Shown here in pieces: positions 1 through 64,000 of a DNA stretch of 64,000 bases. Source of the stretch: Marinobacter sp. (GTDB lineage Bacteria > Pseudomonadota > Gammaproteobacteria > Pseudomonadales > Oleiphilaceae); assembly GCA_014359475.1 (NCBI GenBank), contig JACIZI010000003.1:1-64000 (forward strand). The letters run 5' to 3'. Under the pieces are notes generated by a model. It was given only the letters and a program-made list of their open reading frames with translations, did no database searches and was not told where the DNA came from. The position numbers and the translations under genes are program-made. Each line of letters begins with the position of its first letter. The stretch's first letter is position 1.

Positions 1-61
1 CGGCGCCCCCTAAATCCCGCGGCCCCTTTACGCCCCTGTTCTTGGCGATTTAACCTGGGGG

Positions 62-88
62 GGGGTCTGTCCCGTGGGGACAGACCCC
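62..88. repeat. 12-bp perfect palindrome, REP-like
   Basis: GGGGTCTGTCCC (62-73) and GGGACAGACCCC (77-88) form a perfect 12-bp stem with a GTG loop. No gene in the window abuts it on the left, and no T-run follows, so it looks more like a dispersed REP-type palindrome than a terminator. Similar GGGACAGACCCC palindromes are common between genes in proteobacteria (from memory). The stretch 1-231 holds no gene that I can support. Confidence 0.6.
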
Positions 89-157
89 GCCGATACCTTA
101 GTGACCTTGTCAATGAATGTTCGTGTCGTCCGAAGCCCATTCTTCTTTGGTCTTTAT

Positions 158-226
158 TTCCGTGTCCTTCCGATGGATTCCGTGGGTAAAATTCTTTCCT
201 TTCCGCGTCCTTACGCGGTTTCCGCG
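158..226. repeat. Imperfect TTCCGTG short tandem units at about 10-bp spacing
   Basis: Units close to TTCCGTG begin at 158, 168 and 178 (TTCCGTG, TTCCGAT, TTCCGTG) and again at 201, 211 and 220 (TTCCGCG, TTACGCG, TTCCGCG). The complementary strand reads as CACGGAA-type units, which I recall as a common intergenic motif in proteobacteria. No function is assigned. It lies just past the 3' end of the zinc-ribbon gene. Confidence 0.5.
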
Positions 227-231
227 GCAAA

Positions 232-780
232 TCACTCCTCTTTCTGCGGCCAGCGACTGGTCACCCGCTCGTAGTAGTGGGAGCCACAGGCCTCGCAGGG
301 CTCTATGTGACTGGTGGCGGTCAGGCAACGCATGTGGCCGCAGTTAAGGCAGCGGAACATGCCAGCGGTGGCCACTTCGCCACTGATGTACTGGCCGGGA
401 TCGTGGGGTTCGAGTTTCTGGTTGAGTTCCAAGGTATCCACCCGGGTTTTGTCAGCCACCGACAGAAGCATTTCCTCCAGGCGGTTTTCCAGTAGCGACA
501 GGTCCAACTGCAGCCATTCCTTGAGCCCTTCCCCGGTTTCGTCGACGAAGTGCACCAGATGCTCCAGGTCCCGCTTGAGGTAGGCGCTGAGCAGGTCGAT
601 TTCCTCACGGGTCATTTCCTCGAGTTCGATTTCCACTTCAGCGGCTTCGCGGACTTCGTTTTCCAGGGTCTCCAGGGAGGACTCCTGCAAATCATGGAGC
701 CTGGTTTGCACCCGCTCCAGCATACGGTCGTAGACTTGCAGGGCTTTGCCCGACAGGTGGTTTCTTTCTGGCTCGGTCAT
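232..780 (-). CDS. YbeL-type zinc-ribbon protein (DUF1451 family)
   Basis: 182 residues. The first two thirds are acidic, alpha-helical and Glu-rich. The C-terminal third holds a zinc ribbon, seen as CLNCG and later CEACG, with two CxxC pairs that would bind one zinc. The start at 780 opens MTEPERNHLSGKAL, a typical family beginning. In E. coli the relative ybeL lies beside leuS and lptE, and here leuS is the next gene, divergently read, which supports the family call. Its biochemical role is unknown. The roughly 500 bp between the two genes is filled with structured repeats. Confidence 0.85.
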   Translation of the reverse strand: MTEPERNHLSGKALQVYDRMLERVQTRLHDLQESSLETLENEVREAAEVEIELEEMTREEIDLLSAYLKRDLEHLVHFVDETGEGLKEWLQLDLSLLENRLEEMLLSVADKTRVDTLELNQKLEPHDPGQYISGEVATAGMFRCLNCGHMRCLTATSHIEPCEACGSHYYERVTSRWPQKEE

Positions 781-822
781 ATTTAGTCCTTGTCTGTTTC
801 AGCTTGGGTGCCGGAGCCAGCA

Positions 823-916
823 TCCGGTAGGCCTTGCCGGGACACGCTGTAAATACATCCATGTAAGCTCGACCGCAGCATCCCTGCTGCGGACGGTCCC
901 GGCAAGGCCTACCGGA
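823..916 (+). repeat. Structured intergenic repeat, copy 1
   Basis: A perfect 21-bp inverted repeat (823-843 with 896-916, outer arm TCCGGTAGGCC...) encloses 52 nt. The inside contains the box CATCCATGTAAGCTCG and a hairpin CCGCAGCA/TGCTGCGG with a TCCC loop. The same core, with differently sequenced but again perfectly paired arms, occurs at 45451-45558, and in reverse orientation in 984-1162. No T-run follows, and no protein is encoded. I do not recognise it as a named family. Confidence 0.75.
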
Positions 917-983
917 CACTGTCTCTCAAACCTCCCTGGGGCCTTCACCGACATGAAGGCTTCTCCGGGGCATCCGGGTCGGT

Positions 984-1162
984 GATGGGGAGGGCTTTCC
1001 AGGACTGTAAGCAGCCAGGGATGGCTGCGCCCAAGCCTACATGGGTTCGCCCGAGCGGTTATGAAGCAAAGCTTCATGCGACAGGCGAACGACTGCAATC
1101 TGTGATTGCAGGCCGGACCCCGCAGGGGTGTTCACGGCGGGTCCTGGAAAGCCCTCCCCATC
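984..1162 (-). repeat. Structured intergenic repeat, copy 2 (compound multi-hairpin form)
   Basis: A perfect 22-bp inverted repeat (984-1005 with 1141-1162, GATGGGGAGGGCTTTCC...) closes a 135-nt interior with several further hairpins: GCAGCCA/TGGCTGC (1011-1028), TTCGCC/GGCGAA (1046-1089) enclosing ATGAAGC/GCTTCAT (1061-1077), CTGCAATC/GATTGCAG (1093-1111) and CCCC/GGGG (1118-1128). Read on the minus strand, the first part matches the CCATGTA...GCT box and CATCCCTG loop of copies 1 and 3. Just upstream, CACCGAC/GTCGGTG (946-952 with 978-984) gives another stem. Together with copy 1 this fills most of the 781-1289 gap. Confidence 0.7.
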
Positions 1163-1223
1163 GCCGGCCCTTTCCCTAGCTTAAGTCTGGCACACTTTGG
1201 CGCTTTGCACAGGCTACCTGTAA

Positions 1224-3883
<2,660 letters not shown>

Positions 3884-3884
<1 letters not shown>

Positions 3885-4444
3885 TGATTCGATCTGCGCA
3901 CCGCTCCATAGCCTGGGCTTTAATCGCCCTGAGCGTTCTGCTCACCGGTTGCGGTTTTGCACTTCGTGGTACCCAGCAGGTACCTGCGGCACTTCAGCCG
4001 CTCGCGGTGGATTGTGGCAATGTGCCCGGCGGACTTTGCCAGTCCCTGAAGGAACAACTGACACTCAATGGTGTGACCGTCATCGGCCCTACGCAGGCGG
4101 ATTATCTGCTCCGGCTCAGCAGTTTTGACCGGCAGCGCCGCACCTCAGCTATCACCACCACAGCCGCAGCGGCGGAATACACCTTGCGCCACAGTGTGGC
4201 GTTGCAGGTTGTCACCCGCGACCGGATTCCGCTGATCGAACCGGCTACCCTGTCCGCTGTGGAGGCCTACCGCTACGATGAGACCAATGTACTGGCCAAG
4301 CGCCGGGAAGAAGCGGCACTGGAACAACAGCTCTATAACCGCCTGAGCCAGCAAATCATCTTCCGCCTGGCTCCCCTGACCGAAGCACGTATCCGCGCAA
4401 TGCGGGAACAGTACGAGGCCCGACAACCGGAGTCGCGGCCATGA
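3884..4444 (+). CDS. lptE: LPS-assembly lipoprotein LptE
   Basis: 186 residues. LptE is the outer-membrane lipoprotein that plugs the LptD barrel and helps insert lipopolysaccharide into the outer leaflet. The N-terminus has a basic start, a hydrophobic stretch and the lipobox LLTGC with the lipidated Cys at residue 23, followed by GFALRGT, the usual mature LptE start. Its start overlaps the leuS stop by 1 nt (TGATG) and its end overlaps the holA start by 4 nt (ATGA), so translation is probably coupled. The C-terminal region is charged and helical, as in other family members. Confidence 0.93.
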
Positions 4445-5448
4445 AAGCCAAACCCGGGGAACTACCCCAGCTGCTGAAAAAACGCATTGCACCGGTCTAC
4501 CTGGTTTCCGGCGACGAGCCGCTGCTGGTGCAGGAATGCTGTGACCAGATTCGCCAGGCAGCAAAAGAGGCGGGGTTCGCTGACCGTATCACCTTCCATG
4601 CAGACAACCATTTCGACTGGAACCGGCTGGGAGAGGAACTCGGTGCCATGTCTCTGTTCGCCGAGAAACGGCGGATTGAGGTGCAACTGCCGACCGGAAA
4701 ACTCGGCAGTGGCAGGGATCTCATGGAGCGGACCCTCGAGTCTCCACCAGAGGATACCGTGCTGCTGATCATCAGCGCACGACTGGATGCCGCTGAAACC
4801 CGCCGCAAATGGTATAAAGCCCTGCAGGCCAAGGGTGTACACATCCCGGTCTGGCCCATCGAACCGGACCAGTTTCCCCGGTGGTTACAGCAACGGGCCG
4901 GCATGCGCGGCCTTACCCTGACCCGGGGAGCCCTGCAAATGCTGGCAGAGCGCCTGGAAGGCAATCTGCTGGCAGCCAGCCAGGAGATTGAACGCCTGGC
5001 ATTGCTCAGTGGCGACGGCACTGTAGACGAAGAAACCGTGGAGCAGGCAGTACAGGACAGCTCCCGCTTCAATATCTTCGAGCTGGGCACGGAACTTCTG
5101 CGGGGCCGCACCGCCCACGCCCGCAAGATCATCAGCGTTCTGCAGCTGGAAGGCGAAAACCCGCTCGGATTCCTGTCGGTATTCACCCGGGATGTCGGCC
5201 TCACCCTGGAGCTGCATCAGGCCATGGCAAAGCGGGAGGCAAGCACCGGATTCCTCAAGCAAAAAGGGGTATTCCAGCTGCAGCGGGCCAAAGCCATCGA
5301 AAGTGCCGCGCGGCGACTCAGTTCCGACCAGCTGCAGCAGGCCCTGTGCCTGTGCAGCGATGCGGATCGTTCAGCCAAGGGCTTGGGGCGCACCGGAGCC
5401 TGGCATCATCTGAACGACCTGGCGACACTTTTTGGCGGCCACCACTGA
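4441..5448 (+). CDS. holA: DNA polymerase III, delta subunit
   Basis: 335 residues, the usual HolA length. Delta is the clamp-loader subunit that opens the beta sliding clamp. N-terminal sequence MKAKPGELPQLLKKRIAPVY followed by LVSGDEPLL is characteristic: the AAA+-like domain keeps the SGDEPLL segment but has no working Walker A. The middle carries RxxGMRGLTLTRGAL and the helical C-terminal collar domain follows. Third gene of the leuS-lptE-holA unit, a gene order conserved in gammaproteobacteria. Confidence 0.95.
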   Translation: MKAKPGELPQLLKKRIAPVYLVSGDEPLLVQECCDQIRQAAKEAGFADRITFHADNHFDWNRLGEELGAMSLFAEKRRIEVQLPTGKLGSGRDLMERTLESPPEDTVLLIISARLDAAETRRKWYKALQAKGVHIPVWPIEPDQFPRWLQQRAGMRGLTLTRGALQMLAERLEGNLLAASQEIERLALLSGDGTVDEETVEQAVQDSSRFNIFELGTELLRGRTAHARKIISVLQLEGENPLGFLSVFTRDVGLTLELHQAMAKREASTGFLKQKGVFQLQRAKAIESAARRLSSDQLQQALCLCSDADRSAKGLGRTGAWHHLNDLATLFGGHH

Positions 5449-5476
5449 TTCAGATCAAATCTCCTCTTCCAGGCTA

Positions 5477-5508
5477 TTGACAGTTTTTTACGTTCGGGCG
5501 CATTGTAT
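5477..5508 (+). promoter_or_regulatory. Possible sigma70 promoter for the small coiled-coil gene
   Basis: A perfect -35 TTGACA (5477-5482) lies 63 nt upstream of the start codon at 5545. The -10 is poorer: CATTGT at 5501-5506 with an 18-nt spacer, or TTGTAT at 5503-5508. It lies between holA and a gene with an exceptionally strong ribosome-binding site, which makes independent transcription likely. Confidence 0.45.
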
Positions 5509-5544
5509 GGGCACGATCACTAATAGGTGAAGGAGGTGCTAAAA

Positions 5545-5808
5545 ATGAGTTTTCAGGAAGACTTCAACAAACTCTCCGATAAAATCCGTCAGTATCGTGA
5601 CGAGGCCAAGGTCCGGATGCATCTGGCTGGCCAGGAGGCAAAAGACGAATGGGAAGAGCTGGAGCAGGACTGGGAGCGCTTTCGCGGCAAGCTCAATAAC
5701 ATCGCGCACGAAGCAGAGGAATCCAGCCAGGAAGCCAGGGAGCATGCCCGCAAGCTGGGAGAAAGCCTCCGGGAAGGCTACGAGAAAATTCGTAACCGCT
5801 TAAAATAA
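5545..5808 (+). CDS. Small charged coiled-coil protein, function unknown
   Basis: 87 residues from ATG 5545 (MSFQEDFNKLSDKI). This start is chosen because a near-perfect Shine-Dalgarno, AGGAGG, at 5531-5536 sits 8 nt ahead; the GTG at 5527 would place the SD inside the gene. The protein is almost entirely charged and helical, rich in Glu, Lys, Arg and Ala with heptad-like spacing, and has no signal peptide or membrane segment. That pattern is common to small stress-related or apolipoprotein-like proteins, but I cannot assign a family. A stem-loop follows at 5847-5872. Confidence 0.75.
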   Translation: MSFQEDFNKLSDKIRQYRDEAKVRMHLAGQEAKDEWEELEQDWERFRGKLNNIAHEAEESSQEAREHARKLGESLREGYEKIRNRLK

Positions 5809-5846
5809 TCATAAATTGCTGACGGAAGTCACGTATTGGATGCCTG

Positions 5847-5872
5847 CACAGGACACGCTTCCGTGTTCTGTG
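5847..5872 (+). terminator. Stem-loop downstream of the coiled-coil gene, possible terminator
   Basis: CACAGGACACG (5847-5857) pairs with CGTGTTCTGTG (5862-5872) across a CTTC loop, an 11-bp stem with one G.U pair. There is no clear T-run, so termination could be weak or the hairpin may protect the 3' end. Confidence 0.45.
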
Positions 5873-6009
5873 CCATACTTTGCCAAGAACAGACCAAGCG
5901 CCATTTATGCAGTTACGCAATAATGGATGGCACTCTCAGGGCAAACTTCAGCCCATAAGGATCAGGCGCTTTTGTAGTACATTTGTAGCACACCAGGTGT
6001 AAAAGGCGC

Positions 6010-6648
6010 ATGAAAAACTCCCGACGTATTGCATTATCCGCTTTCGCCCTCCTGGCCATACCGGTTCTCGTGATTGGTCAGAACACCCGATTTACGGATC
6101 CGGACACTGTGATCCGCGATCACTTCTGGGGCGACCTGTATGCGCAGGGCGGCAACTCTTTTTTTTGCAATCACCCGTTCGCATCCAGGGGCTTTACGCT
6201 GACTGCGGGGTATGTCTACCCCATGGCCGAGGTCCGCCGCGAACTTAAATGCGGCACCGCCAGTCAATGCCTGGACAATAACGCCTACCGCCAGATCGCC
6301 TCCGACCTGCATAATATCGTGCCAGTGAACACCCGAATCGAAATGAAACGGCGCAACGCCCGGTTTAATTACCTGCCGACCGCACAGCCCAACAATGAAT
6401 GCGGCATCAAGACGAGTGGGCAGTTTGTGGAACCTCCGACCCATGCCAAGGGGGACGTCGCCCGTACCGTGGCTTACATGGTGAGCACTTACAACCTTCC
6501 CTGGGCAGGCACGAAGGAAATTTTCCATAACTGGAACCGGATCGACCCACCGGATGACAAGGAGCTGGCCCGACACAATCGCATTGCCGATATTCAGGGC
6601 AACCGCAACCCGTTCATGGACAATCCCGGACGCGTCGATACGCTCTGA
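6010..6648 (+). CDS. Endonuclease I family exported protein, catalytic motif altered
   Basis: 212 residues. N-terminal signal peptide MKNSRRIALSAFALLAIPVL with likely cleavage after VIG. The C-terminal half matches periplasmic or secreted endonuclease I (EndA/Vvn): SDLHNIVPVN...RRNARF, then a stretch ending RIADIQGNRNPFMDNP, the family hallmark. Family members normally carry E-H-V-V-P upstream, with the catalytic His. Here the aligned segment reads GYVYPMAEVRRELKCG, so the His and Glu appear replaced. It may be inactive or use different chemistry. The start is preceded by AAAAGG. It faces an acyl-CoA dehydrogenase and shares a terminator with it. Confidence 0.8.
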   Translation: MKNSRRIALSAFALLAIPVLVIGQNTRFTDPDTVIRDHFWGDLYAQGGNSFFCNHPFASRGFTLTAGYVYPMAEVRRELKCGTASQCLDNNAYRQIASDLHNIVPVNTRIEMKRRNARFNYLPTAQPNNECGIKTSGQFVEPPTHAKGDVARTVAYMVSTYNLPWAGTKEIFHNWNRIDPPDDKELARHNRIADIQGNRNPFMDNPGRVDTL

Positions 6649-6665
6649 AACCGATGAGCTAACAC

Positions 6666-6697
6666 AAAAAAGCCGGTCCCGAGGGACCGGCTTTTTT
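6666..6697. terminator. Bidirectional intrinsic terminator
   Basis: AGCCGGTCCC (6671-6680), loop GAG, and GGACCGGCT with a following T-run to 6697. A-rich sequence on the left makes it work for both the endonuclease-like gene and the leftward acyl-CoA dehydrogenase gene ending at 6717. Confidence 0.9.
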
Positions 6698-6716
6698 GAT
6701 GCCGTGGGGCGTGACC

Positions 6717-8507
6717 TCAGAATTCATCCGCGGTCAGTGCCATCATGGACTCACTACCACTGCGGACAGCTTCCGCCAGTGACACAGTCTTCGGCAGCAG
6801 ACGCTGATAATAGAATCGTGCCGTTTTCAGTTTGCCGGTGTAGAAGCCGGATGTGTCACCTTCCGCCCTGGGTGCGGCCGCCTTTACCATGCGCGCCCAC
6901 ATGTAGGCGAGTGCAGTCAGGCCAAACAAATCCAGGTAATCGACAGAGGCGGCACCGGCGGCATTGGCGTCGTCCCCCGCCTGACCCAGCACATGCTCGG
7001 TCACGTCGGACAGACGCTCTAACGCCGCGGCCAGTGGCTCCAGGAACGGCTTGAGGCTTTCTTCATCCCGGTTTTCCTCGATGAAGCTGGCCACATCATC
7101 GGCAAACAGCTCAAACAGCTTGCCCTGGCTGCCGACCACCTTTCGACCCATCAGATCCAGCGCCTGGATACCATTGGCACCCTCGTAAATCTGCGTAATC
7201 CGGCAATCACGAACCAGCTGCTCCTGGCCCCATTCACGGATAAAGCCGTGGCCACCGAACACCTGCTGACCGATGATGCAGCTCTCCAGCCCACGATCGG
7301 TCAGGAACGCCTTGGCCACCGGAGTCAACAGGGCCACCATGCCGTCACCCTTCTTGCGCAGCTCTTCTTCATCGCAGAACTTGGCGATATCCAGCCAGCT
7401 GGCAACGTAGGTGGAGAAGGCACGACCACCTTCCACATAGCTCTTCATGGTCAGCAGCATGCGCCGAACGTCCGGATGAACCAGAATCGGGTCAGCCACC
7501 TTTTCCTTCTCCTGGGGACCAGTCGGAGCTCGGCTTTGCAGACGCTCCATGGCGTATTCCCGGGCACTCTGCAGCGACGCTTCGGCAGCGCCCACGCCCT
7601 GGATACCCACGCCCAGGCGCTCGTAGTTCATCATGGTGAACATCGCCGCCAGGCCCTTGTTCGGCTCACCGACCAACCAGCCTTTGGCACCGTCAAAGTT
7701 CATCACACAGGTGGCAGAGCCCTTGATACCCATTTTCTTCTCGATGGAGCCACAGCTGAAGCTGTTACGCTCACCCAGGGAACCATCCTCATTCACCAGG
7801 AACTTGGGCACCAGGAACAGGGAAATACCCTTGGGACCCTTGGGTGCATCCGGAAGTTTGGCCAGCACAAAGTGGATAATATTCTCCGCCATGTCATGCT
7901 CGCCCCAGGTGATGAAAATCTTGGTGCCTGTGACACTGCAGGAGTCATCACCATTCGGCTCAGCCTTGGTACGGATGATGCCAAGATCGGTGCCGGCATG
8001 CGGCTCGGTGAGGTCCATGGAACCGGACCAGACACCGGAATAGAGATTCGGCAGGTATTTCTCTTTCAGCTCCTGGCTACCATGGGCATTCAGTGCCAGC
8101 GCAGCACCGGCAGTCAACATCGGGGCCAGGCCAAATGCCATATTGGCACCCTGCATCATCTCTTCGAACTGGGCCACCAGGGTCTTGGGCATGCCCATAC
8201 CACCGAACTCCGGGCTACCACCCAGACCGTTCCAGCCGCCCTCAACAATCGTCTGGTAGGCTTCCTTGAAACCTTCCGGACTGGTTACTTCGCCATCTTT
8301 CCACTGGCAACCCTGCTCATCGCCCTCACGGCTGATCGGGGCCAGAACGCCAGCGCTGATCTTGCCGGCTTCTTCCAGAATGGCATCTGCCGTTTCCGGA
8401 TCCACATTCTCTGCCAGCCGGGGCATGGAGGCCCACAACGCCGGCGCATCGAATACTTCGTTCAGGACAAAACGCATGTCACGCAACGGTGCCTGATAGT
8501 CAGCCAT
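6717..8507 (-). CDS. Acyl-CoA dehydrogenase, long four-domain type
   Basis: 596 residues. A flavin enzyme that oxidises an acyl-CoA to the trans-2-enoyl-CoA. It opens with the short N-terminal region typical of the 590-600-residue type (MADYQAPLRDMRFVLNEVFD), then the helical domain, the FAD/substrate signature LTEPHAGTDLG around residue 165, the C-terminal helical bundle and a terminal extension ending in SMMALTADEF. The substrate cannot be read from sequence; members are annotated as fatty acyl-CoA or methylthiopropionyl-CoA dehydrogenases. The paralogue at 8723-10519 lies upstream in the same direction, separated by a terminator, so the two are probably transcribed separately. Confidence 0.92.
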   Translation of the reverse strand: MADYQAPLRDMRFVLNEVFDAPALWASMPRLAENVDPETADAILEEAGKISAGVLAPISREGDEQGCQWKDGEVTSPEGFKEAYQTIVEGGWNGLGGSPEFGGMGMPKTLVAQFEEMMQGANMAFGLAPMLTAGAALALNAHGSQELKEKYLPNLYSGVWSGSMDLTEPHAGTDLGIIRTKAEPNGDDSCSVTGTKIFITWGEHDMAENIIHFVLAKLPDAPKGPKGISLFLVPKFLVNEDGSLGERNSFSCGSIEKKMGIKGSATCVMNFDGAKGWLVGEPNKGLAAMFTMMNYERLGVGIQGVGAAEASLQSAREYAMERLQSRAPTGPQEKEKVADPILVHPDVRRMLLTMKSYVEGGRAFSTYVASWLDIAKFCDEEELRKKGDGMVALLTPVAKAFLTDRGLESCIIGQQVFGGHGFIREWGQEQLVRDCRITQIYEGANGIQALDLMGRKVVGSQGKLFELFADDVASFIEENRDEESLKPFLEPLAAALERLSDVTEHVLGQAGDDANAAGAASVDYLDLFGLTALAYMWARMVKAAAPRAEGDTSGFYTGKLKTARFYYQRLLPKTVSLAEAVRSGSESMMALTADEF

Positions 8508-8642
8508 CTGCTCATTCTCCAGAAATCTGTCAGTTGTCCGGGGCTCGCCTTCCCAAAAACAGCGGCGGCAGCCCCATGCCCAGTGTGTCCAAAGGGTTGT
8601 CGGGGACCGGTACTCCGGCCACCCGGAATTTTTGTGGGCGCT

Positions 8643-8671
8643 ATTCTACCCTAAACCGGGGCTTATCTCAT
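8643..8671 (-). promoter_or_regulatory. Possible sigma70 promoter for the downstream acyl-CoA dehydrogenase
   Basis: On the minus strand, TAGAAT (8643-8648) lies 17 nt after ATGAGA (8666-8671). It sits just after the terminator of the upstream dehydrogenase and about 135 nt before the start at 8507. I see no PsrA-like box here, unlike at the other paralogue. Confidence 0.35.
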
Positions 8672-8672
8672 G

Positions 8673-8707
8673 AAAAAAGCCCGCGCTCATGCGAGGCGGG
8701 CTTTTTT
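8673..8707. terminator. Intrinsic terminator between the two acyl-CoA dehydrogenases
   Basis: AGCCCGC (8678-8684) pairs with GCGGGCT (8696-8702), flanked by six A on one side and T8702-8707 on the other. It lies 16 nt past the stop of the leftward gene at 8723, so it ends that transcript. Confidence 0.9.
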
Positions 8708-8722
8708 CTGAACCGGCAGCCC

Positions 8723-10519
8723 TCAGAAGGCGAAGGCTTCTTCCGGCATGTCCAGCAGGCTGTCGGAGCCGGCCAGCATCATTTCTGCGTGGCCCTTGGC
8801 CCGGGGCAGCATACGCTTGAAGTAGAAGCGCGCAGTCTGAACCTTGGCGTTGTAGAACATTTCCTCGGAAGTGCCCTCTGCCATCTTGTCCAGAGCCACC
8901 TTGGCCATGCGGGCCCACAGGTAGGCGAATACCGCGTAACCGGAGTACATCAGGTAGTCCACGGAAGCCGCGCCAACTTCTTCGCGGTTCTTCATGGCGG
9001 TCATACCGATCTTCGTGGTCAGGTCGCCCCACTCCTTGTTGATCGCTGCCAGCGGCTCAACAAATTCCTTCAGCTGCTCGTTATCTGCGTTTTCCTTGCA
9101 GAATACGTGCACCTGCCTGGTGAAGCGCTTCAGGGATTCACCCTGGGTCATCAGAACCTTACGGCCCAGCAGGTCCAGCGCCTGGATGCCGGTGGTGCCT
9201 TCGTAGATCATACCGATACGGGCATCCCGCACGTTCTGTTCCATGCCCCACTCGGAGATGAAGCCGTGACCACCGAATACCTGCATACCCAGGTTGGCGG
9301 ATTCGAAACCGATTTCAGTCAGGAACGCCTTGGCGATCGGAGTCAGGAAGCCCAGCAGTGCGTCGGCTTCTTTCTTCTCTTCCTCGGTTTTGCCACTGTG
9401 GACCACGTCAGCCTGCTGTGCAGCGAGGTAAACCAGTGCACGGGCACCTTCCGCAATAGCCTTCTGGCTCAGCAGCATGCGACGTACGTCCGGATGCACG
9501 ATGATCGGGTCAGCAATGCCGTCCGGGTTCTTCGGACCGCTCAGGGAACGCATCGCCAGACGCTCTTTGGCGTAGGCCAGGGAACCCTGGAAGCCCAGCT
9601 CGGCAGCACCCAGACCCTGGATGGCAGTACCGATACGGGCGGTGTTCATGAAGGTGAACATGCAGTTCAGGCCCTTGTTCTCCGGCCCGATCAACCAGCC
9701 CTTGGCACCGTCAAAGTTCATCACACAGGTGGCGTTACCGTGGATACCCATCTTGTGCTCCAGGGAGCCACAGGAAACCGCGTTACGCTCACCGGAAGAA
9801 CCGTCTTCATTCGGCAGGTTCTTGGGTACGATGAACAGGGAAATACCCTTGGTGCCTTCCGGTGCGCCCGGCAGACGCGCCAGGACGATGTGGACGATGT
9901 TCTCGGCCATGTCGTGTTCACCGGCAGAGATAAAGATCTTGGTGCCGGTGATGCTGTAGGAACCGTCGGAATTCGGCTCAGCTTTGGAACGCAGAGTGCC
10001 CAGGTCAGAACCACAGTGCGGCTCGGTCAGACACATGGTGCCAGTCCACTCGCCGCTGATCAGCTTGGTCAGGTAGGTCTGTTTCTGCTCTTCGCTGCCG
10101 TGCTCTTCGATGGTGTTAGTGGCACCGTGGCTCAGGCCCGGGTACATACCCCAGGACCAGTTGGCAGTACCTACCATTTCACTCATTACCAGGCTCAGGG
10201 AGTGGGGCAGGCCCTGACCGCCGTAGTTGGGATCCGCAGCCATGGACGGCCAGCCGCCTTCAACGTACTGCTGGTAGGCTTCCTTGAAGCCGGTCGGAGT
10301 CTTGACACCCTCTTCACTCCAGGTGCAGCCTTCCCGGTCCCCCACCTGGTTCAGCGGAGACAGCACCTGCTCACAGAATTTTGCGCCTTCCCCGATAATG
10401 GCATCCACCATATCCGGCGTAGCGTCTTCCGCACCGATGTTGGCGTAGTGCTGCTCGCTGTCCAGCAGCTCGTTCATTACAAACTTGATGTCCCGCAGGG
10501 GCGCTTTGTATTCAGGCAT
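8723..10519 (-). CDS. Acyl-CoA dehydrogenase, long four-domain type (paralogue)
   Basis: 598 residues from ATG 10519 (MPEYKAPLRDIKFVMNELLD), chosen over an upstream ATG at 10570 because GAGGTGG lies 6 nt before it and the protein then aligns with its neighbour. Same architecture: N-terminal region, helical domain, LTEPHCGSDLG signature around residue 168, C-terminal bundle and an extension ending SLLDMPEEAFAF. It catalyses the first step of beta-oxidation of an unidentified acyl-CoA. The promoter region carries a PsrA-like site, which points to induction by long-chain fatty acids. It is clearly homologous to 6717-8507, an old tandem duplication. Confidence 0.93.
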   Translation of the reverse strand: MPEYKAPLRDIKFVMNELLDSEQHYANIGAEDATPDMVDAIIGEGAKFCEQVLSPLNQVGDREGCTWSEEGVKTPTGFKEAYQQYVEGGWPSMAADPNYGGQGLPHSLSLVMSEMVGTANWSWGMYPGLSHGATNTIEEHGSEEQKQTYLTKLISGEWTGTMCLTEPHCGSDLGTLRSKAEPNSDGSYSITGTKIFISAGEHDMAENIVHIVLARLPGAPEGTKGISLFIVPKNLPNEDGSSGERNAVSCGSLEHKMGIHGNATCVMNFDGAKGWLIGPENKGLNCMFTFMNTARIGTAIQGLGAAELGFQGSLAYAKERLAMRSLSGPKNPDGIADPIIVHPDVRRMLLSQKAIAEGARALVYLAAQQADVVHSGKTEEEKKEADALLGFLTPIAKAFLTEIGFESANLGMQVFGGHGFISEWGMEQNVRDARIGMIYEGTTGIQALDLLGRKVLMTQGESLKRFTRQVHVFCKENADNEQLKEFVEPLAAINKEWGDLTTKIGMTAMKNREEVGAASVDYLMYSGYAVFAYLWARMAKVALDKMAEGTSEEMFYNAKVQTARFYFKRMLPRAKGHAEMMLAGSDSLLDMPEEAFAF

Positions 10520-10634
10520 GGAATCCACCTCAGGTTTTCGGTCAGGACTGCAACTCAGGCCGCAGTGCAATTGCCTTGGGGTTTACTTGGTATGCGCAGC
10601 ACAGACGCGCTACGGCACAATTAAACGGGTGTTT

Positions 10635-10666
10635 GAAACATACGTTTGTAGGGGGAGAGATGTCAA
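10635..10666 (-). promoter_or_regulatory. Sigma70 promoter with PsrA-like operator
   Basis: On the minus strand a perfect -35 TTGACA (10661-10666) is followed after 18 nt by a -10 TATGTT (10637-10642). The -10 is covered by GAAAC-ATAC-GTTTG (10635-10648), which fits the published PsrA consensus of GAAAC and GTTTG/C half-sites with a short spacer. PsrA is a TetR-type regulator that represses beta-oxidation genes until long-chain fatty acids bind. The start codon is at 10519. That PsrA itself binds here is inference. Confidence 0.7.
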
Positions 10667-10761
10667 GGCCGAAATGCAATTTTGTGCACAACGGAGCCCT
10701 GCCGAAACCACCGGGACAAGTCCGGAACAGTCTTCGCAGAGAAGCGTTTCAAATCAGGGAA

Positions 10762-11007
10762 TCAGACCTTGATATTCAGAAGGGATCCGAGGGTCTCGTC
10801 AGCCGCCTTGACCACCTGCGCCGATGCCTGGACACTCCGTTTGTACAACTGAAGGTCTACCATGGGTTCGATTAGATCCTGCGTCGATCCGGCAGTGCCC
10901 TGGGGACCATCAATCCCGCCGCGGGCAATCTTCCGGGCAGCCGACTCCATACCGGCGATCCCGTCCTGAATACCCTGGATACCAATAGCAAGGGTGTTGT
11001 TGATCAT
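10762..11007 (-). CDS. Small protein resembling the flagellar rod/hook C-terminal motif
   Basis: 81 residues from ATG 11007 (MINNTLAIGIQGIQDGIAGM); a GTG at 11019 would add four residues. The N-terminal NNTLAIGIQGIQ and C-terminal LYKRSVQASAQVVKAADETL are laid out like the two ends of flagellar rod and hook proteins that pack as a coiled coil, but with almost nothing between. No other flagellar structural gene is nearby. It lies 51 nt past bioD in the same direction, with no terminator visible, so it may be the last gene of the biotin transcript. Its function is unknown. Confidence 0.7.
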   Translation of the reverse strand: MINNTLAIGIQGIQDGIAGMESAARKIARGGIDGPQGTAGSTQDLIEPMVDLQLYKRSVQASAQVVKAADETLGSLLNIKV

Positions 11008-11058
11008 GGCGGATACCACTCAAAAGCCAATGTCGCTTTCATTTAGCCATAAAACTGA

Positions 11059-11751
11059 TCATTTTTCAAACAATGTCGACACTGTCAGGTGCCGGGCCAG
11101 GCCGGCAGGGTCCGGGTCATCCTGCCAGGGCAACACACCCAGACAAGGTGCCGGCAGGTGATTGACCAGATAGGCCAGGGTATCTTCTTCATGGAGCATG
11201 GTTTCCGGGCGCGGGTGGTTGGCCACCCAGCCGGCCAGGGTCAGGCCATCCGACAGTATCGCTTCAGCGCTCAGCATGGCGTGATTGATGCACCCGAGCT
11301 GCACGGGCACCACCAGAATCACCTTTGCCCCGAGGATCGCAGGCACCCGTGCATAGGTTTCCCTCGGGTTGAGTGGCACCCGCCACCCACCCGCTCCCTC
11401 GATCAGCAGCAGATCTGCGGGTTTCATCTGCAGCCCCCGGCAAAATCCCGCCAATCGGTCAGCGCTCAGGGTGCGACCTGCCTGCTCCGCGGCAACGTGG
11501 GGCGCAATGGCGGGCTCCAGAGCCACCGGGTTGATCTGTTCATAGGGCAATGATTCAGTCATTGCTGCCTGCAGCATCAGCGCGTCTTCGTTACGTAGCC
11601 CGTCCGGGGTTTTCTCACATCCTGATGCCACCGGCTTCATGGCAAGAGTGCGCTTGCCCGCATGCCTGGCCGCCTCAAGAATCGCTGCGCTGGCAATGGT
11701 TTTACCGACTTCGGTGTCGGTGCCGGTTACAAAGCAGGTCAGTTTCGCCAT
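11059..11751 (-). CDS. bioD: ATP-dependent dethiobiotin synthetase
   Basis: 230 residues, the usual length. Converts 7,8-diaminopelargonate, CO2 and ATP to dethiobiotin, the third ring-building step. The P-loop GTDTEVGKT is at residues 10-18; the segments MKPVASGCE and LIEGAGGWRVPL are characteristic substrate and metal sites. It follows bioF after 27 nt. In Pseudomonas bioH and bioC lie between bioF and bioD; here they are missing from that place. Confidence 0.95.
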   Translation of the reverse strand: MAKLTCFVTGTDTEVGKTIASAAILEAARHAGKRTLAMKPVASGCEKTPDGLRNEDALMLQAAMTESLPYEQINPVALEPAIAPHVAAEQAGRTLSADRLAGFCRGLQMKPADLLLIEGAGGWRVPLNPRETYARVPAILGAKVILVVPVQLGCINHAMLSAEAILSDGLTLAGWVANHPRPETMLHEEDTLAYLVNHLPAPCLGVLPWQDDPDPAGLARHLTVSTLFEK

Positions 11752-11778
11752 GGGAAAAGCACTCTCTAAAAATCGGAC

Positions 11779-12966
11779 TCAGACAGCCGCAAACGACCGG
11801 ATCTCGGGGGTGCTGGCCAGTGGACGGCAATTGCTCAGGGCGTCCAGCAAGCGGTCCAGATCCTGCTCAGAGTGCGAGGCACTGAAGGTCACCCGCAACC
11901 GGGCCTCGCCTGCGGGAACGGTGGGCGGACGGATCGCCGTTACCAGCAACCCCTGTTCTTCCAGCGCCCGGCTCAAAGCCAGTGCGGATTCATTGGATCC
12001 AACCAGAACCGGCTGTATCGGCGTGTTGGAAGGCATCAGTTCGTAGCCCATCGCGGACACTTCTGCACGAAAACGCTGCACCAGTGCGGCCAGATGCGAG
12101 CGTCGCCAATCATCAGACTGCACGATATCCAGGCTTTTCATGGTGGCCACAGCCAGCGCAGGCGGCATGGCTGTAGTGTAGATATAGGTGCGGGCTTTCT
12201 GGACCAGATAATCCATATGCAGCCCGGACCCTGCACAAAAAGCACCGGAGGTTCCCAGCGCTTTACCAAAAGTGCCCACCAACAAGGGCACCTCCTCAGG
12301 CGACAATCCCAGGTGGGCAAGACTGCCCCGACCATGTTCACCCAACACCCCGATGCCATGGGCATCATCCACCATCAGCAGCGCATTGTGGTCTTTACAG
12401 ATACGCGCCAACTCCCTGAGCGGGGCAATATCTCCATCCATGCTGAATACCCCATCGGTTACCACCAGTTTGTGGCCGGGGGTATCCGCCAGCATTGACG
12501 CCAGGGCATCCGTATCGGCGTGGGGATAGGGCCGGACAGTGGCCCGGGACAGGCGGCAGCCGTCGATGATCGAGGCGTGATTGAGGGCGTCGGAGAAAAC
12601 CGTATCGCCCTTCCCGGCGAACGCGGAAATAACCCCCAGGTTGGCCATGTAGCCAGTAGAGAAAAACAGTGCGTCCTCATGGCCGGTGAAGACGGCAAGC
12701 TTCTTCTCAAGCTCATGGTGGGCCCGGTGGTGGCCGCAGATCAGATGGGAGGAAGCGCCCCCCAGGCCGTGATCGGTCAGGGCCCGGGCGGCAACTTCGG
12801 TCAATCGGGAATCACTTGCCAGTCCGAGATAATCGTTGCTGCAGAACGACAGCAGGGGTTTACCGTCAGCGTTCAGCGCCGGACGCTGGGGGCCGTCGAT
12901 GGTGCGCCGGTGGCGGTAAAGACCCGCCTCCCGGCGGGCCTCAAGCTCTGCGGCTATATCTCGCAT
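11779..12966 (-). CDS. bioF: 8-amino-7-oxononanoate synthase
   Basis: 395 residues from ATG 12966 (MRDIAAELEARREAGLYRHR). This start gives the family's usual N-terminus and has GGAG 8 nt upstream; ATG 12993 would overlap bioB by 14 nt. A PLP enzyme that condenses pimeloyl-thioester with L-alanine. Visible landmarks are FCSNDYLGLA, HASIIDG, DDAHGIGVLG and the PLP lysine in TFGKALG (Lys235). Second gene of the leftward bio operon, 13 nt after bioB. Confidence 0.95.
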   Translation of the reverse strand: MRDIAAELEARREAGLYRHRRTIDGPQRPALNADGKPLLSFCSNDYLGLASDSRLTEVAARALTDHGLGGASSHLICGHHRAHHELEKKLAVFTGHEDALFFSTGYMANLGVISAFAGKGDTVFSDALNHASIIDGCRLSRATVRPYPHADTDALASMLADTPGHKLVVTDGVFSMDGDIAPLRELARICKDHNALLMVDDAHGIGVLGEHGRGSLAHLGLSPEEVPLLVGTFGKALGTSGAFCAGSGLHMDYLVQKARTYIYTTAMPPALAVATMKSLDIVQSDDWRRSHLAALVQRFRAEVSAMGYELMPSNTPIQPVLVGSNESALALSRALEEQGLLVTAIRPPTVPAGEARLRVTFSASHSEQDLDRLLDALSNCRPLASTPEIRSFAAV

Positions 12967-12979
12967 GACAGGCTCCGGC

Positions 12980-14029
12980 TCATACTGCGGCATCATAGAA
13001 CAGATGACGGGTCTGCTCTTTTTCCACCGCCTCGGCCAGGGCTTCTTCCTGCGCTTCCTCGCTATGGCACTGTTCACGCTGCTCAGGGCGGATGCCAAGG
13101 CGACGGAACAATTCCCGGTCCGCATCCGCCTGGGGGTTAGCGGTCGTCAACAGCTTCTCGCCATAGAAAATGGAATTGGCTCCGGCCAGGAAACACAGGG
13201 CCTGCATCTGTTCATTCATATCTTCCCGACCGGCGGAAAGGCGAACGTGGGATTGCGGCATCATGATGCGGGCCACGGCAATCACCCGGACGAAATCGAA
13301 CGGATCCAGGTCTTCCACATCCTCCATCGGGGTACCCGCTACTTTAACCAGCATGTTCACCGGCACGCTTTCCGGATGCCGGGGCAGATTGGCCAACTGA
13401 ACCAGCAGGCCCGCCCGGTCATCGGGATCTTCTCCCATACCCATGATGCCACCGCAGCAGACCTTCATGCCCGCCTTGCGGACGTTATCCAGGGTATCGA
13501 GACGGTCCTGATAGGTGCGGGTGGTGATGATATGGCTGTAGTACTTCTCCGAGGTGTCCAGATTGTGGTTGTAATAATCCAGCCCGGCCTCGGACAGGGA
13601 GTGAGCCTGATCCTCATCCAGCATCCCCAGGGTCATGCAGGTTTCCAGGCCCAGGGATTTCACCTCGCGGATCATGTCCAGCACATAGGGCATGTCCTTG
13701 CGGGACGGGCTGCGCCAGGCCGCGCCCATACAGAAGCGGGAGGCACCCTTGTCTCTGGCCGCCCGGGCTTCGGCCACGACCTTTTCCATTTCCAGCAGCT
13801 TTTCTTTCTCCAGGCCGGTGTTGTAGTGACCGCTCTGGGGGCAGTACTTGCAGTCTTCCGGACAGGCCCCGGTCTTGATGGACAGCAGGGTGCTGACCTG
13901 CACCTCGTTGGGGTTGAAATGCTGGCGGTGCACCGTCTGGGCCCGGAACAGCAGATCATTGAAGGGCATGGACAGCAGCTTGCGAACCTCTGGCAGTGTC
14001 CAGTCGTGACGGGTGTCGGTGGCAGTCAT
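12980..14029 (-). CDS. bioB: Biotin synthase
   Basis: 349 residues. A radical-SAM enzyme that inserts sulfur into dethiobiotin, the last step of biotin synthesis. The radical-SAM cluster cysteines are Cys56, Cys60 and Cys63 in [12 protein letters not shown]. The auxiliary [2Fe-2S] site region is present in the C-terminal part. AGGA precedes ATG 14029 by about 8 nt. First gene of bioB-bioF-bioD, with a strong promoter and BirA-like operator upstream at 14080-14132. Confidence 0.97.
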
Positions 14030-14070
14030 GGTCGGATCCTGTTAACTTTGTCGGGTTACCGGGTTTACGG

Positions 14071-14820
14071 ATGAAACCGATGATAATGCCAGCCACGCTC
14101 CTGTCAACCAGTTTGCAATCTTTGGTTAACAGAGCAAGAGGCCGACTGCGCTACCGCGGCGGCCTCTGCGTCAACTGTCTTGCCCCCAACGCCACAGACG
14201 GACTCTGCCAGGGCTGCCGGGAAGACCTGCCGGCTAACCGCTGGCACTGCCACACCTGTGCCCTGCCCCTGCCTTTTGCGTCTGCGGGCCAACGCTGCGG
14301 GGAATGCCTGCGTAACCCTCCCCCCTTCGTCCGCAGCATTGCGCCCTGGCGTTACCAGTTTCCGGTGGACCGGATGATCAGTCGTTACAAATACCATGGC
14401 CAGACGGCCTTTGCCCGACCTCTGCTGCGGCTTTTCTGCGCGCAACTGGATGAACTCATGGCAGACTCACCCACCCCGGATGTCATCATCCCGGCCCCCA
14501 TGGACGGCCAGCGACAACGCAGGCGCGGATTCAACCAGGCGGAGGATATTGCCCGGGAGGCGGGGCGGGCGACGGGTGTCCCGGTCAACACAGACCTGGT
14601 GCTTCGCACCCGTGCGGTGAATACCCAGCGGGGGCTGTCACGCAGGGAGCGCATGGCCAATCTCGCCGGTGTATTCTCTGCCCGCACGGATATTCCGGCA
14701 CGGGTAGCCATTGTGGATGACGTGGTCACCACCGGTGCGACAACACGCCAGCTGGCGCGGGTACTCCGGGAAGCGGGCGCGCAGGAGATTCAGGTCTGGG
14801 CGCTGGCCAGAACCCCCTGA
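14071..14820 (+). CDS. comF: ComF-type phosphoribosyltransferase
   Basis: 249 residues from ATG 14071 (MKPMIMPATLLSTSL); ATG 14080 or 14086, or a later start, is possible because the first 20 codons overlap the bioB promoter/operator. The N-terminal zinc-binding part has CVNC...CQGC...CHTC...CGEC. The C-terminal part has the PRTase motif VAIVDDVVTTGATTRQLA. ComF proteins take part in natural DNA uptake in transformable species; the exact reaction is not settled. The gene is divergent from bioB, and 12 nt separate its stop from the convergent oxidoreductase gene. Confidence 0.9.
   Translation: MKPMIMPATLLSTSLQSLVNRARGRLRYRGGLCVNCLAPNATDGLCQGCREDLPANRWHCHTCALPLPFASAGQRCGECLRNPPPFVRSIAPWRYQFPVDRMISRYKYHGQTAFARPLLRLFCAQLDELMADSPTPDVIIPAPMDGQRQRRRGFNQAEDIAREAGRATGVPVNTDLVLRTRAVNTQRGLSRRERMANLAGVFSARTDIPARVAIVDDVVTTGATTRQLARVLREAGAQEIQVWALARTP
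14080..14132 (-). promoter_or_regulatory. bioB promoter with BirA-like operator
   Basis: The inverted repeat CTGTCAACC (14101-14109), 14 nt, GGTTAACAG (14124-14132) fits the BirA box TTGTAAACC-N14/15-GGTTTACAA in geometry and core, with one mismatch between its own arms. On the minus strand its proximal half contains a perfect -35 TTGACA (14102-14107), 16 nt before a -10 TATCAT (14080-14085), with the bioB ATG 50 nt further. Biotinyl-AMP-bound BirA would therefore block RNA polymerase. The site lies inside the first codons of comF as drawn. Confidence 0.8.
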
Positions 14821-14832
14821 CATTGCCGCGTT

Positions 14833-15939
14833 TTATCCAAGCAGTTCCCGGACATGTTCCGCCAACGCCAGGCTCGCGGTCAGTCCCGGCGACTCGATAC
14901 CCAGCAAATGCACCAGTCCGTCGATGCCGTGAGCCCCGGGGCCGTCGATCCGGAAATCCTCAAAACCACTCCCCGAACCGGCGAGCTTGGGCCTTACCCC
15001 CGCATAGGCCGGCTGCAGGCGCGCCGCAACCAGCCCCGGCCACCATTGCCGGATGGCCCGGGCAAAGCTTTCCCGCCGGCCGTCATCAACGGAGAAATCC
15101 GGCTCATCGATCCACTCGACATCCGGGCCGAAGCGGGCCTGGCCAGCCAGATCCAGAGTAAGATGGACACCCAGTCCGCCCGGCTCCGGCACTGGATAGA
15201 CCAGCTGGCGGAATGGGTGGCTGCCGGTGTAGGAAAAATACACCCCCCGGGCATAGTAATGTCTGGCATGGTAGCCCTTCCGGCTGCCGCCCCATCCCTG
15301 AGCCAGATCGGCGCTGTTCAGCCCGGCGGCATTGACCACACAATCCGCCAGCAATTCGCAGGGGCTGTCGCCGCCCACCAGAAGCCGGTGACGACCATCT
15401 CCGCTTCCCCCTTCAACCACCGGTGCCCGGCAGATCAGCTGTCCGCCAGCGGCTTCCAGGTCCGCCAGCAGCGAGAGCATCAGAGCGTGACTGTCGACGA
15501 TGCCGGTTTGCGGCGAAAAAAGGGCGCCGGTCGCCCGCACATCCGGCAATTCACGGGCAAGCGCCCTGGCACTCATGCGACGCAGGGGCACGCCGTTCCG
15601 GGCAGCCTGGGCCGCGACGGACTCCAGATTATCCAGCTGTGGCGATGAGCCGGCGACAATCCACTTGCCCAGCCGCTGGTGGCCGATATGCCTGGCCTCG
15701 CAATACCTGTAAAGGCGCTCGCGTCCGGCAATGCACAACCGCGCCTTCAGGGAATCCTCCGGATAGTAAAGCCCGGCGTGAATTACCTCACTGTTACGGG
15801 AGGATATGCCTTCGCCAAAATGGTCGCCCTGCTCCAGTACCAGCACTTCACGGCCATCCGCCGCTAACCGGGCGGCCACCGCCAGGCCCGCTACGCCGGC
15901 CCCGATAACCACACAATCCGTTTCCATGCTGTCTGTCAT
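14833..15939 (-). CDS. FAD-dependent oxidoreductase, L-2-hydroxyglutarate oxidase-like
   Basis: 368 residues from ATG 15939 (MTDSMETDCVVIGAGVAGLA), preceded by GGGGAGGA. N-terminal Rossmann FAD motif GAGVAG with the VLVLEQ acidic end, then GISSRNSEVIHAGLYYP, which is characteristic of the L-2-hydroxyglutarate dehydrogenase (LhgO) branch of the DAO superfamily. The C-terminal part has GVRPKL and the closing FAD segment LLGIESPGLTASLALAEHV. The substrate is inferred from family only; other 2-hydroxyacids or amines are possible. It is read alone, convergent with comF and divergent from 16083. Confidence 0.85.
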   Translation of the reverse strand: MTDSMETDCVVIGAGVAGLAVAARLAADGREVLVLEQGDHFGEGISSRNSEVIHAGLYYPEDSLKARLCIAGRERLYRYCEARHIGHQRLGKWIVAGSSPQLDNLESVAAQAARNGVPLRRMSARALARELPDVRATGALFSPQTGIVDSHALMLSLLADLEAAGGQLICRAPVVEGGSGDGRHRLLVGGDSPCELLADCVVNAAGLNSADLAQGWGGSRKGYHARHYYARGVYFSYTGSHPFRQLVYPVPEPGGLGVHLTLDLAGQARFGPDVEWIDEPDFSVDDGRRESFARAIRQWWPGLVAARLQPAYAGVRPKLAGSGSGFEDFRIDGPGAHGIDGLVHLLGIESPGLTASLALAEHVRELLG

Positions 15940-16082
15940 TTCGGTTCCTCCCCAAAACACCAGTGTCTCAAATCCCGGCAGCGGCGAAAATCGGACCATG
16001 ATCACGTCCGGTGATTACGTTGCCTGAGCCGGACAGGCTATACTGTGCAGCGAATCACCTGCAGGAAGCGAGGGACACCCCG

Positions 16083-16505
16083 ATGTCGGACCGGAAACAA
16101 TTCATCCTGGTTATGCTGGTAGCCACCCTGTTTGTCGGATGGCTGGGCTGGCGCGGGTATGAAATCATCAGCCTGAATCGCGCCCTGAAAGCCGATGAGA
16201 TGGTCGCCAACTACCCCTATCAGCACCGGGTGCTGCGGGTGGAAGGCAACACCGCGGTGATGAGCTCTCTGCGCTCCCACTCGATTCCCACTCAGACCGC
16301 CCTGGCCACCATATTTCCCAGCATGGGCAAGCTTGCGGACACTCACCGGGAATGGCAGAGAGCGGAACGTGAGCTGGCCCAGGTCCAGGCCCGCGCCGGT
16401 GACATCATTACCGCCCGGGACGGGATCGACAGAATACGTTGGGAACTGGACGAAAACTGGTACCATCTGACCGCCATGCAAGCCAGACCCGGAATGAGGC
16501 GCTAG
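16083..16505 (+). CDS. Conserved single-pass membrane protein, function unknown
   Basis: 140 residues from ATG 16083 (MSDRKQFILVMLVATLFVGW), preceded by GAGGG; the upstream ATG at 16011 has no good ribosome site. One N-terminal transmembrane segment (about residues 8-28) anchors a soluble, largely helical domain with a charged stretch rich in RERELAQVQ and a terminal RIRWELDENWY. Its stop overlaps the srkA GTG start by 1 nt, so the two are translationally coupled. I do not recognise a named family. Confidence 0.8.
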   Translation: MSDRKQFILVMLVATLFVGWLGWRGYEIISLNRALKADEMVANYPYQHRVLRVEGNTAVMSSLRSHSIPTQTALATIFPSMGKLADTHREWQRAERELAQVQARAGDIITARDGIDRIRWELDENWYHLTAMQARPGMRR

Positions 16506-17512
16506 TGTCCCCGACTCCAACTTCGCAACACCCCTACGACGACCTGAGCCCCGATATCATTCTTGATGCCATGGAAGCCGAGGGCTTTGCCGTCAGCGGC
16601 CGGCTCTTTGCCCTGAACAGTTACGAGAATCGTGTCTACCAGATAGGGCTGGACGAAGGCCCGCCTGTGATCGCGAAATTCTACCGGCCCGGGCGCTGGA
16701 GCGAAGCGCAGATTCGCGAGGAGCACAGCTTTTCCGCAGAACTGCTGGACGCGGACCTGCCGATCGTCGCGCCCCGTGTCTTGAGCTCGGGCGACACCCT
16801 CGGCCGCACCGGCGATTTCCTGTTCGCCGTCTTCAACCAGCGGGGTGGTCAGGCTCCGGATGTCAGCATGCCGGACACCCTGTACCGGATGGGCCAGTGG
16901 CTCGGACAGGTGCACAACATCGGAGCCACCCGACCGTTCCGGCACCGCCCGACCATCGATATTATCGGGGACATTTCCCACGCCAACGACCTGTTGGTCA
17001 AGGACGAATGGGTACCGGCGGATCTCCGCCCGGCCTGGGACAGCCTGATCCCGGACCTGATCACTGCCTGCGAAGCCCGCATCCGGGATGCGGGCGAAGT
17101 TGACACGCTACGCCTGCACGGCGACTGTCATGGTGGTAACATTCTGTGCCGGGATGACCAGATGCTGTTCGTCGATCTGGATGACTGCCGCACCGGACCG
17201 GCCATACAGGACCTTTGGCTACTGCTCAACGGCGACGACCATGAAAAGGGCATCCAGTTCGGAGAACTGCTGGAAGGCTATGAAATGTTCCGGGATTTCA
17301 ATCGCCGGGAACGTCATCTGATCGAACCACTACGCTGCCACCGGCAAATCGGCCACTGCGCCTGGCTGGCAAAGCGCTGGGAAGATCCCGCCTTTCCACG
17401 GTTTTTCCCCTGGTTTGCCCAACCGCGGTTCTGGTCGGATCAGGTGCTTTCCCTGCGAGAGCAGCTGGCCGACCTGCAATCACCCTCAGTGACCATTCCC
17501 GGCCAGTTCTGA
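16505..17512 (+). CDS. srkA: Stress response kinase A (YihE family)
   Basis: 335 residues from GTG 16505 (VSPTPTSQHPYDDLSP), which overlaps the previous stop by one base; E. coli SrkA has about 328. A cytoplasmic Ser/Thr protein kinase with the aminoglycoside-phosphotransferase fold that protects stressed cells. The signatures are NSYENRVYQIGL (glycine-loop region), the catalytic loop LHGDCHGGNIL with Asp and Asn, and the metal site FVDLDDCRTGP. It is followed after 30 nt by a small membrane protein and cmoA. Confidence 0.93.
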   Translation: MSPTPTSQHPYDDLSPDIILDAMEAEGFAVSGRLFALNSYENRVYQIGLDEGPPVIAKFYRPGRWSEAQIREEHSFSAELLDADLPIVAPRVLSSGDTLGRTGDFLFAVFNQRGGQAPDVSMPDTLYRMGQWLGQVHNIGATRPFRHRPTIDIIGDISHANDLLVKDEWVPADLRPAWDSLIPDLITACEARIRDAGEVDTLRLHGDCHGGNILCRDDQMLFVDLDDCRTGPAIQDLWLLLNGDDHEKGIQFGELLEGYEMFRDFNRRERHLIEPLRCHRQIGHCAWLAKRWEDPAFPRFFPWFAQPRFWSDQVLSLREQLADLQSPSVTIPGQF

Positions 17513-17542
17513 ACCGGCCGGCACCCTGACCCCGGAGACAGC

Positions 17543-17887
17543 ATGAGCACCAATGAACGCACCTACACCGTGCGCAACCTGATTCTGGTAGCCGTTCTGG
17601 CGGTAATCTTTACCGTCCTGGGACTTGAGCTTGCCGGACGCATCAAGCATGACAATAACAAAGACAATATTCCGGTCGGCGACTTCAAGGCCGTCCACGT
17701 AGAACCCGGCGAAACCTTTACCATGTCGCCCAAATCCTCCGAGCTGCATGCCGTGTGCGAGCAGGGCTACCTGGCCATTGCGGCCGATGCGGACCCGGAC
17801 TTCCGAGGCATCCTGGTGGATTACAAGAACCGGGGCGTGCGTTGTGCCCGACCTGACAGCAGCACGGAGTCCACCAGCGGTGAGTAA
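17543..17887 (+). CDS. Small membrane-anchored protein, function unknown
   Basis: 114 residues. A single N-terminal transmembrane segment (about residues 12-31, LILVAVLAVIFTVLGLELAG) followed by a small domain with HVEPGETFTM and two cysteines (CEQGYLAI, GVRCARP) that could form a disulfide outside the membrane. A GGAG lies just before ATG 17543. Its last 8 nt (GTGAGTAA) contain the cmoA start, so cmoA translation is coupled to it. No named family is recognised. Confidence 0.8.
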   Translation: MSTNERTYTVRNLILVAVLAVIFTVLGLELAGRIKHDNNKDNIPVGDFKAVHVEPGETFTMSPKSSELHAVCEQGYLAIAADADPDFRGILVDYKNRGVRCARPDSSTESTSGE

Positions 17888-18629
17888 CAGCAAGCAACCC
17901 CCGGCACAGGAAACCGACCGGCTGTTTGCCACCCGGCGCAACCCGGAAGAATTCCGTTTTGACGCAGCCGTTGCCCGGGTATTTCCGGACATGATTCGCC
18001 GCTCGGTGCCCGGTTACACCACCATCATCCCGATGCTCGAGGTGATTACCGGCCAGTTCGTGCAGCCCGGCACCCACTGCTATGATCTTGGCTGTTCACT
18101 GGGGGCATCCACCCTGGCCATGCGCCACGGCATTCCCTTCGAGGACTGCCGGCTGATTGGCGTGGACAATTCAGCGGACATGATTGAACGATGTCATCAT
18201 TACATTGCCCTGGATGACCATCCCCTGCCGGTAGAGCTTCTGTGTGACGATATCAATGACACAGAAATCGCCAATGCATCGGTCACCACCCTGAACTTCA
18301 CCCTGCAGTTTATCGCAACACAAAAGCGCCTGGCTCTGCTCAGGCGCATTGCAAGAGGCACCCATAAGGGCGGGGCCCTGATCCTGTCGGAGAAGATCCG
18401 CTTTGAGTCCGATTCGGAGCAGGCCACCCAGACCCGACTGCATCATGAGTTCAAGCGGGCCAACGGCTATTCAGACCTGGAAATCAGCCAGAAGCGCTCG
18501 GCGCTGGAGCAGGTGTTGATTCCGGAAACCCTGGCCGAACACCGGGAAAGACTGCTGTATGCCGGCTTCTCCGAGGTGATGACCTGGTACCAGTGCTTCA
18601 ATTTTGTTTCCATGCTGGCAATCAAATAA
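17880..18629 (+). CDS. cmoA: Carboxy-S-adenosyl-L-methionine synthase
   Basis: 249 residues from GTG 17880 (VSNSKQPPAQETDRLF); E. coli CmoA has 247. Converts SAM and prephenate to carboxy-SAM, the donor for the wobble modification cmo5U34. The SAM-fold landmarks are CYDLGCSLGASTLAMR, IGVDNSADMIERC and LNFTLQFI. GTG is required because no ATG is in frame at the correct place, and GGAG lies 12 nt before it. It overlaps the preceding gene by 8 nt and is 11 nt ahead of cmoB. Confidence 0.95.
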   Translation: MSNSKQPPAQETDRLFATRRNPEEFRFDAAVARVFPDMIRRSVPGYTTIIPMLEVITGQFVQPGTHCYDLGCSLGASTLAMRHGIPFEDCRLIGVDNSADMIERCHHYIALDDHPLPVELLCDDINDTEIANASVTTLNFTLQFIATQKRLALLRRIARGTHKGGALILSEKIRFESDSEQATQTRLHHEFKRANGYSDLEISQKRSALEQVLIPETLAEHRERLLYAGFSEVMTWYQCFNFVSMLAIK

Positions 18630-18640
18630 TTCGTGACTCC

Positions 18641-19636
18641 ATGCATAGCTTCGATTGGCAACACCATTACCACACCCTGCTCACGCACCTTGAGTCCGAG
18701 GGGCTGTGTGACTGGGCCCGGCAAATCCGCCGGCAACTCCGGTACCGCTTCGATGAACAGCCCCACGGGGATCTGCTCCGCTGGCAGTCGGCCTGGCAGA
18801 GACTGCCGGAGGTGCACGGTGCCCGGGTGGTAACGGATCGCCCTACCGTGAGCGTGGAAGCCTCCGCGTCCCTTGACGACCAGCAGGCGGAAAACCTGGA
18901 AACGGGCTTGCGGGGGCTGATGCCCTGGCGCAAAGGGCCCTTCGGGTTTTTCGGCACCCATATTGATACAGAATGGCGCTCTGACTGGAAATGGGAGCGG
19001 GTGGCACCCTGGCTGTCGGATCTGCAGGGGCGCACCGTACTGGATGTGGGCTGCGGGTCCGGTTACCACTGCTGGCGCATGCACGGGGCAGGAGCCCGGC
19101 GGGTCATAGGCATTGATCCGGGGCTGTTGTTCCTGTTCCAGTTCCTGGCGGTCAAGGGTTATCTGCCGGAGGATACCCCCGTGGATCTGTTACCAGTGCG
19201 GATGGAGGATCTGCCGGATAACCTGCAATGTTTCGACACCACCTTCTCGATGGGCGTGCTCTACCACCGCCGCTCGCCGCTGGATCATCTGCTGGAGCTG
19301 AAAAGCACCCTCAAACCGGGTGGCGAGCTGGTGCTGGAGACACTGGTGGCGGACGGCCCGGAAGGTTATACACTGATGCCCGAGGATCGCTACGGGCGTA
19401 TGCGCAATGTCTGGTTCCTGCCCAGTTGTGGCACCCTGCTGCGCTGGCTGCAACGGACCGGTTACCGGGATGCGCGGGTTGTGGATGTCAGTGTGACCAC
19501 CACCGACGAGCAGCGCAGTACCGACTGGATGCGATTCCAGTCACTGACAGACTTCCTGGATCCTGAGGATCCTTCCCGTACGATCGAGGGTTATCCGGGG
19601 CCGAAGCGGGCCACACTGATCGCCCGCAAGCCCTGA
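18641..19636 (+). CDS. cmoB: tRNA U34 carboxymethyltransferase
   Basis: 331 residues from ATG 18641 (MHSFDWQHHYHTLLTHLE). Transfers the carboxymethyl group of carboxy-SAM to 5-hydroxyuridine 34 in tRNAs that read four-codon boxes. Conserved segments are LMPWRKGPFGFFGTHIDTEW, the SAM site VLDVGCGSGYHCWRM and FSMGVLYHRRSPLDHL. The cmoA-cmoB pair is complete and is followed by a strong bidirectional terminator. Confidence 0.95.
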   Translation: MHSFDWQHHYHTLLTHLESEGLCDWARQIRRQLRYRFDEQPHGDLLRWQSAWQRLPEVHGARVVTDRPTVSVEASASLDDQQAENLETGLRGLMPWRKGPFGFFGTHIDTEWRSDWKWERVAPWLSDLQGRTVLDVGCGSGYHCWRMHGAGARRVIGIDPGLLFLFQFLAVKGYLPEDTPVDLLPVRMEDLPDNLQCFDTTFSMGVLYHRRSPLDHLLELKSTLKPGGELVLETLVADGPEGYTLMPEDRYGRMRNVWFLPSCGTLLRWLQRTGYRDARVVDVSVTTTDEQRSTDWMRFQSLTDFLDPEDPSRTIEGYPGPKRATLIARKP

Positions 19637-19648
19637 CAAGCGGCTATA

Positions 19649-19682
19649 GCAAGAAAAGGGGCCGAAAGGCCCCTTTTCTTGC
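19649..19682. terminator. Bidirectional intrinsic terminator, cmoB/purA
   Basis: Arms 19649-19663 and 19668-19682 (GCAAGAAAAGGGGCC and complement) form a perfect 15-bp stem with a GAAA tetraloop, with internal A- and T-rich ends. It serves the convergent genes cmoB and purA. Confidence 0.9.
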
Positions 19683-19702
19683 TTCCGGACTGGTCCGGAC
19701 AA

Positions 19703-21007
<1,305 letters not shown>

Positions 21008-21025
21008 TCAGGAAGCCCGCTGTCT

Positions 21026-21046
21026 GAAAACAGGCAGCCTGTTTTC
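21026..21046. terminator. Hairpin between hisZ and purA
   Basis: GAAAACAGG (21026-21034), CAG loop, CCTGTTTTC (21038-21046). On the minus strand it follows the hisZ stop at 21077 and ends in TTTTC, so it may partly terminate hisZ transcripts before purA. Confidence 0.5.
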
Positions 21047-21076
21047 CGTTATTGATTGATGATAAAGCCTGTGGCT

Positions 21077-22258
21077 TCAGCCCAGATACTCCACAACCCA
21101 CTGCCCGTCCCGCTTGACCAGCGCACGGTCGCACTCCCGGCTGCGGGGGTCAACACCCTGCTCCTCCGGCATAGCGCGGATCACTGTTTCAGTCATGCGC
21201 AGCTCTGCGACGGTGCCGTCCAGGGCCGGATCGGCATCCGCCGGAGCCCAGATGCCACCCACGCTGCGCCCGGGGCGCCCACCCAGAGCCACCAGTGCCC
21301 GCACGTCCAGACTGAAGCCGGTGGCCGGACGGGCACGCCCGAAATCACGGCCGATGGCATCATAGCGACCACCCTTGCCTACCGCATCACCGTGGCCGGG
21401 AGCATAGGCCGCAAACACCAGCCCGGTGTGATAGTTGTAGCCGCGCAGTTCACAGAAATCGAAACCGACCGATACAGCCGGGTAATTCTCGCTCAGCATC
21501 GCCGCAACACGGTCCAGTTGATCCAGTGCCCCGGTGATCCGGCCGGAGGCTCCGCCAAGCACTTCACGGGCCCGCGCCAACGCTTCCGGACCGCCACTGA
21601 TAGTGGCCAGTGTCCGCAACCTGGCGCCGGCGGATCCTTCGGGGCAATGCCCCAGCAGTTCGTCCAGTTCCGGCACCGAGCGTCGGGCGACCGCATCAAA
21701 GACCGCCTCACCCGTTTCTTTGCTGAGCCCGGCTTCAGCGGTCAGCGTCTCGAAGATGGCCACATGGGAAAGATCCAGGTGTACCCGCGCCAGTCCGGCC
21801 ACCCGCAGGCTTTCTAGCATCAGGGTGATTACTTCCAGATCCGCCTCCGCAGACTGGCTGCCAAACAGTTCGCATCCTGCCTGGATCGGCGTCCGCCCGG
21901 TCAGCATGTGCCGGGGCCGGGTGTGCAGCACATGACCGGCATAGCAGAGCCGGGTGATACCTTCGTGACCAAGAGTATGAGCGTCGATGCGGGCCGCCTG
22001 GGGCGTCATATCGGCCCGCACACCCATCATCCGGCCGGGGAGCTGGTCGGTCAGTTTGAAGGTCTGCAGTTCAAGATCGTGTCCGGTACCGGTGAACAGG
22101 GACTCCAGGTATTCGATCAGCGGCGGAATCACCAACTGGTACCCCCACCGCTGGCAGGTGTCCATTACGTCCCGGCGCAGGGACTCAATCTGTCCGGCCA
22201 GGGGCGGAAGAATGTCCTCTACGCCATCCGGCAGCAACCAGCGATCAGATACAGTCAT
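21077..22258 (-). CDS. hisZ: ATP phosphoribosyltransferase regulatory subunit
   Basis: 393 residues from ATG 22258 (MTVSDRWLLPDGVEDILPPL). A catalytically dead histidyl-tRNA synthetase paralogue that assembles with the short form of HisG and carries the histidine feedback site. Visible landmarks are FTGTGHDLELQTFKLTDQLPGR, RADMTPQAARID, and GGRYDAIGRDFGRARPATGF. Between hflC and purA, as in Pseudomonas. Its presence predicts a short-form HisG elsewhere in the genome. Confidence 0.94.
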   Translation of the reverse strand: MTVSDRWLLPDGVEDILPPLAGQIESLRRDVMDTCQRWGYQLVIPPLIEYLESLFTGTGHDLELQTFKLTDQLPGRMMGVRADMTPQAARIDAHTLGHEGITRLCYAGHVLHTRPRHMLTGRTPIQAGCELFGSQSAEADLEVITLMLESLRVAGLARVHLDLSHVAIFETLTAEAGLSKETGEAVFDAVARRSVPELDELLGHCPEGSAGARLRTLATISGGPEALARAREVLGGASGRITGALDQLDRVAAMLSENYPAVSVGFDFCELRGYNYHTGLVFAAYAPGHGDAVGKGGRYDAIGRDFGRARPATGFSLDVRALVALGGRPGRSVGGIWAPADADPALDGTVAELRMTETVIRAMPEEQGVDPRSRECDRALVKRDGQWVVEYLG

Positions 22259-22380
22259 GAGATTCCATTGTCCGTCTGTCAACGGCGGCAACCTGGCCAC
22301 CGTGATATGTCTGGATTCGGGGAGGCCGGGGCCGAACCCCGGACAAAACCGGCAAAATTCTACACTGTTGCCGGGCACAA

Positions 22381-22411
22381 AAAAACCGGAATACCTCGGT
22401 ATTCCGGTTTT
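22381..22411. terminator. Intrinsic terminator downstream of hflC
   Basis: AAAACCGGAATACC (22382-22395), TC loop, GGTATTCCGGTTTT (22398-22411): 14 perfect base pairs, A-rich on one side and T-rich on the other. On the minus strand it follows hflC (stop 22439) and separates it from hisZ. Confidence 0.88.
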
Positions 22412-22438
22412 CGCCGGTCAACTGCCTGCCCTGCAGAG

Positions 22439-23317
22439 TTACGGGCGCTGGCCGTCGGAGTCTTTCAGGAAGCGCAGGAAATCACTGTCAGAATCCAGCA
22501 CCAGGATGTCATCCTTGCTTGAGAAGGTGTTCTCGTAGGCCTGAAGGCTACGGTAGAAGCGATAGAAAGCCTCATTCTCACCGTAGGATTCGGCATAGAT
22601 GGTCGCGGCCCGACCGTCACCCTCACCACGTGTGGTCTCCGCTTCAGCAAACGCTTCGGCAAGAACCACCGTGCGCTGGCGGTCCGCATCGGCACGGATA
22701 CCTTCCGCGAGCTCCTGACCCCGTGAGCGATATTCCTGGGCCAGCTTTTCACGCTCGGTCGCCATGCGACGAAACACGTTCTGACTGACCTGGCCGGGCA
22801 GCTCAATACCCTTGACCCGCACGTCGATCACCTCAATACCGAATTCATCAATGGAGGTCTCGTTGACCCGGTCCCGCAAAATACGCATCAGCTCATCCCG
22901 CTGGCCGGAAACCACCTCGTGCATGGTGCGCACACCGAACTCGTCCCGCAAACCATTGTCCACCCGGGAGAGCAGCAGCTGCTGGGCCCGGTATTCGTCA
23001 CCACCGGTGGCCCGGTAGAAGGTATCCACATCACGGATTTGCCAGGCGATGTAGGAGTTCACATCCAACGGCTTTTTCTCAACGGTGAGGTACTGCCGGG
23101 AGGGCAGGTCCGTGGTCAGCACCCGGATATCAAAGGTACGGGACTCGTCAATGAGGGGCACCTTGAACTTCAGGCCCGCCGGAATATCCGTTTCCACCAG
23201 CTCACCGAAGCGCAGCAGCACTCCGCGGTGGGTTTCCGGAATGATATAGACGCTGGCGGACACCAGCAGCAGGATGATCAGGGCTCCTGCCAGGCCCAAT
23301 ATGCCTTTCGGTCCCAT
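22439..23317 (-). CDS. hflC: HflC, modulator of FtsH protease
   Basis: 292 residues. An SPFH/prohibitin-type inner-membrane protein that forms a ring with HflK around FtsH. One N-terminal transmembrane segment (ALIILLLVSASVYIIPE), then the SPFH domain (GVLLRFGELVETDIPAGLKF) and a long coiled coil rich in RADADRQRTVVLAEAFAEAE. It starts 2 nt past the hflK stop. The last gene of this stretch, ended by the terminator at 22381-22411. Confidence 0.95.
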   Translation of the reverse strand: MGPKGILGLAGALIILLLVSASVYIIPETHRGVLLRFGELVETDIPAGLKFKVPLIDESRTFDIRVLTTDLPSRQYLTVEKKPLDVNSYIAWQIRDVDTFYRATGGDEYRAQQLLLSRVDNGLRDEFGVRTMHEVVSGQRDELMRILRDRVNETSIDEFGIEVIDVRVKGIELPGQVSQNVFRRMATEREKLAQEYRSRGQELAEGIRADADRQRTVVLAEAFAEAETTRGEGDGRAATIYAESYGENEAFYRFYRSLQAYENTFSSKDDILVLDSDSDFLRFLKDSDGQRP

Positions 23318-23319
23318 AA

Positions 23320-24510
23320 TTATCTGCTCCTCCGAACGGTGGTGTCCTGACGGCTGCGTAGTTCTTCAAGAACCTGATCCGAAAGCTTCCGGATGTCGAC
23401 ACTGCCACTGTCGCCTCCGCTGTTGCCGCCACCACCACCGGCCTGCACAGACGAGCGCCTTGTCAGTTGATCCAGCGGCAGATAGAGCATGTTATTGCTG
23501 CTTTCGGTATCCACCAGAATTTTACTGCTGGCGGAAAGAACATTCTCCAGCGCCTGCAGGTACATGCGGTCCCGGGTGACATCCGGCGCCATGTTATAAA
23601 CCTTGAGCAGCTCGTTAAAGCGCGCGGTTTCACCTCTGGCCCGCTCAATCACCTGCTGCTTGTAAGCCTGGGCCTCTTCAATCAGGCGCTGAGCACGACC
23701 ACGGGCCTCTGGCACCACCTTGTTGCGGTAGGTTTCCGCTTCTTCTTTCAGTTGCTGCTCGTCTTCACGGGCGCGCTGAACTTCCCGGAACGCATCCTGA
23801 ACCGCTTCCGGTGGCTGGGTGCTTTCCACATTGACCTGCACAATGGTCAGGCCGGTGCCGTACTCCTCCAGGAATTGCTGAAGCCGCTGCTGCACCCGCA
23901 CCGCCAACTCAGCACGCCCCTCGGTCAACACCTGATCCAGGGTCATGCTGCCCACTTCATGACGCAGAGCGCTGTCTGTGGCAAATGCCAGGGCCTGGGG
24001 GGAGTCGCGCACGTTGAGCACGTAGGCCTGGGCATCACCCACGCGGAACTGAACCTGAAGGTCCACGCTGACCAGATTCTCGTCCTGGGTCAGCATCTGG
24101 CCGCGGGATTGCGTGGAACGGACACTGGTGACCAGCACCTTGTTCACGTCATCGATCAGCGGCACCTTGAAACGAAGACCGGGGTTTTCTGTGCGATGGT
24201 ACTCACCAAAGCGCAGCACCACGGCCCGCTCCTGCTCGTCCACGGTGTAGAACGACTGGTAACCGATGTAACCCAGCACCAGAATGCCAGCCAGCGCCAG
24301 AATGGCACCGAAACCGCCTGAGCCACTGCCGGTGCCACCACCGGGGCCTGATTTTCCGCCTTTGCCACCGAGCAGTTTGTTCAGCTTGTCCAGACCTTTT
24401 TTCAAAGCTTCATCCAGATCAGGCGGACCCTGGTCATTGCCGCGACGTCCGCCCCCGGTACCCCAGGGGTCGTTGTCATTCCGGTTACCACCCGGTTCAT
24501 TCCAGGCCAT
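23320..24510 (-). CDS. hflK: HflK, modulator of FtsH protease
   Basis: 396 residues from ATG 24510 (MAWNEPGGNRNDNDPWG), with GGAGAG just upstream. The N-terminus is Gly/Asp-rich and cytoplasmic, then one transmembrane segment (about residues 75-95, ILALAGILVLGYIGYQSF), the SPFH domain with RAVVLRFGEYHRTENPGL, and a long coiled coil. Partner of HflC. Its upstream gap to hflX contains the dispersed repeat 24550-24651. Confidence 0.95.
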   Translation of the reverse strand: MAWNEPGGNRNDNDPWGTGGGRRGNDQGPPDLDEALKKGLDKLNKLLGGKGGKSGPGGGTGSGSGGFGAILALAGILVLGYIGYQSFYTVDEQERAVVLRFGEYHRTENPGLRFKVPLIDDVNKVLVTSVRSTQSRGQMLTQDENLVSVDLQVQFRVGDAQAYVLNVRDSPQALAFATDSALRHEVGSMTLDQVLTEGRAELAVRVQQRLQQFLEEYGTGLTIVQVNVESTQPPEAVQDAFREVQRAREDEQQLKEEAETYRNKVVPEARGRAQRLIEEAQAYKQQVIERARGETARFNELLKVYNMAPDVTRDRMYLQALENVLSASSKILVDTESSNNMLYLPLDQLTRRSSVQAGGGGGNSGGDSGSVDIRKLSDQVLEELRSRQDTTVRRSR

Positions 24511-24549
24511 AAGTCTCTCCGTTCCATACAAGTAGAATGGTTGCAAATA

Positions 24550-24651
24550 CTAGCAGCCTGTTGCACTTAAGGCTAATCTACTGTGCTGGCGGGAAAACGG
24601 CTCATATTTCCCCACCCTGCTCACGACAACTGCTTAAGTTCGACAGGCTGC
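24550..24651. repeat. Dispersed palindromic element, copy A
   Basis: Starts CTAGCAGCCTGT and ends with the near-complement CGACAGGCTGC. The left part continues CACTTAAGGCTAATCTA and the right part holds ACTGCTTAAGTT. The 63-bp element at 43192-43254, read on the minus strand, shares both ends and the GGCTAATCTA and TTGCTTAA blocks but has a shorter middle. It fills most of the hflX-hflK gap. The pattern suggests a non-coding mobile or REP/MITE-like repeat. Confidence 0.7.
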
Positions 24652-24696
24652 CGGATCAATCCGACCCCGGGCAATAGCGGTTGCCCCTGAACGATT

Positions 24697-25989
24697 CTAA
24701 TCCGCCAGCTTTACGTCGCTTTCCTGAAGCCCGGCCCGGCTGAGCAACTGTTGCCAGTCACGGTTTTCAAGCCGCACTTCCAATACGCTGTCACCGTTGT
24801 CACGGTAATGTTCCGAAAGCACCGAGCCTGCTTCATGCAGCAGTGCCCGCAACCTTCCGTCACCGGGACCGAGCAGCAGATGGCGGTGGATCACGTCCTC
24901 CGACACCCGCTCCACAATCGCGTCATACAGGTCGTCGAGACCTGCACCGGTGGCCGCGGATACCCATACCCGCACTGGCTCACCCGCTTCATTGCGATCG
25001 GTGCGGGGGCTGAAGCGCTCACCCAGCAGATCAATCTTGTTGAACACCTGTAATACGGGAATCTCGTCGGCACCGATCTCTGCCAGCACCTGTTCCACCT
25101 GATCGATATTGTCATCCCTGCGCTCGTCGTGACAGTCAATGACGTGCAGCAGCAACGAAGCCTGGGCAGTTTCTTCCAGGGTGGCCCGGAAGGCTTCCAC
25201 CAGCTTGTGGGGCAGATGGCGGATGAAACCGACGGTATCCGCCAGTACGACCGGTCCCACATCGGGGAGTTCCAGACGCCGCAGGGTGGGATCCAGTGTG
25301 GCAAACAGCTGATCCGCTGCATAGACACCGGAGGCGGTAATGCGATTGAACAGGGTGGATTTGCCAGCATTGGTGTAGCCCACCAGGGAAACGGTGGGGA
25401 TATCCGCCCGCTTGCGGCTGCGCCGCCCCTGGTCCCTTTGGCGACGCACTTTGGCCAGGCGCTTGTGGATTGCTTTGATGCGCTCCCGCAGCAACCGCCG
25501 GTCGGTCTCCAACTGGGTTTCACCAGGCCCGCGCAGACCAATACCGCCCTTCTGCCGCTCCAGGTGGGTCCAGCCACGCACCAGGCGTGTGGACATATGT
25601 TCCAGCTGGGCCAGCTCCACCTGCAGCTTACCCTCATGGGTGCGGGCACGCTGGGCGAAGATATCCAGAATCACTCCGGTACGGTCGAGAACCCGGCACT
25701 GAAGCTCCCGCTCCACATTCCGTTCCTGACTGGCACTGAGGGCATGGTTGAACAGCACCACATCCGCCTCACTGGCTGTGACCGCATCGCGGATTTCTTC
25801 CAGCTTGCCGGAGCCCACGAACAGGCGGGGACTGGGCTGCTTTCGGGTGCCGGTTACCACATCCACAGGCTCCACACCCGCCGAGGTCACCAGTTCACGA
25901 AATTCGTTCAGGTCTTCAGTGTCTTCGGCCGAGGCAAATTCCACATGAACAAGCACTGCACGCTCGCCGGCATCAGGACGTTCAAACAA
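24697..25989 (-). CDS. hflX: GTPase HflX
   Basis: 430 residues, the usual length. A ribosome-associated GTPase that splits stalled 70S ribosomes under stress. The N-terminal domain has LVHVEF and VVLFNHALSASQERN; the linker LVRGWTHLERQKGGIGLRGP is characteristic. GTPase motifs: G1 GYTNAGKST, G3 ADTVGF, G4 NKID. It lies after hfq in the conserved hfq-hflX-hflK-hflC order, with a gap of about 107 nt. Confidence 0.96.
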   Translation of the reverse strand: MFERPDAGERAVLVHVEFASAEDTEDLNEFRELVTSAGVEPVDVVTGTRKQPSPRLFVGSGKLEEIRDAVTASEADVVLFNHALSASQERNVERELQCRVLDRTGVILDIFAQRARTHEGKLQVELAQLEHMSTRLVRGWTHLERQKGGIGLRGPGETQLETDRRLLRERIKAIHKRLAKVRRQRDQGRRSRKRADIPTVSLVGYTNAGKSTLFNRITASGVYAADQLFATLDPTLRRLELPDVGPVVLADTVGFIRHLPHKLVEAFRATLEETAQASLLLHVIDCHDERRDDNIDQVEQVLAEIGADEIPVLQVFNKIDLLGERFSPRTDRNEAGEPVRVWVSAATGAGLDDLYDAIVERVSEDVIHRHLLLGPGDGRLRALLHEAGSVLSEHYRDNGDSVLEVRLENRDWQQLLSRAGLQESDVKLAD

Positions 25990-26096
25990 AGAAGGCTTGC
26001 TCCAGAGTATTCATAAAAAGAAACGCCCGCGCTCCCGCAACAGCGGCGCTGTCCGGCAACACGGGCCCGGGGATAGCATTGTCCGTATCAGGCAAC

Positions 26097-26348
26097 TCAG
26101 ATGTCAGGATCGTCTTCACCGCCGGGGGCCTGGGCCGGAATGCGAACATTGCGAGCCGGAACCACGGTGGAAATGGCATGCTTGTATACCATTTGGCTGA
26201 CCGTGTTCTTCAGCAGGATCACGAACTGGTCAAACGATTCAATCTGCCCCTGGAGCTTGATTCCATTCACGAGAAAGATGGATACCGGAATACGTTCCTT
26301 GCGCAGTGCATTGAGGTAAGGGTCTTGTAGAGATTGCCCTTTTGACAT
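26097..26348 (-). CDS. hfq: RNA chaperone Hfq
   Basis: 83 residues. A hexameric Sm-like protein that pairs small RNAs with mRNAs. [20 protein letters not shown] is the standard N-terminus; the Sm1 region has [19 protein letters not shown] and Sm2 has [10 protein letters not shown]. The C-terminal tail is short and acidic (GGEDDPDI). AGGAG lies just before the start. It follows miaA by 34 nt. Confidence 0.98.
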
Positions 26349-26382
26349 TGGTTTTCTCCTGTTCTTTATATTATGCAGATCG

Positions 26383-27408
26383 TCAAATGTATGAATTAAA
26401 TGTGGCGTGAAGCCGGATACTTTTCAAGGCCAGGTCGCAAACCCGCGGATCACCCGTCTGCAGCCAAACCACATCCGGCCATTTCCGTAGCCAGGTGAGC
26501 TGTCGCTTGGCCAGTTGCCGGGTCGCCGCCTTGCCTCGCTCAACCATCGTCTGGTAGTTGGTAGCGCCGGCCAGGTATTCCCAGGCCTGGCGATAGCCCA
26601 CGCAACGCATGGCAGGCAGCTCCGCATGCAGGTCGCCCCGGGCCATTAAACCCCGGACTTCCTCCAGAAATCCGGCCTGCAACATACGCTCGAACCGTAT
26701 GGCAATCCGTTCGTGGAGAAGGGCGCGGTCGGCCGGCACCAGCGCCAGCTGAATCACAGTATACGGCAGCTCCGGGCCCTCGTCTGCCTGCCACTGGGTA
26801 AAATACGGGTAATCCTTGATATTCGCCGATTTTCCACTGGCATTCCCATCACTGCCCGGGGTTGCACGCCAGAGTTCCGAAATGGGACGACCGGTCAGGC
26901 GGATCACCTCAACAGCCCGGATCAGCCGCTGCCGGTTATTGGGATGAATACGTGAAGCTGCCTCGGGATCTATCGCCGCCAGCTCGCGATGCAGTGACAC
27001 CAGCCCCTGCTCCCGGGCCTGGTGCTCCAGGCGCCGGCGCAGATCGGGGTCGGCCTGCGGCAGGTCGGACATACCCTGCCGCAATGCCTTGAAGTACATC
27101 ATGGTGCCACCCACCAGCAACGGTATCCGGCCGCGGCGGGTAATATCAGCCATTCCGGCCAGGGCATCCCGGCGAAAATCCGCGACGGAATAGGTCTCGG
27201 CAGGGTCACAGATATCAATCAAGCGGTGCGGAGCCTGCGCCAGCTCCTCCGCACCCGGCTTGGCGGTACCTATGTCCAGCCCCCGATAGACCATCGCCGA
27301 ATCCACACTGATAATATCGCACGGCAGGTGGCGACACAGTTCGAGGGCCAGATCGGTCTTGCCGGAGGCCGTCGGCCCCATCAGGAATATCGCCGGTGGC
27401 AGAGCCAT
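26383..27408 (-). CDS. miaA: tRNA dimethylallyltransferase
   Basis: 341 residues; the usual length is 310-320, so the C-terminus is slightly longer. Adds an isopentenyl group to A37 of tRNAs that read codons starting with U. The P-loop GPTASGKTD lies at residues 11-19; [26 protein letters not shown] and [12 protein letters not shown] are characteristic. The ATG overlaps the mutL stop by 1 nt, so translation is coupled. Confidence 0.96.
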
Positions 27409-29309
27409 CAGCGACCCCGCAGAAACAGCTTGTCCAGCTCGGACAGGGTCACCAGGGTCCAGGTGGGCCGGCCGTGGTTACACTGACCACTACGCTCTGT
27501 CGCTTCCATGTCCCGCAACAGGGAATTCATCTCCGGAATGGTGAGCTGGCGATTGGCCCGCACCGAACCATGGCAGGCCATGGTGCCCAGCAGCTGATTG
27601 ATGTCCGCCTGCACGCGGCTGCTCTGGCCATGTTCGATCAGATCGGAAAGCACGTCCCGCACCAGCTGTTCCGTATCGGCACCCCGCAGCAACGCCGGCA
27701 CCTGACGGACCGCCAGGGTTTCAGGGCCGATACGCTCAACCTGCAGCCCCAGGTTGTGCAGTTCTTCGCCGTGCGTTTCCGCGACCGATGCCTCTTTCTG
27801 ACTGACCGCCAGTGACAGCGGCACCAGCAGAGGCTGGCTTTTCAGGTCCTGGGCATCAAGGGCCCGCTTCATGCGCTCATAGGTAATCCGCTCATGCGCC
27901 GCATGCATGTCCACTACAATAAGCCCCTGGCGACTCTGAGCCAGCACATAAATACCGTGCAGCTGGGCGATGGCGTAGCCCAGCGGTGGCTCTTCCCCGG
28001 CATCCGTCGGTGGCGTGCTGACCGGTTGCGGAGCCAGGGCCACGCCGTCTGCATCGGCAACCGGTTCAGTGGCCGGCGGGCCGCCTCCCGGATTGAGGGA
28101 GCGGTAGAAAGCCATCTGGTCCTTCGCCTGCCACTCCGGGGCCGTCGCACGACGTTCACTGAACGCCATGGCATTCTGGGAGGCGGCCTCCGAATCAAAC
28201 CCTCCAGCTGAGCTTATGGCCGGGCCGGCTGGTTGCCCTGCCGGCATCTCCGGCCCGGGTTCCCGGCCCAGGGACTGGGCCACGGCACCGCGGAAGTGAT
28301 CGTCAGGACGAACATCCGCCAGCGCGCGGTGCAGGGTGCGGAAGATAAAATCATGAACCAGCCGGCCATCCCGGAAGCGCACTTCATGCTTGGTGGGATG
28401 GACATTCACATCCACACTGGCCGGATCCACTTCGAGATAGAGCACAAAGGCCGGATGCCGGTTGTTGTAGAGCACGTCCCGGTAGGCCTGGCGAACCGCA
28501 TGGGCCACCAGACGGTCACGGATGACCCGGCCATTGACGAAGAAATACTGCAGATCTGCCTGGCTGCGGGAGAAGGTTGGCAAGGCCACCCAGCCCCAGA
28601 GGCGCAAACCGGTGGCCTCGGCATCAATCACCACCGCATTATCGATAAACTTCTGCCCGCAGAGCGCGCCGACGCGCCGCTCCCGGTCCAGCTCACCCCG
28701 GGCGGGGCGCAGGCTGTGCACGGTTTTCTGGTTATGTCGCAGGGTGAAGCCGGCATCAAACCGACTCAGGGCCTGCCGGCGGACGCATTCCTCGACGTGA
28801 TTGAACTCGGTCTTTTCGGTGCGCAGGAACTTGCGCCGGGCGGGCGTGTTAAAAAACAGGTCACGCACTTCCACGGTGGTGCCCACCGGATGAGCGGCAG
28901 GCGTGATAGTGGCATCCATGTCCCGGCCTTCCACCTCTACCCGTGAGGCCGCCTCGGTATCCACCGTGCGGGATGTCAGGGCCAGCCGGGACACCGAGCT
29001 GATACTGGCCAGCGCTTCCCCCCGAAACCCCAGCGAGGCCACCGCTTCCAGGTCATCCAGGCTGGCAATCTTGCTGGTGGCATGGCGGCTCAGAGCCAGG
29101 GGCAAATCATTTTCACGGATACCGCTGCCATCATCCCGCACACGGATCAGCTTAACGCCACCCTGCTCCACTTCCACATCCACCCGGCTGGCACCGGCAT
29201 CCAGGGCGTTTTCAACCAGCTCTTTAACAACGGAGGCCGGTCTCTCCACCACCTCGCCGGCAGCAATCTGGTTGGCCAGTCGCGGAGAGAGCAGTCTTAT
29301 GGCGGGCAT
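27408..29309 (-). CDS. mutL: DNA mismatch repair protein MutL
   Basis: 633 residues. The N-terminal GHKL ATPase has [16 protein letters not shown] and [11 protein letters not shown] variable linker is followed by a C-terminal dimer domain that carries [12 protein letters not shown], which fits the metal-binding endonuclease motif DQHA(X)2E(X)4E apart from Gln to Met, together with [10 protein letters not shown] and CNHGRPTW. So this MutL probably nicks DNA itself, as expected in species without MutH, unlike E. coli. It lies between amiB and miaA. Confidence 0.96.
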
Positions 29310-29330
29310 AACGGAGCGGTACCTCTGAGA

Positions 29331-30683
29331 TCAGGACGAGGGGATTCGAATAGTCTGTCCTACCATAACACGATCATCACTCAGCCCGTTATAACGCATC
29401 AGCTCACTGACGGACACCTGGTTCTCTCTGGCAACACCCGACAGGGTATCACCACGGCGAATCCGGTACCGGTTATCCGCCACATTGCCACCATTATTCT
29501 TCTTCCACGCAATCAGGGTACCGGGAGGCGGTGTTTTCGCGAAATAGTCCCCGACACCACGAACCACAGCATCCGCCAGCCGGTCACGATAACCATGGTT
29601 GTTCAGGTTCTTCTCCTCGGTGGGATTGGAGATGAACCCGGCCTCCACAAGAATGGAGGGAATGTCCGGGGACTTCAGCACCACAAATGCCGCCTGCTCC
29701 ACGTCCGACTTATGCAGGGACGCCACACGACCAAGGTTGTTGAGGATCTGGCCACCCACACCGATACTGGCGTTAATGCTGGCTGTCATGGACAGATCCA
29801 GGAGTACCCCCGCCAGCATATCGTCCTTGTCTTCCAGGGACAGGCTGCCGGCACCACCGATCAGGTCCGCGCGGTTTTCGCTGCGAGCCAGCCAGCGTGC
29901 CGTCTCACTGGTGGCACCACGCTGGGAAAGGGCGAACACGGAAGCGCCCCTGGGACGGGGTGTACGGAAGGCATCCGCATGCACCGAGATAAACAGGTCT
30001 GCATTGTGCTTACGGGCCAGCAGGGTCCGGTTACGCAGCCCCACATAATAGTCGCCGGTGCGGGTCAGCCTGGCGACATAACCTTCCCGGGCGTTGATCT
30101 TATCGGCGATCGCCCTGGCCATGCGCAGCACCACGTCTTTCTCGCGGGTGCCGGAGGGACCAATGGCACCGGGGTCTTCGCCTCCGTGCCCGGGGTCGAT
30201 CACCACAACAATATCCCGCTTGCCCGAAGCCTCGTGGGTGATCTGCTGCGCTTCTTCACGGATTTCCTCGCGGCGGCTTTCATTAATCAGATCAACCACC
30301 AGCCGGTGACCGTATTGCTGATTAGGCTCCAGCTGAAAGCTGCGGGGTTTGATGTTCGACTCCAGGTCCAGTACCACTCGCAGGTCGTTACCGTTCCGCG
30401 GTGCGCTGCGAACCCGGCGGATCGGGCTGCCGGACAGGTCCAGCTTGTCCAGATCGGCCTTCAGTCGGGTATCGGTCATATCGATGACCAGTCGCGCCGG
30501 ATTGCTCAGGGAGAAGACGTTGTGACTGACCGACTCGCCAATATCGAAAACAACCCGGGTATGGTCCGGGGCCGGCCAGATCCGGGCGCTTTCCAGTGAC
30601 ACCTGCGCCAACGCCTGTTGGCTGACGCAAAGCACCAGCAGGATTGCCCAGAGAACGTTCAGATTTCTGATGGCTGATGTCAT
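29331..30683 (-). CDS. amiB: N-acetylmuramoyl-L-alanine amidase, AmiB/AmiC type
   Basis: 450 residues from ATG 30683 (MTSAIRNLNVLWAILLVL), 1 nt past the tsaE stop; a GTG at 30692 overlaps tsaE. A signal peptide ends near QQALA. Domains in order: AMIN domain (about residues 30-140) for septal targeting, the amidase_3 zinc domain (VIDPGHGGEDPGAIG around 175, VEAGFISN near 345), and one C-terminal LysM (IRRGDTLSGVARENQ) that binds peptidoglycan. It cleaves septal peptidoglycan in the periplasm. Operon order tsaE-amiB-mutL-miaA-hfq is conserved. Confidence 0.95.
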   Translation of the reverse strand: MTSAIRNLNVLWAILLVLCVSQQALAQVSLESARIWPAPDHTRVVFDIGESVSHNVFSLSNPARLVIDMTDTRLKADLDKLDLSGSPIRRVRSAPRNGNDLRVVLDLESNIKPRSFQLEPNQQYGHRLVVDLINESRREEIREEAQQITHEASGKRDIVVVIDPGHGGEDPGAIGPSGTREKDVVLRMARAIADKINAREGYVARLTRTGDYYVGLRNRTLLARKHNADLFISVHADAFRTPRPRGASVFALSQRGATSETARWLARSENRADLIGGAGSLSLEDKDDMLAGVLLDLSMTASINASIGVGGQILNNLGRVASLHKSDVEQAAFVVLKSPDIPSILVEAGFISNPTEEKNLNNHGYRDRLADAVVRGVGDYFAKTPPPGTLIAWKKNNGGNVADNRYRIRRGDTLSGVARENQVSVSELMRYNGLSDDRVMVGQTIRIPSS

Positions 30684-30684
30684 C

Positions 30685-31194
30685 TCACTCACCCGACGCT
30701 GATTCCAGCGCTGCTAATTCATTGACAAGCTGCTGCCCCGTTGCTGACAGGCCACGCACGCATGCCGTGCGCCCTGTGCCGTTACGGGAAAGGCTGACTT
30801 CAATATCCGGGGGTGGCAGGATACCGATGCCGCGTTCTGCCCACTCGATCAGGCACAGGTTCCTGTCGCGAAAATAATCCCTGATACCCATATATTCCAG
30901 TTCTTCCGGATCCGCCACTCGATAAAGATCGAAATGGTAGACTGGCGGCTGCAGATGTTCGTACGGCTCCACCAGGGTATAGGTGGGACTTTTCACCGCC
31001 CCCTCATGGCCCATCGCCCTTATGAAGCCCCGGCTGAAGGTGGTTTTCCCCATCCCCAGGTCACCCTGCAGGCAAATCACCAGATGCTCACCCGACGCAA
31101 AAGCCAGGCTCGCCAGGCTGCCCCCCAGTGTTTCGGTTGCCTGCTCGTCCGGCAGGAACACCACAGTCTCCGGGGCACCGGTTACGGTTGACAT
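30685..31194 (-). CDS. tsaE: tRNA threonylcarbamoyladenosine biosynthesis protein TsaE
   Basis: 169 residues. The small ATPase that drives the TsaB-TsaD complex in making t6A37. Walker A GDLGMGKTTFSRG around residue 40, then KSPTYTLVEPY, HFDLYRV and IEWAERG, all family hallmarks. Its start overlaps the end of nnr by 13 nt. Confidence 0.96.
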   Translation of the reverse strand: MSTVTGAPETVVFLPDEQATETLGGSLASLAFASGEHLVICLQGDLGMGKTTFSRGFIRAMGHEGAVKSPTYTLVEPYEHLQPPVYHFDLYRVADPEELEYMGIRDYFRDRNLCLIEWAERGIGILPPPDIEVSLSRNGTGRTACVRGLSATGQQLVNELAALESASGE

Positions 31195-32726
31195 ACCAGC
31201 GCCTCCTGCCTGGCAAGAACCGCAGGCAACGCTTCGATTACATCCATTGGTAACAATCCCATATACCCTTTGCTCCGGGAGGCGTAATCCGCCGCCGCCA
31301 AATGCAGGGCCGCCCCGGCCAGAACAGCGGTCAGCAGCCCATCCACCTGACCCGCCAGACCTCCGATAATGCCGGACAGCACATCCCCCATGCCGCCGGT
31401 CGCCATGCCGGGATTGGAGCCGGCCACAACCCAGCGATTCCGGCCATCACTGACCACAGACCCGGCGCCCTTGAGCAGCACCAGACTACCCGTGCGCCCG
31501 GACAACTGCCCGGCAGCTGACAGCCGGTCTTTTTCCAGCTCCGCCACATTGCTGTCCAGTAATCTTGCCGCCTCCCCGGGGTGCGGTGTCAGCGCAAAGC
31601 GAGCCCCGGGGTTAATGCCCAGTGCCGCCAAAAGGTTCAGTGCATCCGCATCCAGCACACAGTCAACGTCTGTATCCAGCACTTTGCGCAGCATCTGCCT
31701 GGCCCAGGCATCCTGCCCCAGACCGGGGCCGCAGACCACCGAAGAGGCCTTGTCCAGCAACTCATCCAGTTCGTTACCGTGGCTCACAGCCCGAACCATC
31801 AGCGACGGGCAACGGGCCAGGGCCGCAGCGACATGATCCGGGTGGGTCGCCAGCGTGACCAGCCCGGCACCACTTCTGGCCGCCGCTTCTGCCGCCAGCA
31901 ACCCGGCACCGCCATACCCGCGGTTGCCGGCAATCACCACGACATGCCCAAAGGCCCCCTTATGGGCCGCCCTGGAGCGTGGCGGAATCCGCCTGGCCAT
32001 TTGCCGCCAGTCAACGCGACTGGCGACGGGCTGCTGGCCGCTGTCCGTAACCCGGTCAGCCGTATCCAGATCGTCGAATGTCAGGCGCCCCACGCAATCC
32101 GGCCCCCGACCAGTAAACAGGCCGGCTTTCAGGGCAATAAATGTGATCGTACCGTCAGCACGGATCACCTCACCCGCTGCCGCACCGGTAGTGGCATTCA
32201 GCCCGGAGGGCAGGTCGATGGCTAACACCGGACGGCCACTGCGGTTACAAGCGCGGATCACCTCTGCGAAGGGCTCTCTCGGGGCACCCGCCACACCGGT
32301 GCCCAGCATGGCATCCACGACGACATCGGCCTGGGCCATCCGTGCCGCAAGGCTATCCGGAGAGAGACTGTCAAGCGCCTTGACGGTCACATCGTCCGTG
32401 CGGGCCTTCTGCCAGGCGCGCCGGGCATCCCCCTGCAATTTTTCCACCGGGGCAACGCTGACACAGCAGGCCTCGATGCCATGACGCCGGGCGTTGGCGG
32501 CTACCAGGTAGCCATCACCGCCATTGTTGCCAGCACCGCACAGCACCAGCACAGTGGACGCTTCCGGCCACTGGCGCACCAGGCGGCGAAACGCGGCGCG
32601 GGCAGCGGACTGCATCAGCTCGAAGCCCGGCACACCCTGCTGGTCGATCACATAACGATCGATCGCCTGCACCGAATCGGCACTGTACAGTGCTTCTGGT
32701 AGACTGTTGTCACCGGCAGATGCCAT
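31182..32726 (-). CDS. nnr: Bifunctional NAD(P)H-hydrate epimerase / ADP-dependent dehydratase
   Basis: 514 residues from ATG 32726 (MASAGDNSLPEALYSADSV), with GAGGG upstream; the extension to 32807 does not look coding. The N-terminal epimerase half (YjeF_N) has VLCGAGNNGGDGYLVA and DAMLGTG. The C-terminal dehydratase half has GHVVVIAGNRGYGGA, VCGPGLGQD, TPHPGEAARLL and NPGMATGGMGDVLSGIIGGL. It repairs hydrated NAD(P)H. First gene of the nnr-tsaE-amiB-mutL-miaA-hfq leftward run and divergent from queG. Confidence 0.95.
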   Translation of the reverse strand: MASAGDNSLPEALYSADSVQAIDRYVIDQQGVPGFELMQSAARAAFRRLVRQWPEASTVLVLCGAGNNGGDGYLVAANARRHGIEACCVSVAPVEKLQGDARRAWQKARTDDVTVKALDSLSPDSLAARMAQADVVVDAMLGTGVAGAPREPFAEVIRACNRSGRPVLAIDLPSGLNATTGAAAGEVIRADGTITFIALKAGLFTGRGPDCVGRLTFDDLDTADRVTDSGQQPVASRVDWRQMARRIPPRSRAAHKGAFGHVVVIAGNRGYGGAGLLAAEAAARSGAGLVTLATHPDHVAAALARCPSLMVRAVSHGNELDELLDKASSVVCGPGLGQDAWARQMLRKVLDTDVDCVLDADALNLLAALGINPGARFALTPHPGEAARLLDSNVAELEKDRLSAAGQLSGRTGSLVLLKGAGSVVSDGRNRWVVAGSNPGMATGGMGDVLSGIIGGLAGQVDGLLTAVLAGAALHLAAADYASRSKGYMGLLPMDVIEALPAVLARQEALVCQP

Positions 32727-32852
32727 CAGACAGAAACCCTCAAGAATCCGGTTTAAAAATTTGATCCAGGCACCTGTAAAGCATAGCAAAACAGTGCAAA
32801 AGGTCATAACTTAAACAGATTAAATCCAGCCCGAAAACGCCCAGTGGCCGCC

Positions 32853-33965
32853 ATGACCGATGTAACCCTTCAGGATTCCTACCATTTTTCGCAGAAGCTC
32901 CGCACCTGGGCCAGGGAGCTGGGCTTCTCGGATCTGGGCATCACCCGGCCGGAGGTGGGGCAGCACGCCGATTTCCTGAAACGCTGGCTGAGAGCCGGCA
33001 TGCACGGCGACATGGGCTACATGGAAGACCATGGCAACAAGCGTTACACCCCTACCGCGCTGGTGCCTGGCACCACCCGCATCATTTCAGTACGGATGGA
33101 CTACCACCCGGATCCCCGGGGTAACGCGGAGACAACCCTCGCCAATCCTGAAAAAGCCTACATCTCCCGCTACACCCTTGGCCGCGACTATCACAAACTG
33201 ATGCGCAAGCGCCTGGCCCGGTTGGCCCGGCGCATTGATGCCGAACTGGATGGCAACCAATACCGTGCTTTCGTGGACAGCGCACCGGTTCTCGAGCGGG
33301 CACTGGGACAACGGGCCGGGCTGGGCTGGATTGGCAAGAATGCCATGCTGATTCACCCCAGAGCGGGTTCCTATTTCTTTCTGGGGGAAATCTTTACCAA
33401 TGCGCCCCTGCCCCTGGACGAACCCTTCAAAACGGAGCATTGCGGCAGTTGTCGCGCCTGCCTGGACTTTTGCCCGACCGATGCCTTCGACGGTGCCAGG
33501 GTGGTGGATGCGCGGCGCTGCATAAGCTACCTGACCATAGAGCTCAGGGGCAGCATTCCGGAGGCGCTGCGACCACTGATGGGCAACCGGGTATTCGGTT
33601 GCGACGATTGCCAGCTGGTCTGCCCCTGGAACAAGTTCACTCCCACCACCGCCGAGGATGATTTCCAGCCGCGCCACGGACTGGACAACACGGACCTGGC
33701 GACATTATTCCTGTGGAGTGAAGAACAATTCCTCAAACGCACCGAAGGCTCGGCAATACGCCGCACCGGGTACGTCGGCTGGCTACGTAATCTCGCGGTG
33801 GGCCTGGGCAATGCCCCGTCCACCATTCCGGTGATCGAGGCATTGAAGGCCCGGGCGGATCATCCTTCGGAACTGGTCCGGGAGCATGTCCACTGGGCCC
33901 TGGCCCGGCACGGGCAGCCGGTTACAGGCGGAAAAACTGCTCGCGGTAATGACGCAATTCGTTGA
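32853..33965 (+). CDS. queG: Epoxyqueuosine reductase
   Basis: 370 residues from ATG 32853 ([16 protein letters not shown]); GTG 32844 is an alternative and neither has a strong ribosome site. Reduces epoxyqueuosine to queuosine in tRNA using cobalamin and two [4Fe-4S] clusters. The two ferredoxin-like motifs are [17 protein letters not shown] and [30 protein letters not shown] precedes them. A HEAT-like C-terminal helical region follows. Its last 44 nt overlap the end of orn on the other strand. Confidence 0.95.
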
Positions 33966-34467
33966 TGGAGTCGCGGATATCGTCCAGGGCCAGGTGACTA
34001 CCCTTCTTCTTTACACCTTCGAGCACATCCGGCCGCCAGCGACGGGCCAACTCCTTGATGGTGCTGACATCCAGGTTGCGGTAATGGAAAAAGGCCTCCA
34101 GCTCCGGCATGTACTTCACCAGAAACCGGCGGTCCTGGCCGATACTGTTACCGCACAGCGGCGAGCTTCCGGCAGGCAGGTATTCTTTCAGAAAAGCCAG
34201 GGTCTGTTGCTCGGCTTGCGCCTCGGACACCTTGCTCTCACGCACGCGCTGTGTAAGGCCGCTTGCACCGTGGGTGCGGGTGCACCACTCATCCATGGCA
34301 GCGAGCAATTCGTCGCTCTGGTGGATCGCGATGACCGGCCCTTCGGCGACCAGTTCCAGCTGCTCATCGGTGATAATGGTGGCCATCTCGATGATGCGCT
34401 CCTGCTCCGGGTCCAGGCCCGTCATTTCCAGGTCAATCCAGACCAGCCGCTGGTTGTTCTCTGCCAT
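33922..34467 (-). CDS. orn: Oligoribonuclease
   Basis: 181 residues, the usual size. A DEDDh 3'-5' exonuclease that removes dinucleotides, including pGpG, the breakdown product of cyclic-di-GMP. Exo I is [12 protein letters not shown]; Exo II lies around [13 protein letters not shown]; Exo III is [12 protein letters not shown]. It is essential in many gammaproteobacteria. Convergent with queG, with a 44-nt antisense overlap of the 3' ends, and divergent from rsgA. Confidence 0.97.
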
Positions 34468-34576
34468 TCAACATCTCCTGCCTGCTCGATAGGGTTCGGC
34501 CCGGTAACGGCCACTGACGAATTGTGAATCAATCACGTATGATGGTACACCCTGCAGTCCCCAACCCGGAAACCCG

Positions 34577-35644
34577 ATGAGCAAACGCCGACTGAACAAA
34601 CGCCAGCAATGGCGCATCCAGAAGATCCAGAAAGAGCGGACCCAGCGCGCTGCCCGCAAAGAGGACCAGATCCGCCAGCAGATGGATGATGGCGAACTGG
34701 GCCCGGAACAGACTGGCACTGTGATCGCCCACTTCGGGCAACAACTCGAGATAGAGCCGCTGGAAGGGGAACACGAGGGAGAACTGGTCCGCTGCTTTGT
34801 GCGGGCCAACATCGACAGCCTGGTGACCGGAGACCGGGTCATCTGGCGCGCCGGCAGGGGCGGCCAGGGAGTCATCGTCGCCCGCTGCGACCGCTCGTCC
34901 CTGTTGCAACGACCGGACAACTTCGGCGCTCTGAAGCCGGTGGCTGCGAACATTGACCACATCATTCTGGTGATCGCTCCGGAGCCGGAGCCCCACGACA
35001 ACCTGATCGACCGCTACCTGGTGGCAGCGGAGAATACCGGCATTCCAGCGGTTATCCTGCTGAACAAGACGGACCTGCTGAACGAAAGGAACCGGGAATC
35101 GATCGAATCCATGCTGGCGGAATACCGGGCGCTGGGCTACCAGGTGGAGCGCACCTGTTCCGCCGACCCGCAGGCGGGGCCATCGGATACTATCACCTCA
35201 CTGGTGCGGGATCGTACCAGCGTGTTTGTGGGCCAATCAGGTGTAGGCAAGTCGTCCATTATCCGCACCCTGCTTCCGGACGAAGAGATCCGCGTGGGTG
35301 CGGTATCCGAGAGCACCGGCAAGGGCATCCACACCACCACCACGGCAAGACTGTTCCATGTACCCGGCGGCGGAGCCCTGATCGACTCTCCCGGCATCCG
35401 GGAATTCGGCCTCTGGCACATGGAGCCGGCAGATATCGAATACGGTTTCCGGGAAATACGCGACCTGACCGGTCAGTGCAAATTCCGCAACTGCCGTCAC
35501 CATGGAGACCCAGGCTGTGCCCTGGATGCAGCGGTAGCCGACGGTCGCATCAGCCCCCGGCGACTGAAAAGCTTTCACCGCATTCTGCAGGCCATGGAAG
35601 AACAACAGGCACGGGGCCTGAAGGTGCAATCCCCTACCAGTTGA
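34577..35644 (+). CDS. rsgA: Ribosome small-subunit-dependent GTPase A
   Basis: 355 residues. A circularly permuted GTPase that helps mature the 30S subunit. A lysine/arginine-rich start (MSKRRLNKRQQWRIQK), OB-fold, then G4 NKTDLL, G1 GQSGVGKSS, G3 DSPGIREF, and the zinc-binding C-terminus CKFRNCRHHGDPGC. Its last 11 nt overlap the motB stop on the other strand. Confidence 0.96.
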   Translation: MSKRRLNKRQQWRIQKIQKERTQRAARKEDQIRQQMDDGELGPEQTGTVIAHFGQQLEIEPLEGEHEGELVRCFVRANIDSLVTGDRVIWRAGRGGQGVIVARCDRSSLLQRPDNFGALKPVAANIDHIILVIAPEPEPHDNLIDRYLVAAENTGIPAVILLNKTDLLNERNRESIESMLAEYRALGYQVERTCSADPQAGPSDTITSLVRDRTSVFVGQSGVGKSSIIRTLLPDEEIRVGAVSESTGKGIHTTTTARLFHVPGGGALIDSPGIREFGLWHMEPADIEYGFREIRDLTGQCKFRNCRHHGDPGCALDAAVADGRISPRRLKSFHRILQAMEEQQARGLKVQSPTS

Positions 35645-36593
35645 TGTCGCCCTCTTCGGGTGTTTCCCGCGGAGTCATCCAGTCGCCACTTTCGAGTTTG
35701 TCGCGCGCTTTTTGCTGCTCCTGCCCGGTGGGTTGCGTCAGGTCAATCAGCGGCTCATCGCTCTGGGCGGCACTGGAGCGGATGCTGTCGGCGGCTTTCT
35801 TGTTCAGCACGATAATAGAAATGCGGCGGTTCACCGGCGCGGTGGGCTCACCCTCATTAAACAGCACCGAATCACTCAAACCAACGACCCGGGCGATCTG
35901 TGTCTGACTGACACCACCGGCCACCAATGCCCGGCGGGCGGTATTGGCCCGGTCAGCCGACAACTCCCAATTGGTGTACCCGGGCCGGCCGCTGAACGGG
36001 GTGGCATCGGTATGACCGGTAATGCTCAGTTTATTGGGCACAGCACCCAGCGGCTTGGCCAGCTCGAACAGAATATCCTGGGAATAGTACTTGAGCTGCG
36101 CACTGCCGCTATCAAACATCGGACGCTGGGAGCGATCCACAATCTGGATCCTCAGCCCCTCGTCGGTGATGTCGATTAACAACTGATCCTTGAATTTTTG
36201 CAGGGTTTCGCTGTTTTCAATCCGTTCTTTAAGGTCCTGGAACAACTCCTCCATCTGCTTCTGCTCCAGTGTCCGGGCCAGTTCCTCAACCTGCTGGTCC
36301 TCGATGCGGATCTGGTTCTCGGCCACATCCTGACTGCTGGATTCCACCACCGAGGCACTGCCTTCAAGATCAATCGGATTGGGGCTGCCGCCTTCGGTAA
36401 AGCCAACCGGATCACGGAAATACCCCTCCACCGCCTTGATCTGTTCCGGTGACGCTGTCGCCGTCAGCCACAGCACCAGGAAGAAGGCCATCATGGCGGT
36501 AGCAAAATCCGCAAAGGCCACCTTCCAGGAGCCGCCGTGGTGACCGGCGACGACCTTCTTCCTGCGTTTTATGATAATGGGTTGTTCTTCCAA
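35634..36593 (-). CDS. motB: Flagellar motor stator protein MotB
   Basis: 319 residues. With MotA it forms the proton-driven stator. The single transmembrane helix contains the proton-carrying Asp29 in SWKVAFADFATAMMAFFLVL. A linker with the plug follows, then the OmpA-like peptidoglycan-binding domain (LSITGHTDATPFSG, ELSADRANTARRAL). The N-terminal KRRKKV is cytoplasmic. It lies 48 nt after motA, so is co-transcribed with it. Confidence 0.95.
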   Translation of the reverse strand: MEEQPIIIKRRKKVVAGHHGGSWKVAFADFATAMMAFFLVLWLTATASPEQIKAVEGYFRDPVGFTEGGSPNPIDLEGSASVVESSSQDVAENQIRIEDQQVEELARTLEQKQMEELFQDLKERIENSETLQKFKDQLLIDITDEGLRIQIVDRSQRPMFDSGSAQLKYYSQDILFELAKPLGAVPNKLSITGHTDATPFSGRPGYTNWELSADRANTARRALVAGGVSQTQIARVVGLSDSVLFNEGEPTAPVNRRISIIVLNKKAADSIRSSAAQSDEPLIDLTQPTGQEQQKARDKLESGDWMTPRETPEEGDINW

Positions 36594-36641
36594 AAGCTGG
36601 CTCCGGTCCGGCTAAATCATTGCAGCAGCTGCGAAACAGGC

Positions 36642-37493
36642 CTATTTGGCCCGGACATGGTCGTTCAGTTCCTGGAAACCCGGCCGCTTGTCGGTGGGCA
36701 GCGCCTTGCGCCCGAATTCGATAGCCATTTGCGGTGCCTGGCCGGACACAGTCGCAATAATGGCGGCTTTGACACATTCGTAGGCTTTCAGTTCATTGTG
36801 CGCTGAATGCTCCAGAGCGATGGAGGTCGGCCCTACAAAGCCATAGCCCATCCAGATGCCCAGAAAAGTGCCCACCAGTGCAGCAGCCACACTCAGACCA
36901 ATCCGCTCCGGACCTTCACTGAGGAAATTCATGGTAATCACGATGCCCAACACCGCAGCCACAATGCCCAGACCGGGCAAGGCATCGGCAATTTTATTGA
37001 CCGCGTGGGCAGGCTCTTCCAGCTCGTACTGACGCTTGTCGATCTCGTTCTCCATCATGCTTTCCAGCTCATGGGCCGCCATATTGCCGGAGGAAATGAT
37101 ACGCAGGTAGTCGGTAATGAAGTCCAGCAGCTCATGACTTTTCATCACCGCCGGATAGCGGATAAAAATCTCGCTCTCTTCCGGGTTATCAATGTCCTCT
37201 TCAATAGCCATAACCCCCTGTTTACGGGACTTGTCGAAGATATCGAACAGCAGGCTGAGCAGATCCACGTAGAACGCCTTGTTAAATCCGGTGCCGGTGA
37301 TCAGCGCCAGAACACGCTTGAACACCTCCTTGATGGTGTGCACCGGGTTGGCGATGATAAAAGAACCCACCGCCGCGCCACCTATAATCAGCACTTCCGT
37401 GGGCTGCCAGAGCACCATCAGTTTGCCTCCGTGCAGCACATAGCCACCCAGAACACAGACAATAACAATCACACCACCAATTATGAGACTCAT
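36642..37493 (-). CDS. motA: Flagellar motor stator protein MotA
   Basis: 283 residues, the usual length. A four-helix inner-membrane protein: helices near residues 2-20 and 33-51, a large cytoplasmic loop with charged residues that contact FliG, then two C-terminal helices (GLGIVAAVLGIVITM and VAAALVGTFLGIWMGYGFVGP). It forms the MotA5B2 stator. No other flagellar genes are in the window apart from a chemoreceptor. Divergent from psd. Confidence 0.95.
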   Translation of the reverse strand: MSLIIGGVIVIVCVLGGYVLHGGKLMVLWQPTEVLIIGGAAVGSFIIANPVHTIKEVFKRVLALITGTGFNKAFYVDLLSLLFDIFDKSRKQGVMAIEEDIDNPEESEIFIRYPAVMKSHELLDFITDYLRIISSGNMAAHELESMMENEIDKRQYELEEPAHAVNKIADALPGLGIVAAVLGIVITMNFLSEGPERIGLSVAAALVGTFLGIWMGYGFVGPTSIALEHSAHNELKAYECVKAAIIATVSGQAPQMAIEFGRKALPTDKRPGFQELNDHVRAK

Positions 37494-37540
37494 AATACCG
37501 ACTTATACTCTTACGGGTTAACAGAGCGGAATATCCATTG

Positions 37541-37549
37541 ATCATAGCA
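37541..37549 (-). promoter_or_regulatory. Possible extended -10 promoter for motAB
   Basis: On the minus strand TGCTATGAT (TATGAT at 37541-37546 with an upstream TG) is a good extended -10, about 48 nt before the motA start. The -35 region is weak. I see no clear sigma28 (FliA) site. Confidence 0.4.
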
Positions 37550-37644
37550 AGGCCCGGGCCAGCGCGATAACCTGTGAAACAATTTCTATACAGGGGGCGC
37601 CATTTGGTAAACTTCGCCGCTTAATTCAGAACGGATCTTTTTAC

Positions 37645-38499
37645 ATGCTCAACCGCCTGTTTGTAATGAGCCAGTATGCCACCCCCCAGCTTGCGGTATC
37701 GCGCCTGGCCGGGCGACTGGCTGACAACGAGAGCACTCCGGCACTGAAAAACCGGGCCATTCGCTGGTTTATCGACCGCTACGGGGTAGATATGAGCGAG
37801 GCACTGGAACCCGAGCCGGAGGCTTACCCCAGCTTCAACGCCTTCTTCACCCGCGCCCTCAAGCCCGGGCTTCGACCGGTGGACGAATCGGCGGACGCAC
37901 TGATCAGCCCGGTGGACGGTGCCGTCAGCCAGCTGGGTCAGGTGGCGAACGACCGTGCATTCCAGGCCAAGGGGCAGTCTTTCAGCCTCACGGAACTGCT
38001 GGGCGGAGACAGGAAACGCTGCGAGCCGTTCCGGGACGGCGAATTTGCCACTATCTACCTGGCCCCCCATGATTATCACCGCATCCACATGCCGCTTACC
38101 GGTACCCTGCGGGAAATGGTCTATATCCCCGGTAAACTGTTCTCGGTGAATCCGGTCACGGCGGCCAGCGTGCCCAACCTGTTTGCTCGTAACGAGCGGG
38201 TTGTCTGCATCTTCGATACCGCTGCCGGACCCATGGCGATGGTACTGGTAGGGGCCATGATTGTCGGCAGCGTGGAAACCCGCTGGGCCGGCGTGGTGGC
38301 TCCCGGCCCCAGGCTGGTTACCAGCACCCGTTATGATGACACGGACATCACACTCCGGAAAGGCGAGGAAATGGGCCGTTTCCGTCTGGGCTCGACCGTC
38401 ATCATAGTACTGCCGAAAGACTCGGTGGCATGGAACGCCGACGAGGTGCCCGGCAAACGGTTACGCATGGGGAAGGGCTTCGGCAGACTGTTAAAGTAA
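37645..38499 (+). CDS. psd: Phosphatidylserine decarboxylase proenzyme
   Basis: 284 residues. Makes phosphatidylethanolamine at the inner membrane. It self-cleaves at the LGST motif (residues 248-251) between Gly249 and Ser250, with Ser250 becoming the pyruvoyl group of the alpha chain. Further landmarks are YPSFNAFFTRALKPG, SPVDGAVSQLG and LAPHDYHRIHMP. It ends 15 nt before the convergent epmA; a small CCTCC/GGAGG hairpin sits in that gap. Confidence 0.96.
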   Translation: MLNRLFVMSQYATPQLAVSRLAGRLADNESTPALKNRAIRWFIDRYGVDMSEALEPEPEAYPSFNAFFTRALKPGLRPVDESADALISPVDGAVSQLGQVANDRAFQAKGQSFSLTELLGGDRKRCEPFRDGEFATIYLAPHDYHRIHMPLTGTLREMVYIPGKLFSVNPVTAASVPNLFARNERVVCIFDTAAGPMAMVLVGAMIVGSVETRWAGVVAPGPRLVTSTRYDDTDITLRKGEEMGRFRLGSTVIIVLPKDSVAWNADEVPGKRLRMGKGFGRLLK

Positions 38500-38514
38500 G
38501 CCTCCGGGGGAGGG

Positions 38515-39483
38515 TCAGGCCCGCTCTGTGGGGAAGGTCAGCACGTCCCGGATATCCCCGGTGCCAAGCTTGAGCATCAGCAGCCGATCCAGCCCCAGGG
38601 CTACCCCGGCGCAGTCCGGCAGGCCATGAACCATGGCCTGCAATAATGCCTGATCCGGCTGCATGGTCGATTTACCGAGCACCCCACGCAACGCATTATC
38701 CTGCTCGAAGCGGTCGCGCTGCTCCCCGACATCCGCCAACTCCCAATAACCGTTGCACAGCTCCATGCCACTGACATAAAGCTCAAACCGGTGCGCGACC
38801 GGGTACTCCCCTGCCCGGTTCACTCTTGCCAGGGCCGCCTGGCTGGCCGGGTAATCTGCAATGAATGCCGGCCCGCATTTTGCCAGGGCCGGCTCCACAC
38901 AGTAACTCATCAACAGATCCAGGCAACCATCCCGACCGATACCAGCCGCCTGCCGCGCATCCAGCCAGGAGGACACCCGCTCGCAGATCTGCGGAGTTTC
39001 TGCCGTGAACGGATCAATCTCTGCCCAACGAATCATCGCATCCCGGTAGGGAATCACGTCCGGGCGGGGACAGTTCAGCCAGCCGCAGACAAGATCTGCC
39101 ACCTCTTTCATCAGATCCCGGTCATCAAACCCGGGACGATACCATTCCAGCATGGAAAATTCCGGGTTATGGCGGCGCCCCCGCTCCCCCGCCCGGAATA
39201 CCCGGGAGACCTGATAGATGGCACCATGACCGGCGGCCAACAGGCGCTTCATGTGATACTCGGGGGAGGTCTGCAGCCAGCCCTGATCAATACCCGACAG
39301 CGGATCCGACACGGCCAGCCCGTCAAGGTGAGGATCAGTCACACCGCACCGGCCCAGCACAGGGGTTTCCACTTCCAGCACCTGTCGACGGGCAAAGAAA
39401 TCGCGAAGGTAGCGGAGCAGCTCTGCCCGGCTGCGGACAGCGTCCGGAGCGGCAGATGGCTGCCAGACAGGGGATTCAGGCAC
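38515..39483 (-). CDS. epmA: EF-P--(R)-beta-lysine ligase
   Basis: 322 residues. A class II lysyl-tRNA-synthetase paralogue without the anticodon-binding domain; it attaches beta-lysine to EF-P Lys34. Motif 2-like YQVSRVFRAGERGRRHNPEFSM and the C-terminal GVALGLDRLLML are present, as is ETPVLGRCGVTDPHLDGLAV. It lies 5 nt after efp on the same strand, so the substrate and its modifier are co-expressed. Confidence 0.95.
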   Translation of the reverse strand: MPESPVWQPSAAPDAVRSRAELLRYLRDFFARRQVLEVETPVLGRCGVTDPHLDGLAVSDPLSGIDQGWLQTSPEYHMKRLLAAGHGAIYQVSRVFRAGERGRRHNPEFSMLEWYRPGFDDRDLMKEVADLVCGWLNCPRPDVIPYRDAMIRWAEIDPFTAETPQICERVSSWLDARQAAGIGRDGCLDLLMSYCVEPALAKCGPAFIADYPASQAALARVNRAGEYPVAHRFELYVSGMELCNGYWELADVGEQRDRFEQDNALRGVLGKSTMQPDQALLQAMVHGLPDCAGVALGLDRLLMLKLGTGDIRDVLTFPTERA

Positions 39484-39488
39484 AGGCG

Positions 39489-40064
39489 TCAGCCGGACTT
39501 GACGCGGCTGACGTATTCACCTGTGCGGGTATCCACTTTCAGTACCTCGCCGATGGTAATAAACAGCGGCACGTTAACCACCGCACCAGTAGAAAGGGTA
39601 GCCGGCTTGGAGCCACCCTGGGCGGTATCACCCTTCATGCCCGGATCCGTGTCCACCACTTCCAGCTCAACAAAATTGGGAGGCGTCACGCTCAGGGGCA
39701 CCCCGTTGTAAAGGGTAACGGTGTAGACATCCTGCTCCTTGAGCCATTTTATGGTGTCCCCGACCGCCTTCGCGTCTGCGGGAAACTGCTCGAAGGAGCC
39801 GTCGGTTTTCATGAAGTGCCAGAATTCACCGTCCGTGTAGAGGTACTCCATATCCGTGTCCATCACGTCTGCCGCCTCCAGGCTCTCGCCAGACTTGAAC
39901 GTGCGCTCCCATACCCGATTAGTCATCAGGTTACGCAGTTTGACCCGATTAAAAGCCTGGCCTTTGCCGGGTTTGACGAATTCGTTTTCCAGAATCACGC
40001 AGGGGTCGCCGTCGAGCAAAACTTTAAGACCGCCGCGGAATTCATTGGTAGAATATGAAGCCAT
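39489..40064 (-). CDS. efp: Elongation factor P
   Basis: 191 residues. Relieves ribosome stalling at polyproline. Three beta-barrel domains. The modified lysine is Lys34 in KPGKGQAF, preceded by Val30-Lys31, which matches the beta-lysylated EF-P class and the adjacent epmA and epmB. AGGTGA precedes the start by a few bases. Divergent from epmB with only 45 nt between start codons. Confidence 0.97.
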
Positions 40065-40109
40065 GAAATTATCACCTGAAACGATGCTGTCGGAAATTCA
40101 AGGTCCGCT

Positions 40110-41144
40110 ATGATACAGCGAACCGCCGCTTCTATAGAAGCCCGCAACACAGACACACCGGGGAAAAGCTGGCAACAACTGCTGGCAGGCTCGGTCACCA
40201 CACCCGAGGCCCTGCTGCGCAGGGTGAGTCTGGACCCGCAACAATGGCTTGCCGGAGCCCGCGCCGGACATGCGCTGTTCCCGATACGGGTACCGGATCC
40301 CTATATCGCGCGCATCCGTCCGGGCGACCCGGCGGACCCTTTGCTGCTGCAGGTGTTGCCACTGGCCAGCGAGACAGACAATCGCACCGGTTACCGTGCA
40401 GACCCACTGGAAGAATCCGGCAGCATGCTGCAGAAGGGACTGATCCGCAAATACCGGAGCCGCGCCCTGTTGATGGTGACCGGCCAATGCGCCATCAACT
40501 GCCGTTACTGTTTCCGCCGGCACTTCCCGTATCAGGACAACCGCCTTTCACCGCGGGAACGCCGACAGGTTCTGGACACGCTGGCCGCCTCACCGGAGAT
40601 TAATGAGGTGATCTTCAGCGGCGGCGATCCGTTGGTTGCCAGCGACGGCCTGCTGTCAGAATGGGCCGATGCACTGGCGGAGCTGCCCAACATACGTCGC
40701 CTGCGAATACACACACGGCTGCCTGTCGTTATCCCCCAGCGAATAACGGATGATTTGCTGGGCTGGCTGAACCGTAACCCGCTGCAAAAAATCGTGGTGC
40801 TGCACATCAACCACCCTGCCGAACTTGATGATCCTACCCGTGAGGCCATGCAGCGCCTGAGTTCTGCAGGCGTTACACTACTCAACCAAAGCGTTATTCT
40901 GCGGGATATAAACGACTCGGCGGATACTCTTGAAGCACTCAGCGAGTCATTATTCGCGGCGGGAATACTGCCGTACTACCTGCACGCGTTTGACCCCGTG
41001 GCAGGAGCCCATCATTATGACGTCAGCGACGACCGGGCCAGAGAACTGGTGCGGGAGTTGAATACCCGCCTTCCCGGTTTCCTGGTACCCCGGCTGGTGC
41101 GGGAAGTTCCCGGAAGGGGTTCGAAAACCCTGCTGGCTCTCTGA
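40110..41144 (+). CDS. epmB: EF-P beta-lysylation protein (lysine 2,3-aminomutase-like)
   Basis: 344 residues. A radical-SAM, PLP-dependent enzyme that converts (S)-alpha-lysine to (R)-beta-lysine for EF-P modification. The cluster motif is GQCAINCRYCFRRHF; the GGDPL segment (EVIFSGGDPLVA) and HINHPAEL follow. The PLP lysine would lie near the C-terminus, in PGRGSKTLL. The ATG is preceded by AAGG. Divergent from efp, so all three EF-P genes share one 45-nt control region. Confidence 0.93.
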   Translation: MIQRTAASIEARNTDTPGKSWQQLLAGSVTTPEALLRRVSLDPQQWLAGARAGHALFPIRVPDPYIARIRPGDPADPLLLQVLPLASETDNRTGYRADPLEESGSMLQKGLIRKYRSRALLMVTGQCAINCRYCFRRHFPYQDNRLSPRERRQVLDTLAASPEINEVIFSGGDPLVASDGLLSEWADALAELPNIRRLRIHTRLPVVIPQRITDDLLGWLNRNPLQKIVVLHINHPAELDDPTREAMQRLSSAGVTLLNQSVILRDINDSADTLEALSESLFAAGILPYYLHAFDPVAGAHHYDVSDDRARELVRELNTRLPGFLVPRLVREVPGRGSKTLLAL

Positions 41145-41362
41145 GCCTCCATCCGGACGTCGTGGGAGGCACCACTTGTCAAATCTTGTCAACGCATGTG
41201 TTACTCGCTTTTCACCGCACTTTTGCTATTTTAGTGTACAGGCGGTAGTGAATCTAAAAATCTGTATTTAGTGAATTTTCCGTGCTGGCCCGATTTGCCG
41301 GAATTACTTCCGGCCCCTGTGCACATCACGGTGTTCCCTGGCCCGACTAATGGCGTGATTTC

Positions 41363-43195
41363 ATGGAAGGCAGTATCCTAAAGCCCGACCTCAGTGTCCC
41401 AGAGCCGAAAACGGCGAGCCTCACCTTTTGCGAGACATCGCCAAAAGCCTTCCGGCAATGGGTCGACCGACTCCCTGTCGCCAATATCGGCGAAGCATCC
41501 CGGCTGCTATACAACGGCATTATTGAACTCAAGGAGCTGCAGATCGCACCGCAGCAACGCCTGCAGCTTCTGGAGCTGATCCGCCCCAGGATCCATTTTG
41601 TATGCCGGGAACTTGCCCGCCACTATCTCGGCATGGCGGTGGCATTGCCCGAGAAACAACGCAAGATCGCCAACCTGTCCCAGTCGTTGCAGCTGCATTG
41701 CGCCAATGGTTACAAGCTCACCATCCTGGAGCTGATCGATTACAGCGGGGTCGAGAAGCACCGCAGGCTCTTGGCCCAGGCTTGCCACCGGGCCATATCC
41801 GAGCTGGGCAACACCATTGTGCGTGCGCACCAGCTTTACTGCCCCAGTCCGGCAAACAGCTGGCTGGAATGCCACCGCATCTATCGCTTTGCCCTGCGCA
41901 ACAAACTGACTTCCGTGCAGGTGGACGATGAGACCCTGAAGCACCGTACCGGCAGTACTCTGGACGATGCCTACAAACGCCTCCTGTTGCTGGGGTGCTC
42001 CCGCCCCAATCAGTTGCGCCAGAACGAGTTGACGCTTGCCTACGACCTGTTCGAACACTGGACCGACCGGGTAGAGTGCATTGCGGATGCCCAGAAGGAC
42101 ACCCTGTTCGTGGTTGAACAGGAACGGGATGCCCCACCGGTCTATCGCAGCCTGCTGACTCGTCAGGACATCACGGGCGACACCATGGGCTTTGAGAGCC
42201 GCAACCTGTCCCGGGCACTGGACAACTATCTCCATGCCCAGGGGGAACGGGCAGGTGCCGGCAAGGGGCAGGCGGCCTCGAATGACCTTCAGATTCCCGC
42301 AACCGTCAATACCGCCCTGCTGCAACATCTGAGCCAGGCATTTGGCATACTCACCAAGCGCAACTTCAACCGGATTCCCAGTCGTGGCAGCCTGGAGGTC
42401 TGTGTTGGCCTGACTGCAGCGCATTATTTCATCAGTGGCGAGACCTCTTTTCAATCGTTCCTGCAAGGCAATAATGAGGAGGTCCATCAGGATAATGGAA
42501 ACCGGTTCTCCCGCGCGGCACAAACCCGGAACGATGCCTGGGCCGAGGCCCATGACGCAGGACCATCCGAGGACCGACTGTATTCCGCGGACACACCCAT
42601 CACCTTCCGCGGCAGCTTTGGCAACAAGGCTGATTCGGAAGCTGATCGCAGCCGGCCGGCGCGCTACCGTGCTACCATGGTAAACACCAGCCCGGGTGGC
42701 TACTGCATCCGCTGGGACACCAACGTGCCCGCATCCCTGCAGGCTGGCGAGATTGTGGGTATAAGAGAACAGGCCAGCCACCCCTGGAGCCTCGCACTGG
42801 TTCGGTGGTTGCGCCAGGTCCGTGGTCAGGGCACCCAGCTCGGCCTCGAGTTGCTGGCTCCCAATGCGGCCCCCTGCGGGGTCCGACTGATCCAGAAAGT
42901 GGGTCAGAACAGTGAATACCTGCGCGGACTGATACTCCCTGAAATCAGCGTGGTGCACCAGGCCGCCACCATCATCACTCCGCGCTTGCCATTCCAGTCT
43001 GGCAGCCGGATCAGCCTGCTGCACGATGGCCAGGAAGATCATGGCGCGCTGGGTAAAAAGATTACTTCCACTGGTAGCATCAGCCAGTTCGAGATCAAGC
43101 TGCGCAATATTGCGCCACCGAAGGCCGGGAGCCAGAAGGGCCAGAGGGGCGGAACCAGCGAGGACGAGTTTGATTCCCTGTGGCCATCGCTCTAG
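41363..43195 (+). CDS. fimW: FimW-like PilZ-domain protein, cyclic-di-GMP receptor candidate
   Basis: 610 residues. A large helical N-terminal part (about 1-420) is followed by a PilZ-like beta-barrel (about 430-530) seen as RYRATMVNTSPGGYC. In canonical PilZ domains the second motif is DxSxxG; here it is NTSPGG, with Asn in place of Asp. The arginine-rich stretch RSRPARYR just ahead could supply the RxxxR motif. Gene order (psd, this gene, fimX, serB, parC) matches the place of fimW in Pseudomonas aeruginosa as I recall it; FimW there is a cyclic-di-GMP receptor for type IV pili. The ribosome site at ATG 41363 is weak. Confidence 0.75.
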   Translation: MEGSILKPDLSVPEPKTASLTFCETSPKAFRQWVDRLPVANIGEASRLLYNGIIELKELQIAPQQRLQLLELIRPRIHFVCRELARHYLGMAVALPEKQRKIANLSQSLQLHCANGYKLTILELIDYSGVEKHRRLLAQACHRAISELGNTIVRAHQLYCPSPANSWLECHRIYRFALRNKLTSVQVDDETLKHRTGSTLDDAYKRLLLLGCSRPNQLRQNELTLAYDLFEHWTDRVECIADAQKDTLFVVEQERDAPPVYRSLLTRQDITGDTMGFESRNLSRALDNYLHAQGERAGAGKGQAASNDLQIPATVNTALLQHLSQAFGILTKRNFNRIPSRGSLEVCVGLTAAHYFISGETSFQSFLQGNNEEVHQDNGNRFSRAAQTRNDAWAEAHDAGPSEDRLYSADTPITFRGSFGNKADSEADRSRPARYRATMVNTSPGGYCIRWDTNVPASLQAGEIVGIREQASHPWSLALVRWLRQVRGQGTQLGLELLAPNAAPCGVRLIQKVGQNSEYLRGLILPEISVVHQAATIITPRLPFQSGSRISLLHDGQEDHGALGKKITSTGSISQFEIKLRNIAPPKAGSQKGQRGGTSEDEFDSLWPSL

Positions 43196-43254
43196 CAGCC
43201 TGTCGGAGTTAAGCAACCGTCGCTAGATTAGCCTCAAGCCCGACAGGCTGCTAG
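43192..43254. repeat. Dispersed palindromic element, copy B
   Basis: CTAGCAGCCTGTCGG (43192-43206) and CCGACAGGCTGCTAG (43240-43254) are a perfect 15-bp inverted repeat with 33 nt between. The first arm overlaps the fimW stop codon. Ends and inner blocks (GGCTAATCTA on the minus strand, TTAAGCAA on the plus) match the longer copy at 24550-24651. It lies between fimW and fimX, 42 nt before the fimX start, and may act as a terminator or attenuator as well as being a dispersed repeat. Confidence 0.8.
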
Positions 43255-43295
43255 TGTGCCAATTCGCCAATTCGTTTAAGTGAGACTCCGGACGA

Positions 43296-45380
43296 ATGCA
43301 AAAAAACACCGCCACTGTGCATCTTTTGATTCTTGACCCCTCCCAGAATGACGCAGAATCTGTTGTGAGCCTGCTGAGAAACGCCGGACGGGCCACCCGG
43401 GCGCACCGGATCACATCCGAAGAAGACCTGGAGGAGAACCTCAAATCCGGGACCTGGGACCTTCTTCTGGCCCGGGATGTGGAGCAGGAGTTCACCCCGG
43501 ATGATGCACTGGCCATGGTCAAACGGATGGATAAGGACGTGCCCTTCATCCTGATGAGCGAGGACTACAGCCGGGAGCGTGCTGTCGGACTGATGAAAGC
43601 AGGCGCACAGGATATAGTCCCCTACCAGTATTCGGATCATCTGGTACTGGTGGTCAAGCGAGAACTGGCTGCCCTGGAAGAGCGCCGCAGAAGGCGGCTT
43701 CTGGAATCCCACCTGCGGGAATCGGAACAACGGTGCCAGCTGCTGCTGGAAAGCTCCAAGGATGCCATTGCCTACATCAACGATGGCATGCATATCTACG
43801 CCAACCAGTCCTATATGGAATTCCTCGGTTATGACGATATCGATGAGCTGATCTGCATTCCGGTGCTGGACACCCTGACTCCCGAAAGCCAGGAAAAGTA
43901 CAAGGAGTTCATGAAATCCTTCCAGGAGAAAGGCAAGGACGGGATGACTCTGACCTGCGTGGCGAAGCGCAGTGATGAGGAAGAACTTAACGTCATCATG
44001 TCCGTATCCGCCGCCACCTACGATGGTGAAATCTGCACTCAGATTGTATTGCAGCCGGAACACAACGACGCGGAACTGGAAGAAAAACTCAAGGAAATCA
44101 GTAGTCAGGATCTTCTCACCGGGCTGTTCAACCGCCAGTATTTCATGGAGTCCCTGTCCCAGGCGGTCGCCCGGGCCGGCAAGGAAAACGAATCCGGTGC
44201 CATTGCCTACATTGCCCTGGATAATTTCATGGGCATGAAGAGCCGGGTGGGTATTGCCGGTGCCGACCTGTTGCTGGGTGATCTGGCCACGTTGCTGCGT
44301 GAGAAAACCGGTGACAACATGGTGCTGGCGCGGCTCAGTGACGATGCCTTCTGTATTATGTGCCTGCCGTGTGAAGAGCAGGCGATGACGGAACAATGCG
44401 AAGCCATCCGCAAGGCCATTGAGGATCACCTGTTCGATATCAATGGGCGTACCGTGCAGATCACGGTCAGCATCGGTGTTGCAATGATTACGGAAAACTC
44501 CCCGAAGGCACCGGATCTCCTCGGCAGGGCCCACACCGCCTCCTCCGAGCTGCGCAAGAAAGAAGGCTTCGAGCAGGGCAATGGCGTGCTGGTGTATAAC
44601 CCGACGGACTACGAAGTGCTGGATGAAAGTAACTCCACCGAGGCCATCCAGAAAGCCCTGGACGACAACCGTTTCCGGTTGCTGTTCCAGCCGATTATCA
44701 ATCTGCGCGGTGAAGGCGAAGAGCACTATGAAGCTTTCGTGAGAATGCTGGATAAGGATGACAAGGAGGTTTCTCCCTACGACATTCTCCCACCGATGGG
44801 GCCGTCAGACATGGCCATCAAGATTGATCGCTGGGTGATTCTTCAGACCATAAAGCAACTGGCCAGTCACCGTGGACGTGGCCACGACACACGACTGTTC
44901 CTGAACATTACCGCCGAAACCCTGCAGGATAAGACCTTCGCCTCCTGGCTGAGTGTGGCCCTGAAAGCCGCACGGCTGCCCGGCGAATCGCTGATCTTCC
45001 AGATTCGCGAAGGCGATGCCAATAACTTCATGAAACCGGCCAGGGAGTTCGCAAAGTCGGTCCATGAACTGCATTCGAAGGTATCCATCAGCCATTTCGG
45101 CTGCGCGCTCAACCCGTTCAACACCCTGAAGCACATTGATGTGGATTACGTGAAGGTGGACGGTTCCTTTACGGAGGAAATCCAGAAGAGCGACAAGGCC
45201 AGGGAGGAAATCAAGGAGATGGTGAAGAGCCTGCAGAGTGCCGGCAAGCTGACCATTATTCCGCTGGTGGAGAATGCCGGTGTGCTGGCGACGCTCTGGC
45301 AGGCTGGAGTGAACTACATCCAGGGTTACTACCTGCAGGCACCGGTGCCGGAGATGAATTACGACTTTGGGGATCAGTAA
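43296..45380 (+). CDS. fimX: FimX-like degenerate GGDEF-EAL protein, type IV pilus regulator
   Basis: 694 residues; P. aeruginosa FimX has 691. Domains in order: REC-like (about 8-125), PAS (about 150-265), GGDEF (about 275-435) and EAL (about 450-690). The GGDEF signature is replaced by SDDAF at 348-352, so no cyclase activity is expected. The EAL motif is EAF at 479-481, while VDYVKVDGSF and IQGYYLQAPVPE are kept, the pattern of a cyclic-di-GMP-binding rather than cleaving domain. FimX controls pilus assembly and twitching at the cell pole. Same place next to the FimW-like gene as in Pseudomonas. Confidence 0.88.
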   Translation: MQKNTATVHLLILDPSQNDAESVVSLLRNAGRATRAHRITSEEDLEENLKSGTWDLLLARDVEQEFTPDDALAMVKRMDKDVPFILMSEDYSRERAVGLMKAGAQDIVPYQYSDHLVLVVKRELAALEERRRRRLLESHLRESEQRCQLLLESSKDAIAYINDGMHIYANQSYMEFLGYDDIDELICIPVLDTLTPESQEKYKEFMKSFQEKGKDGMTLTCVAKRSDEEELNVIMSVSAATYDGEICTQIVLQPEHNDAELEEKLKEISSQDLLTGLFNRQYFMESLSQAVARAGKENESGAIAYIALDNFMGMKSRVGIAGADLLLGDLATLLREKTGDNMVLARLSDDAFCIMCLPCEEQAMTEQCEAIRKAIEDHLFDINGRTVQITVSIGVAMITENSPKAPDLLGRAHTASSELRKKEGFEQGNGVLVYNPTDYEVLDESNSTEAIQKALDDNRFRLLFQPIINLRGEGEEHYEAFVRMLDKDDKEVSPYDILPPMGPSDMAIKIDRWVILQTIKQLASHRGRGHDTRLFLNITAETLQDKTFASWLSVALKAARLPGESLIFQIREGDANNFMKPAREFAKSVHELHSKVSISHFGCALNPFNTLKHIDVDYVKVDGSFTEEIQKSDKAREEIKEMVKSLQSAGKLTIIPLVENAGVLATLWQAGVNYIQGYYLQAPVPEMNYDFGDQ

Positions 45381-45450
45381 GACCCGCTGACCTTGGGTGC
45401 CTGGCACCGCTGGCTTTTGTGTGCATGCATTCCCGCTTTAGAGCATGCTC

Positions 45451-45558
45451 TGGTGGCGGGATCCTCTTTTCGGGACACGCCCGCTAGTACGTCCATGTAG
45501 GGCTCGGCTCTGGCCATCCGTGGCCAGAGACGGTCCCGAAAAGAGGATCCCGCCACCA
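45451..45558 (+). repeat. Structured intergenic repeat, copy 3
   Basis: A perfect 26-bp inverted repeat (45451-45476 with 45533-45558, outer arm TGGTGGCGGGATCC...) encloses 56 nt with the box GTCCATGTAGGGCTCGG and the hairpin CTCTGGCCA/TGGCCAGAG with loop TCCG. The core matches copy 1 (823-916); the arm sequences and the inner-stem sequence are different but still perfectly paired. It occupies the fimX-serB gap (45381-45629), where no gene is visible. Confidence 0.8.
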
Positions 45559-45629
45559 CAGCCTCAAGCTGGCAGCACTCCGCTCGCGGTGCTCCACACT
45601 TGCCTGTTAACCGCTCTCTGGAATACGTC

Positions 45630-46856
45630 TCACCGCTCAACGCCCAGCTGCTTCGACTCACTTTCCCGGAAACCGATCAGGTACAGGATCGCATCCAGCC
45701 CCAAAGTGGAAATGGAGTGCCGGGCAGATTCCTTCACCAACGGTTTTGCACGGAATGCCACACCCAGACCGGCCTGGCTTAGCATCGGAAGATCGTTGGC
45801 TCCGTCGCCGACAGCGATGACCTGTTCCCGTGAGATGTGTTCTTTCTCGGCGATTTCCTGCAGCAGTTCCGCCTTGCGCTGGCCGTCGACGATGGTGCCG
45901 GCGACGCGGCCGGTGACTTTGCCGTTTTCGATTTCCAGTTCGTTGGCGTAGATGTAGTCGATGCCCAGCTTGTTCTGCAGATGCCGGGCGAAGTAGTTGA
46001 AGCCGCCGGACAGGATGGCGGTGCGGTAGCCGAGGGATTTGAGGCTGCGGATCAGGTGCTCGGCACCCTCGGTCATACGCAGTCTTGCGGCGACTCCTGC
46101 CAGAACGGATTCGTCGAGGCCTTTGAGCAGGGCCAGGCGTTCGGCGAAGCTTGCGCTGAAGTCAAGCTCGCCGCGCATGGCTCTTTCGGTGATTTCCGCG
46201 ACCTGGTCCCCTACCCCGGCTTCCAGGGCCAGTTCGTCGATCACTTCTGCTTCGATCAGGGTGGAGTCCATGTCGAAGACCACCAGCCGGCGGTTGCGGC
46301 GGAAGATGGAGTCTTCCTGGAAAGCGATGTCAACGTTCATCTCTCCGGCGATGTGCAGGAAGTCAGAGCGCAGCTGCTCAAGATCCGCCGGGGTGCCACG
46401 CACGGAGAATTCGACACAGGCAATCCGGTTCCCGTTCGAATTCAGGGACGGGCGTGCGGACAGGCGGCTGATGTTGTCTATGTTCAGTCCGTGCCGGGCG
46501 GTGATGGCAGACACCCGGGCGATCTGTTCGGCCTTGATGTCACGAGACAGCAGGGTAACAATGTAGCAGGCGCGGTTGCGCCCCTCCGCCCACTGCAGGT
46601 ATTCCTCTTCGCTGATGGGCGCAAAGTGAACCTGCAGGTTGAGGGCATGGAGCCGGAACAGCAGGTCACGGATCACCGGCGAAGAGTGGGACTCGTCGGG
46701 AATTTCGATGAGAATGCCCCAGGTGAGGTGATCGTGGATGACCGCCTGACCGATGTCCAGAATGCGCACGTCGTAGCGGCCCATGATGCCGGTAATTTCA
46801 GAGGTCAGGCCGGGCTTGTCTCGGCCGGAGACGTTGATCAGCACCAGTTCACTCAC
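45630..46856 (-). CDS. serB: Phosphoserine phosphatase
   Basis: 408 residues from GTG 46856 ([16 protein letters not shown]), overlapping the parC stop by 8 nt (GTGAGTGA), with GGAG upstream. Two N-terminal ACT-like regulatory domains ([18 protein letters not shown] and a second near 90-180) precede the HAD phosphatase. HAD motif I is [12 protein letters not shown], motif II AILSGGF, motif [12 protein letters not shown]. Last step of serine synthesis. The length and the ACT domains fit the Pseudomonas type. Confidence 0.95.
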
Positions 46857-49146
46857 TGTCTGTGTCTCCCTCTGAGGCGACGTCTTCCGGCTCGGCACGG
46901 ATTACGTCAATGCCGTCCACCCGCTGCAGGCCCCGGGGCAATTTGTGGCCGCGACGACCTCGTTCACCCAGATAGTGCTCCAGATCGGAGAACTTCAGGC
47001 CCATCTTGCGCTTACCGGCGCGAATTTCCAGCAGGTCCTTTTCGGCAAACACCACCACAGCCACCACATACTCCTCCCGGTTCTGCACCCGGGCCGCGGG
47101 AATACTGATGATCTTGTTGCCCTTACCCTTCGCCAACTCCGGAAGCTCTTCCAGGGGAAACACCAGCATGCGGCCTTCGTTGGAAATGGCGCCCAGGTAG
47201 AGGGTTTGCCGGGTGTCCGGAATCATCACCGGCGCCATGATCTTTGCTCCCTTGGGCACGGACACCACCGCCTTACCGTTGCGGTTCTTGCTGGTCATGT
47301 TTTCCAGGTTGGTGACGAACCCGTAGCCACCGTCTGTAGCCAATAAGACCTTGCGGGACGGCTCACCCATCATCAGCCCCCGGAAGGTGGCACCGGATGG
47401 CGGGTTGATACGACCGGTCAGCGGTTCACCCTGTCCCCGGGCCGTGGGCAGGCTGTGGGCCATCAATGCATAGGCACGGCCGGTGGAATCCAGGAAGATA
47501 GCCTGCTGGCTGTTGCGGCCCCGGGCGGCCAGGGAGAAGCGGTCACCGGCCTTGTAGCTGAGGCCGGACGGGTCGATGTCGTGCCCTTTGGCGGCACGCA
47601 CCCAGCCCTTGTCCGACAGCACCACGGTCACCGGGTCATTGGAGACCAGGTCCGCCTCGCTGAAGGCTTTGGCTTCGGCCCGCGCCACGATCGGGGAACG
47701 GCGGTCGTCTCCAAAGGCTTGCGCATCCGCCAGTAATTCGGATTTGATCAGTTCCCGGAGCCTGTCTTCGGAGCCCAGAATCGACTGCAATTCGTCCCGT
47801 TCCGTCGCCAGTTCGTCCTGCTCGCCGCGGATTTTCATTTCCTCGAGCTTCGCCAGGTGGCGCAGTTTCAGTTCGAGGATGGCTTCCGCCTGATCGACTG
47901 ACAGGCCGAAGCGCTTCATCAGCACCGGCCTGGGTTTGTCCTCGGTGCGGATTATCTCGATTACCTCGTCGATATTGAGGTAGGCAATCAGCAGACCCTC
48001 GAGGATGTGCAGGCGCGCCAGCACCTTGTTCAGACGATACTGCAGGCGGCGGGTGACGGTGGTACGGCGAAAGCTGAGCCATTCGGTCAGCATCTGTACC
48101 AACCCTTTCACGCCCGGTCGGCCGTCGTTGCCGATGACATTCAGGTTGACCCGGTAGGTCTTTTCCAGGTCCGTGCTGGCAAACAGATGCGCCATCAAAC
48201 CGTCCAGGTCCACCCGGTTGCTCTTGGGGACAATTACCAGGCGGGTGGGATTTTCGTGGTCGGACTCGTCCCGCAGGTCGGTCACCATCGGCAGTTTCTT
48301 TGCCTGCATCTGTTGGGCGATCTGTTCCAGCACCCGGTTGCCGGATACATGATGGGGCAGATCGGTGATCACCACCTCACCGTTTTCCCGGATCCAGCGA
48401 GCACGCATACGCAGGGAGCCGCGACCGGTTTCATACATCTGCCGCAGATCCTTGCGGGGGGTAATGATTTCCGCATGGGTCGGGAAGTCCGGTCCCTGGA
48501 TATGCTCACAAAGATCATCCACGGTTGCTTCCGGCCGGTCCAGCAGATGCACGCATGCGGCCGTCACTTCACGCACATTATGGGGCGGGATATCCGTAGC
48601 CATACCGACAGCAATACCGGTAGTGCCGTTCAGCAGCACGTGGGGCAGCCGCGCCGGCAGCACCGAGGGTTCCTCCATGGTGCCATCGAAGTTCGGCGTC
48701 CAGTCCACCGTGCCCTGGCCCAGCTCACTCAGCAATACTTCGGCGAAGGCTGCCAGCCGGGATTCGGTGTATCGCATCGCCGCAAAAGACTTGGGGTCGT
48801 CCGGCGAGCCCCAGTTGCCCTGACCATCCACCAGCGGGTAGCGATAGGAGAATGGCTGGGCCATCAGCACCATCGCCTCGTAACAGGCACTGTCGCCATG
48901 GGGATGGAACTTGCCCAGCACATCCCCCACGGTACGGGCAGACTTCTTGTACTTGGAGGTGGATTTCAGGCCCAGTTCCGACATGGCGTATACAATACGG
49001 CGCTGCACCGGCTTCAGTCCGTCACCCACATTGGGCAGGGCCCGGTCGAGGATGACGTACATGGAATAGTCCAGGTAGGCTTTCTCGGTGTAGTCTTTAA
49101 GCGAGACCCGCTCGAAGCCCTCGTCCGTAGTCTGAAACTCTGGCAT
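46849..49146 (-). CDS. parC: DNA topoisomerase IV subunit A
   Basis: 765 residues from ATG 49146 ([18 protein letters not shown]), with AAGGGG ahead; E. coli ParC has 752. The upstream extension to 49287 does not look coding. The catalytic tyrosine is Tyr126 in [10 protein letters not shown]. The quinolone-determining region is intact, with Ser86 and Glu90 (E. coli Ser80 and Glu84) in [15 protein letters not shown]-terminal beta-pinwheel domain follows. It decatenates daughter chromosomes with ParE, which lies at 54269-56164. Confidence 0.96.
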
Positions 49147-49222
49147 GGATGCCCCTTGTCCCGATGATTGAATTGCGCCCGGTGCCGCCCGGGCACAGCC
49201 CGGTATCCAGCAGGAAGGGCAC

Positions 49223-49251
49223 ATTATATGGAGGCCGGGGCGAGACACCAA
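49223..49251 (-). promoter_or_regulatory. Sigma70 promoter for parC
   Basis: On the minus strand a perfect TATAAT (49223-49228) lies 17 nt after TTGGTG (49246-49251). It is about 77 nt ahead of the parC ATG in the 217-nt divergent gap. Confidence 0.65.
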
Positions 49252-49363
49252 TCCCCTTTGCCTTTTCCAATAGCGGAATTCCCGCATGGAGCCATTCAGG
49301 GGGGCGCTTTACCCTACATGACACATTGATGACTGACTGTTCATCCGACCGCAACGGAGCTCT

Positions 49364-49603
49364 ATGAGAACCAACCTGAAAGCCTGTGGCCAGGCACTCA
49401 CAACGGCGCTGGTAAACGCCGTTCTGGCGGTTGCCCTGATGGTGGTTGCAGAGTTTGCCTTCACCGGCAGCTTCAGCATTGCGACCCCCTACATAATCGC
49501 TGGCCTGCTCATCGGACTGGTCATCTTTACCGCTCAGTTCTGGCGGCAGCGACACCTTTGCCGCCGCTACCGCCATGCCGACGAACATAACGGAACCGCC
49601 TGA
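49364..49603 (+). CDS. Small two-helix membrane protein, function unknown
   Basis: 79 residues. Two transmembrane segments (about 12-32, ALVNAVLAVALMVVAEFAF; and 41-58, PYIIAGLLIGLVIFTAQF) with a basic, His- and Arg-rich cytoplasmic tail (RQRHLCRRYRHADEH). GGAG precedes the ATG by 5 nt. Divergent from parC, 100 nt before the chemoreceptor. No family is recognised. Confidence 0.65.
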   Translation: MRTNLKACGQALTTALVNAVLAVALMVVAEFAFTGSFSIATPYIIAGLLIGLVIFTAQFWRQRHLCRRYRHADEHNGTA

Positions 49604-49624
49604 ACTGCCATCGGCCCTCTCTCC

Positions 49625-49652
49625 GTGACATTTACCCACCTGGTGCTATGCT
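49625..49652 (+). promoter_or_regulatory. Possible sigma70 promoter for the chemoreceptor gene
   Basis: GTGACA (49625-49630), 16 nt, then TATGCT (49647-49652) with a TG just before the -10. About 50 nt ahead of ATG 49704. No FliA-type (TAAA and GCCGATAA) site is seen. Confidence 0.45.
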
Positions 49653-49703
49653 CGAAGTAAATATCAAGAATAGCTGCACTCACGATGCACCAGAGGTAAC
49701 ACG

Positions 49704-51341
49704 ATGAATCTGAACCAGCATCTCGGGCTGAGAACCAAGATCGCCCTGCCCTTCGCAATCACCTCAGTCGCACTTATCATCATTGGCCTGTTCAGTATTA
49801 ACACAGCCAATCGCCTCGTCGACGGCACCGACAGCATGGCCGACCACTACCTGCCAGCATCCAGCGAAGTGCTGAACGGAGACCGGGACCTGTACCAGTC
49901 ACTGGTAGCACAGATGGACTATATCCGGGCAGCCGAAAACAATCGGCCAGCCAGCGACGCGCGGAACGAATTTGAGGAGAACGCCCAACAGGCCTACGCT
50001 CGCATCAATTCCGCTGTGGAGCGGCTGGAGGGCACCGGTGTCGCCGATACCATGAAGGGTTTCGAAGGTGCCTACAACACCTGGATTACCAGCGCGCGGG
50101 AAACTCTGGACCTGGCCGACCGCGGCCAGTCCGGCCAGGCCATTAACATGCTCGAGAACGAAACCAGCAACTACTTCAAACGCCTTCGCGGTTACTTTGA
50201 CGAAGTTGGTGCTCATGTAGACTCACTCGCGCAGAAGCGCGCCCGCCTGGCATCGGCGGCCGGCACCAACAGTGCGGCCGTCACGCTGACCATCATGATT
50301 ATAGCCTTACTGGCCAGCGCCGGGCTGTTTATCGTGTTCATCAGACTGATCATCCAATCCATCACCCTGCTTCGCGAACAGCTGGACAATATCGCCCAGG
50401 GCGAAGGTGACCTCACCCGGCGGATCCCGGTCGAGAACGAAGATGACCTTGGCAAGCTGGCTCGCAGCTTCAACCGGGTTCTGGAAAACCTGCAGTCGAT
50501 GATCGGTTCCATTCAGGACCTGAGCCAGAAACTCGGCGAAGGCGCAAAGGAACTTGAATCCGCCGCCAAAGAAAACAAACAGGGAATCGACAGGCAAACC
50601 GATGCCATTTCCATGGTCGCCACTGCTATCAACGAAATGCAGAGTGCCATCGAAGAGGTGGCCGGCAACGCGTCCCGGGCGGCGGAAGTCACCCGGGAGG
50701 TGCGTGACACCGGCGGGAAAGGGTCTGATATCGTTCGCCAGTCCTCCGCACAGGTACGCCGGCTGGCGCAGCAGATTTCCCGGGGTGTGGAAGTCATCCG
50801 CAAGCTGTCCGGCGATTCGGACCAGATCACAACCGTGCTGGATGTGATCCGGGGCGTTGCCGAGCAGACCAACCTGCTGGCTCTGAACGCGGCCATAGAG
50901 GCCGCCCGTGCAGGCGAGCACGGCCGGGGATTTGCGGTAGTGGCCGATGAAGTACGCACCCTCGCTCAGCGCACCCAGAAATCGACCGAGGATATCCAGA
51001 CCATGATTGAGGCTCTGCAGACCGGGGTGGCGGATATTGTGTCCGTGATGGAGTCCGGCACCACAGAAGCGGAAGCGACCGAGAAGCTTTCAATTCAGGC
51101 GGAACAGGAGTTGCAATCGATTGTCAGCGGAGTGGCGGACATCGATGATGTGAACACCAGCGTGGCATCCGCGACCGAAGAGCAGACCCAGGTGGTGGAC
51201 GAAATCAACCGCAGCATCACCGACATCAATGACCTGGCAGAGGAAAGCGCCAGGCGCTCTGCGGGCATCGACAAGATCAGCGATGCCCTGGCGGAGTATG
51301 CGGCAGAGCTGGAGCAACAGACCGGCCGTTTCAAAGTGTGA
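49704..51341 (+). CDS. Methyl-accepting chemotaxis protein
   Basis: 545 residues. Transmembrane 1 (about 13-34), a periplasmic helical sensing domain of about 160 residues (four-helix-bundle type by appearance), transmembrane 2 (about 193-217), a HAMP domain ([20 protein letters not shown]), then the cytoplasmic signalling coiled coil with the conserved hairpin tip [21 protein letters not shown]. The ligand is unknown. AGAGGT precedes the start. It ends at a strong terminator. Confidence 0.95.
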
Positions 51342-51357
51342 ACCCGCAGCATACCAG

Positions 51358-51393
51358 GAAACAGGCCGCTCCGGGTAGGAAGCGGCCTGTTTC
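51358..51393. terminator. Bidirectional intrinsic terminator, chemoreceptor/yceI
   Basis: GAAACAGGCCGCT (51358-51370) and AGCGGCCTGTTTC (51381-51393) pair perfectly over 13 bp with a 10-nt loop; A and T runs at either end serve both convergent genes. Confidence 0.85.
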
Positions 51394-51414
51394 GTTGCAG
51401 AGTGAGTACACCCG

Positions 51415-51999
51415 TTACTGCCGGATGCCCTCAACGGAGATTTCCAGCTCAACAGTTTCGGAGGCCGGACCCAGGTTGTAGTCGATGCCGAAGTCTTTCA
51501 GGCGGATTTCTGTTTCCGCCTCAAACCCCATGCGGTAGCCGCCCCAGGGATCCTTGCCGTGGCCGAGCATTTCAACGTCAAGAACCACTTCGCGGGTGAC
51601 ACCGTTGAGGGTCAGATCACCATAAACATCCGCTTCTTTACCGCCATCTTCCACTTCGACACGGGTGCTGCGGAAACTGGCCTGCGGATGCGCCTTGACG
51701 CTCAGGAAATCGTCGCTGCGCAAGTGTTTGTCCCGTTCAGCGTGGTTGGTATCCACACTGGCGGTGTCAATAGTGACATTAACGGAACTGTTTTGCGGGT
51801 TCTCCGCGTCATAGACAAACTCACCGTCAAATTCGTTAAAGCGACCGTACAGCCAGCTATAACCCAGATGGGAGATGCGGAAGGTAATGAACTGGTGAGT
51901 GCCCTTCTGATCAAAGGCATAGGTTCCACTGTGTTCACTGGCCTGAGCGCCCGACGCGAGGCCGATGGCAATAGCGGATGCGAGTAACTGCTTTTTCAT
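51415..51999 (-). CDS. YceI family periplasmic protein
   Basis: 194 residues. Signal peptide MKKQLLASAIAIGLASGAQA. The mature part is the lipocalin-like YceI barrel that binds isoprenoid or fatty-acid chains: YAFDQKGTHQFITFRISHLGYSW, FDGEFVYDAENPQNSSVNVTI, FLSVKAHPQASF, and LTLNGVTREVVLDVEML. It follows the cytochrome b561 gene after 18 nt in the same direction, a common pairing. The ligand is not known. Confidence 0.92.
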   Translation of the reverse strand: MKKQLLASAIAIGLASGAQASEHSGTYAFDQKGTHQFITFRISHLGYSWLYGRFNEFDGEFVYDAENPQNSSVNVTIDTASVDTNHAERDKHLRSDDFLSVKAHPQASFRSTRVEVEDGGKEADVYGDLTLNGVTREVVLDVEMLGHGKDPWGGYRMGFEAETEIRLKDFGIDYNLGPASETVELEISVEGIRQ

Positions 52000-52017
52000 T
52001 CTTTTCCCCTTTCCTTA

Positions 52018-52578
52018 TCAAGAAAACCAGGAAGCCCTGCCCAGCATACGGCGCAGGGTATCGTCCCGGTCGATGAAGTGATGCTTGAGGGCCGCCAGTG
52101 CATGCAGGCCGGCCAGGACAATGAGCGCCCAGGTAGCCCAGTAATGGACCTCACCTGCAGTATCTTCCAGTCTTTCGATGCGACCTGTCACTGAAGGCAC
52201 CTCAAACCAGCCGAACACCGAAACACCGGCGCCGTTGGCGGTGGAAATCAGATAACCACTGATCATGGCAATAAAAGCCAGAAGGTACAGCAGCAAATGG
52301 CCGGCTTTCGCTCCGGCTATTTCCAGGCGACTGTGGTTTGGCAAGGGCTCAGGCGCAGACTGTAGCAGCCGCCACAGGACGCGGAAAAGCATCAAGGCAA
52401 ACAGCAGAATCCCGACACTGCGATGGATATGGGGGGCCTGACGGTACCAGCTGTCATAATAGGTCAGGTCCACCATCCAGAGTCCCAGGGCGAACATCCC
52501 AATGATCACCAATGCCGCAAGCCAGTGCAGCAACACTGCCACCCAGCCCCAGCTGGTCCTGGAATTGCCTGCCTGCAT
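52018..52578 (-). CDS. Cytochrome b561 family protein
   Basis: 186 residues. Four transmembrane helices with histidines placed for two b hemes: LLHWLAALVIIGMF in helix 1, PHIHRSVGILLFALMLFRVLW in helix 2, LLYLLAFIAMISGYL in helix 3 and VHYWATWALIVLAGLHALAALKHHF in helix 4 region. It probably moves electrons from quinol to a periplasmic acceptor; CybB in E. coli oxidises ubiquinol. In operon with yceI, 18 nt apart. Confidence 0.92.
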   Translation of the reverse strand: MQAGNSRTSWGWVAVLLHWLAALVIIGMFALGLWMVDLTYYDSWYRQAPHIHRSVGILLFALMLFRVLWRLLQSAPEPLPNHSRLEIAGAKAGHLLLYLLAFIAMISGYLISTANGAGVSVFGWFEVPSVTGRIERLEDTAGEVHYWATWALIVLAGLHALAALKHHFIDRDDTLRRMLGRASWFS

Positions 52579-52751
52579 GACCCGGCTCCCTGCTTAATAA
52601 TCTGAAATATGGTCAGAGTGAATTCTAGAAAGTCCCTGGCAGCAATCCAATCGGAATGTTTTGGCAGCCTTCATCAGATTTTCTGATCTATCCGAACTCA
52701 GAGACGGGAGGTGATTCGCCAAAAGTATTAATGGCTTTTACGGATAGCCGG

Positions 52752-52772
52752 ATTCTATCGCCCCGATAGAAT
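52752..52772. promoter_or_regulatory. Perfect 9-bp palindrome, possible operator
   Basis: ATTCTATCG-CCC-CGATAGAAT. It lies in the 403-nt divergent gap between the cytochrome b561 gene and the EAL gene, 34 nt ahead of a tiny ORF. It has no T-run and so looks more like an operator or mRNA-leader hairpin than a terminator. The regulator is unknown. Confidence 0.45.
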
Positions 52773-52805
52773 AGAAGCCCTAACCGTCCATCACCGGAGT
52801 CTGAT

Positions 52806-52853
52806 ATGGAACTCGAATTTGACGAAACCGTGGTTGTCCCCAGCAACAACTAG
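52806..52853 (+). CDS. Possible 15-residue leader or signal peptide ORF
   Basis: ATG 52806 to TAG 52853 encodes MELEFDETVVVPSNN. GGAG lies about 8 nt ahead, a good ribosome site. It is acidic, with no membrane segment. The EAL gene starts 128 nt downstream and has a weak ribosome site. It may be a leader peptide, a small secreted peptide or a chance ORF; length alone cannot decide. Confidence 0.35.
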   Translation: MELEFDETVVVPSNN

Positions 52854-52981
52854 ACGGGACACTAATCGACAGAAATTTAATCAAATTCTGTGAAATCCCG
52901 ACTAAGTTGGCACTATTCAGTGGCAACTTACTAATTTTTTTGGCAATCTGACGGACGATGTACCATTAAAAAGAATTTAAC

Positions 52982-54268
52982 ATGTCCGGAGCATTGCCAG
53001 AGCAGCTCAACAGTCCAGAACTGGAACTCCTGACCCCGCTGCTTACACGGGATTCATCAGGGTGGACGGCCAATTACCTTGGCCTGGTCCTGCGTACTGC
53101 CCTGCAGCCTATCTACAGCATCTCACACAAGCGCGTGGTTGGTTACGAAGCCCTGATCCGGGCGTTTGATACGGATAATGCACCGGTTCTGCCCAGCCAC
53201 CTCTTTGACCTGCCCGTCAGCGACGCAGAGAACCTTCTGCTTGACAGGCTGTGTCGTTACCTGCACATCCGCAACTATTCCGGGTTCGAAGACCAGCTCA
53301 ACTGGCTGTTCCTGAATGTCTCACCCCAGGTGGTAGCCAACGGCACCCGGGCTGATTCTTTCTTTGGCCAATTGCTGGAAAAAACCGGCCTGCCACCCCA
53401 CCGCATTGTGATGGAAATTGTCGAGCAACCCACGGACGATGCCGACCGGTTGCGGGAAACCGTCCAGTACTACCAGAAGCTGGGATGTCTGACGGCCATT
53501 GATGATTTTGGTGCCGGCCACTCCAACTTCGAGCGGATCTGGAATCTCTCGCCGGACATCGTCAAGCTGGATCGCGCCATGCTCACCCGGGCCACCGATG
53601 ATCACAAGGCCCGGCAGATTCTCAACGGAATTGTTTCACTGCTGCACCAGTCGGGCTGCCTGGTACTCCTGGAAGGCGTGGAGACCCGCGACCAGGCATT
53701 GATTGCCATCGATGCGGGTGTGGACTTTGTGCAGGGCTTCTATTTCAGCCGGCCCAGCATGGAGCTTATGGACCTCCCGGGAAAGGCGGCGAACCTGGAA
53801 GACCTCCTGCTGGATTACAAGCGCCGCAATCAGGTCAGAATGGACCCGACTCGCCAGCTCACCGATTTTTTCACCGGTTATTTCGAGCAGGCCATTTCCA
53901 GCCTTGTTGAATCCGGGCAAAGTATGCGGGAAGCCTGTACAGAGCTACTGACCCATCCCACGGTCTCTCGATGTTATCTGGTGGACCATAACGGCATCCA
54001 GCTGGATGACACACTGGTGTCTGACAGCACCGTCGACTGCCTGGATCCCAGGTTCAGGCCTCTGGAAAGCACTACCCGGGCGGACTGGTATCGTCAGCAC
54101 TACCTGCGCCAGGCGATTGCCGAGCCGGACCTGCTGCACGTCACCGCCCCTTACCTGTCCGTGACCGGCGCAAGCATGTGCGTCACCCTGTCCATGGGTT
54201 TCCGGCACCAGGGGCGGCTACAGGTGCTCTGCTGTGACATTCTGGCCAGCAACGAGGGCAGGCACTGA
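52982..54268 (+). CDS. EAL-domain cyclic-di-GMP phosphodiesterase with C-terminal sensory-like domain
   Basis: 428 residues, no membrane segment. The EAL domain (about 35-265) keeps the residues for activity: EALIR, FLNVSPQ, MEIVEQ, AIDDFGAGHSN, DIVKLD, LLEGVET and QGFYF. It should therefore hydrolyse cyclic-di-GMP to pGpG, which Orn then removes. A C-terminal domain of about 140 residues, with DHNGIQLDDTLVS and YLSVTGASMCVTLSMGF, resembles a PDC/Cache-like sensor fold, though this is by appearance only. It lies back to back with parE, whose stop is the next base. Confidence 0.88.
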   Translation: MSGALPEQLNSPELELLTPLLTRDSSGWTANYLGLVLRTALQPIYSISHKRVVGYEALIRAFDTDNAPVLPSHLFDLPVSDAENLLLDRLCRYLHIRNYSGFEDQLNWLFLNVSPQVVANGTRADSFFGQLLEKTGLPPHRIVMEIVEQPTDDADRLRETVQYYQKLGCLTAIDDFGAGHSNFERIWNLSPDIVKLDRAMLTRATDDHKARQILNGIVSLLHQSGCLVLLEGVETRDQALIAIDAGVDFVQGFYFSRPSMELMDLPGKAANLEDLLLDYKRRNQVRMDPTRQLTDFFTGYFEQAISSLVESGQSMREACTELLTHPTVSRCYLVDHNGIQLDDTLVSDSTVDCLDPRFRPLESTTRADWYRQHYLRQAIAEPDLLHVTAPYLSVTGASMCVTLSMGFRHQGRLQVLCCDILASNEGRH

Positions 54269-56164
54269 TCAGACCTCGATATCCGCCATATTACCGTAGG
54301 TTTCCAGCCACACCCGGCGGTCCGCAGCACGCTTCTTGCCCAGCAGCATATCCATCCGCTCCACCGTATCGTCCATTTCTTCAATGGTCAGCATGACCAG
54401 CCGCCGGGTATCCGGCGCCATCGTGGTCTCCCGCAGCTGCAGCGGATTCATCTCACCGAGACCCTTGAAGCGGGTAACGGAGATCTTGCCCCGGCGTTTC
54501 TCGGCTTCCAGCCGGTCCAGAATGCCCTGTTTTTCGTGCTCGTCGAGGGCGTAGAACGTTTCCTTGCCCAGATCCACCCGGTAAAGCGGGGGCATGGCGA
54601 CAAACACATGCCCCGCCTGCACCAGCGGCCGGAAATGCCTTACAAACAGGGCACACAACAGGGTGGCGATGTGCAACCCGTCCGAGTCCGCATCCGCCAG
54701 GATACACACCTTGTTATAACGCAGGCCCGCCAGGTCGTCCGAGCTCGGGTCCACGCCAATGGCAACGGCAATATCATGAACCTCCTGGGATGCCAGGATC
54801 TCACTGGAGTCCACTTCCCAGGTATTGAGAATCTTGCCCCGCAGCGGCATCACTGCCTGAAACTCACGATCCCGGGCCTGCTTGGCGGAACCACCGGCCG
54901 AGTCACCTTCCACCAGAAACAGCTCGGAACGGCTGGTATCGCCACCGGAACAGTCCGCCAGTTTGCCTGGCAATGCCGGGCCGGATGTCACCTTCTTGCG
55001 AGCCACTTTCTTACTGGCCCGCAGGCGACGCTGGGCGTTGTTGATAAACAGCTCCGCGAGGGCCTCCGCCACAGCGGTATGCTGATTCAGCCAGAGGCTG
55101 AAGGCATCTTTAACCACCCCGGACACAAAGGCCGCCGCCTCCCGGGAGGACAGTCGTTCCTTGGTCTGGCCGGAGAACTGAGGGTCCTGCATCTTGGATG
55201 ACAGCACGTAGGCGCAGCGCTCCCAGACATCCTCCGGGGCCAGTTTGATGCCCCGGGGCAACAGGTTACGGAATTCGCAGAATTCCCGCATTGCCTCAAG
55301 CACACCAGTGCGCAGGCCGTTCACATGGGTGCCCCCCTGCACGGTGGGAATCAGGTTGACGTAGCTTTCCGTCACCGCTTCGCCACCCTCCGGCAACCAC
55401 TGGATAGCCCAGTCGACCTGTTCGGTATTGCCGCTGAAGCTTCCGGTGAACGGCTCCGGAGGCACCGCCTCGATGTCCGCCAGGGCGGTTCGCAGATAAT
55501 CCCTCAGGCCGCCTTCAAAGAACCATTCATCTTTTTCACCGTTCTGTTCCTGCGCAAAGGTAACCGTCAGTCCCGGACACAGCACTGCCTTGGCGCGCAG
55601 GATATGGCGCAGACGACTGACGGAGAAACGGGGGCTGTCGAAGTATTTCGGGTCCGGGGTGAAGGTCAGCCGGGTACCGGTATTGCGCTTGCCGACGGTA
55701 TCCACCACTTCCAGCTCTGATACTTTCTCACCATGCGCAAAGGTCATGCGGTGCAGCTTGCCGTCCCGCCTGATCGCCACTTCAAGGTGGAGCGACAGGG
55801 CGTTCACAACAGACACCCCGACTCCGTGCAGGCCACCCGAGAAGTTGTAACTTCCCTCTGAGAACTTGCCCCCGGCATGCAGGCGGCTCAGGATCAGTTC
55901 CACCCCCGGCACGCCCTCCTCCTTGTGAATGTCCACCGGCATACCGCGCCCATCGTCCTCAACGCTCAGGGAGCCGTCCTGGTGGAGGATGACATCAATA
56001 CGCCGGGCATGGCCTGCCAGTGCCTCATCCACACTGTTGTCGATCACTTCCTGGGCCAGATGGTTCGGGCGGGTCGTGTCGGTGTACATCCCCGGGCGTT
56101 TACGCACCGGATCCAGGCCGGTCAGAACTTCAATGGCATCGGCGTTGTACTGTTTCTGGCTCAT
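54269..56164 (-). CDS. parE: DNA topoisomerase IV subunit B
   Basis: 631 residues, the ParE length (GyrB would be near 800). GHKL ATPase: VIDNSVDEALAG, DDGRGMPVDIH, FSGGLHGVGVSVVNAL. TOPRIM metal site: LVEGDSAGGSAKQARDREFQ, and DADSDGLHIATLL. Partner of ParC. It is separated from parC by the chemoreceptor, yceI/b561 and EAL genes. Downstream of the PrcB-like/S8 pair in the same direction. Confidence 0.96.
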   Translation of the reverse strand: MSQKQYNADAIEVLTGLDPVRKRPGMYTDTTRPNHLAQEVIDNSVDEALAGHARRIDVILHQDGSLSVEDDGRGMPVDIHKEEGVPGVELILSRLHAGGKFSEGSYNFSGGLHGVGVSVVNALSLHLEVAIRRDGKLHRMTFAHGEKVSELEVVDTVGKRNTGTRLTFTPDPKYFDSPRFSVSRLRHILRAKAVLCPGLTVTFAQEQNGEKDEWFFEGGLRDYLRTALADIEAVPPEPFTGSFSGNTEQVDWAIQWLPEGGEAVTESYVNLIPTVQGGTHVNGLRTGVLEAMREFCEFRNLLPRGIKLAPEDVWERCAYVLSSKMQDPQFSGQTKERLSSREAAAFVSGVVKDAFSLWLNQHTAVAEALAELFINNAQRRLRASKKVARKKVTSGPALPGKLADCSGGDTSRSELFLVEGDSAGGSAKQARDREFQAVMPLRGKILNTWEVDSSEILASQEVHDIAVAIGVDPSSDDLAGLRYNKVCILADADSDGLHIATLLCALFVRHFRPLVQAGHVFVAMPPLYRVDLGKETFYALDEHEKQGILDRLEAEKRRGKISVTRFKGLGEMNPLQLRETTMAPDTRRLVMLTIEEMDDTVERMDMLLGKKRAADRRVWLETYGNMADIEV

Positions 56165-56248
56165 AAAGCAGGGGGCGACTCCAGCGTCGGTGTTATCAGA
56201 AATGGCTATCTTAGGGATTCACGGACAAAGTTCAACGACTGATGCGCG

Positions 56249-56740
56249 TCAGGGGTGCTCCCGGGTCACCACCGGATAGCCTTCACCGGAGACTTTCAGG
56301 CTGCGCCACCCTTCGTCGCTTACAGCGACCACCGCACAGGGGGTCGTCAGCACCTGGGCCAGCATGGCACCTTTTGCCGGTTCGCGCACAGTGACGGCAA
56401 TTTCCAGCTGCCCGCCCCGGATCCGGGAGCCTGCGAGGGTGATGCCATAACCGCTCGTGGGCTTCTGCCCTAATCCGACCAGCAGCAGATACTCGTTAGC
56501 GAAATCCACCTGGCTCAACGGTTCCAGGGCAAGGTGACTGGCGGGCAGAGATTTCAGCGTAGCAACCTCCGGGCGCCCGGCAATCATCACAATACCCGGC
56601 GCCGTCAGACCACAGTGGTCGGACTGGAGCAGTTGCCGGGCCAGTGGCGCGCCGCCTTCGGTAAGGTCAGCACTGCCGGCACAGGCAACCAGCACGGAGG
56701 CCACGACCGGCACGAGCATGGACCAGAAACGATGGCTCAT
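56249..56740 (-). CDS. PrcB-like lipoprotein
   Basis: 163 residues. Lipobox LVAC with Cys20 after a hydrophobic signal. The C-terminal half, LLLVGLGQKPTSGYGITLAG, then GGQLEIAVTVREP and TTPCAVVAV, fits the PrcB C-terminal domain (DUF4424/PrcB-type). In Treponema denticola PrcB is a lipoprotein needed for the subtilisin-like dentilisin complex. Here it lies 11 nt downstream of a subtilisin-like lipoprotein, so a partnership is likely. That partnership is inference from context. Confidence 0.75.
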   Translation of the reverse strand: MSHRFWSMLVPVVASVLVACAGSADLTEGGAPLARQLLQSDHCGLTAPGIVMIAGRPEVATLKSLPASHLALEPLSQVDFANEYLLLVGLGQKPTSGYGITLAGSRIRGGQLEIAVTVREPAKGAMLAQVLTTPCAVVAVSDEGWRSLKVSGEGYPVVTREHP

Positions 56741-56751
56741 GAAACGTCTCC

Positions 56752-59367
56752 TCAGTCGGATGTCCGGACCCGCTTGATCGGCGAACCGTCACTGGCTGGT
56801 TTGATCCGGTAGCCGCGGAACCCGTAGCGGGGCTCGCCAAGGGCGCTGATGGTGGGCCGACGGAAGCTGGTGCTCAGTGACAGCTCCGGCAATGAGTCCC
56901 CATCAAACACCAGCGGCTCGGGCAACCCGTTCACGGGGTATTCGGCACAGGCCTCGCCATTCTCACAGATCAGACCGTTATTGTCTGTGTCGGTGCCCGC
57001 CACCAGAAAATACTTGCCCGGGGGGACATCATTGAACGCAAACCGGTACTGGCCGGCTTCCGCCTCAACCACCACCTGTTGTACGGTTTCCTGGCTGTCA
57101 CCGGTGGAAACCAGCAACACATAGTGTCGGCCGGCATTGCGGTCGTTCAGGGAATCACCGGTTTGCTGGATGACGGGGATGGTCAGGGTGCGCTCACTGC
57201 CGCTGCCGTCGTCATAAACGACCTGCACTTCTGCGCGCCGGGTTTGTCCATCGGCAAGACCCGAGGGATCCGCGGTAACCCTCAGCGAATCACCGCCGGG
57301 GCCCAGGGTCGCCTGTACCCAGCTCTGAGTTGCAGACACATCATCGTCAGTGAGGGTCACCGACAGATCGCCCTCGGAATATTTTACCAGCTCAACCGTC
57401 TGCCGTGTCAGAGCCCGGGTAAACTGAAGTACGGTGGGCTGGGCGGCAAGAATGACGCCTGGCACATTACCTTCCCGGGCGGCGCTGACGGCCTTGACCG
57501 CATCAATCAGTCCGTAACCGTATTCAGAGCGGTTGGGCGGTGTGGCCGTTAACTGTCCATCAACCAGATAGGTAAAGAATGCCTCAGGCCCGAATTCCCG
57601 ACCTGCATCCTCGGCCCCGGATTTCATCAGCGCATAGAGGGCGGAAACGTGAGGGGCGGCCATTGAAGTGCCCTGCAAACCGGCCCACGCCTCCCGGAAA
57701 TCGCCACCATCATCCAGGCCCCAGGTACTGACAATCAGATCCGAGCCTCCGGTGGAGGAATAGTCACCGCCCGGCGCGACCGCATCCACCGACACGCCCG
57801 TATTAGAATATGAGGCCCGGCGGCCGGAGCGGTCCACCGCGCCTACCCCGACGACATTGGGATAAGCCGCCGGATAGGTAGGCTCACCGGAGCCCTGGTT
57901 GCCCGCAGCAGCCACGACCAGCTTGCCTTCGGCCCGGGCACCATCCACCGCCTTTTTCAACTCTGTACTGTCGCCCAGCCCGCCAAGGCTCAGATTGATC
58001 ACGTCAATGTCGGGCTGACCGGATGCCCAGTTAATGGCATCGACCAGATCCGCAAGGCTTCCCTCGCCATTCCTGCCCAGCACCCGAATCGGGTAAAGAT
58101 CAACAGACGGTGCCACGCCAATTATCCCATCGTCATTATCGGTCGCTGCGATAATGCCTGCCACGTGGGTGCCGTGGAAATTGCTGCTGCGAGGCGTGCC
58201 GTCACCGGGATCGGCCGGATTCTGATCAGGGCCAGCATCAGAGTTCTGGTCATAATCCAGCTCGCCGGACACAAAATCCATAAACTCGCCAGGCACCAGC
58301 CTGACATTGGCATTCAGATCCGAGTGCCAGTTCTCTGCGGTACCCGGCGTGACGGTAAACAGCCCGGTATCCATCACCGCCACGCCCACCCCCTGCCCCA
58401 TCCCGGGTGCCAGCTGCCAGGCCAGGGGCAACTGGATGAGGGGCAGATTCCACTGCCGGTTGTACAGATCCTCACCTGCTTCCGGTGGCGGGGTTTGCTG
58501 GGCGTAATAGAGGTAGTTGGGCTCTGCATGGCGAACCCCGGGACGAGTCCGCAGGTCACGGATCCAGTCAAGGGTTGCCTGAGCGCCACTGGTGGCCGCG
58601 GCAGCGGTTGTCACACCGGAAGACGCCGAGGGCTGGCGCACGTGCCAGACTCCCTTACCCAGCGAACGGGCCGCCACACCGGAGGCAAACACCGATGCGG
58701 GGGATACCCTGCCTGCCCCGGGCTCCTCCATGACAACCACCGCTTCGCCGGGTCGGAAGGCAGGTTCGCTGTAGCGGAAGTTGGCGGCGGACACATTGCC
58801 GTCATTAACCAGCGCAATGACATACCGGAAAGGCGCACCGGACTCGGCGTAAAGCGTGATATTGTGGGGCTCCGGATCCGCGCCTGAAGCAACAGCGTTG
58901 AGGATAACACTGCCGAATCCGTTGACCGTCTGCTGCTCAGTCCGGCCATCCGATAATTCAACCTCGACACGTAGTCGGGGCGGGGATATATCGGGAAGAA
59001 ACCTGTCAGGTGCCCCGAAAAGCTGAACCACTATGCTATCCCCAGCGGACAGACTTGCGGCGTACTGGTCCTGTTCATCCCGGTAATACGCGAAATCATC
59101 CGCTGTGCCGGTGCTATAGGAACCACCGGAGCTGCTCAGGTAGCCCGCCGCGACGGCACCATCAGGCAGAGAAACCACCTCGGACACCGCTGTTCCGGCC
59201 AATATATCGTCCGCCGTATCCAGGTCGATCCGCGTGCGGCTTTCTATGGCGATGGTTCCGCCGATATCCGGCCCGCGACTGGCCGATGCTCTCGAATCGC
59301 TGTCACTGCAGCCGGACAACGCCAGAATCGTCGCACTGGCGAGAATGCTGGAATACTTGTTCAACAT
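56752..59367 (-). CDS. S8 (subtilisin-like) peptidase lipoprotein
   Basis: 871 residues. Signal peptide with lipobox ALSGC (Cys20). The N-terminal region (about 30-300) holds a pre-domain and a peptidase inhibitor-like segment (LDWIRDLRTRPGVRHAEPNY). The catalytic domain has the full triad: Asp333 in AVMDTGLF, His398 in NFHGTHVAG, Ser568 in GTSMAAPHVSAL, with oxyanion Asn490 in AAAGNQG. The C-terminal 250 residues look like one or two beta-sandwich domains. It is expected on the cell surface or in the periplasm. In operon with the PrcB-like lipoprotein. Confidence 0.92.
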   Translation of the reverse strand: MLNKYSSILASATILALSGCSDSDSRASASRGPDIGGTIAIESRTRIDLDTADDILAGTAVSEVVSLPDGAVAAGYLSSSGGSYSTGTADDFAYYRDEQDQYAASLSAGDSIVVQLFGAPDRFLPDISPPRLRVEVELSDGRTEQQTVNGFGSVILNAVASGADPEPHNITLYAESGAPFRYVIALVNDGNVSAANFRYSEPAFRPGEAVVVMEEPGAGRVSPASVFASGVAARSLGKGVWHVRQPSASSGVTTAAAATSGAQATLDWIRDLRTRPGVRHAEPNYLYYAQQTPPPEAGEDLYNRQWNLPLIQLPLAWQLAPGMGQGVGVAVMDTGLFTVTPGTAENWHSDLNANVRLVPGEFMDFVSGELDYDQNSDAGPDQNPADPGDGTPRSSNFHGTHVAGIIAATDNDDGIIGVAPSVDLYPIRVLGRNGEGSLADLVDAINWASGQPDIDVINLSLGGLGDSTELKKAVDGARAEGKLVVAAAGNQGSGEPTYPAAYPNVVGVGAVDRSGRRASYSNTGVSVDAVAPGGDYSSTGGSDLIVSTWGLDDGGDFREAWAGLQGTSMAAPHVSALYALMKSGAEDAGREFGPEAFFTYLVDGQLTATPPNRSEYGYGLIDAVKAVSAAREGNVPGVILAAQPTVLQFTRALTRQTVELVKYSEGDLSVTLTDDDVSATQSWVQATLGPGGDSLRVTADPSGLADGQTRRAEVQVVYDDGSGSERTLTIPVIQQTGDSLNDRNAGRHYVLLVSTGDSQETVQQVVVEAEAGQYRFAFNDVPPGKYFLVAGTDTDNNGLICENGEACAEYPVNGLPEPLVFDGDSLPELSLSTSFRRPTISALGEPRYGFRGYRIKPASDGSPIKRVRTSD

Positions 59368-59464
59368 AACCCGATGCTGCCCTCCGTTTCCCCGGACTGT
59401 TTTCCTGTACGTCAGAATACACCAGTATGGATGACAATATTCCGGGTTTCACGGCGCACCAGCA

Positions 59465-59491
59465 AAGAGGGCCGGATGAACCGGCCCTCTT
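59465..59491. terminator. Intrinsic terminator downstream of the calcium-repeat lipoprotein gene
   Basis: AAGAGGGCCGG (59465-59475), loop ATGAA, CCGGCCCTCTT (59481-59491). It lies 46 nt past the stop at 59537 on the minus strand and before the S8 gene, though the T-run is short. Confidence 0.7.
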
Positions 59492-59536
59492 GATGTGGCT
59501 GAACCTTCAGCCATCGATTATCTCACCCGAAAGCTG

Positions 59537-60625
59537 TCAGGGCTGAAGCTGCAGCGCCTCAGGACTCGCACACACAGCATTCACATCCAGTTGCGCATTC
59601 AATGCGAGGCCTTCCAGACTGATGGATACCTCGTTAAAGTCGCTATCCGTATCCGCCAGAATATAACCGACCTCCTCGTTGTCCAGCAGTCCGGTAAGGC
59701 CCGGAACAAAGAGGTTATCCTCTGCATAGACAAAGGTTTCCTGATCTACCCCGTTCAGCCTTGTCGTGACCATCACACGCGCCCTTCCGGACAGGCTCAG
59801 CAACCGGTCCTTGTTCGCCACGGCAACACCGATGAGGTTAGGTGCCTTGTAGGTCTGGAAGGACATCACCGTCAACGCCGGGCCCTCCATAAACCCGAGA
59901 CGCGCAGGCACCACGATCGATGCCGAGTTAAACAAATTCGCATCGACAACCTGCTCCGGATTCCTGACACACCCTCCGAGACACCAGAACGTGGTATCAC
60001 CCGTGGCACGGGCAGCGGGCATCAGTAACGGTTCGAACGGTGCATCAACCGCGGTACCGCATGCGTAAACCAAGTCCGGGTCAAATGCCGGATCGCACTG
60101 ATCGCCTACACCATCGCCATCCGAATCCTCCTGCCCTGGATTGGCGGTCGCGGGACAGTTGTCCAGAGCATCCTGGATGCCATCCCCATCACCATCCTGG
60201 TCAGTCGAGGCAGTATCACAGGCATCGCCAATCCCATCCTCATCCGAGTCCTCCTGTCCCTCGTTGAAGACTGCCGGGCAGTTATCGTCCATATCCCGGA
60301 TACCGTCACCGTCAGAGTCAGCGAATTCCTCACAACCTGAACTGTTATTCGGATCGGAAGGGCACTGATCCAGCGGGTTGTCAATTCCGTCACCGTCGAT
60401 ATCAGAATCGCAGGCATCGCCGACACCATCGCCATTAAGGTCCAATTGATCCGGATTCGGAGCCAGCGGACAGTTATCGTCTTTATTGATAACATCGTCT
60501 TCGTCAAAATCCTGTGAACCCACATCGCCAGACTCCTCCGGTGAGTTCCCCGGGCTACACCCCGCCAGAGAAAACAGCACCGTGAGCAATAATGCCAATG
60601 GCCAGTGACAGGCTTTAAGGTTCAT
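59537..60625 (-). CDS. Thrombospondin type 3 repeat lipoprotein
   Basis: 362 residues. Lipobox SLAGC (Cys23). Residues about 38-185 contain four thrombospondin type 3 repeats of the form DxDxDGxxDxxDNCP, with paired cysteines, that bind calcium. The C-terminal 170 residues form a beta-rich domain with cysteines (FWCLGGC). It is a surface lipoprotein of unknown function, preceded by AAAGGA. It stands between the S8 protease and the C39 cassette. Confidence 0.88.
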   Translation of the reverse strand: MNLKACHWPLALLLTVLFSLAGCSPGNSPEESGDVGSQDFDEDDVINKDDNCPLAPNPDQLDLNGDGVGDACDSDIDGDGIDNPLDQCPSDPNNSSGCEEFADSDGDGIRDMDDNCPAVFNEGQEDSDEDGIGDACDTASTDQDGDGDGIQDALDNCPATANPGQEDSDGDGVGDQCDPAFDPDLVYACGTAVDAPFEPLLMPAARATGDTTFWCLGGCVRNPEQVVDANLFNSASIVVPARLGFMEGPALTVMSFQTYKAPNLIGVAVANKDRLLSLSGRARVMVTTRLNGVDQETFVYAEDNLFVPGLTGLLDNEEVGYILADTDSDFNEVSISLEGLALNAQLDVNAVCASPEALQLQP

Positions 60626-61087
60626 AACTCAAGATCCTTTTGGATTTCAGCAGGAAGCAAAATGAAATTACTTGGTTCGCTGAGATAACAGTTGGATTTA
60701 GCCTTCCGAGCGCAGGTCGAAGAAGTCTTCGTCATGGGAATCCCATGTTTCAGCCGACCAGTGACACCAGGCACGACGATGGCCTGCCCGCCAAACTCGC
60801 TCGAGAAGCTATTGTTTGCATCATCCCATGGAATACCAGCGCGCCAGGACAAGCCTTGCAAATACGCCTTTTGCTCGTAAGGTTTGGCACTTATGCCACA
60901 GCCATTACGGTTAGCCTGCATTATCGGACAAAAAGGCACCACGTTGCCTTGGCACGGTTCACATTTACCCGTGTCAAATTGGCCTGTTCAAGGTTCGGAA
61001 ATTTGCTTTTTATGATACACCGGCATGGCCCAACGCATGCTGTTTTTGCCTGTGCACACTCGACGCATCTGGTTTAAGGGTGGGAGA
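60626..61087. other. 462-nt stretch without a supported gene
   Basis: It lies between the calcium-repeat lipoprotein and the C39 peptidase gene, both leftward. ORFs of 106 and 145 codons cross it on opposite strands, but neither shows a recognisable domain and their codon use is irregular. It probably holds the lipoprotein promoter and possibly an eroded gene. It looks slightly more AT-rich than the core regions. No repeat or hairpin stands out. Confidence 0.5.
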
Positions 61088-61756
61088 CTAAGGTGCACCA
61101 CGAAATATTTGCTGTTTTACAGCTTGCGCCGTTTGCCGCCTTGGCTGGTTCGTGAAAAAGTCATCCGCACCCTGAACTTCCTGGTCTGCCGGGATGATGG
61201 CCAGAATCTTGCCTTTTAACGTGCTATCGTCCCGGGTTTCCCATGCCTCAAGAAACTGATGCTTACTATAGGTCCGGTTACCCAGGGAGGGGTCGGCCAT
61301 CCAGACTGTATCGCTGTTAACCCCTCGTATTACAGAGAAGTGATCCGTCTTGCGATGCTTGGTGTAAACGACGACGGGAACTTTCAGTTTGGTTAGTTGC
61401 TCAAATGAGGCGGCATACCCGACTCCGCGGAAGCCTAACTTTGCCAGGGCGCCGGCCATGTCCTCAAAGGAGGCCCTCATATTGCCATTGTCAATAAGAT
61501 CCAGTATTTCCGCTTCTGTTACAGACCGGCCATAATACCCATTGAGAATCGTTGCGATCGAAGCAGCACCACAGGAGTAATCCAGATCCTGCTTGACAAC
61601 CCCGGCATCTCTCAGGGTTTTCCAGCTCGTCACGGGGATGGCACCACTTAAGTTGTTATCGTTTGAAACATAGGCATACTCCGCAGCCTTGACAGAGCCT
61701 ACGGTCAATATCGTTAAGGAAAGTATCAGCAGGTATGTTTGAGAGAGTTTAGGCAT
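61088..61756 (-). CDS. Exported stand-alone C39 family peptidase
   Basis: 222 residues from ATG 61756 (MPKLSQTYLLILSLTILTVG), a signal peptide with cleavage near VKA. Papain-fold C39 signature: Gln56, Cys62 in QDLDYSCGAASIATIL, His139 in KTDHFSVIRGV, Asp155 in VWMADPSLGN. C39 domains normally sit at the N-terminus of ABC transporters and cut GG/GA leaders; here the domain is alone and exported, as in FapD of the Pseudomonas amyloid system. It follows the precursor gene, which has such a motif, after 187 nt. Confidence 0.9.
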   Translation of the reverse strand: MPKLSQTYLLILSLTILTVGSVKAAEYAYVSNDNNLSGAIPVTSWKTLRDAGVVKQDLDYSCGAASIATILNGYYGRSVTEAEILDLIDNGNMRASFEDMAGALAKLGFRGVGYAASFEQLTKLKVPVVVYTKHRKTDHFSVIRGVNSDTVWMADPSLGNRTYSKHQFLEAWETRDDSTLKGKILAIIPADQEVQGADDFFTNQPRRQTAQAVKQQIFRGAP

Positions 61757-61887
61757 GATGCGCTTGTGCCTGAGTAGTCGTGGATGTCGCAACGTCTGGC
61801 CGCTGCGGGCATTACTGCAGCCCTGTTGAAAGAATCGATGCATGTTTCCCGGCCTGGTTACGGCGGAACACTGATTCCCTGGCCAGA

Positions 61888-61920
61888 TTCGCCTCTGCCC
61901 ATACGACAGGCAGAGGCGAA
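61888..61920 (-). promoter_or_regulatory. Stable hairpin between precursor and C39 genes
   Basis: TTCGCCTCTGCC (61888-61899) and GGCAGAGGCGAA (61909-61920) make a perfect 12-bp stem with a 9-nt loop, 24 nt past the precursor stop. There is no T-run, so it would act as a 3' stabiliser or attenuator that leaves less message for the peptidase than for its substrate. Confidence 0.7.
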
Positions 61921-61943
61921 TACTAACTTGCGGTCAGCTTACT

Positions 61944-62324
61944 TCAGTTGCTGGGACTGATGAAGTTGGCGGTCAGGAACAAACGGTCACTGACGTAAGT
62001 CCGAATGGCTTCCTTTTGTGAGGAATAGAAGTCGCGACGCATGTCACGCCTGGCCTGGGCGTAGTCGTGAATATTCGAAAGCTTTTCACGGGTGGTCTCG
62101 ATGCGGTCAGACACCTTTCCGATGATAGATCCCACAATGCCGAAATTAAGGAACGCGCCTTCGGTTTCCATCATCTCCTGCTCGGACAACGGTGCCAGCT
62201 CCATTGCCTGGCTGTTGTCCGCGCTGAAGATCAGGCTGGCGTCGACCGAATGGGAATCATCGGCTGCGAATGCAGACGTAGACATAACACCGCTTACCAG
62301 TGTTGCTATCACTAATTTTTTCAT
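61944..62324 (-). CDS. Sec-exported precursor with internal double-glycine (GA) leader motif
   Basis: 126 residues from ATG 62324 (MKKLVIATLVSGVMSTSAFA, a clear Sec signal). After a short acidic spacer comes LSEQEMMETEGA at 46-57. With Ala57 as -1 this has Leu at -12, Ser at -11, Glu at -8, Met at -7 and Gly at -2, the pattern of bacteriocin leaders cut by C39 peptidases; -4 is Thr rather than a hydrophobic residue. The released part (58-126) starts with a hydrophobic, Gly-spaced stretch FLNFGIVGSIIGKVSD, then a charged helical region. It has no cysteines after the cut. Function: peptide, fibre subunit or surface protein; unknown. Confidence 0.8.
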   Translation of the reverse strand: MKKLVIATLVSGVMSTSAFAADDSHSVDASLIFSADNSQAMELAPLSEQEMMETEGAFLNFGIVGSIIGKVSDRIETTREKLSNIHDYAQARRDMRRDFYSSQKEAIRTYVSDRLFLTANFISPSN

Positions 62325-62359
62325 TTCTTTTCTCCACACAGGTTATTGGGAGCTCTTGG

Positions 62360-63241
62360 TTAAATGGCATAAAGCCAATTAAATCTCAGGCTGGCTCCAC
62401 TTTGGCCTGAGACATTCGCCGAAAAGGAAACATTAAGCGTGTTTCCCTTCGATACCCCGTATCCCAGACCGAGCGTCAAATCTGTGCTGGTCCGGTCAAA
62501 TCCCTGTGGCTCATCATCAAGGTAGCCCGCCTCGAGAAAAGTCCATTTAAAGCCCGACGTCAGTGTCACGCGGTCGTTAACAGCGAATGCCACTGAGGGA
62601 GTCAGAAAAAAAAGATTGCCCGGTTCATAGCTGGCCTCGCCATCGTCCCGTTCCTGGTTCCACTGGAAAGAGCCGGTGACGGAAAGCACTACCGGATCAA
62701 TGGCCCGGTAGGTGGTCAGACCCAGGGCCCATGATTTGCCGGAATCGCTGCCCTGCTGATATTTTTCGTACGCGGCGCCCTCAATAAAGCCAAGCAGCGC
62801 CGGAGTCTTGCCGTCCCTGGAAAATTGGTGATTCAGGCCCACCCAGGAGCTCAAAAAACGATTTTCCGTATCCTTGAAGTTTCCGCTAAGATCGCCATAT
62901 CGTTCATTGCGATACAGGTAGCTGGCACGAACATAAATCTCGGTATCACGCGTCACCCCACGCCTGAGGCCCAGGGTCCCAATAAACGCATCCGTATTAC
63001 TTTCAAACTCCCCGAACCGGGTAGGCAGTAAAACAAAAGACGCATCACCCGTGGGGACAATAATAGCATCACCTGTCGACAGGCGCTGACTTTGATCGTT
63101 CACGTAGGTGACGGACATATCCAGCTGGGTTCTGCCCTCCTCAGCGATAAGGTCTTCAATCGTCAAAGGGAGCTCAGCGGCCGCGGCGGGCGAGACCAGA
63201 AGGAGGGTGGCAGTAATGTAAAGATTGCGCAGTCCATTCAC
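62360..63241 (-). CDS. Outer-membrane beta-barrel protein, transporter-like
   Basis: 293 residues from GTG 63241 (VNGLRNLYITATLLLVSPAA, signal peptide ending AAA|ELP); the ORF extends upstream to 63343 but those residues are not signal-like. After cleavage there is a short N-terminal segment (LTIEDLIAEEGRTQLDMS) and alternating beta strands throughout, as in outer-membrane exporters and amyloid-secretion barrels such as FapF. The last residues, FNWLYAI, are not the classic terminal aromatic. It is 35 nt ahead of the precursor gene, so it is probably co-expressed and may export or anchor the product. Confidence 0.75.
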   Translation of the reverse strand: MNGLRNLYITATLLLVSPAAAAELPLTIEDLIAEEGRTQLDMSVTYVNDQSQRLSTGDAIIVPTGDASFVLLPTRFGEFESNTDAFIGTLGLRRGVTRDTEIYVRASYLYRNERYGDLSGNFKDTENRFLSSWVGLNHQFSRDGKTPALLGFIEGAAYEKYQQGSDSGKSWALGLTTYRAIDPVVLSVTGSFQWNQERDDGEASYEPGNLFFLTPSVAFAVNDRVTLTSGFKWTFLEAGYLDDEPQGFDRTSTDLTLGLGYGVSKGNTLNVSFSANVSGQSGASLRFNWLYAI

Positions 63242-63257
63242 GTTGCAGTCAAATCCT

Positions 63258-63350
63258 TTAACAGCTTTGGAGAACACTTTGATGCCTGCTCCATCGGGCG
63301 ATGAAGCAAGAGCAACCGTAACCCACTTCCAAGGCATCGTCAATAAACAT
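63258..63350 (-). CDS. Possible 30-residue leader ORF ahead of the barrel gene
   Basis: ATG 63350 to TAA 63258 encodes 30 residues beginning MFIDDALEVGYGCSCFIARW. A very strong Shine-Dalgarno, AAGGAGG (63359-63365 on the complement), lies 8 nt ahead. Another ATG at 63354 gives only MNVY. The stop is 16 nt before the barrel GTG, which itself has only AAAGGA at a long spacing, so translation may be coupled. It has three cysteines and no clear domain. It could be a chance ORF, but the ribosome site argues for translation here. Confidence 0.4.
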   Translation of the reverse strand: MFIDDALEVGYGCSCFIARWSRHQSVLQSC

Positions 63351-63451
63351 TCATCCCCCCTCCTTTTTTACCACGACGACCTCACACTTCAAGCAGTGGC
63401 CCGGCTTTCCAGGAAGTTCAACAGGATGGACTTGCCCCTCAACGCCCCACA

Positions 63452-63490
63452 AAAAAACCGACAGCGGGCGTCTCCCCGGTGTCGGTTTCT
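63452..63490. terminator. Intrinsic terminator downstream of the TRAP permease gene
   Basis: AAACCGACA (63456-63464) and TGTCGGTTT (63481-63489), with a 16-nt loop and a run of seven A (63452-63458) on the plus strand. On the minus strand this is a hairpin followed by TTTTTTT, 24 nt past the permease stop. Confidence 0.88.
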
Positions 63491-63513
63491 GGTATTGACG
63501 AGGGCATTCCTTC

Positions 63514-64000
63514 CTACAGGGCGTAGAACAACATCGGTATGAAGCCGGTCGCCAGCAGCGTGGGAATCATCACCAGAAGCGGCAGCAGCAACCGCTCATA
63601 ACGGTGCCAGATGCTACCGCTACGCTCGGCCGCCAGAACTTCCTCCTCTCCGACAACTTGCCGTGTCAGCAGGTGGTTAAGGGCCACCGGCGGGCTGAGG
63701 TAACCAAGCTCGAAGGCGACCAGGCAAACCACCCAGAAGTGAACCGGATCGATGCCGATCTGCATGGCCGGCTGGGCCACGGTTGCCGAGACCAGTACTA
63801 CCGCACCAAACGGATCCATGACCATACCAATCAGGGTCAGCATCACGACGATGATCGCCATCGCTACCCAGGGACTGGTCAGATCCTCCGGGAACAACTC
63901 TGTAACAATATCAGAGCGCTCCAGGATACCGCCGAGACAGAGGGTGAAGCCGATCAGCCCCAGCAAGGCACCGATGTGCACCGCGGAATCGCTCGCCGCA
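63514..64000 (-). CDS. TRAP transporter large permease, DctM-like (partial)
   Basis: The C-terminal 161 residues of a large membrane protein; the reading frame stays open to the window edge, so the 5' end lies outside. Hydrophobic helices alternate with loops (MAIIVVMLTLIGMVMDPFGAV; VVCLVAFELGYLSPPVAL), with the conserved IGYLSPPVGLN-like motif and DP-x-H-FW of DctM family permeases. It works with DctQ and a periplasmic binding protein to import carboxylates or similar solutes. The substrate is unknown. Confidence 0.85.
   Translation of the reverse strand, partial: AASDSAVHIGALLGLIGFTLCLGGILERSDIVTELFPEDLTSPWVAMAIIVVMLTLIGMVMDPFGAVVLVSATVAQPAMQIGIDPVHFWVVCLVAFELGYLSPPVALNHLLTRQVVGEEEVLAAERSGSIWHRYERLLLPLLVMIPTLLATGFIPMLFYAL

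Follow-up and report, generated by a model that had tools for sequence, protein, structure and literature searches.

Three consecutive leftward ORFs at 62360-63241, 61944-62324 and 61088-61756 of the window (the whole stretch of 64,000 nucleotides that was analysed) encode a barrel, a precursor and a C39 peptidase. With a probability of roughly two in three, this cassette is an ABC-transporter-free export and maturation line for one small protein, which in the family as a whole is most likely microcin- or toxin-like. The export line by itself is very probable, judging from the sequences. A first-pass annotation of this DNA had placed the three genes here and had proposed a compact export and maturation system with a C39 cut in the periplasm. 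The genes are indeed present where claimed, all on the (-) strand, and the proposed system is supported, with FapD and the Neisseria nap island as precedents. The relevant features are the following:

59368..63513, no strand: region that separates the DctM gene from the S8 protease gene, not found in relatives; contains the cassette and the TSP3-repeat lipoprotein gene
59537-60625, within 59368..63513: TSP3-repeat lipoprotein gene, excluded from the system
61088..61756, (-): stand-alone exported C39 peptidase P0001, NapP-type, 222 aa (PF03412, E 2.9e-23)
61292..61342, (-): active-site His139 to Asp155
61571..61591, (-): active-site Gln56 to Cys62
61685..61756, (-): signal peptide of the C39 peptidase, residues 1-24, by eye
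61757..61943, (-): gap between precursor and C39 genes, site of an immunity-like ORF in many relatives, none here
61944..62324, (-): precursor gene, P0002, 126 aa (leader against model A2, E 2e-19, the window row being itself part of A2)
61947..62153, (-): payload of 69 residues, predicted product of the C39 cut; frame backed by codon-position GC
62154..62189, (-): GA-type C39 leader motif LSEQEMMETEGA, residues 46-57, strict pattern match
62265..62324, (-): Sec signal peptide MKKLVIATLVSGVMSTSAFA, about residues 1-20, by a hydrophobicity/charge rule
62360..63241, (-): FapF/NapF-type outer-membrane barrel gene, P0003, 293 aa, GTG start at 63241
63176..63241, (-): signal peptide of the barrel, residues 1-22, by eye

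Components of the cassette

The start of P0001 was taken as the ATG at 61756, within a longer frame that opens at 61843. The catalytic residues named in the first-pass annotation (Gln56, Cys62, His139 and Asp155) are invariant in all 41 aligned sequences, as is the block KQDLDYSC, and the conservation among orthologues that had been suggested there as a check thus holds. P0001 reaches 85.3 bits with the FapD model NF058616 (cut-off 330) and 81 bits with NCBIfam FilB (cut-off 475). In the tree it groups with three gonococcal C39 peptidases, one of them that of the nap island (locus L110), apart from eight more distant C39 rows (support 99/98); the best gonococcal match shares 54.5% identity over 85% of P0001. 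Within the genus, 33 of 36 relatives have matches to P0001, at 38% identity or less and none of them close, and the C39 of the main group in the genus that was scanned is FilB-like (276 bits). PF03412 matches only P0001 and a 330-aa putative lipoprotein in the own genome.

The GTG start of P0003 has AAAGGA upstream. P0003 alone gave no Pfam match above cut-off, and the profile A1 (26 relatives) has FapF as its sole match among PDB structures (4 distinct sequences, best E 6.4e-5). By hhalign, A1 also aligns with a FapF-like barrel that adjoins a C39 gene in a genus relative (probability 98). An unrelated family for the barrel gene, named in the first-pass annotation as an argument against the system, is thereby contradicted: both comparisons point to the FapF family. 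P0003 is 30-65% identical to the other 25 aligned barrels. A generic outer-membrane barrel family matches 13 of the 26, and the NCBIfam FapF model matches three at E 0.01 or better, P0003 not among them. From these comparisons, P0003 appears to be a distant relative within the FapF family and not an equivalog. The conserved barrel region begins directly after the signal peptide and comprises 271 residues in total; the N-terminal periplasmic coiled coil of FapF seems to be absent from P0003, as judged by length and alignment only.

The precursor P0002 consists of a signal peptide (K-K, a hydrophobic core and AFA), a short spacer, LSEQEMMETEGA and 69 residues. The motif ends at residue 57, and the product length of 69 residues given earlier is therefore right. 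P0002 has no match above cut-off among the family models and is matched in one of 58 genomes, which is the window's own. Its payload is atypical, being glycine-poor and charged (Gly 4.3%, net charge +3, N+Q 8.7%), and has no [GA]xxx[GA]xxx[GA] run. A frame error as the cause of this odd composition was considered and rejected, since the other two frames contain stops and the codon-position GC of the payload (0.46/0.41/0.67) is similar to that of the leader and backs the read frame. In the gap at 61757..61943 there is no ORF of at least 50 aa under the rule used for following ORFs (see below), and on either strand none of at least 60 aa besides the upstream extension of the C39 frame.

A two-part leader in related loci

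The strict leader pattern occurs 41 times in 81 loci, the window included and the duplicates L001 and L003 omitted, and not once in the 29 C39 loci L005-L033 of relatives (about 1.3-1.5 kb on each side), so that the motif is not a product of chance. A signal peptide was assigned by rule to 39 of these 41 matches; L061, which lies at a contig edge, and L074 offer no qualifying start. The most conserved columns in 46 precursors (a set with near-copies and a few misaligned rows, but without L051 and its empty payload) are Leu at -12 (39), Ser at -11 (40), Glu at -8 (41), Met at -7 (41), Thr at -4 (41), Gly at -2 (42) and Ala at -1 (34, with Glu in 8). This succession of L, S, E, M, T, G and A is the double-glycine leader grammar of class II microcins. 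In the window, the motif sits 45 residues into a Sec-exported protein. The front of the precursor model A2 acts as an ordinary signal peptide and retrieves sequences that look like such peptides in unrelated genomes.

Co-conservation of the three genes

The joint occurrence of the three genes in other genomes, which had been proposed as a check, was confirmed. Scanning a species-level genome collection with P0001 yielded 48 C39 loci, which span Oceanospirillum and Marinospirillum (69-72% identity) to Tepidimonas, Comamonas, Thauera and Neisseria and also include Cardiobacterium, Shewanella, Psychrobacter, Moraxella and Helicobacter; two further labels, Nitrospirota and Bacteroidota, come from single metagenome-assembled genomes, which could be mis-binned. 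The barrel is present in 34 of the 48 loci and the precursor likewise in 34, the latter count being partly circular because A2 was built from the same loci. Both partners occur in 30 loci and neither in 10, seven of which have less than 2.3 kb upstream. If only the 35 loci with 3 kb or more upstream are counted (L067 and L071 via their twins L104 and L103), the barrel is present in 30, the precursor in 29 and both in 27, and eight are without one or both. In the 27 loci with both partners, the precursor has the same two-part leader, a Sec signal plus LSxxEMxxTEGA. All three genes lie on one strand in each of the 30 loci with both partners, and the order is barrel-precursor-C39 in 26 of them and precursor-barrel-C39 in two Helicobacter loci. 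A further precursor is found in L059 and L066, and a barrel fragment also in L059.

A search starting from the leader gave a similar picture. Among 369 gammaproteobacterial genomes, A2 matches 10 at E 0.001. In five of these genomes the match extends into the motif (model position 59 or beyond), with six places in all, and all five belong to the seven genomes that possess this C39 subfamily at E 1e-40; C39 and barrel genes adjoin all six places. Three of the five genomes (G000, G185 and G329) had given rows to A2, and only G103 and G226 are independent of the model. In G103, which has seven copies, the barrel follows C39 every time, and in G226 the C39 gene lies on the opposite strand. The remaining five matches stop ahead of the motif or do not fully reach it, and they resemble ordinary signal peptides. 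Across the phylum, 27 of 398 genomes matched A2, all but the window's own weakly (E 1.5e-4 or worse), and no new motif-bearing precursor appeared among the 398, so the system is sparse.

It was also considered that the leader might be common and unrelated to C39. This was rejected: at the 25 places that were checked (20 of 27 others from the phylum and the five from the class), the motif is found in none, and there is no significant C39 or barrel within mostly about 1.5 kb on each side (about 5 kb for G585). At the seven remaining places from the phylum, the match does not extend past model position 50 and so does not reach the motif. Altogether, the sequence comparisons indicate that the barrel, precursor and C39 genes form a module.

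Exchanged payloads and following ORFs

The leaders are alike in 547 of 666 precursor pairs; the payloads are alike in 45 of 666. The same holds within single loci, where tandem precursors have leaders identical at 52/55, 69/71 and 56-58 of 62-63 positions and payloads that differ. Directly behind the precursor, an ORF with at least two TM windows was found in 26 of 46 cases versus 5 of 158 control frames; the rule for this was scripted before scoring, but after a first look at the following ORFs. After dereplication, which dropped the near-copies L035, L041 and L048, similarity between following ORFs goes along with similarity between payloads in six of seven pairs, compared to a mean of 0.38 and a maximum of 4 in 20,000 permutations. 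In the reverse direction, 24 of 30 dereplicated pairs with alike payloads differ in their following ORFs, and in most of these the payloads are only weakly similar. A constant leader, mostly unrelated payloads and a small, mostly membrane-type ORF that tracks the payload fit the logic of bacteriocins and their immunity proteins and not that of fibre subunits.

Genomic setting

All 29 genus relatives that were fetched have an S8-protease frame immediately behind DctM; in the window, the cassette and the TSP3-repeat lipoprotein gene separate the two. The window's copy of the cassette therefore looks acquired. DctM is 75-86% identical in these relatives versus mostly 32-48% for the S8 frame, so that the S8 genes may not all be orthologous. 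The GC content of the three cassette genes is 51-53%, versus 59% for the window. A 6.3-kb mobilizable Acinetobacter plasmid bears the cassette, and the unit appears, by sequence, to have moved between lineages. The TSP3 neighbour was rejected as a part of the system, having no homologue among the ORFs of L005-L081; a 67% homologue of it occurs in one genus relative at a different genomic place.

A phage origin was likewise rejected, as scans of viral contigs with the barrel and with the C39 alignment gave no relative. A phage collection contained three weak matches to the C39 peptidase (29-36% identity, two named ABC-transporter peptidase and one C39-family peptidase), and PHROGs gave weak ABC-transporter and endolysin matches to it and none to four other proteins queried, P0002 among them. 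PADLOC, which covers anti-phage defence, returned no match for five proteins, and no RNA element reached gathering score in 59000-64000. No ABC or membrane-fusion gene was detected among the seven neighbouring proteins scanned.

Relation to described systems

The closest described system appears, from sequence, to be the nap island of Neisseria gonorrhoeae and N. meningitidis (Poncin et al. 2025, PLoS Biol, PMC11798529), with Fap as a more distant cousin. The first-pass annotation made no connection to nap. The cassette shares with nap a NapP-type C39 peptidase on the same side of the 99/98 branch, a FapF-related barrel (A1 against the barrel frame of L110, E 2e-52), a peptide with a GG/GA-type site and the nature of an acquired island. 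L110 lies between the genes for histidyl-tRNA synthetase and pseudouridine synthase, as in PMC11798529. A precursor with Sec signal and LSxxEMxxTEGA was not found in the gonococcal nap island L110; one is present elsewhere in the same record (L161), beside a full barrel that A1 matches at E 4e-108. According to the same paper, the peptides NapA-C are cationic, have a GG site and mature to 36, 16 and 31 aa, whereas the window payload has 69 aa and stands behind a Sec and GA leader. For the crossing of the inner membrane by the Naps, the authors suggest the holin-like NapH, and their main text mentions neither 'Sec' nor 'signal peptide'.

With the functional amyloid system Fap of Pseudomonas (Rouse et al. 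2017, PMC5557850), the cassette shares a Sec-exported C39 peptidase and a FapF-type barrel. However, no FapA, B, C or E was found among the seven neighbouring proteins scanned in the window, as had been observed before, and the barrel is too short for the coiled coil and linker of FapF. P0001 is not a FapD equivalog by its score with NF058616. The window also has a canonical C39 site, whereas the Fap proteins are described in PMC5557850 as being without canonical C39 sequences and the target of FapD as unclear.

Class II microcins (microcin V type) share with the cassette the double-glycine-type leader and a small payload, and a [GA]xxx[GA]xxx[GA] run is present in 34 of 46 payloads of the family. 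In contrast to these microcins, the cassette adds a Sec signal before the leader, and its C39 peptidase is stand-alone and predicted to be periplasmic instead of being part of an ABC transporter. The adjacent immunity gene of the microcins also has no counterpart between precursor and C39 genes in the window. Fil, a putative pilus system of Acinetobacter (NCBIfam FilB/FilC), has a stand-alone C39 peptidase as well, but P0001 scores far under the FilB cut-off, and it is split by the supported branch from the more distant C39 peptidases in the genus, of which one was shown to be FilB-like. The FilC model matches the FapF-like barrel of the relative L005 (E 7e-7); at E 0.01, none of the 26 barrels has a match to this model.

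Proposed mechanism and alternative readings

The signal peptides suggest that Sec would take the precursor, the barrel and the peptidase over the inner membrane. In the periplasm, the C39 peptidase would recognise LSxxEMxxTEGA, cut after Gly-Ala and free the 69-residue payload, a step to which the motif, the invariant active site and the co-conservation point. By homology, the payload would then leave through the FapF-type barrel. In the family as a whole, the payload would most likely be a microcin-like or toxin-like effector, because a constant leader is combined with exchanged, mostly unrelated payloads and with an immunity-like ORF that tracks them; this effector reading is well supported by the comparison of loci. 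It is weaker for the product of the window, where the odds are slightly against it, since the payload is atypical and no ORF follows. For the same reasons, the activity of this payload is uncertain: it may be a diverged effector, it may act on its own producer as claimed for the Naps or it may have another role.

Three other readings have to be weighed. The homology to NapP and NapF suggests a self-directed lysis or signalling peptide, which would act on the producer's own population and need no adjacent immunity gene. The lack of an immunity-like ORF in the window agrees with this, as does the Nap-dependent autolysis without antimicrobial activity that is reported in PMC11798529. However, the two-part-leader precursor is missing from L110, so that the Naps may not be equivalent to P0002, and the payload-tracking ORFs of relatives suggest effectors against which the producer is shielded; we regard self-directed lysis as unlikely. 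The first-pass annotation had left the choice between a surface fibre, a peptide and a biofilm component. A reduced Fap-type exporter, in which the payload is a subunit of the surface or matrix and its cleavage by C39 permits secretion in the manner of FapD, could draw on the FapF-related barrel, on the missing immunity-like ORF and on FapD as a periplasmic C39 peptidase required for FapC secretion (PMC5557850). Against it, the N+Q content of the payloads is low (median 7.1%, maximum 19.6% in the family, 8.7% in the window), one leader heads unlike payloads even inside one locus, immunity-like ORFs follow the precursors of many relatives, and P0001, with 85 bits, does not come near the FapD cut-off of 330. 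The reading as a fibre or biofilm subunit is therefore improbable, and of the earlier options the peptide stands, with a bacteriocin- or toxin-like one fitting the family best.

The atypical composition of the payload and the missing following ORF could also mean decay, with the export line intact and the 69-residue part being a worn or unrelated tail, so that the cassette would be an empty vehicle or on its way out. The occurrence of P0002 in only its own genome and the broken precursor genes of the relatives L051 and L058 are compatible with this. However, the payload frame is intact with a codon-position GC like that of the leader, and the C39 active site and the barrel frame are intact as well, which makes decay quite improbable. 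The effector-exporting line remains the preferred reading of the cassette. If it is true, bacteriocins would have here an export line that is less complex than type I secretion, with many peptides and immunity candidates still to be examined. As the gene next to that of the peptidase encodes a canonical C39 site right after a Sec signal, three small genes would be enough to test the substrate, the cut and the exit route.

Beyond the nap island, we found no account of this route in the open-access literature covered by the search. The passages of PMC3482391 on polymorphic toxins that were consulted describe C39-like domains as toxins or as ABC-associated peptidases and do not mention this route. 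The chances are about even that a general, ABC-free route for polymorphic toxins or bacteriocins exists in Gram-negatives, consisting of Sec, a two-part leader, a periplasmic C39 peptidase and a FapF-type barrel. In that case, the cut would fall at Gly-Ala or Gly-Glu and release interchangeable payloads of about 20-250 residues. Chromosomal islands and small mobilizable plasmids would carry these payloads together with their matching immunity genes. Specialised offshoots of this route would then be the nap island and Fap, and the Sec-led precursor elsewhere in the gonococcal genome would be an overlooked member of it.

Related C39 proteins

The subfamily of P0001, the stand-alone C39 peptidase of the cassette, is represented by seven copies in genome G103 (loci L105, L106 and L125-L128), and a barrel is encoded downstream of each of them. 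Four leaders were found in this genome, three of which precede payloads of 209, 247 and 254 residues.

The genome to which the window belongs encodes a further C39-domain protein, which falls outside the P0001 subfamily:

C23:182559-182933 (L002 1330-2322): second C39-domain protein, 330 aa, putative lipoprotein

P0001 matches a more distantly related C39 protein in 33 of the 36 genus relatives, and the one from L006, the sole main-group genus relative scanned, is FilB-like. The search with P0001 did not reveal a second C39 match of this kind in the window's own genome.

Genes accompanying the C39 loci

Two protein families recur near related C39 genes, and two precursor genes are interrupted:

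L039, L042-L050, L052, L054, L057, L059, L074: membrane protein, ~190 aa (F4)
L047, L050, L051, L057, L067, L069, L070, L071, L076, L081: ~280-aa protein (F8)
L051 5360-5566; L058 974-1438: precursor genes cut short or disrupted at the motif

Fifteen loci encode F4 near the C39 gene, and by their names many are betaproteobacterial; the one member scanned gave no Pfam match. F8 adjoins the cassette in 10 loci and is a DUF2059 protein in both members scanned, and it is possibly an accessory of the cassette. The interrupted precursors are either worn copies or sequence errors.

Two further genes lie near the cassette in the window:

56249-59367: large S8 protease gene, adjoining a PrcB-domain gene
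59537-60625: TSP3-repeat lipoprotein gene, within the inserted stretch that also holds the cassette

The protease and its PrcB-domain neighbour recall the dentilisin PrtP/PrcB pairing (NCBIfam), with scores far below the cut-off. In one of the genus relatives, G002, a 67% homologue of the TSP3-repeat lipoprotein is encoded ~62 kb away from the DctM gene of that genome.

A gonococcal barrel and precursor pair

L161 (Neisseria gonorrhoeae NZ_CP119142.1, 165000-177000): FapF-type barrel and precursor

In this locus, the precursor immediately follows a full-length FapF-type barrel; its leader combines a Sec signal with LSQKEMKETEGA, and the payload comprises 122 residues. A C39 gene was not found in this stretch. 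Unlike L161, the gonococcal nap island (L110) yielded no precursor with a Sec plus LSQKEMKETEGA leader. NZ_CP119142.1 is a 2.17 Mb entry in a plasmid collection and a plasmid by label, and it looks like a gonococcal chromosome.
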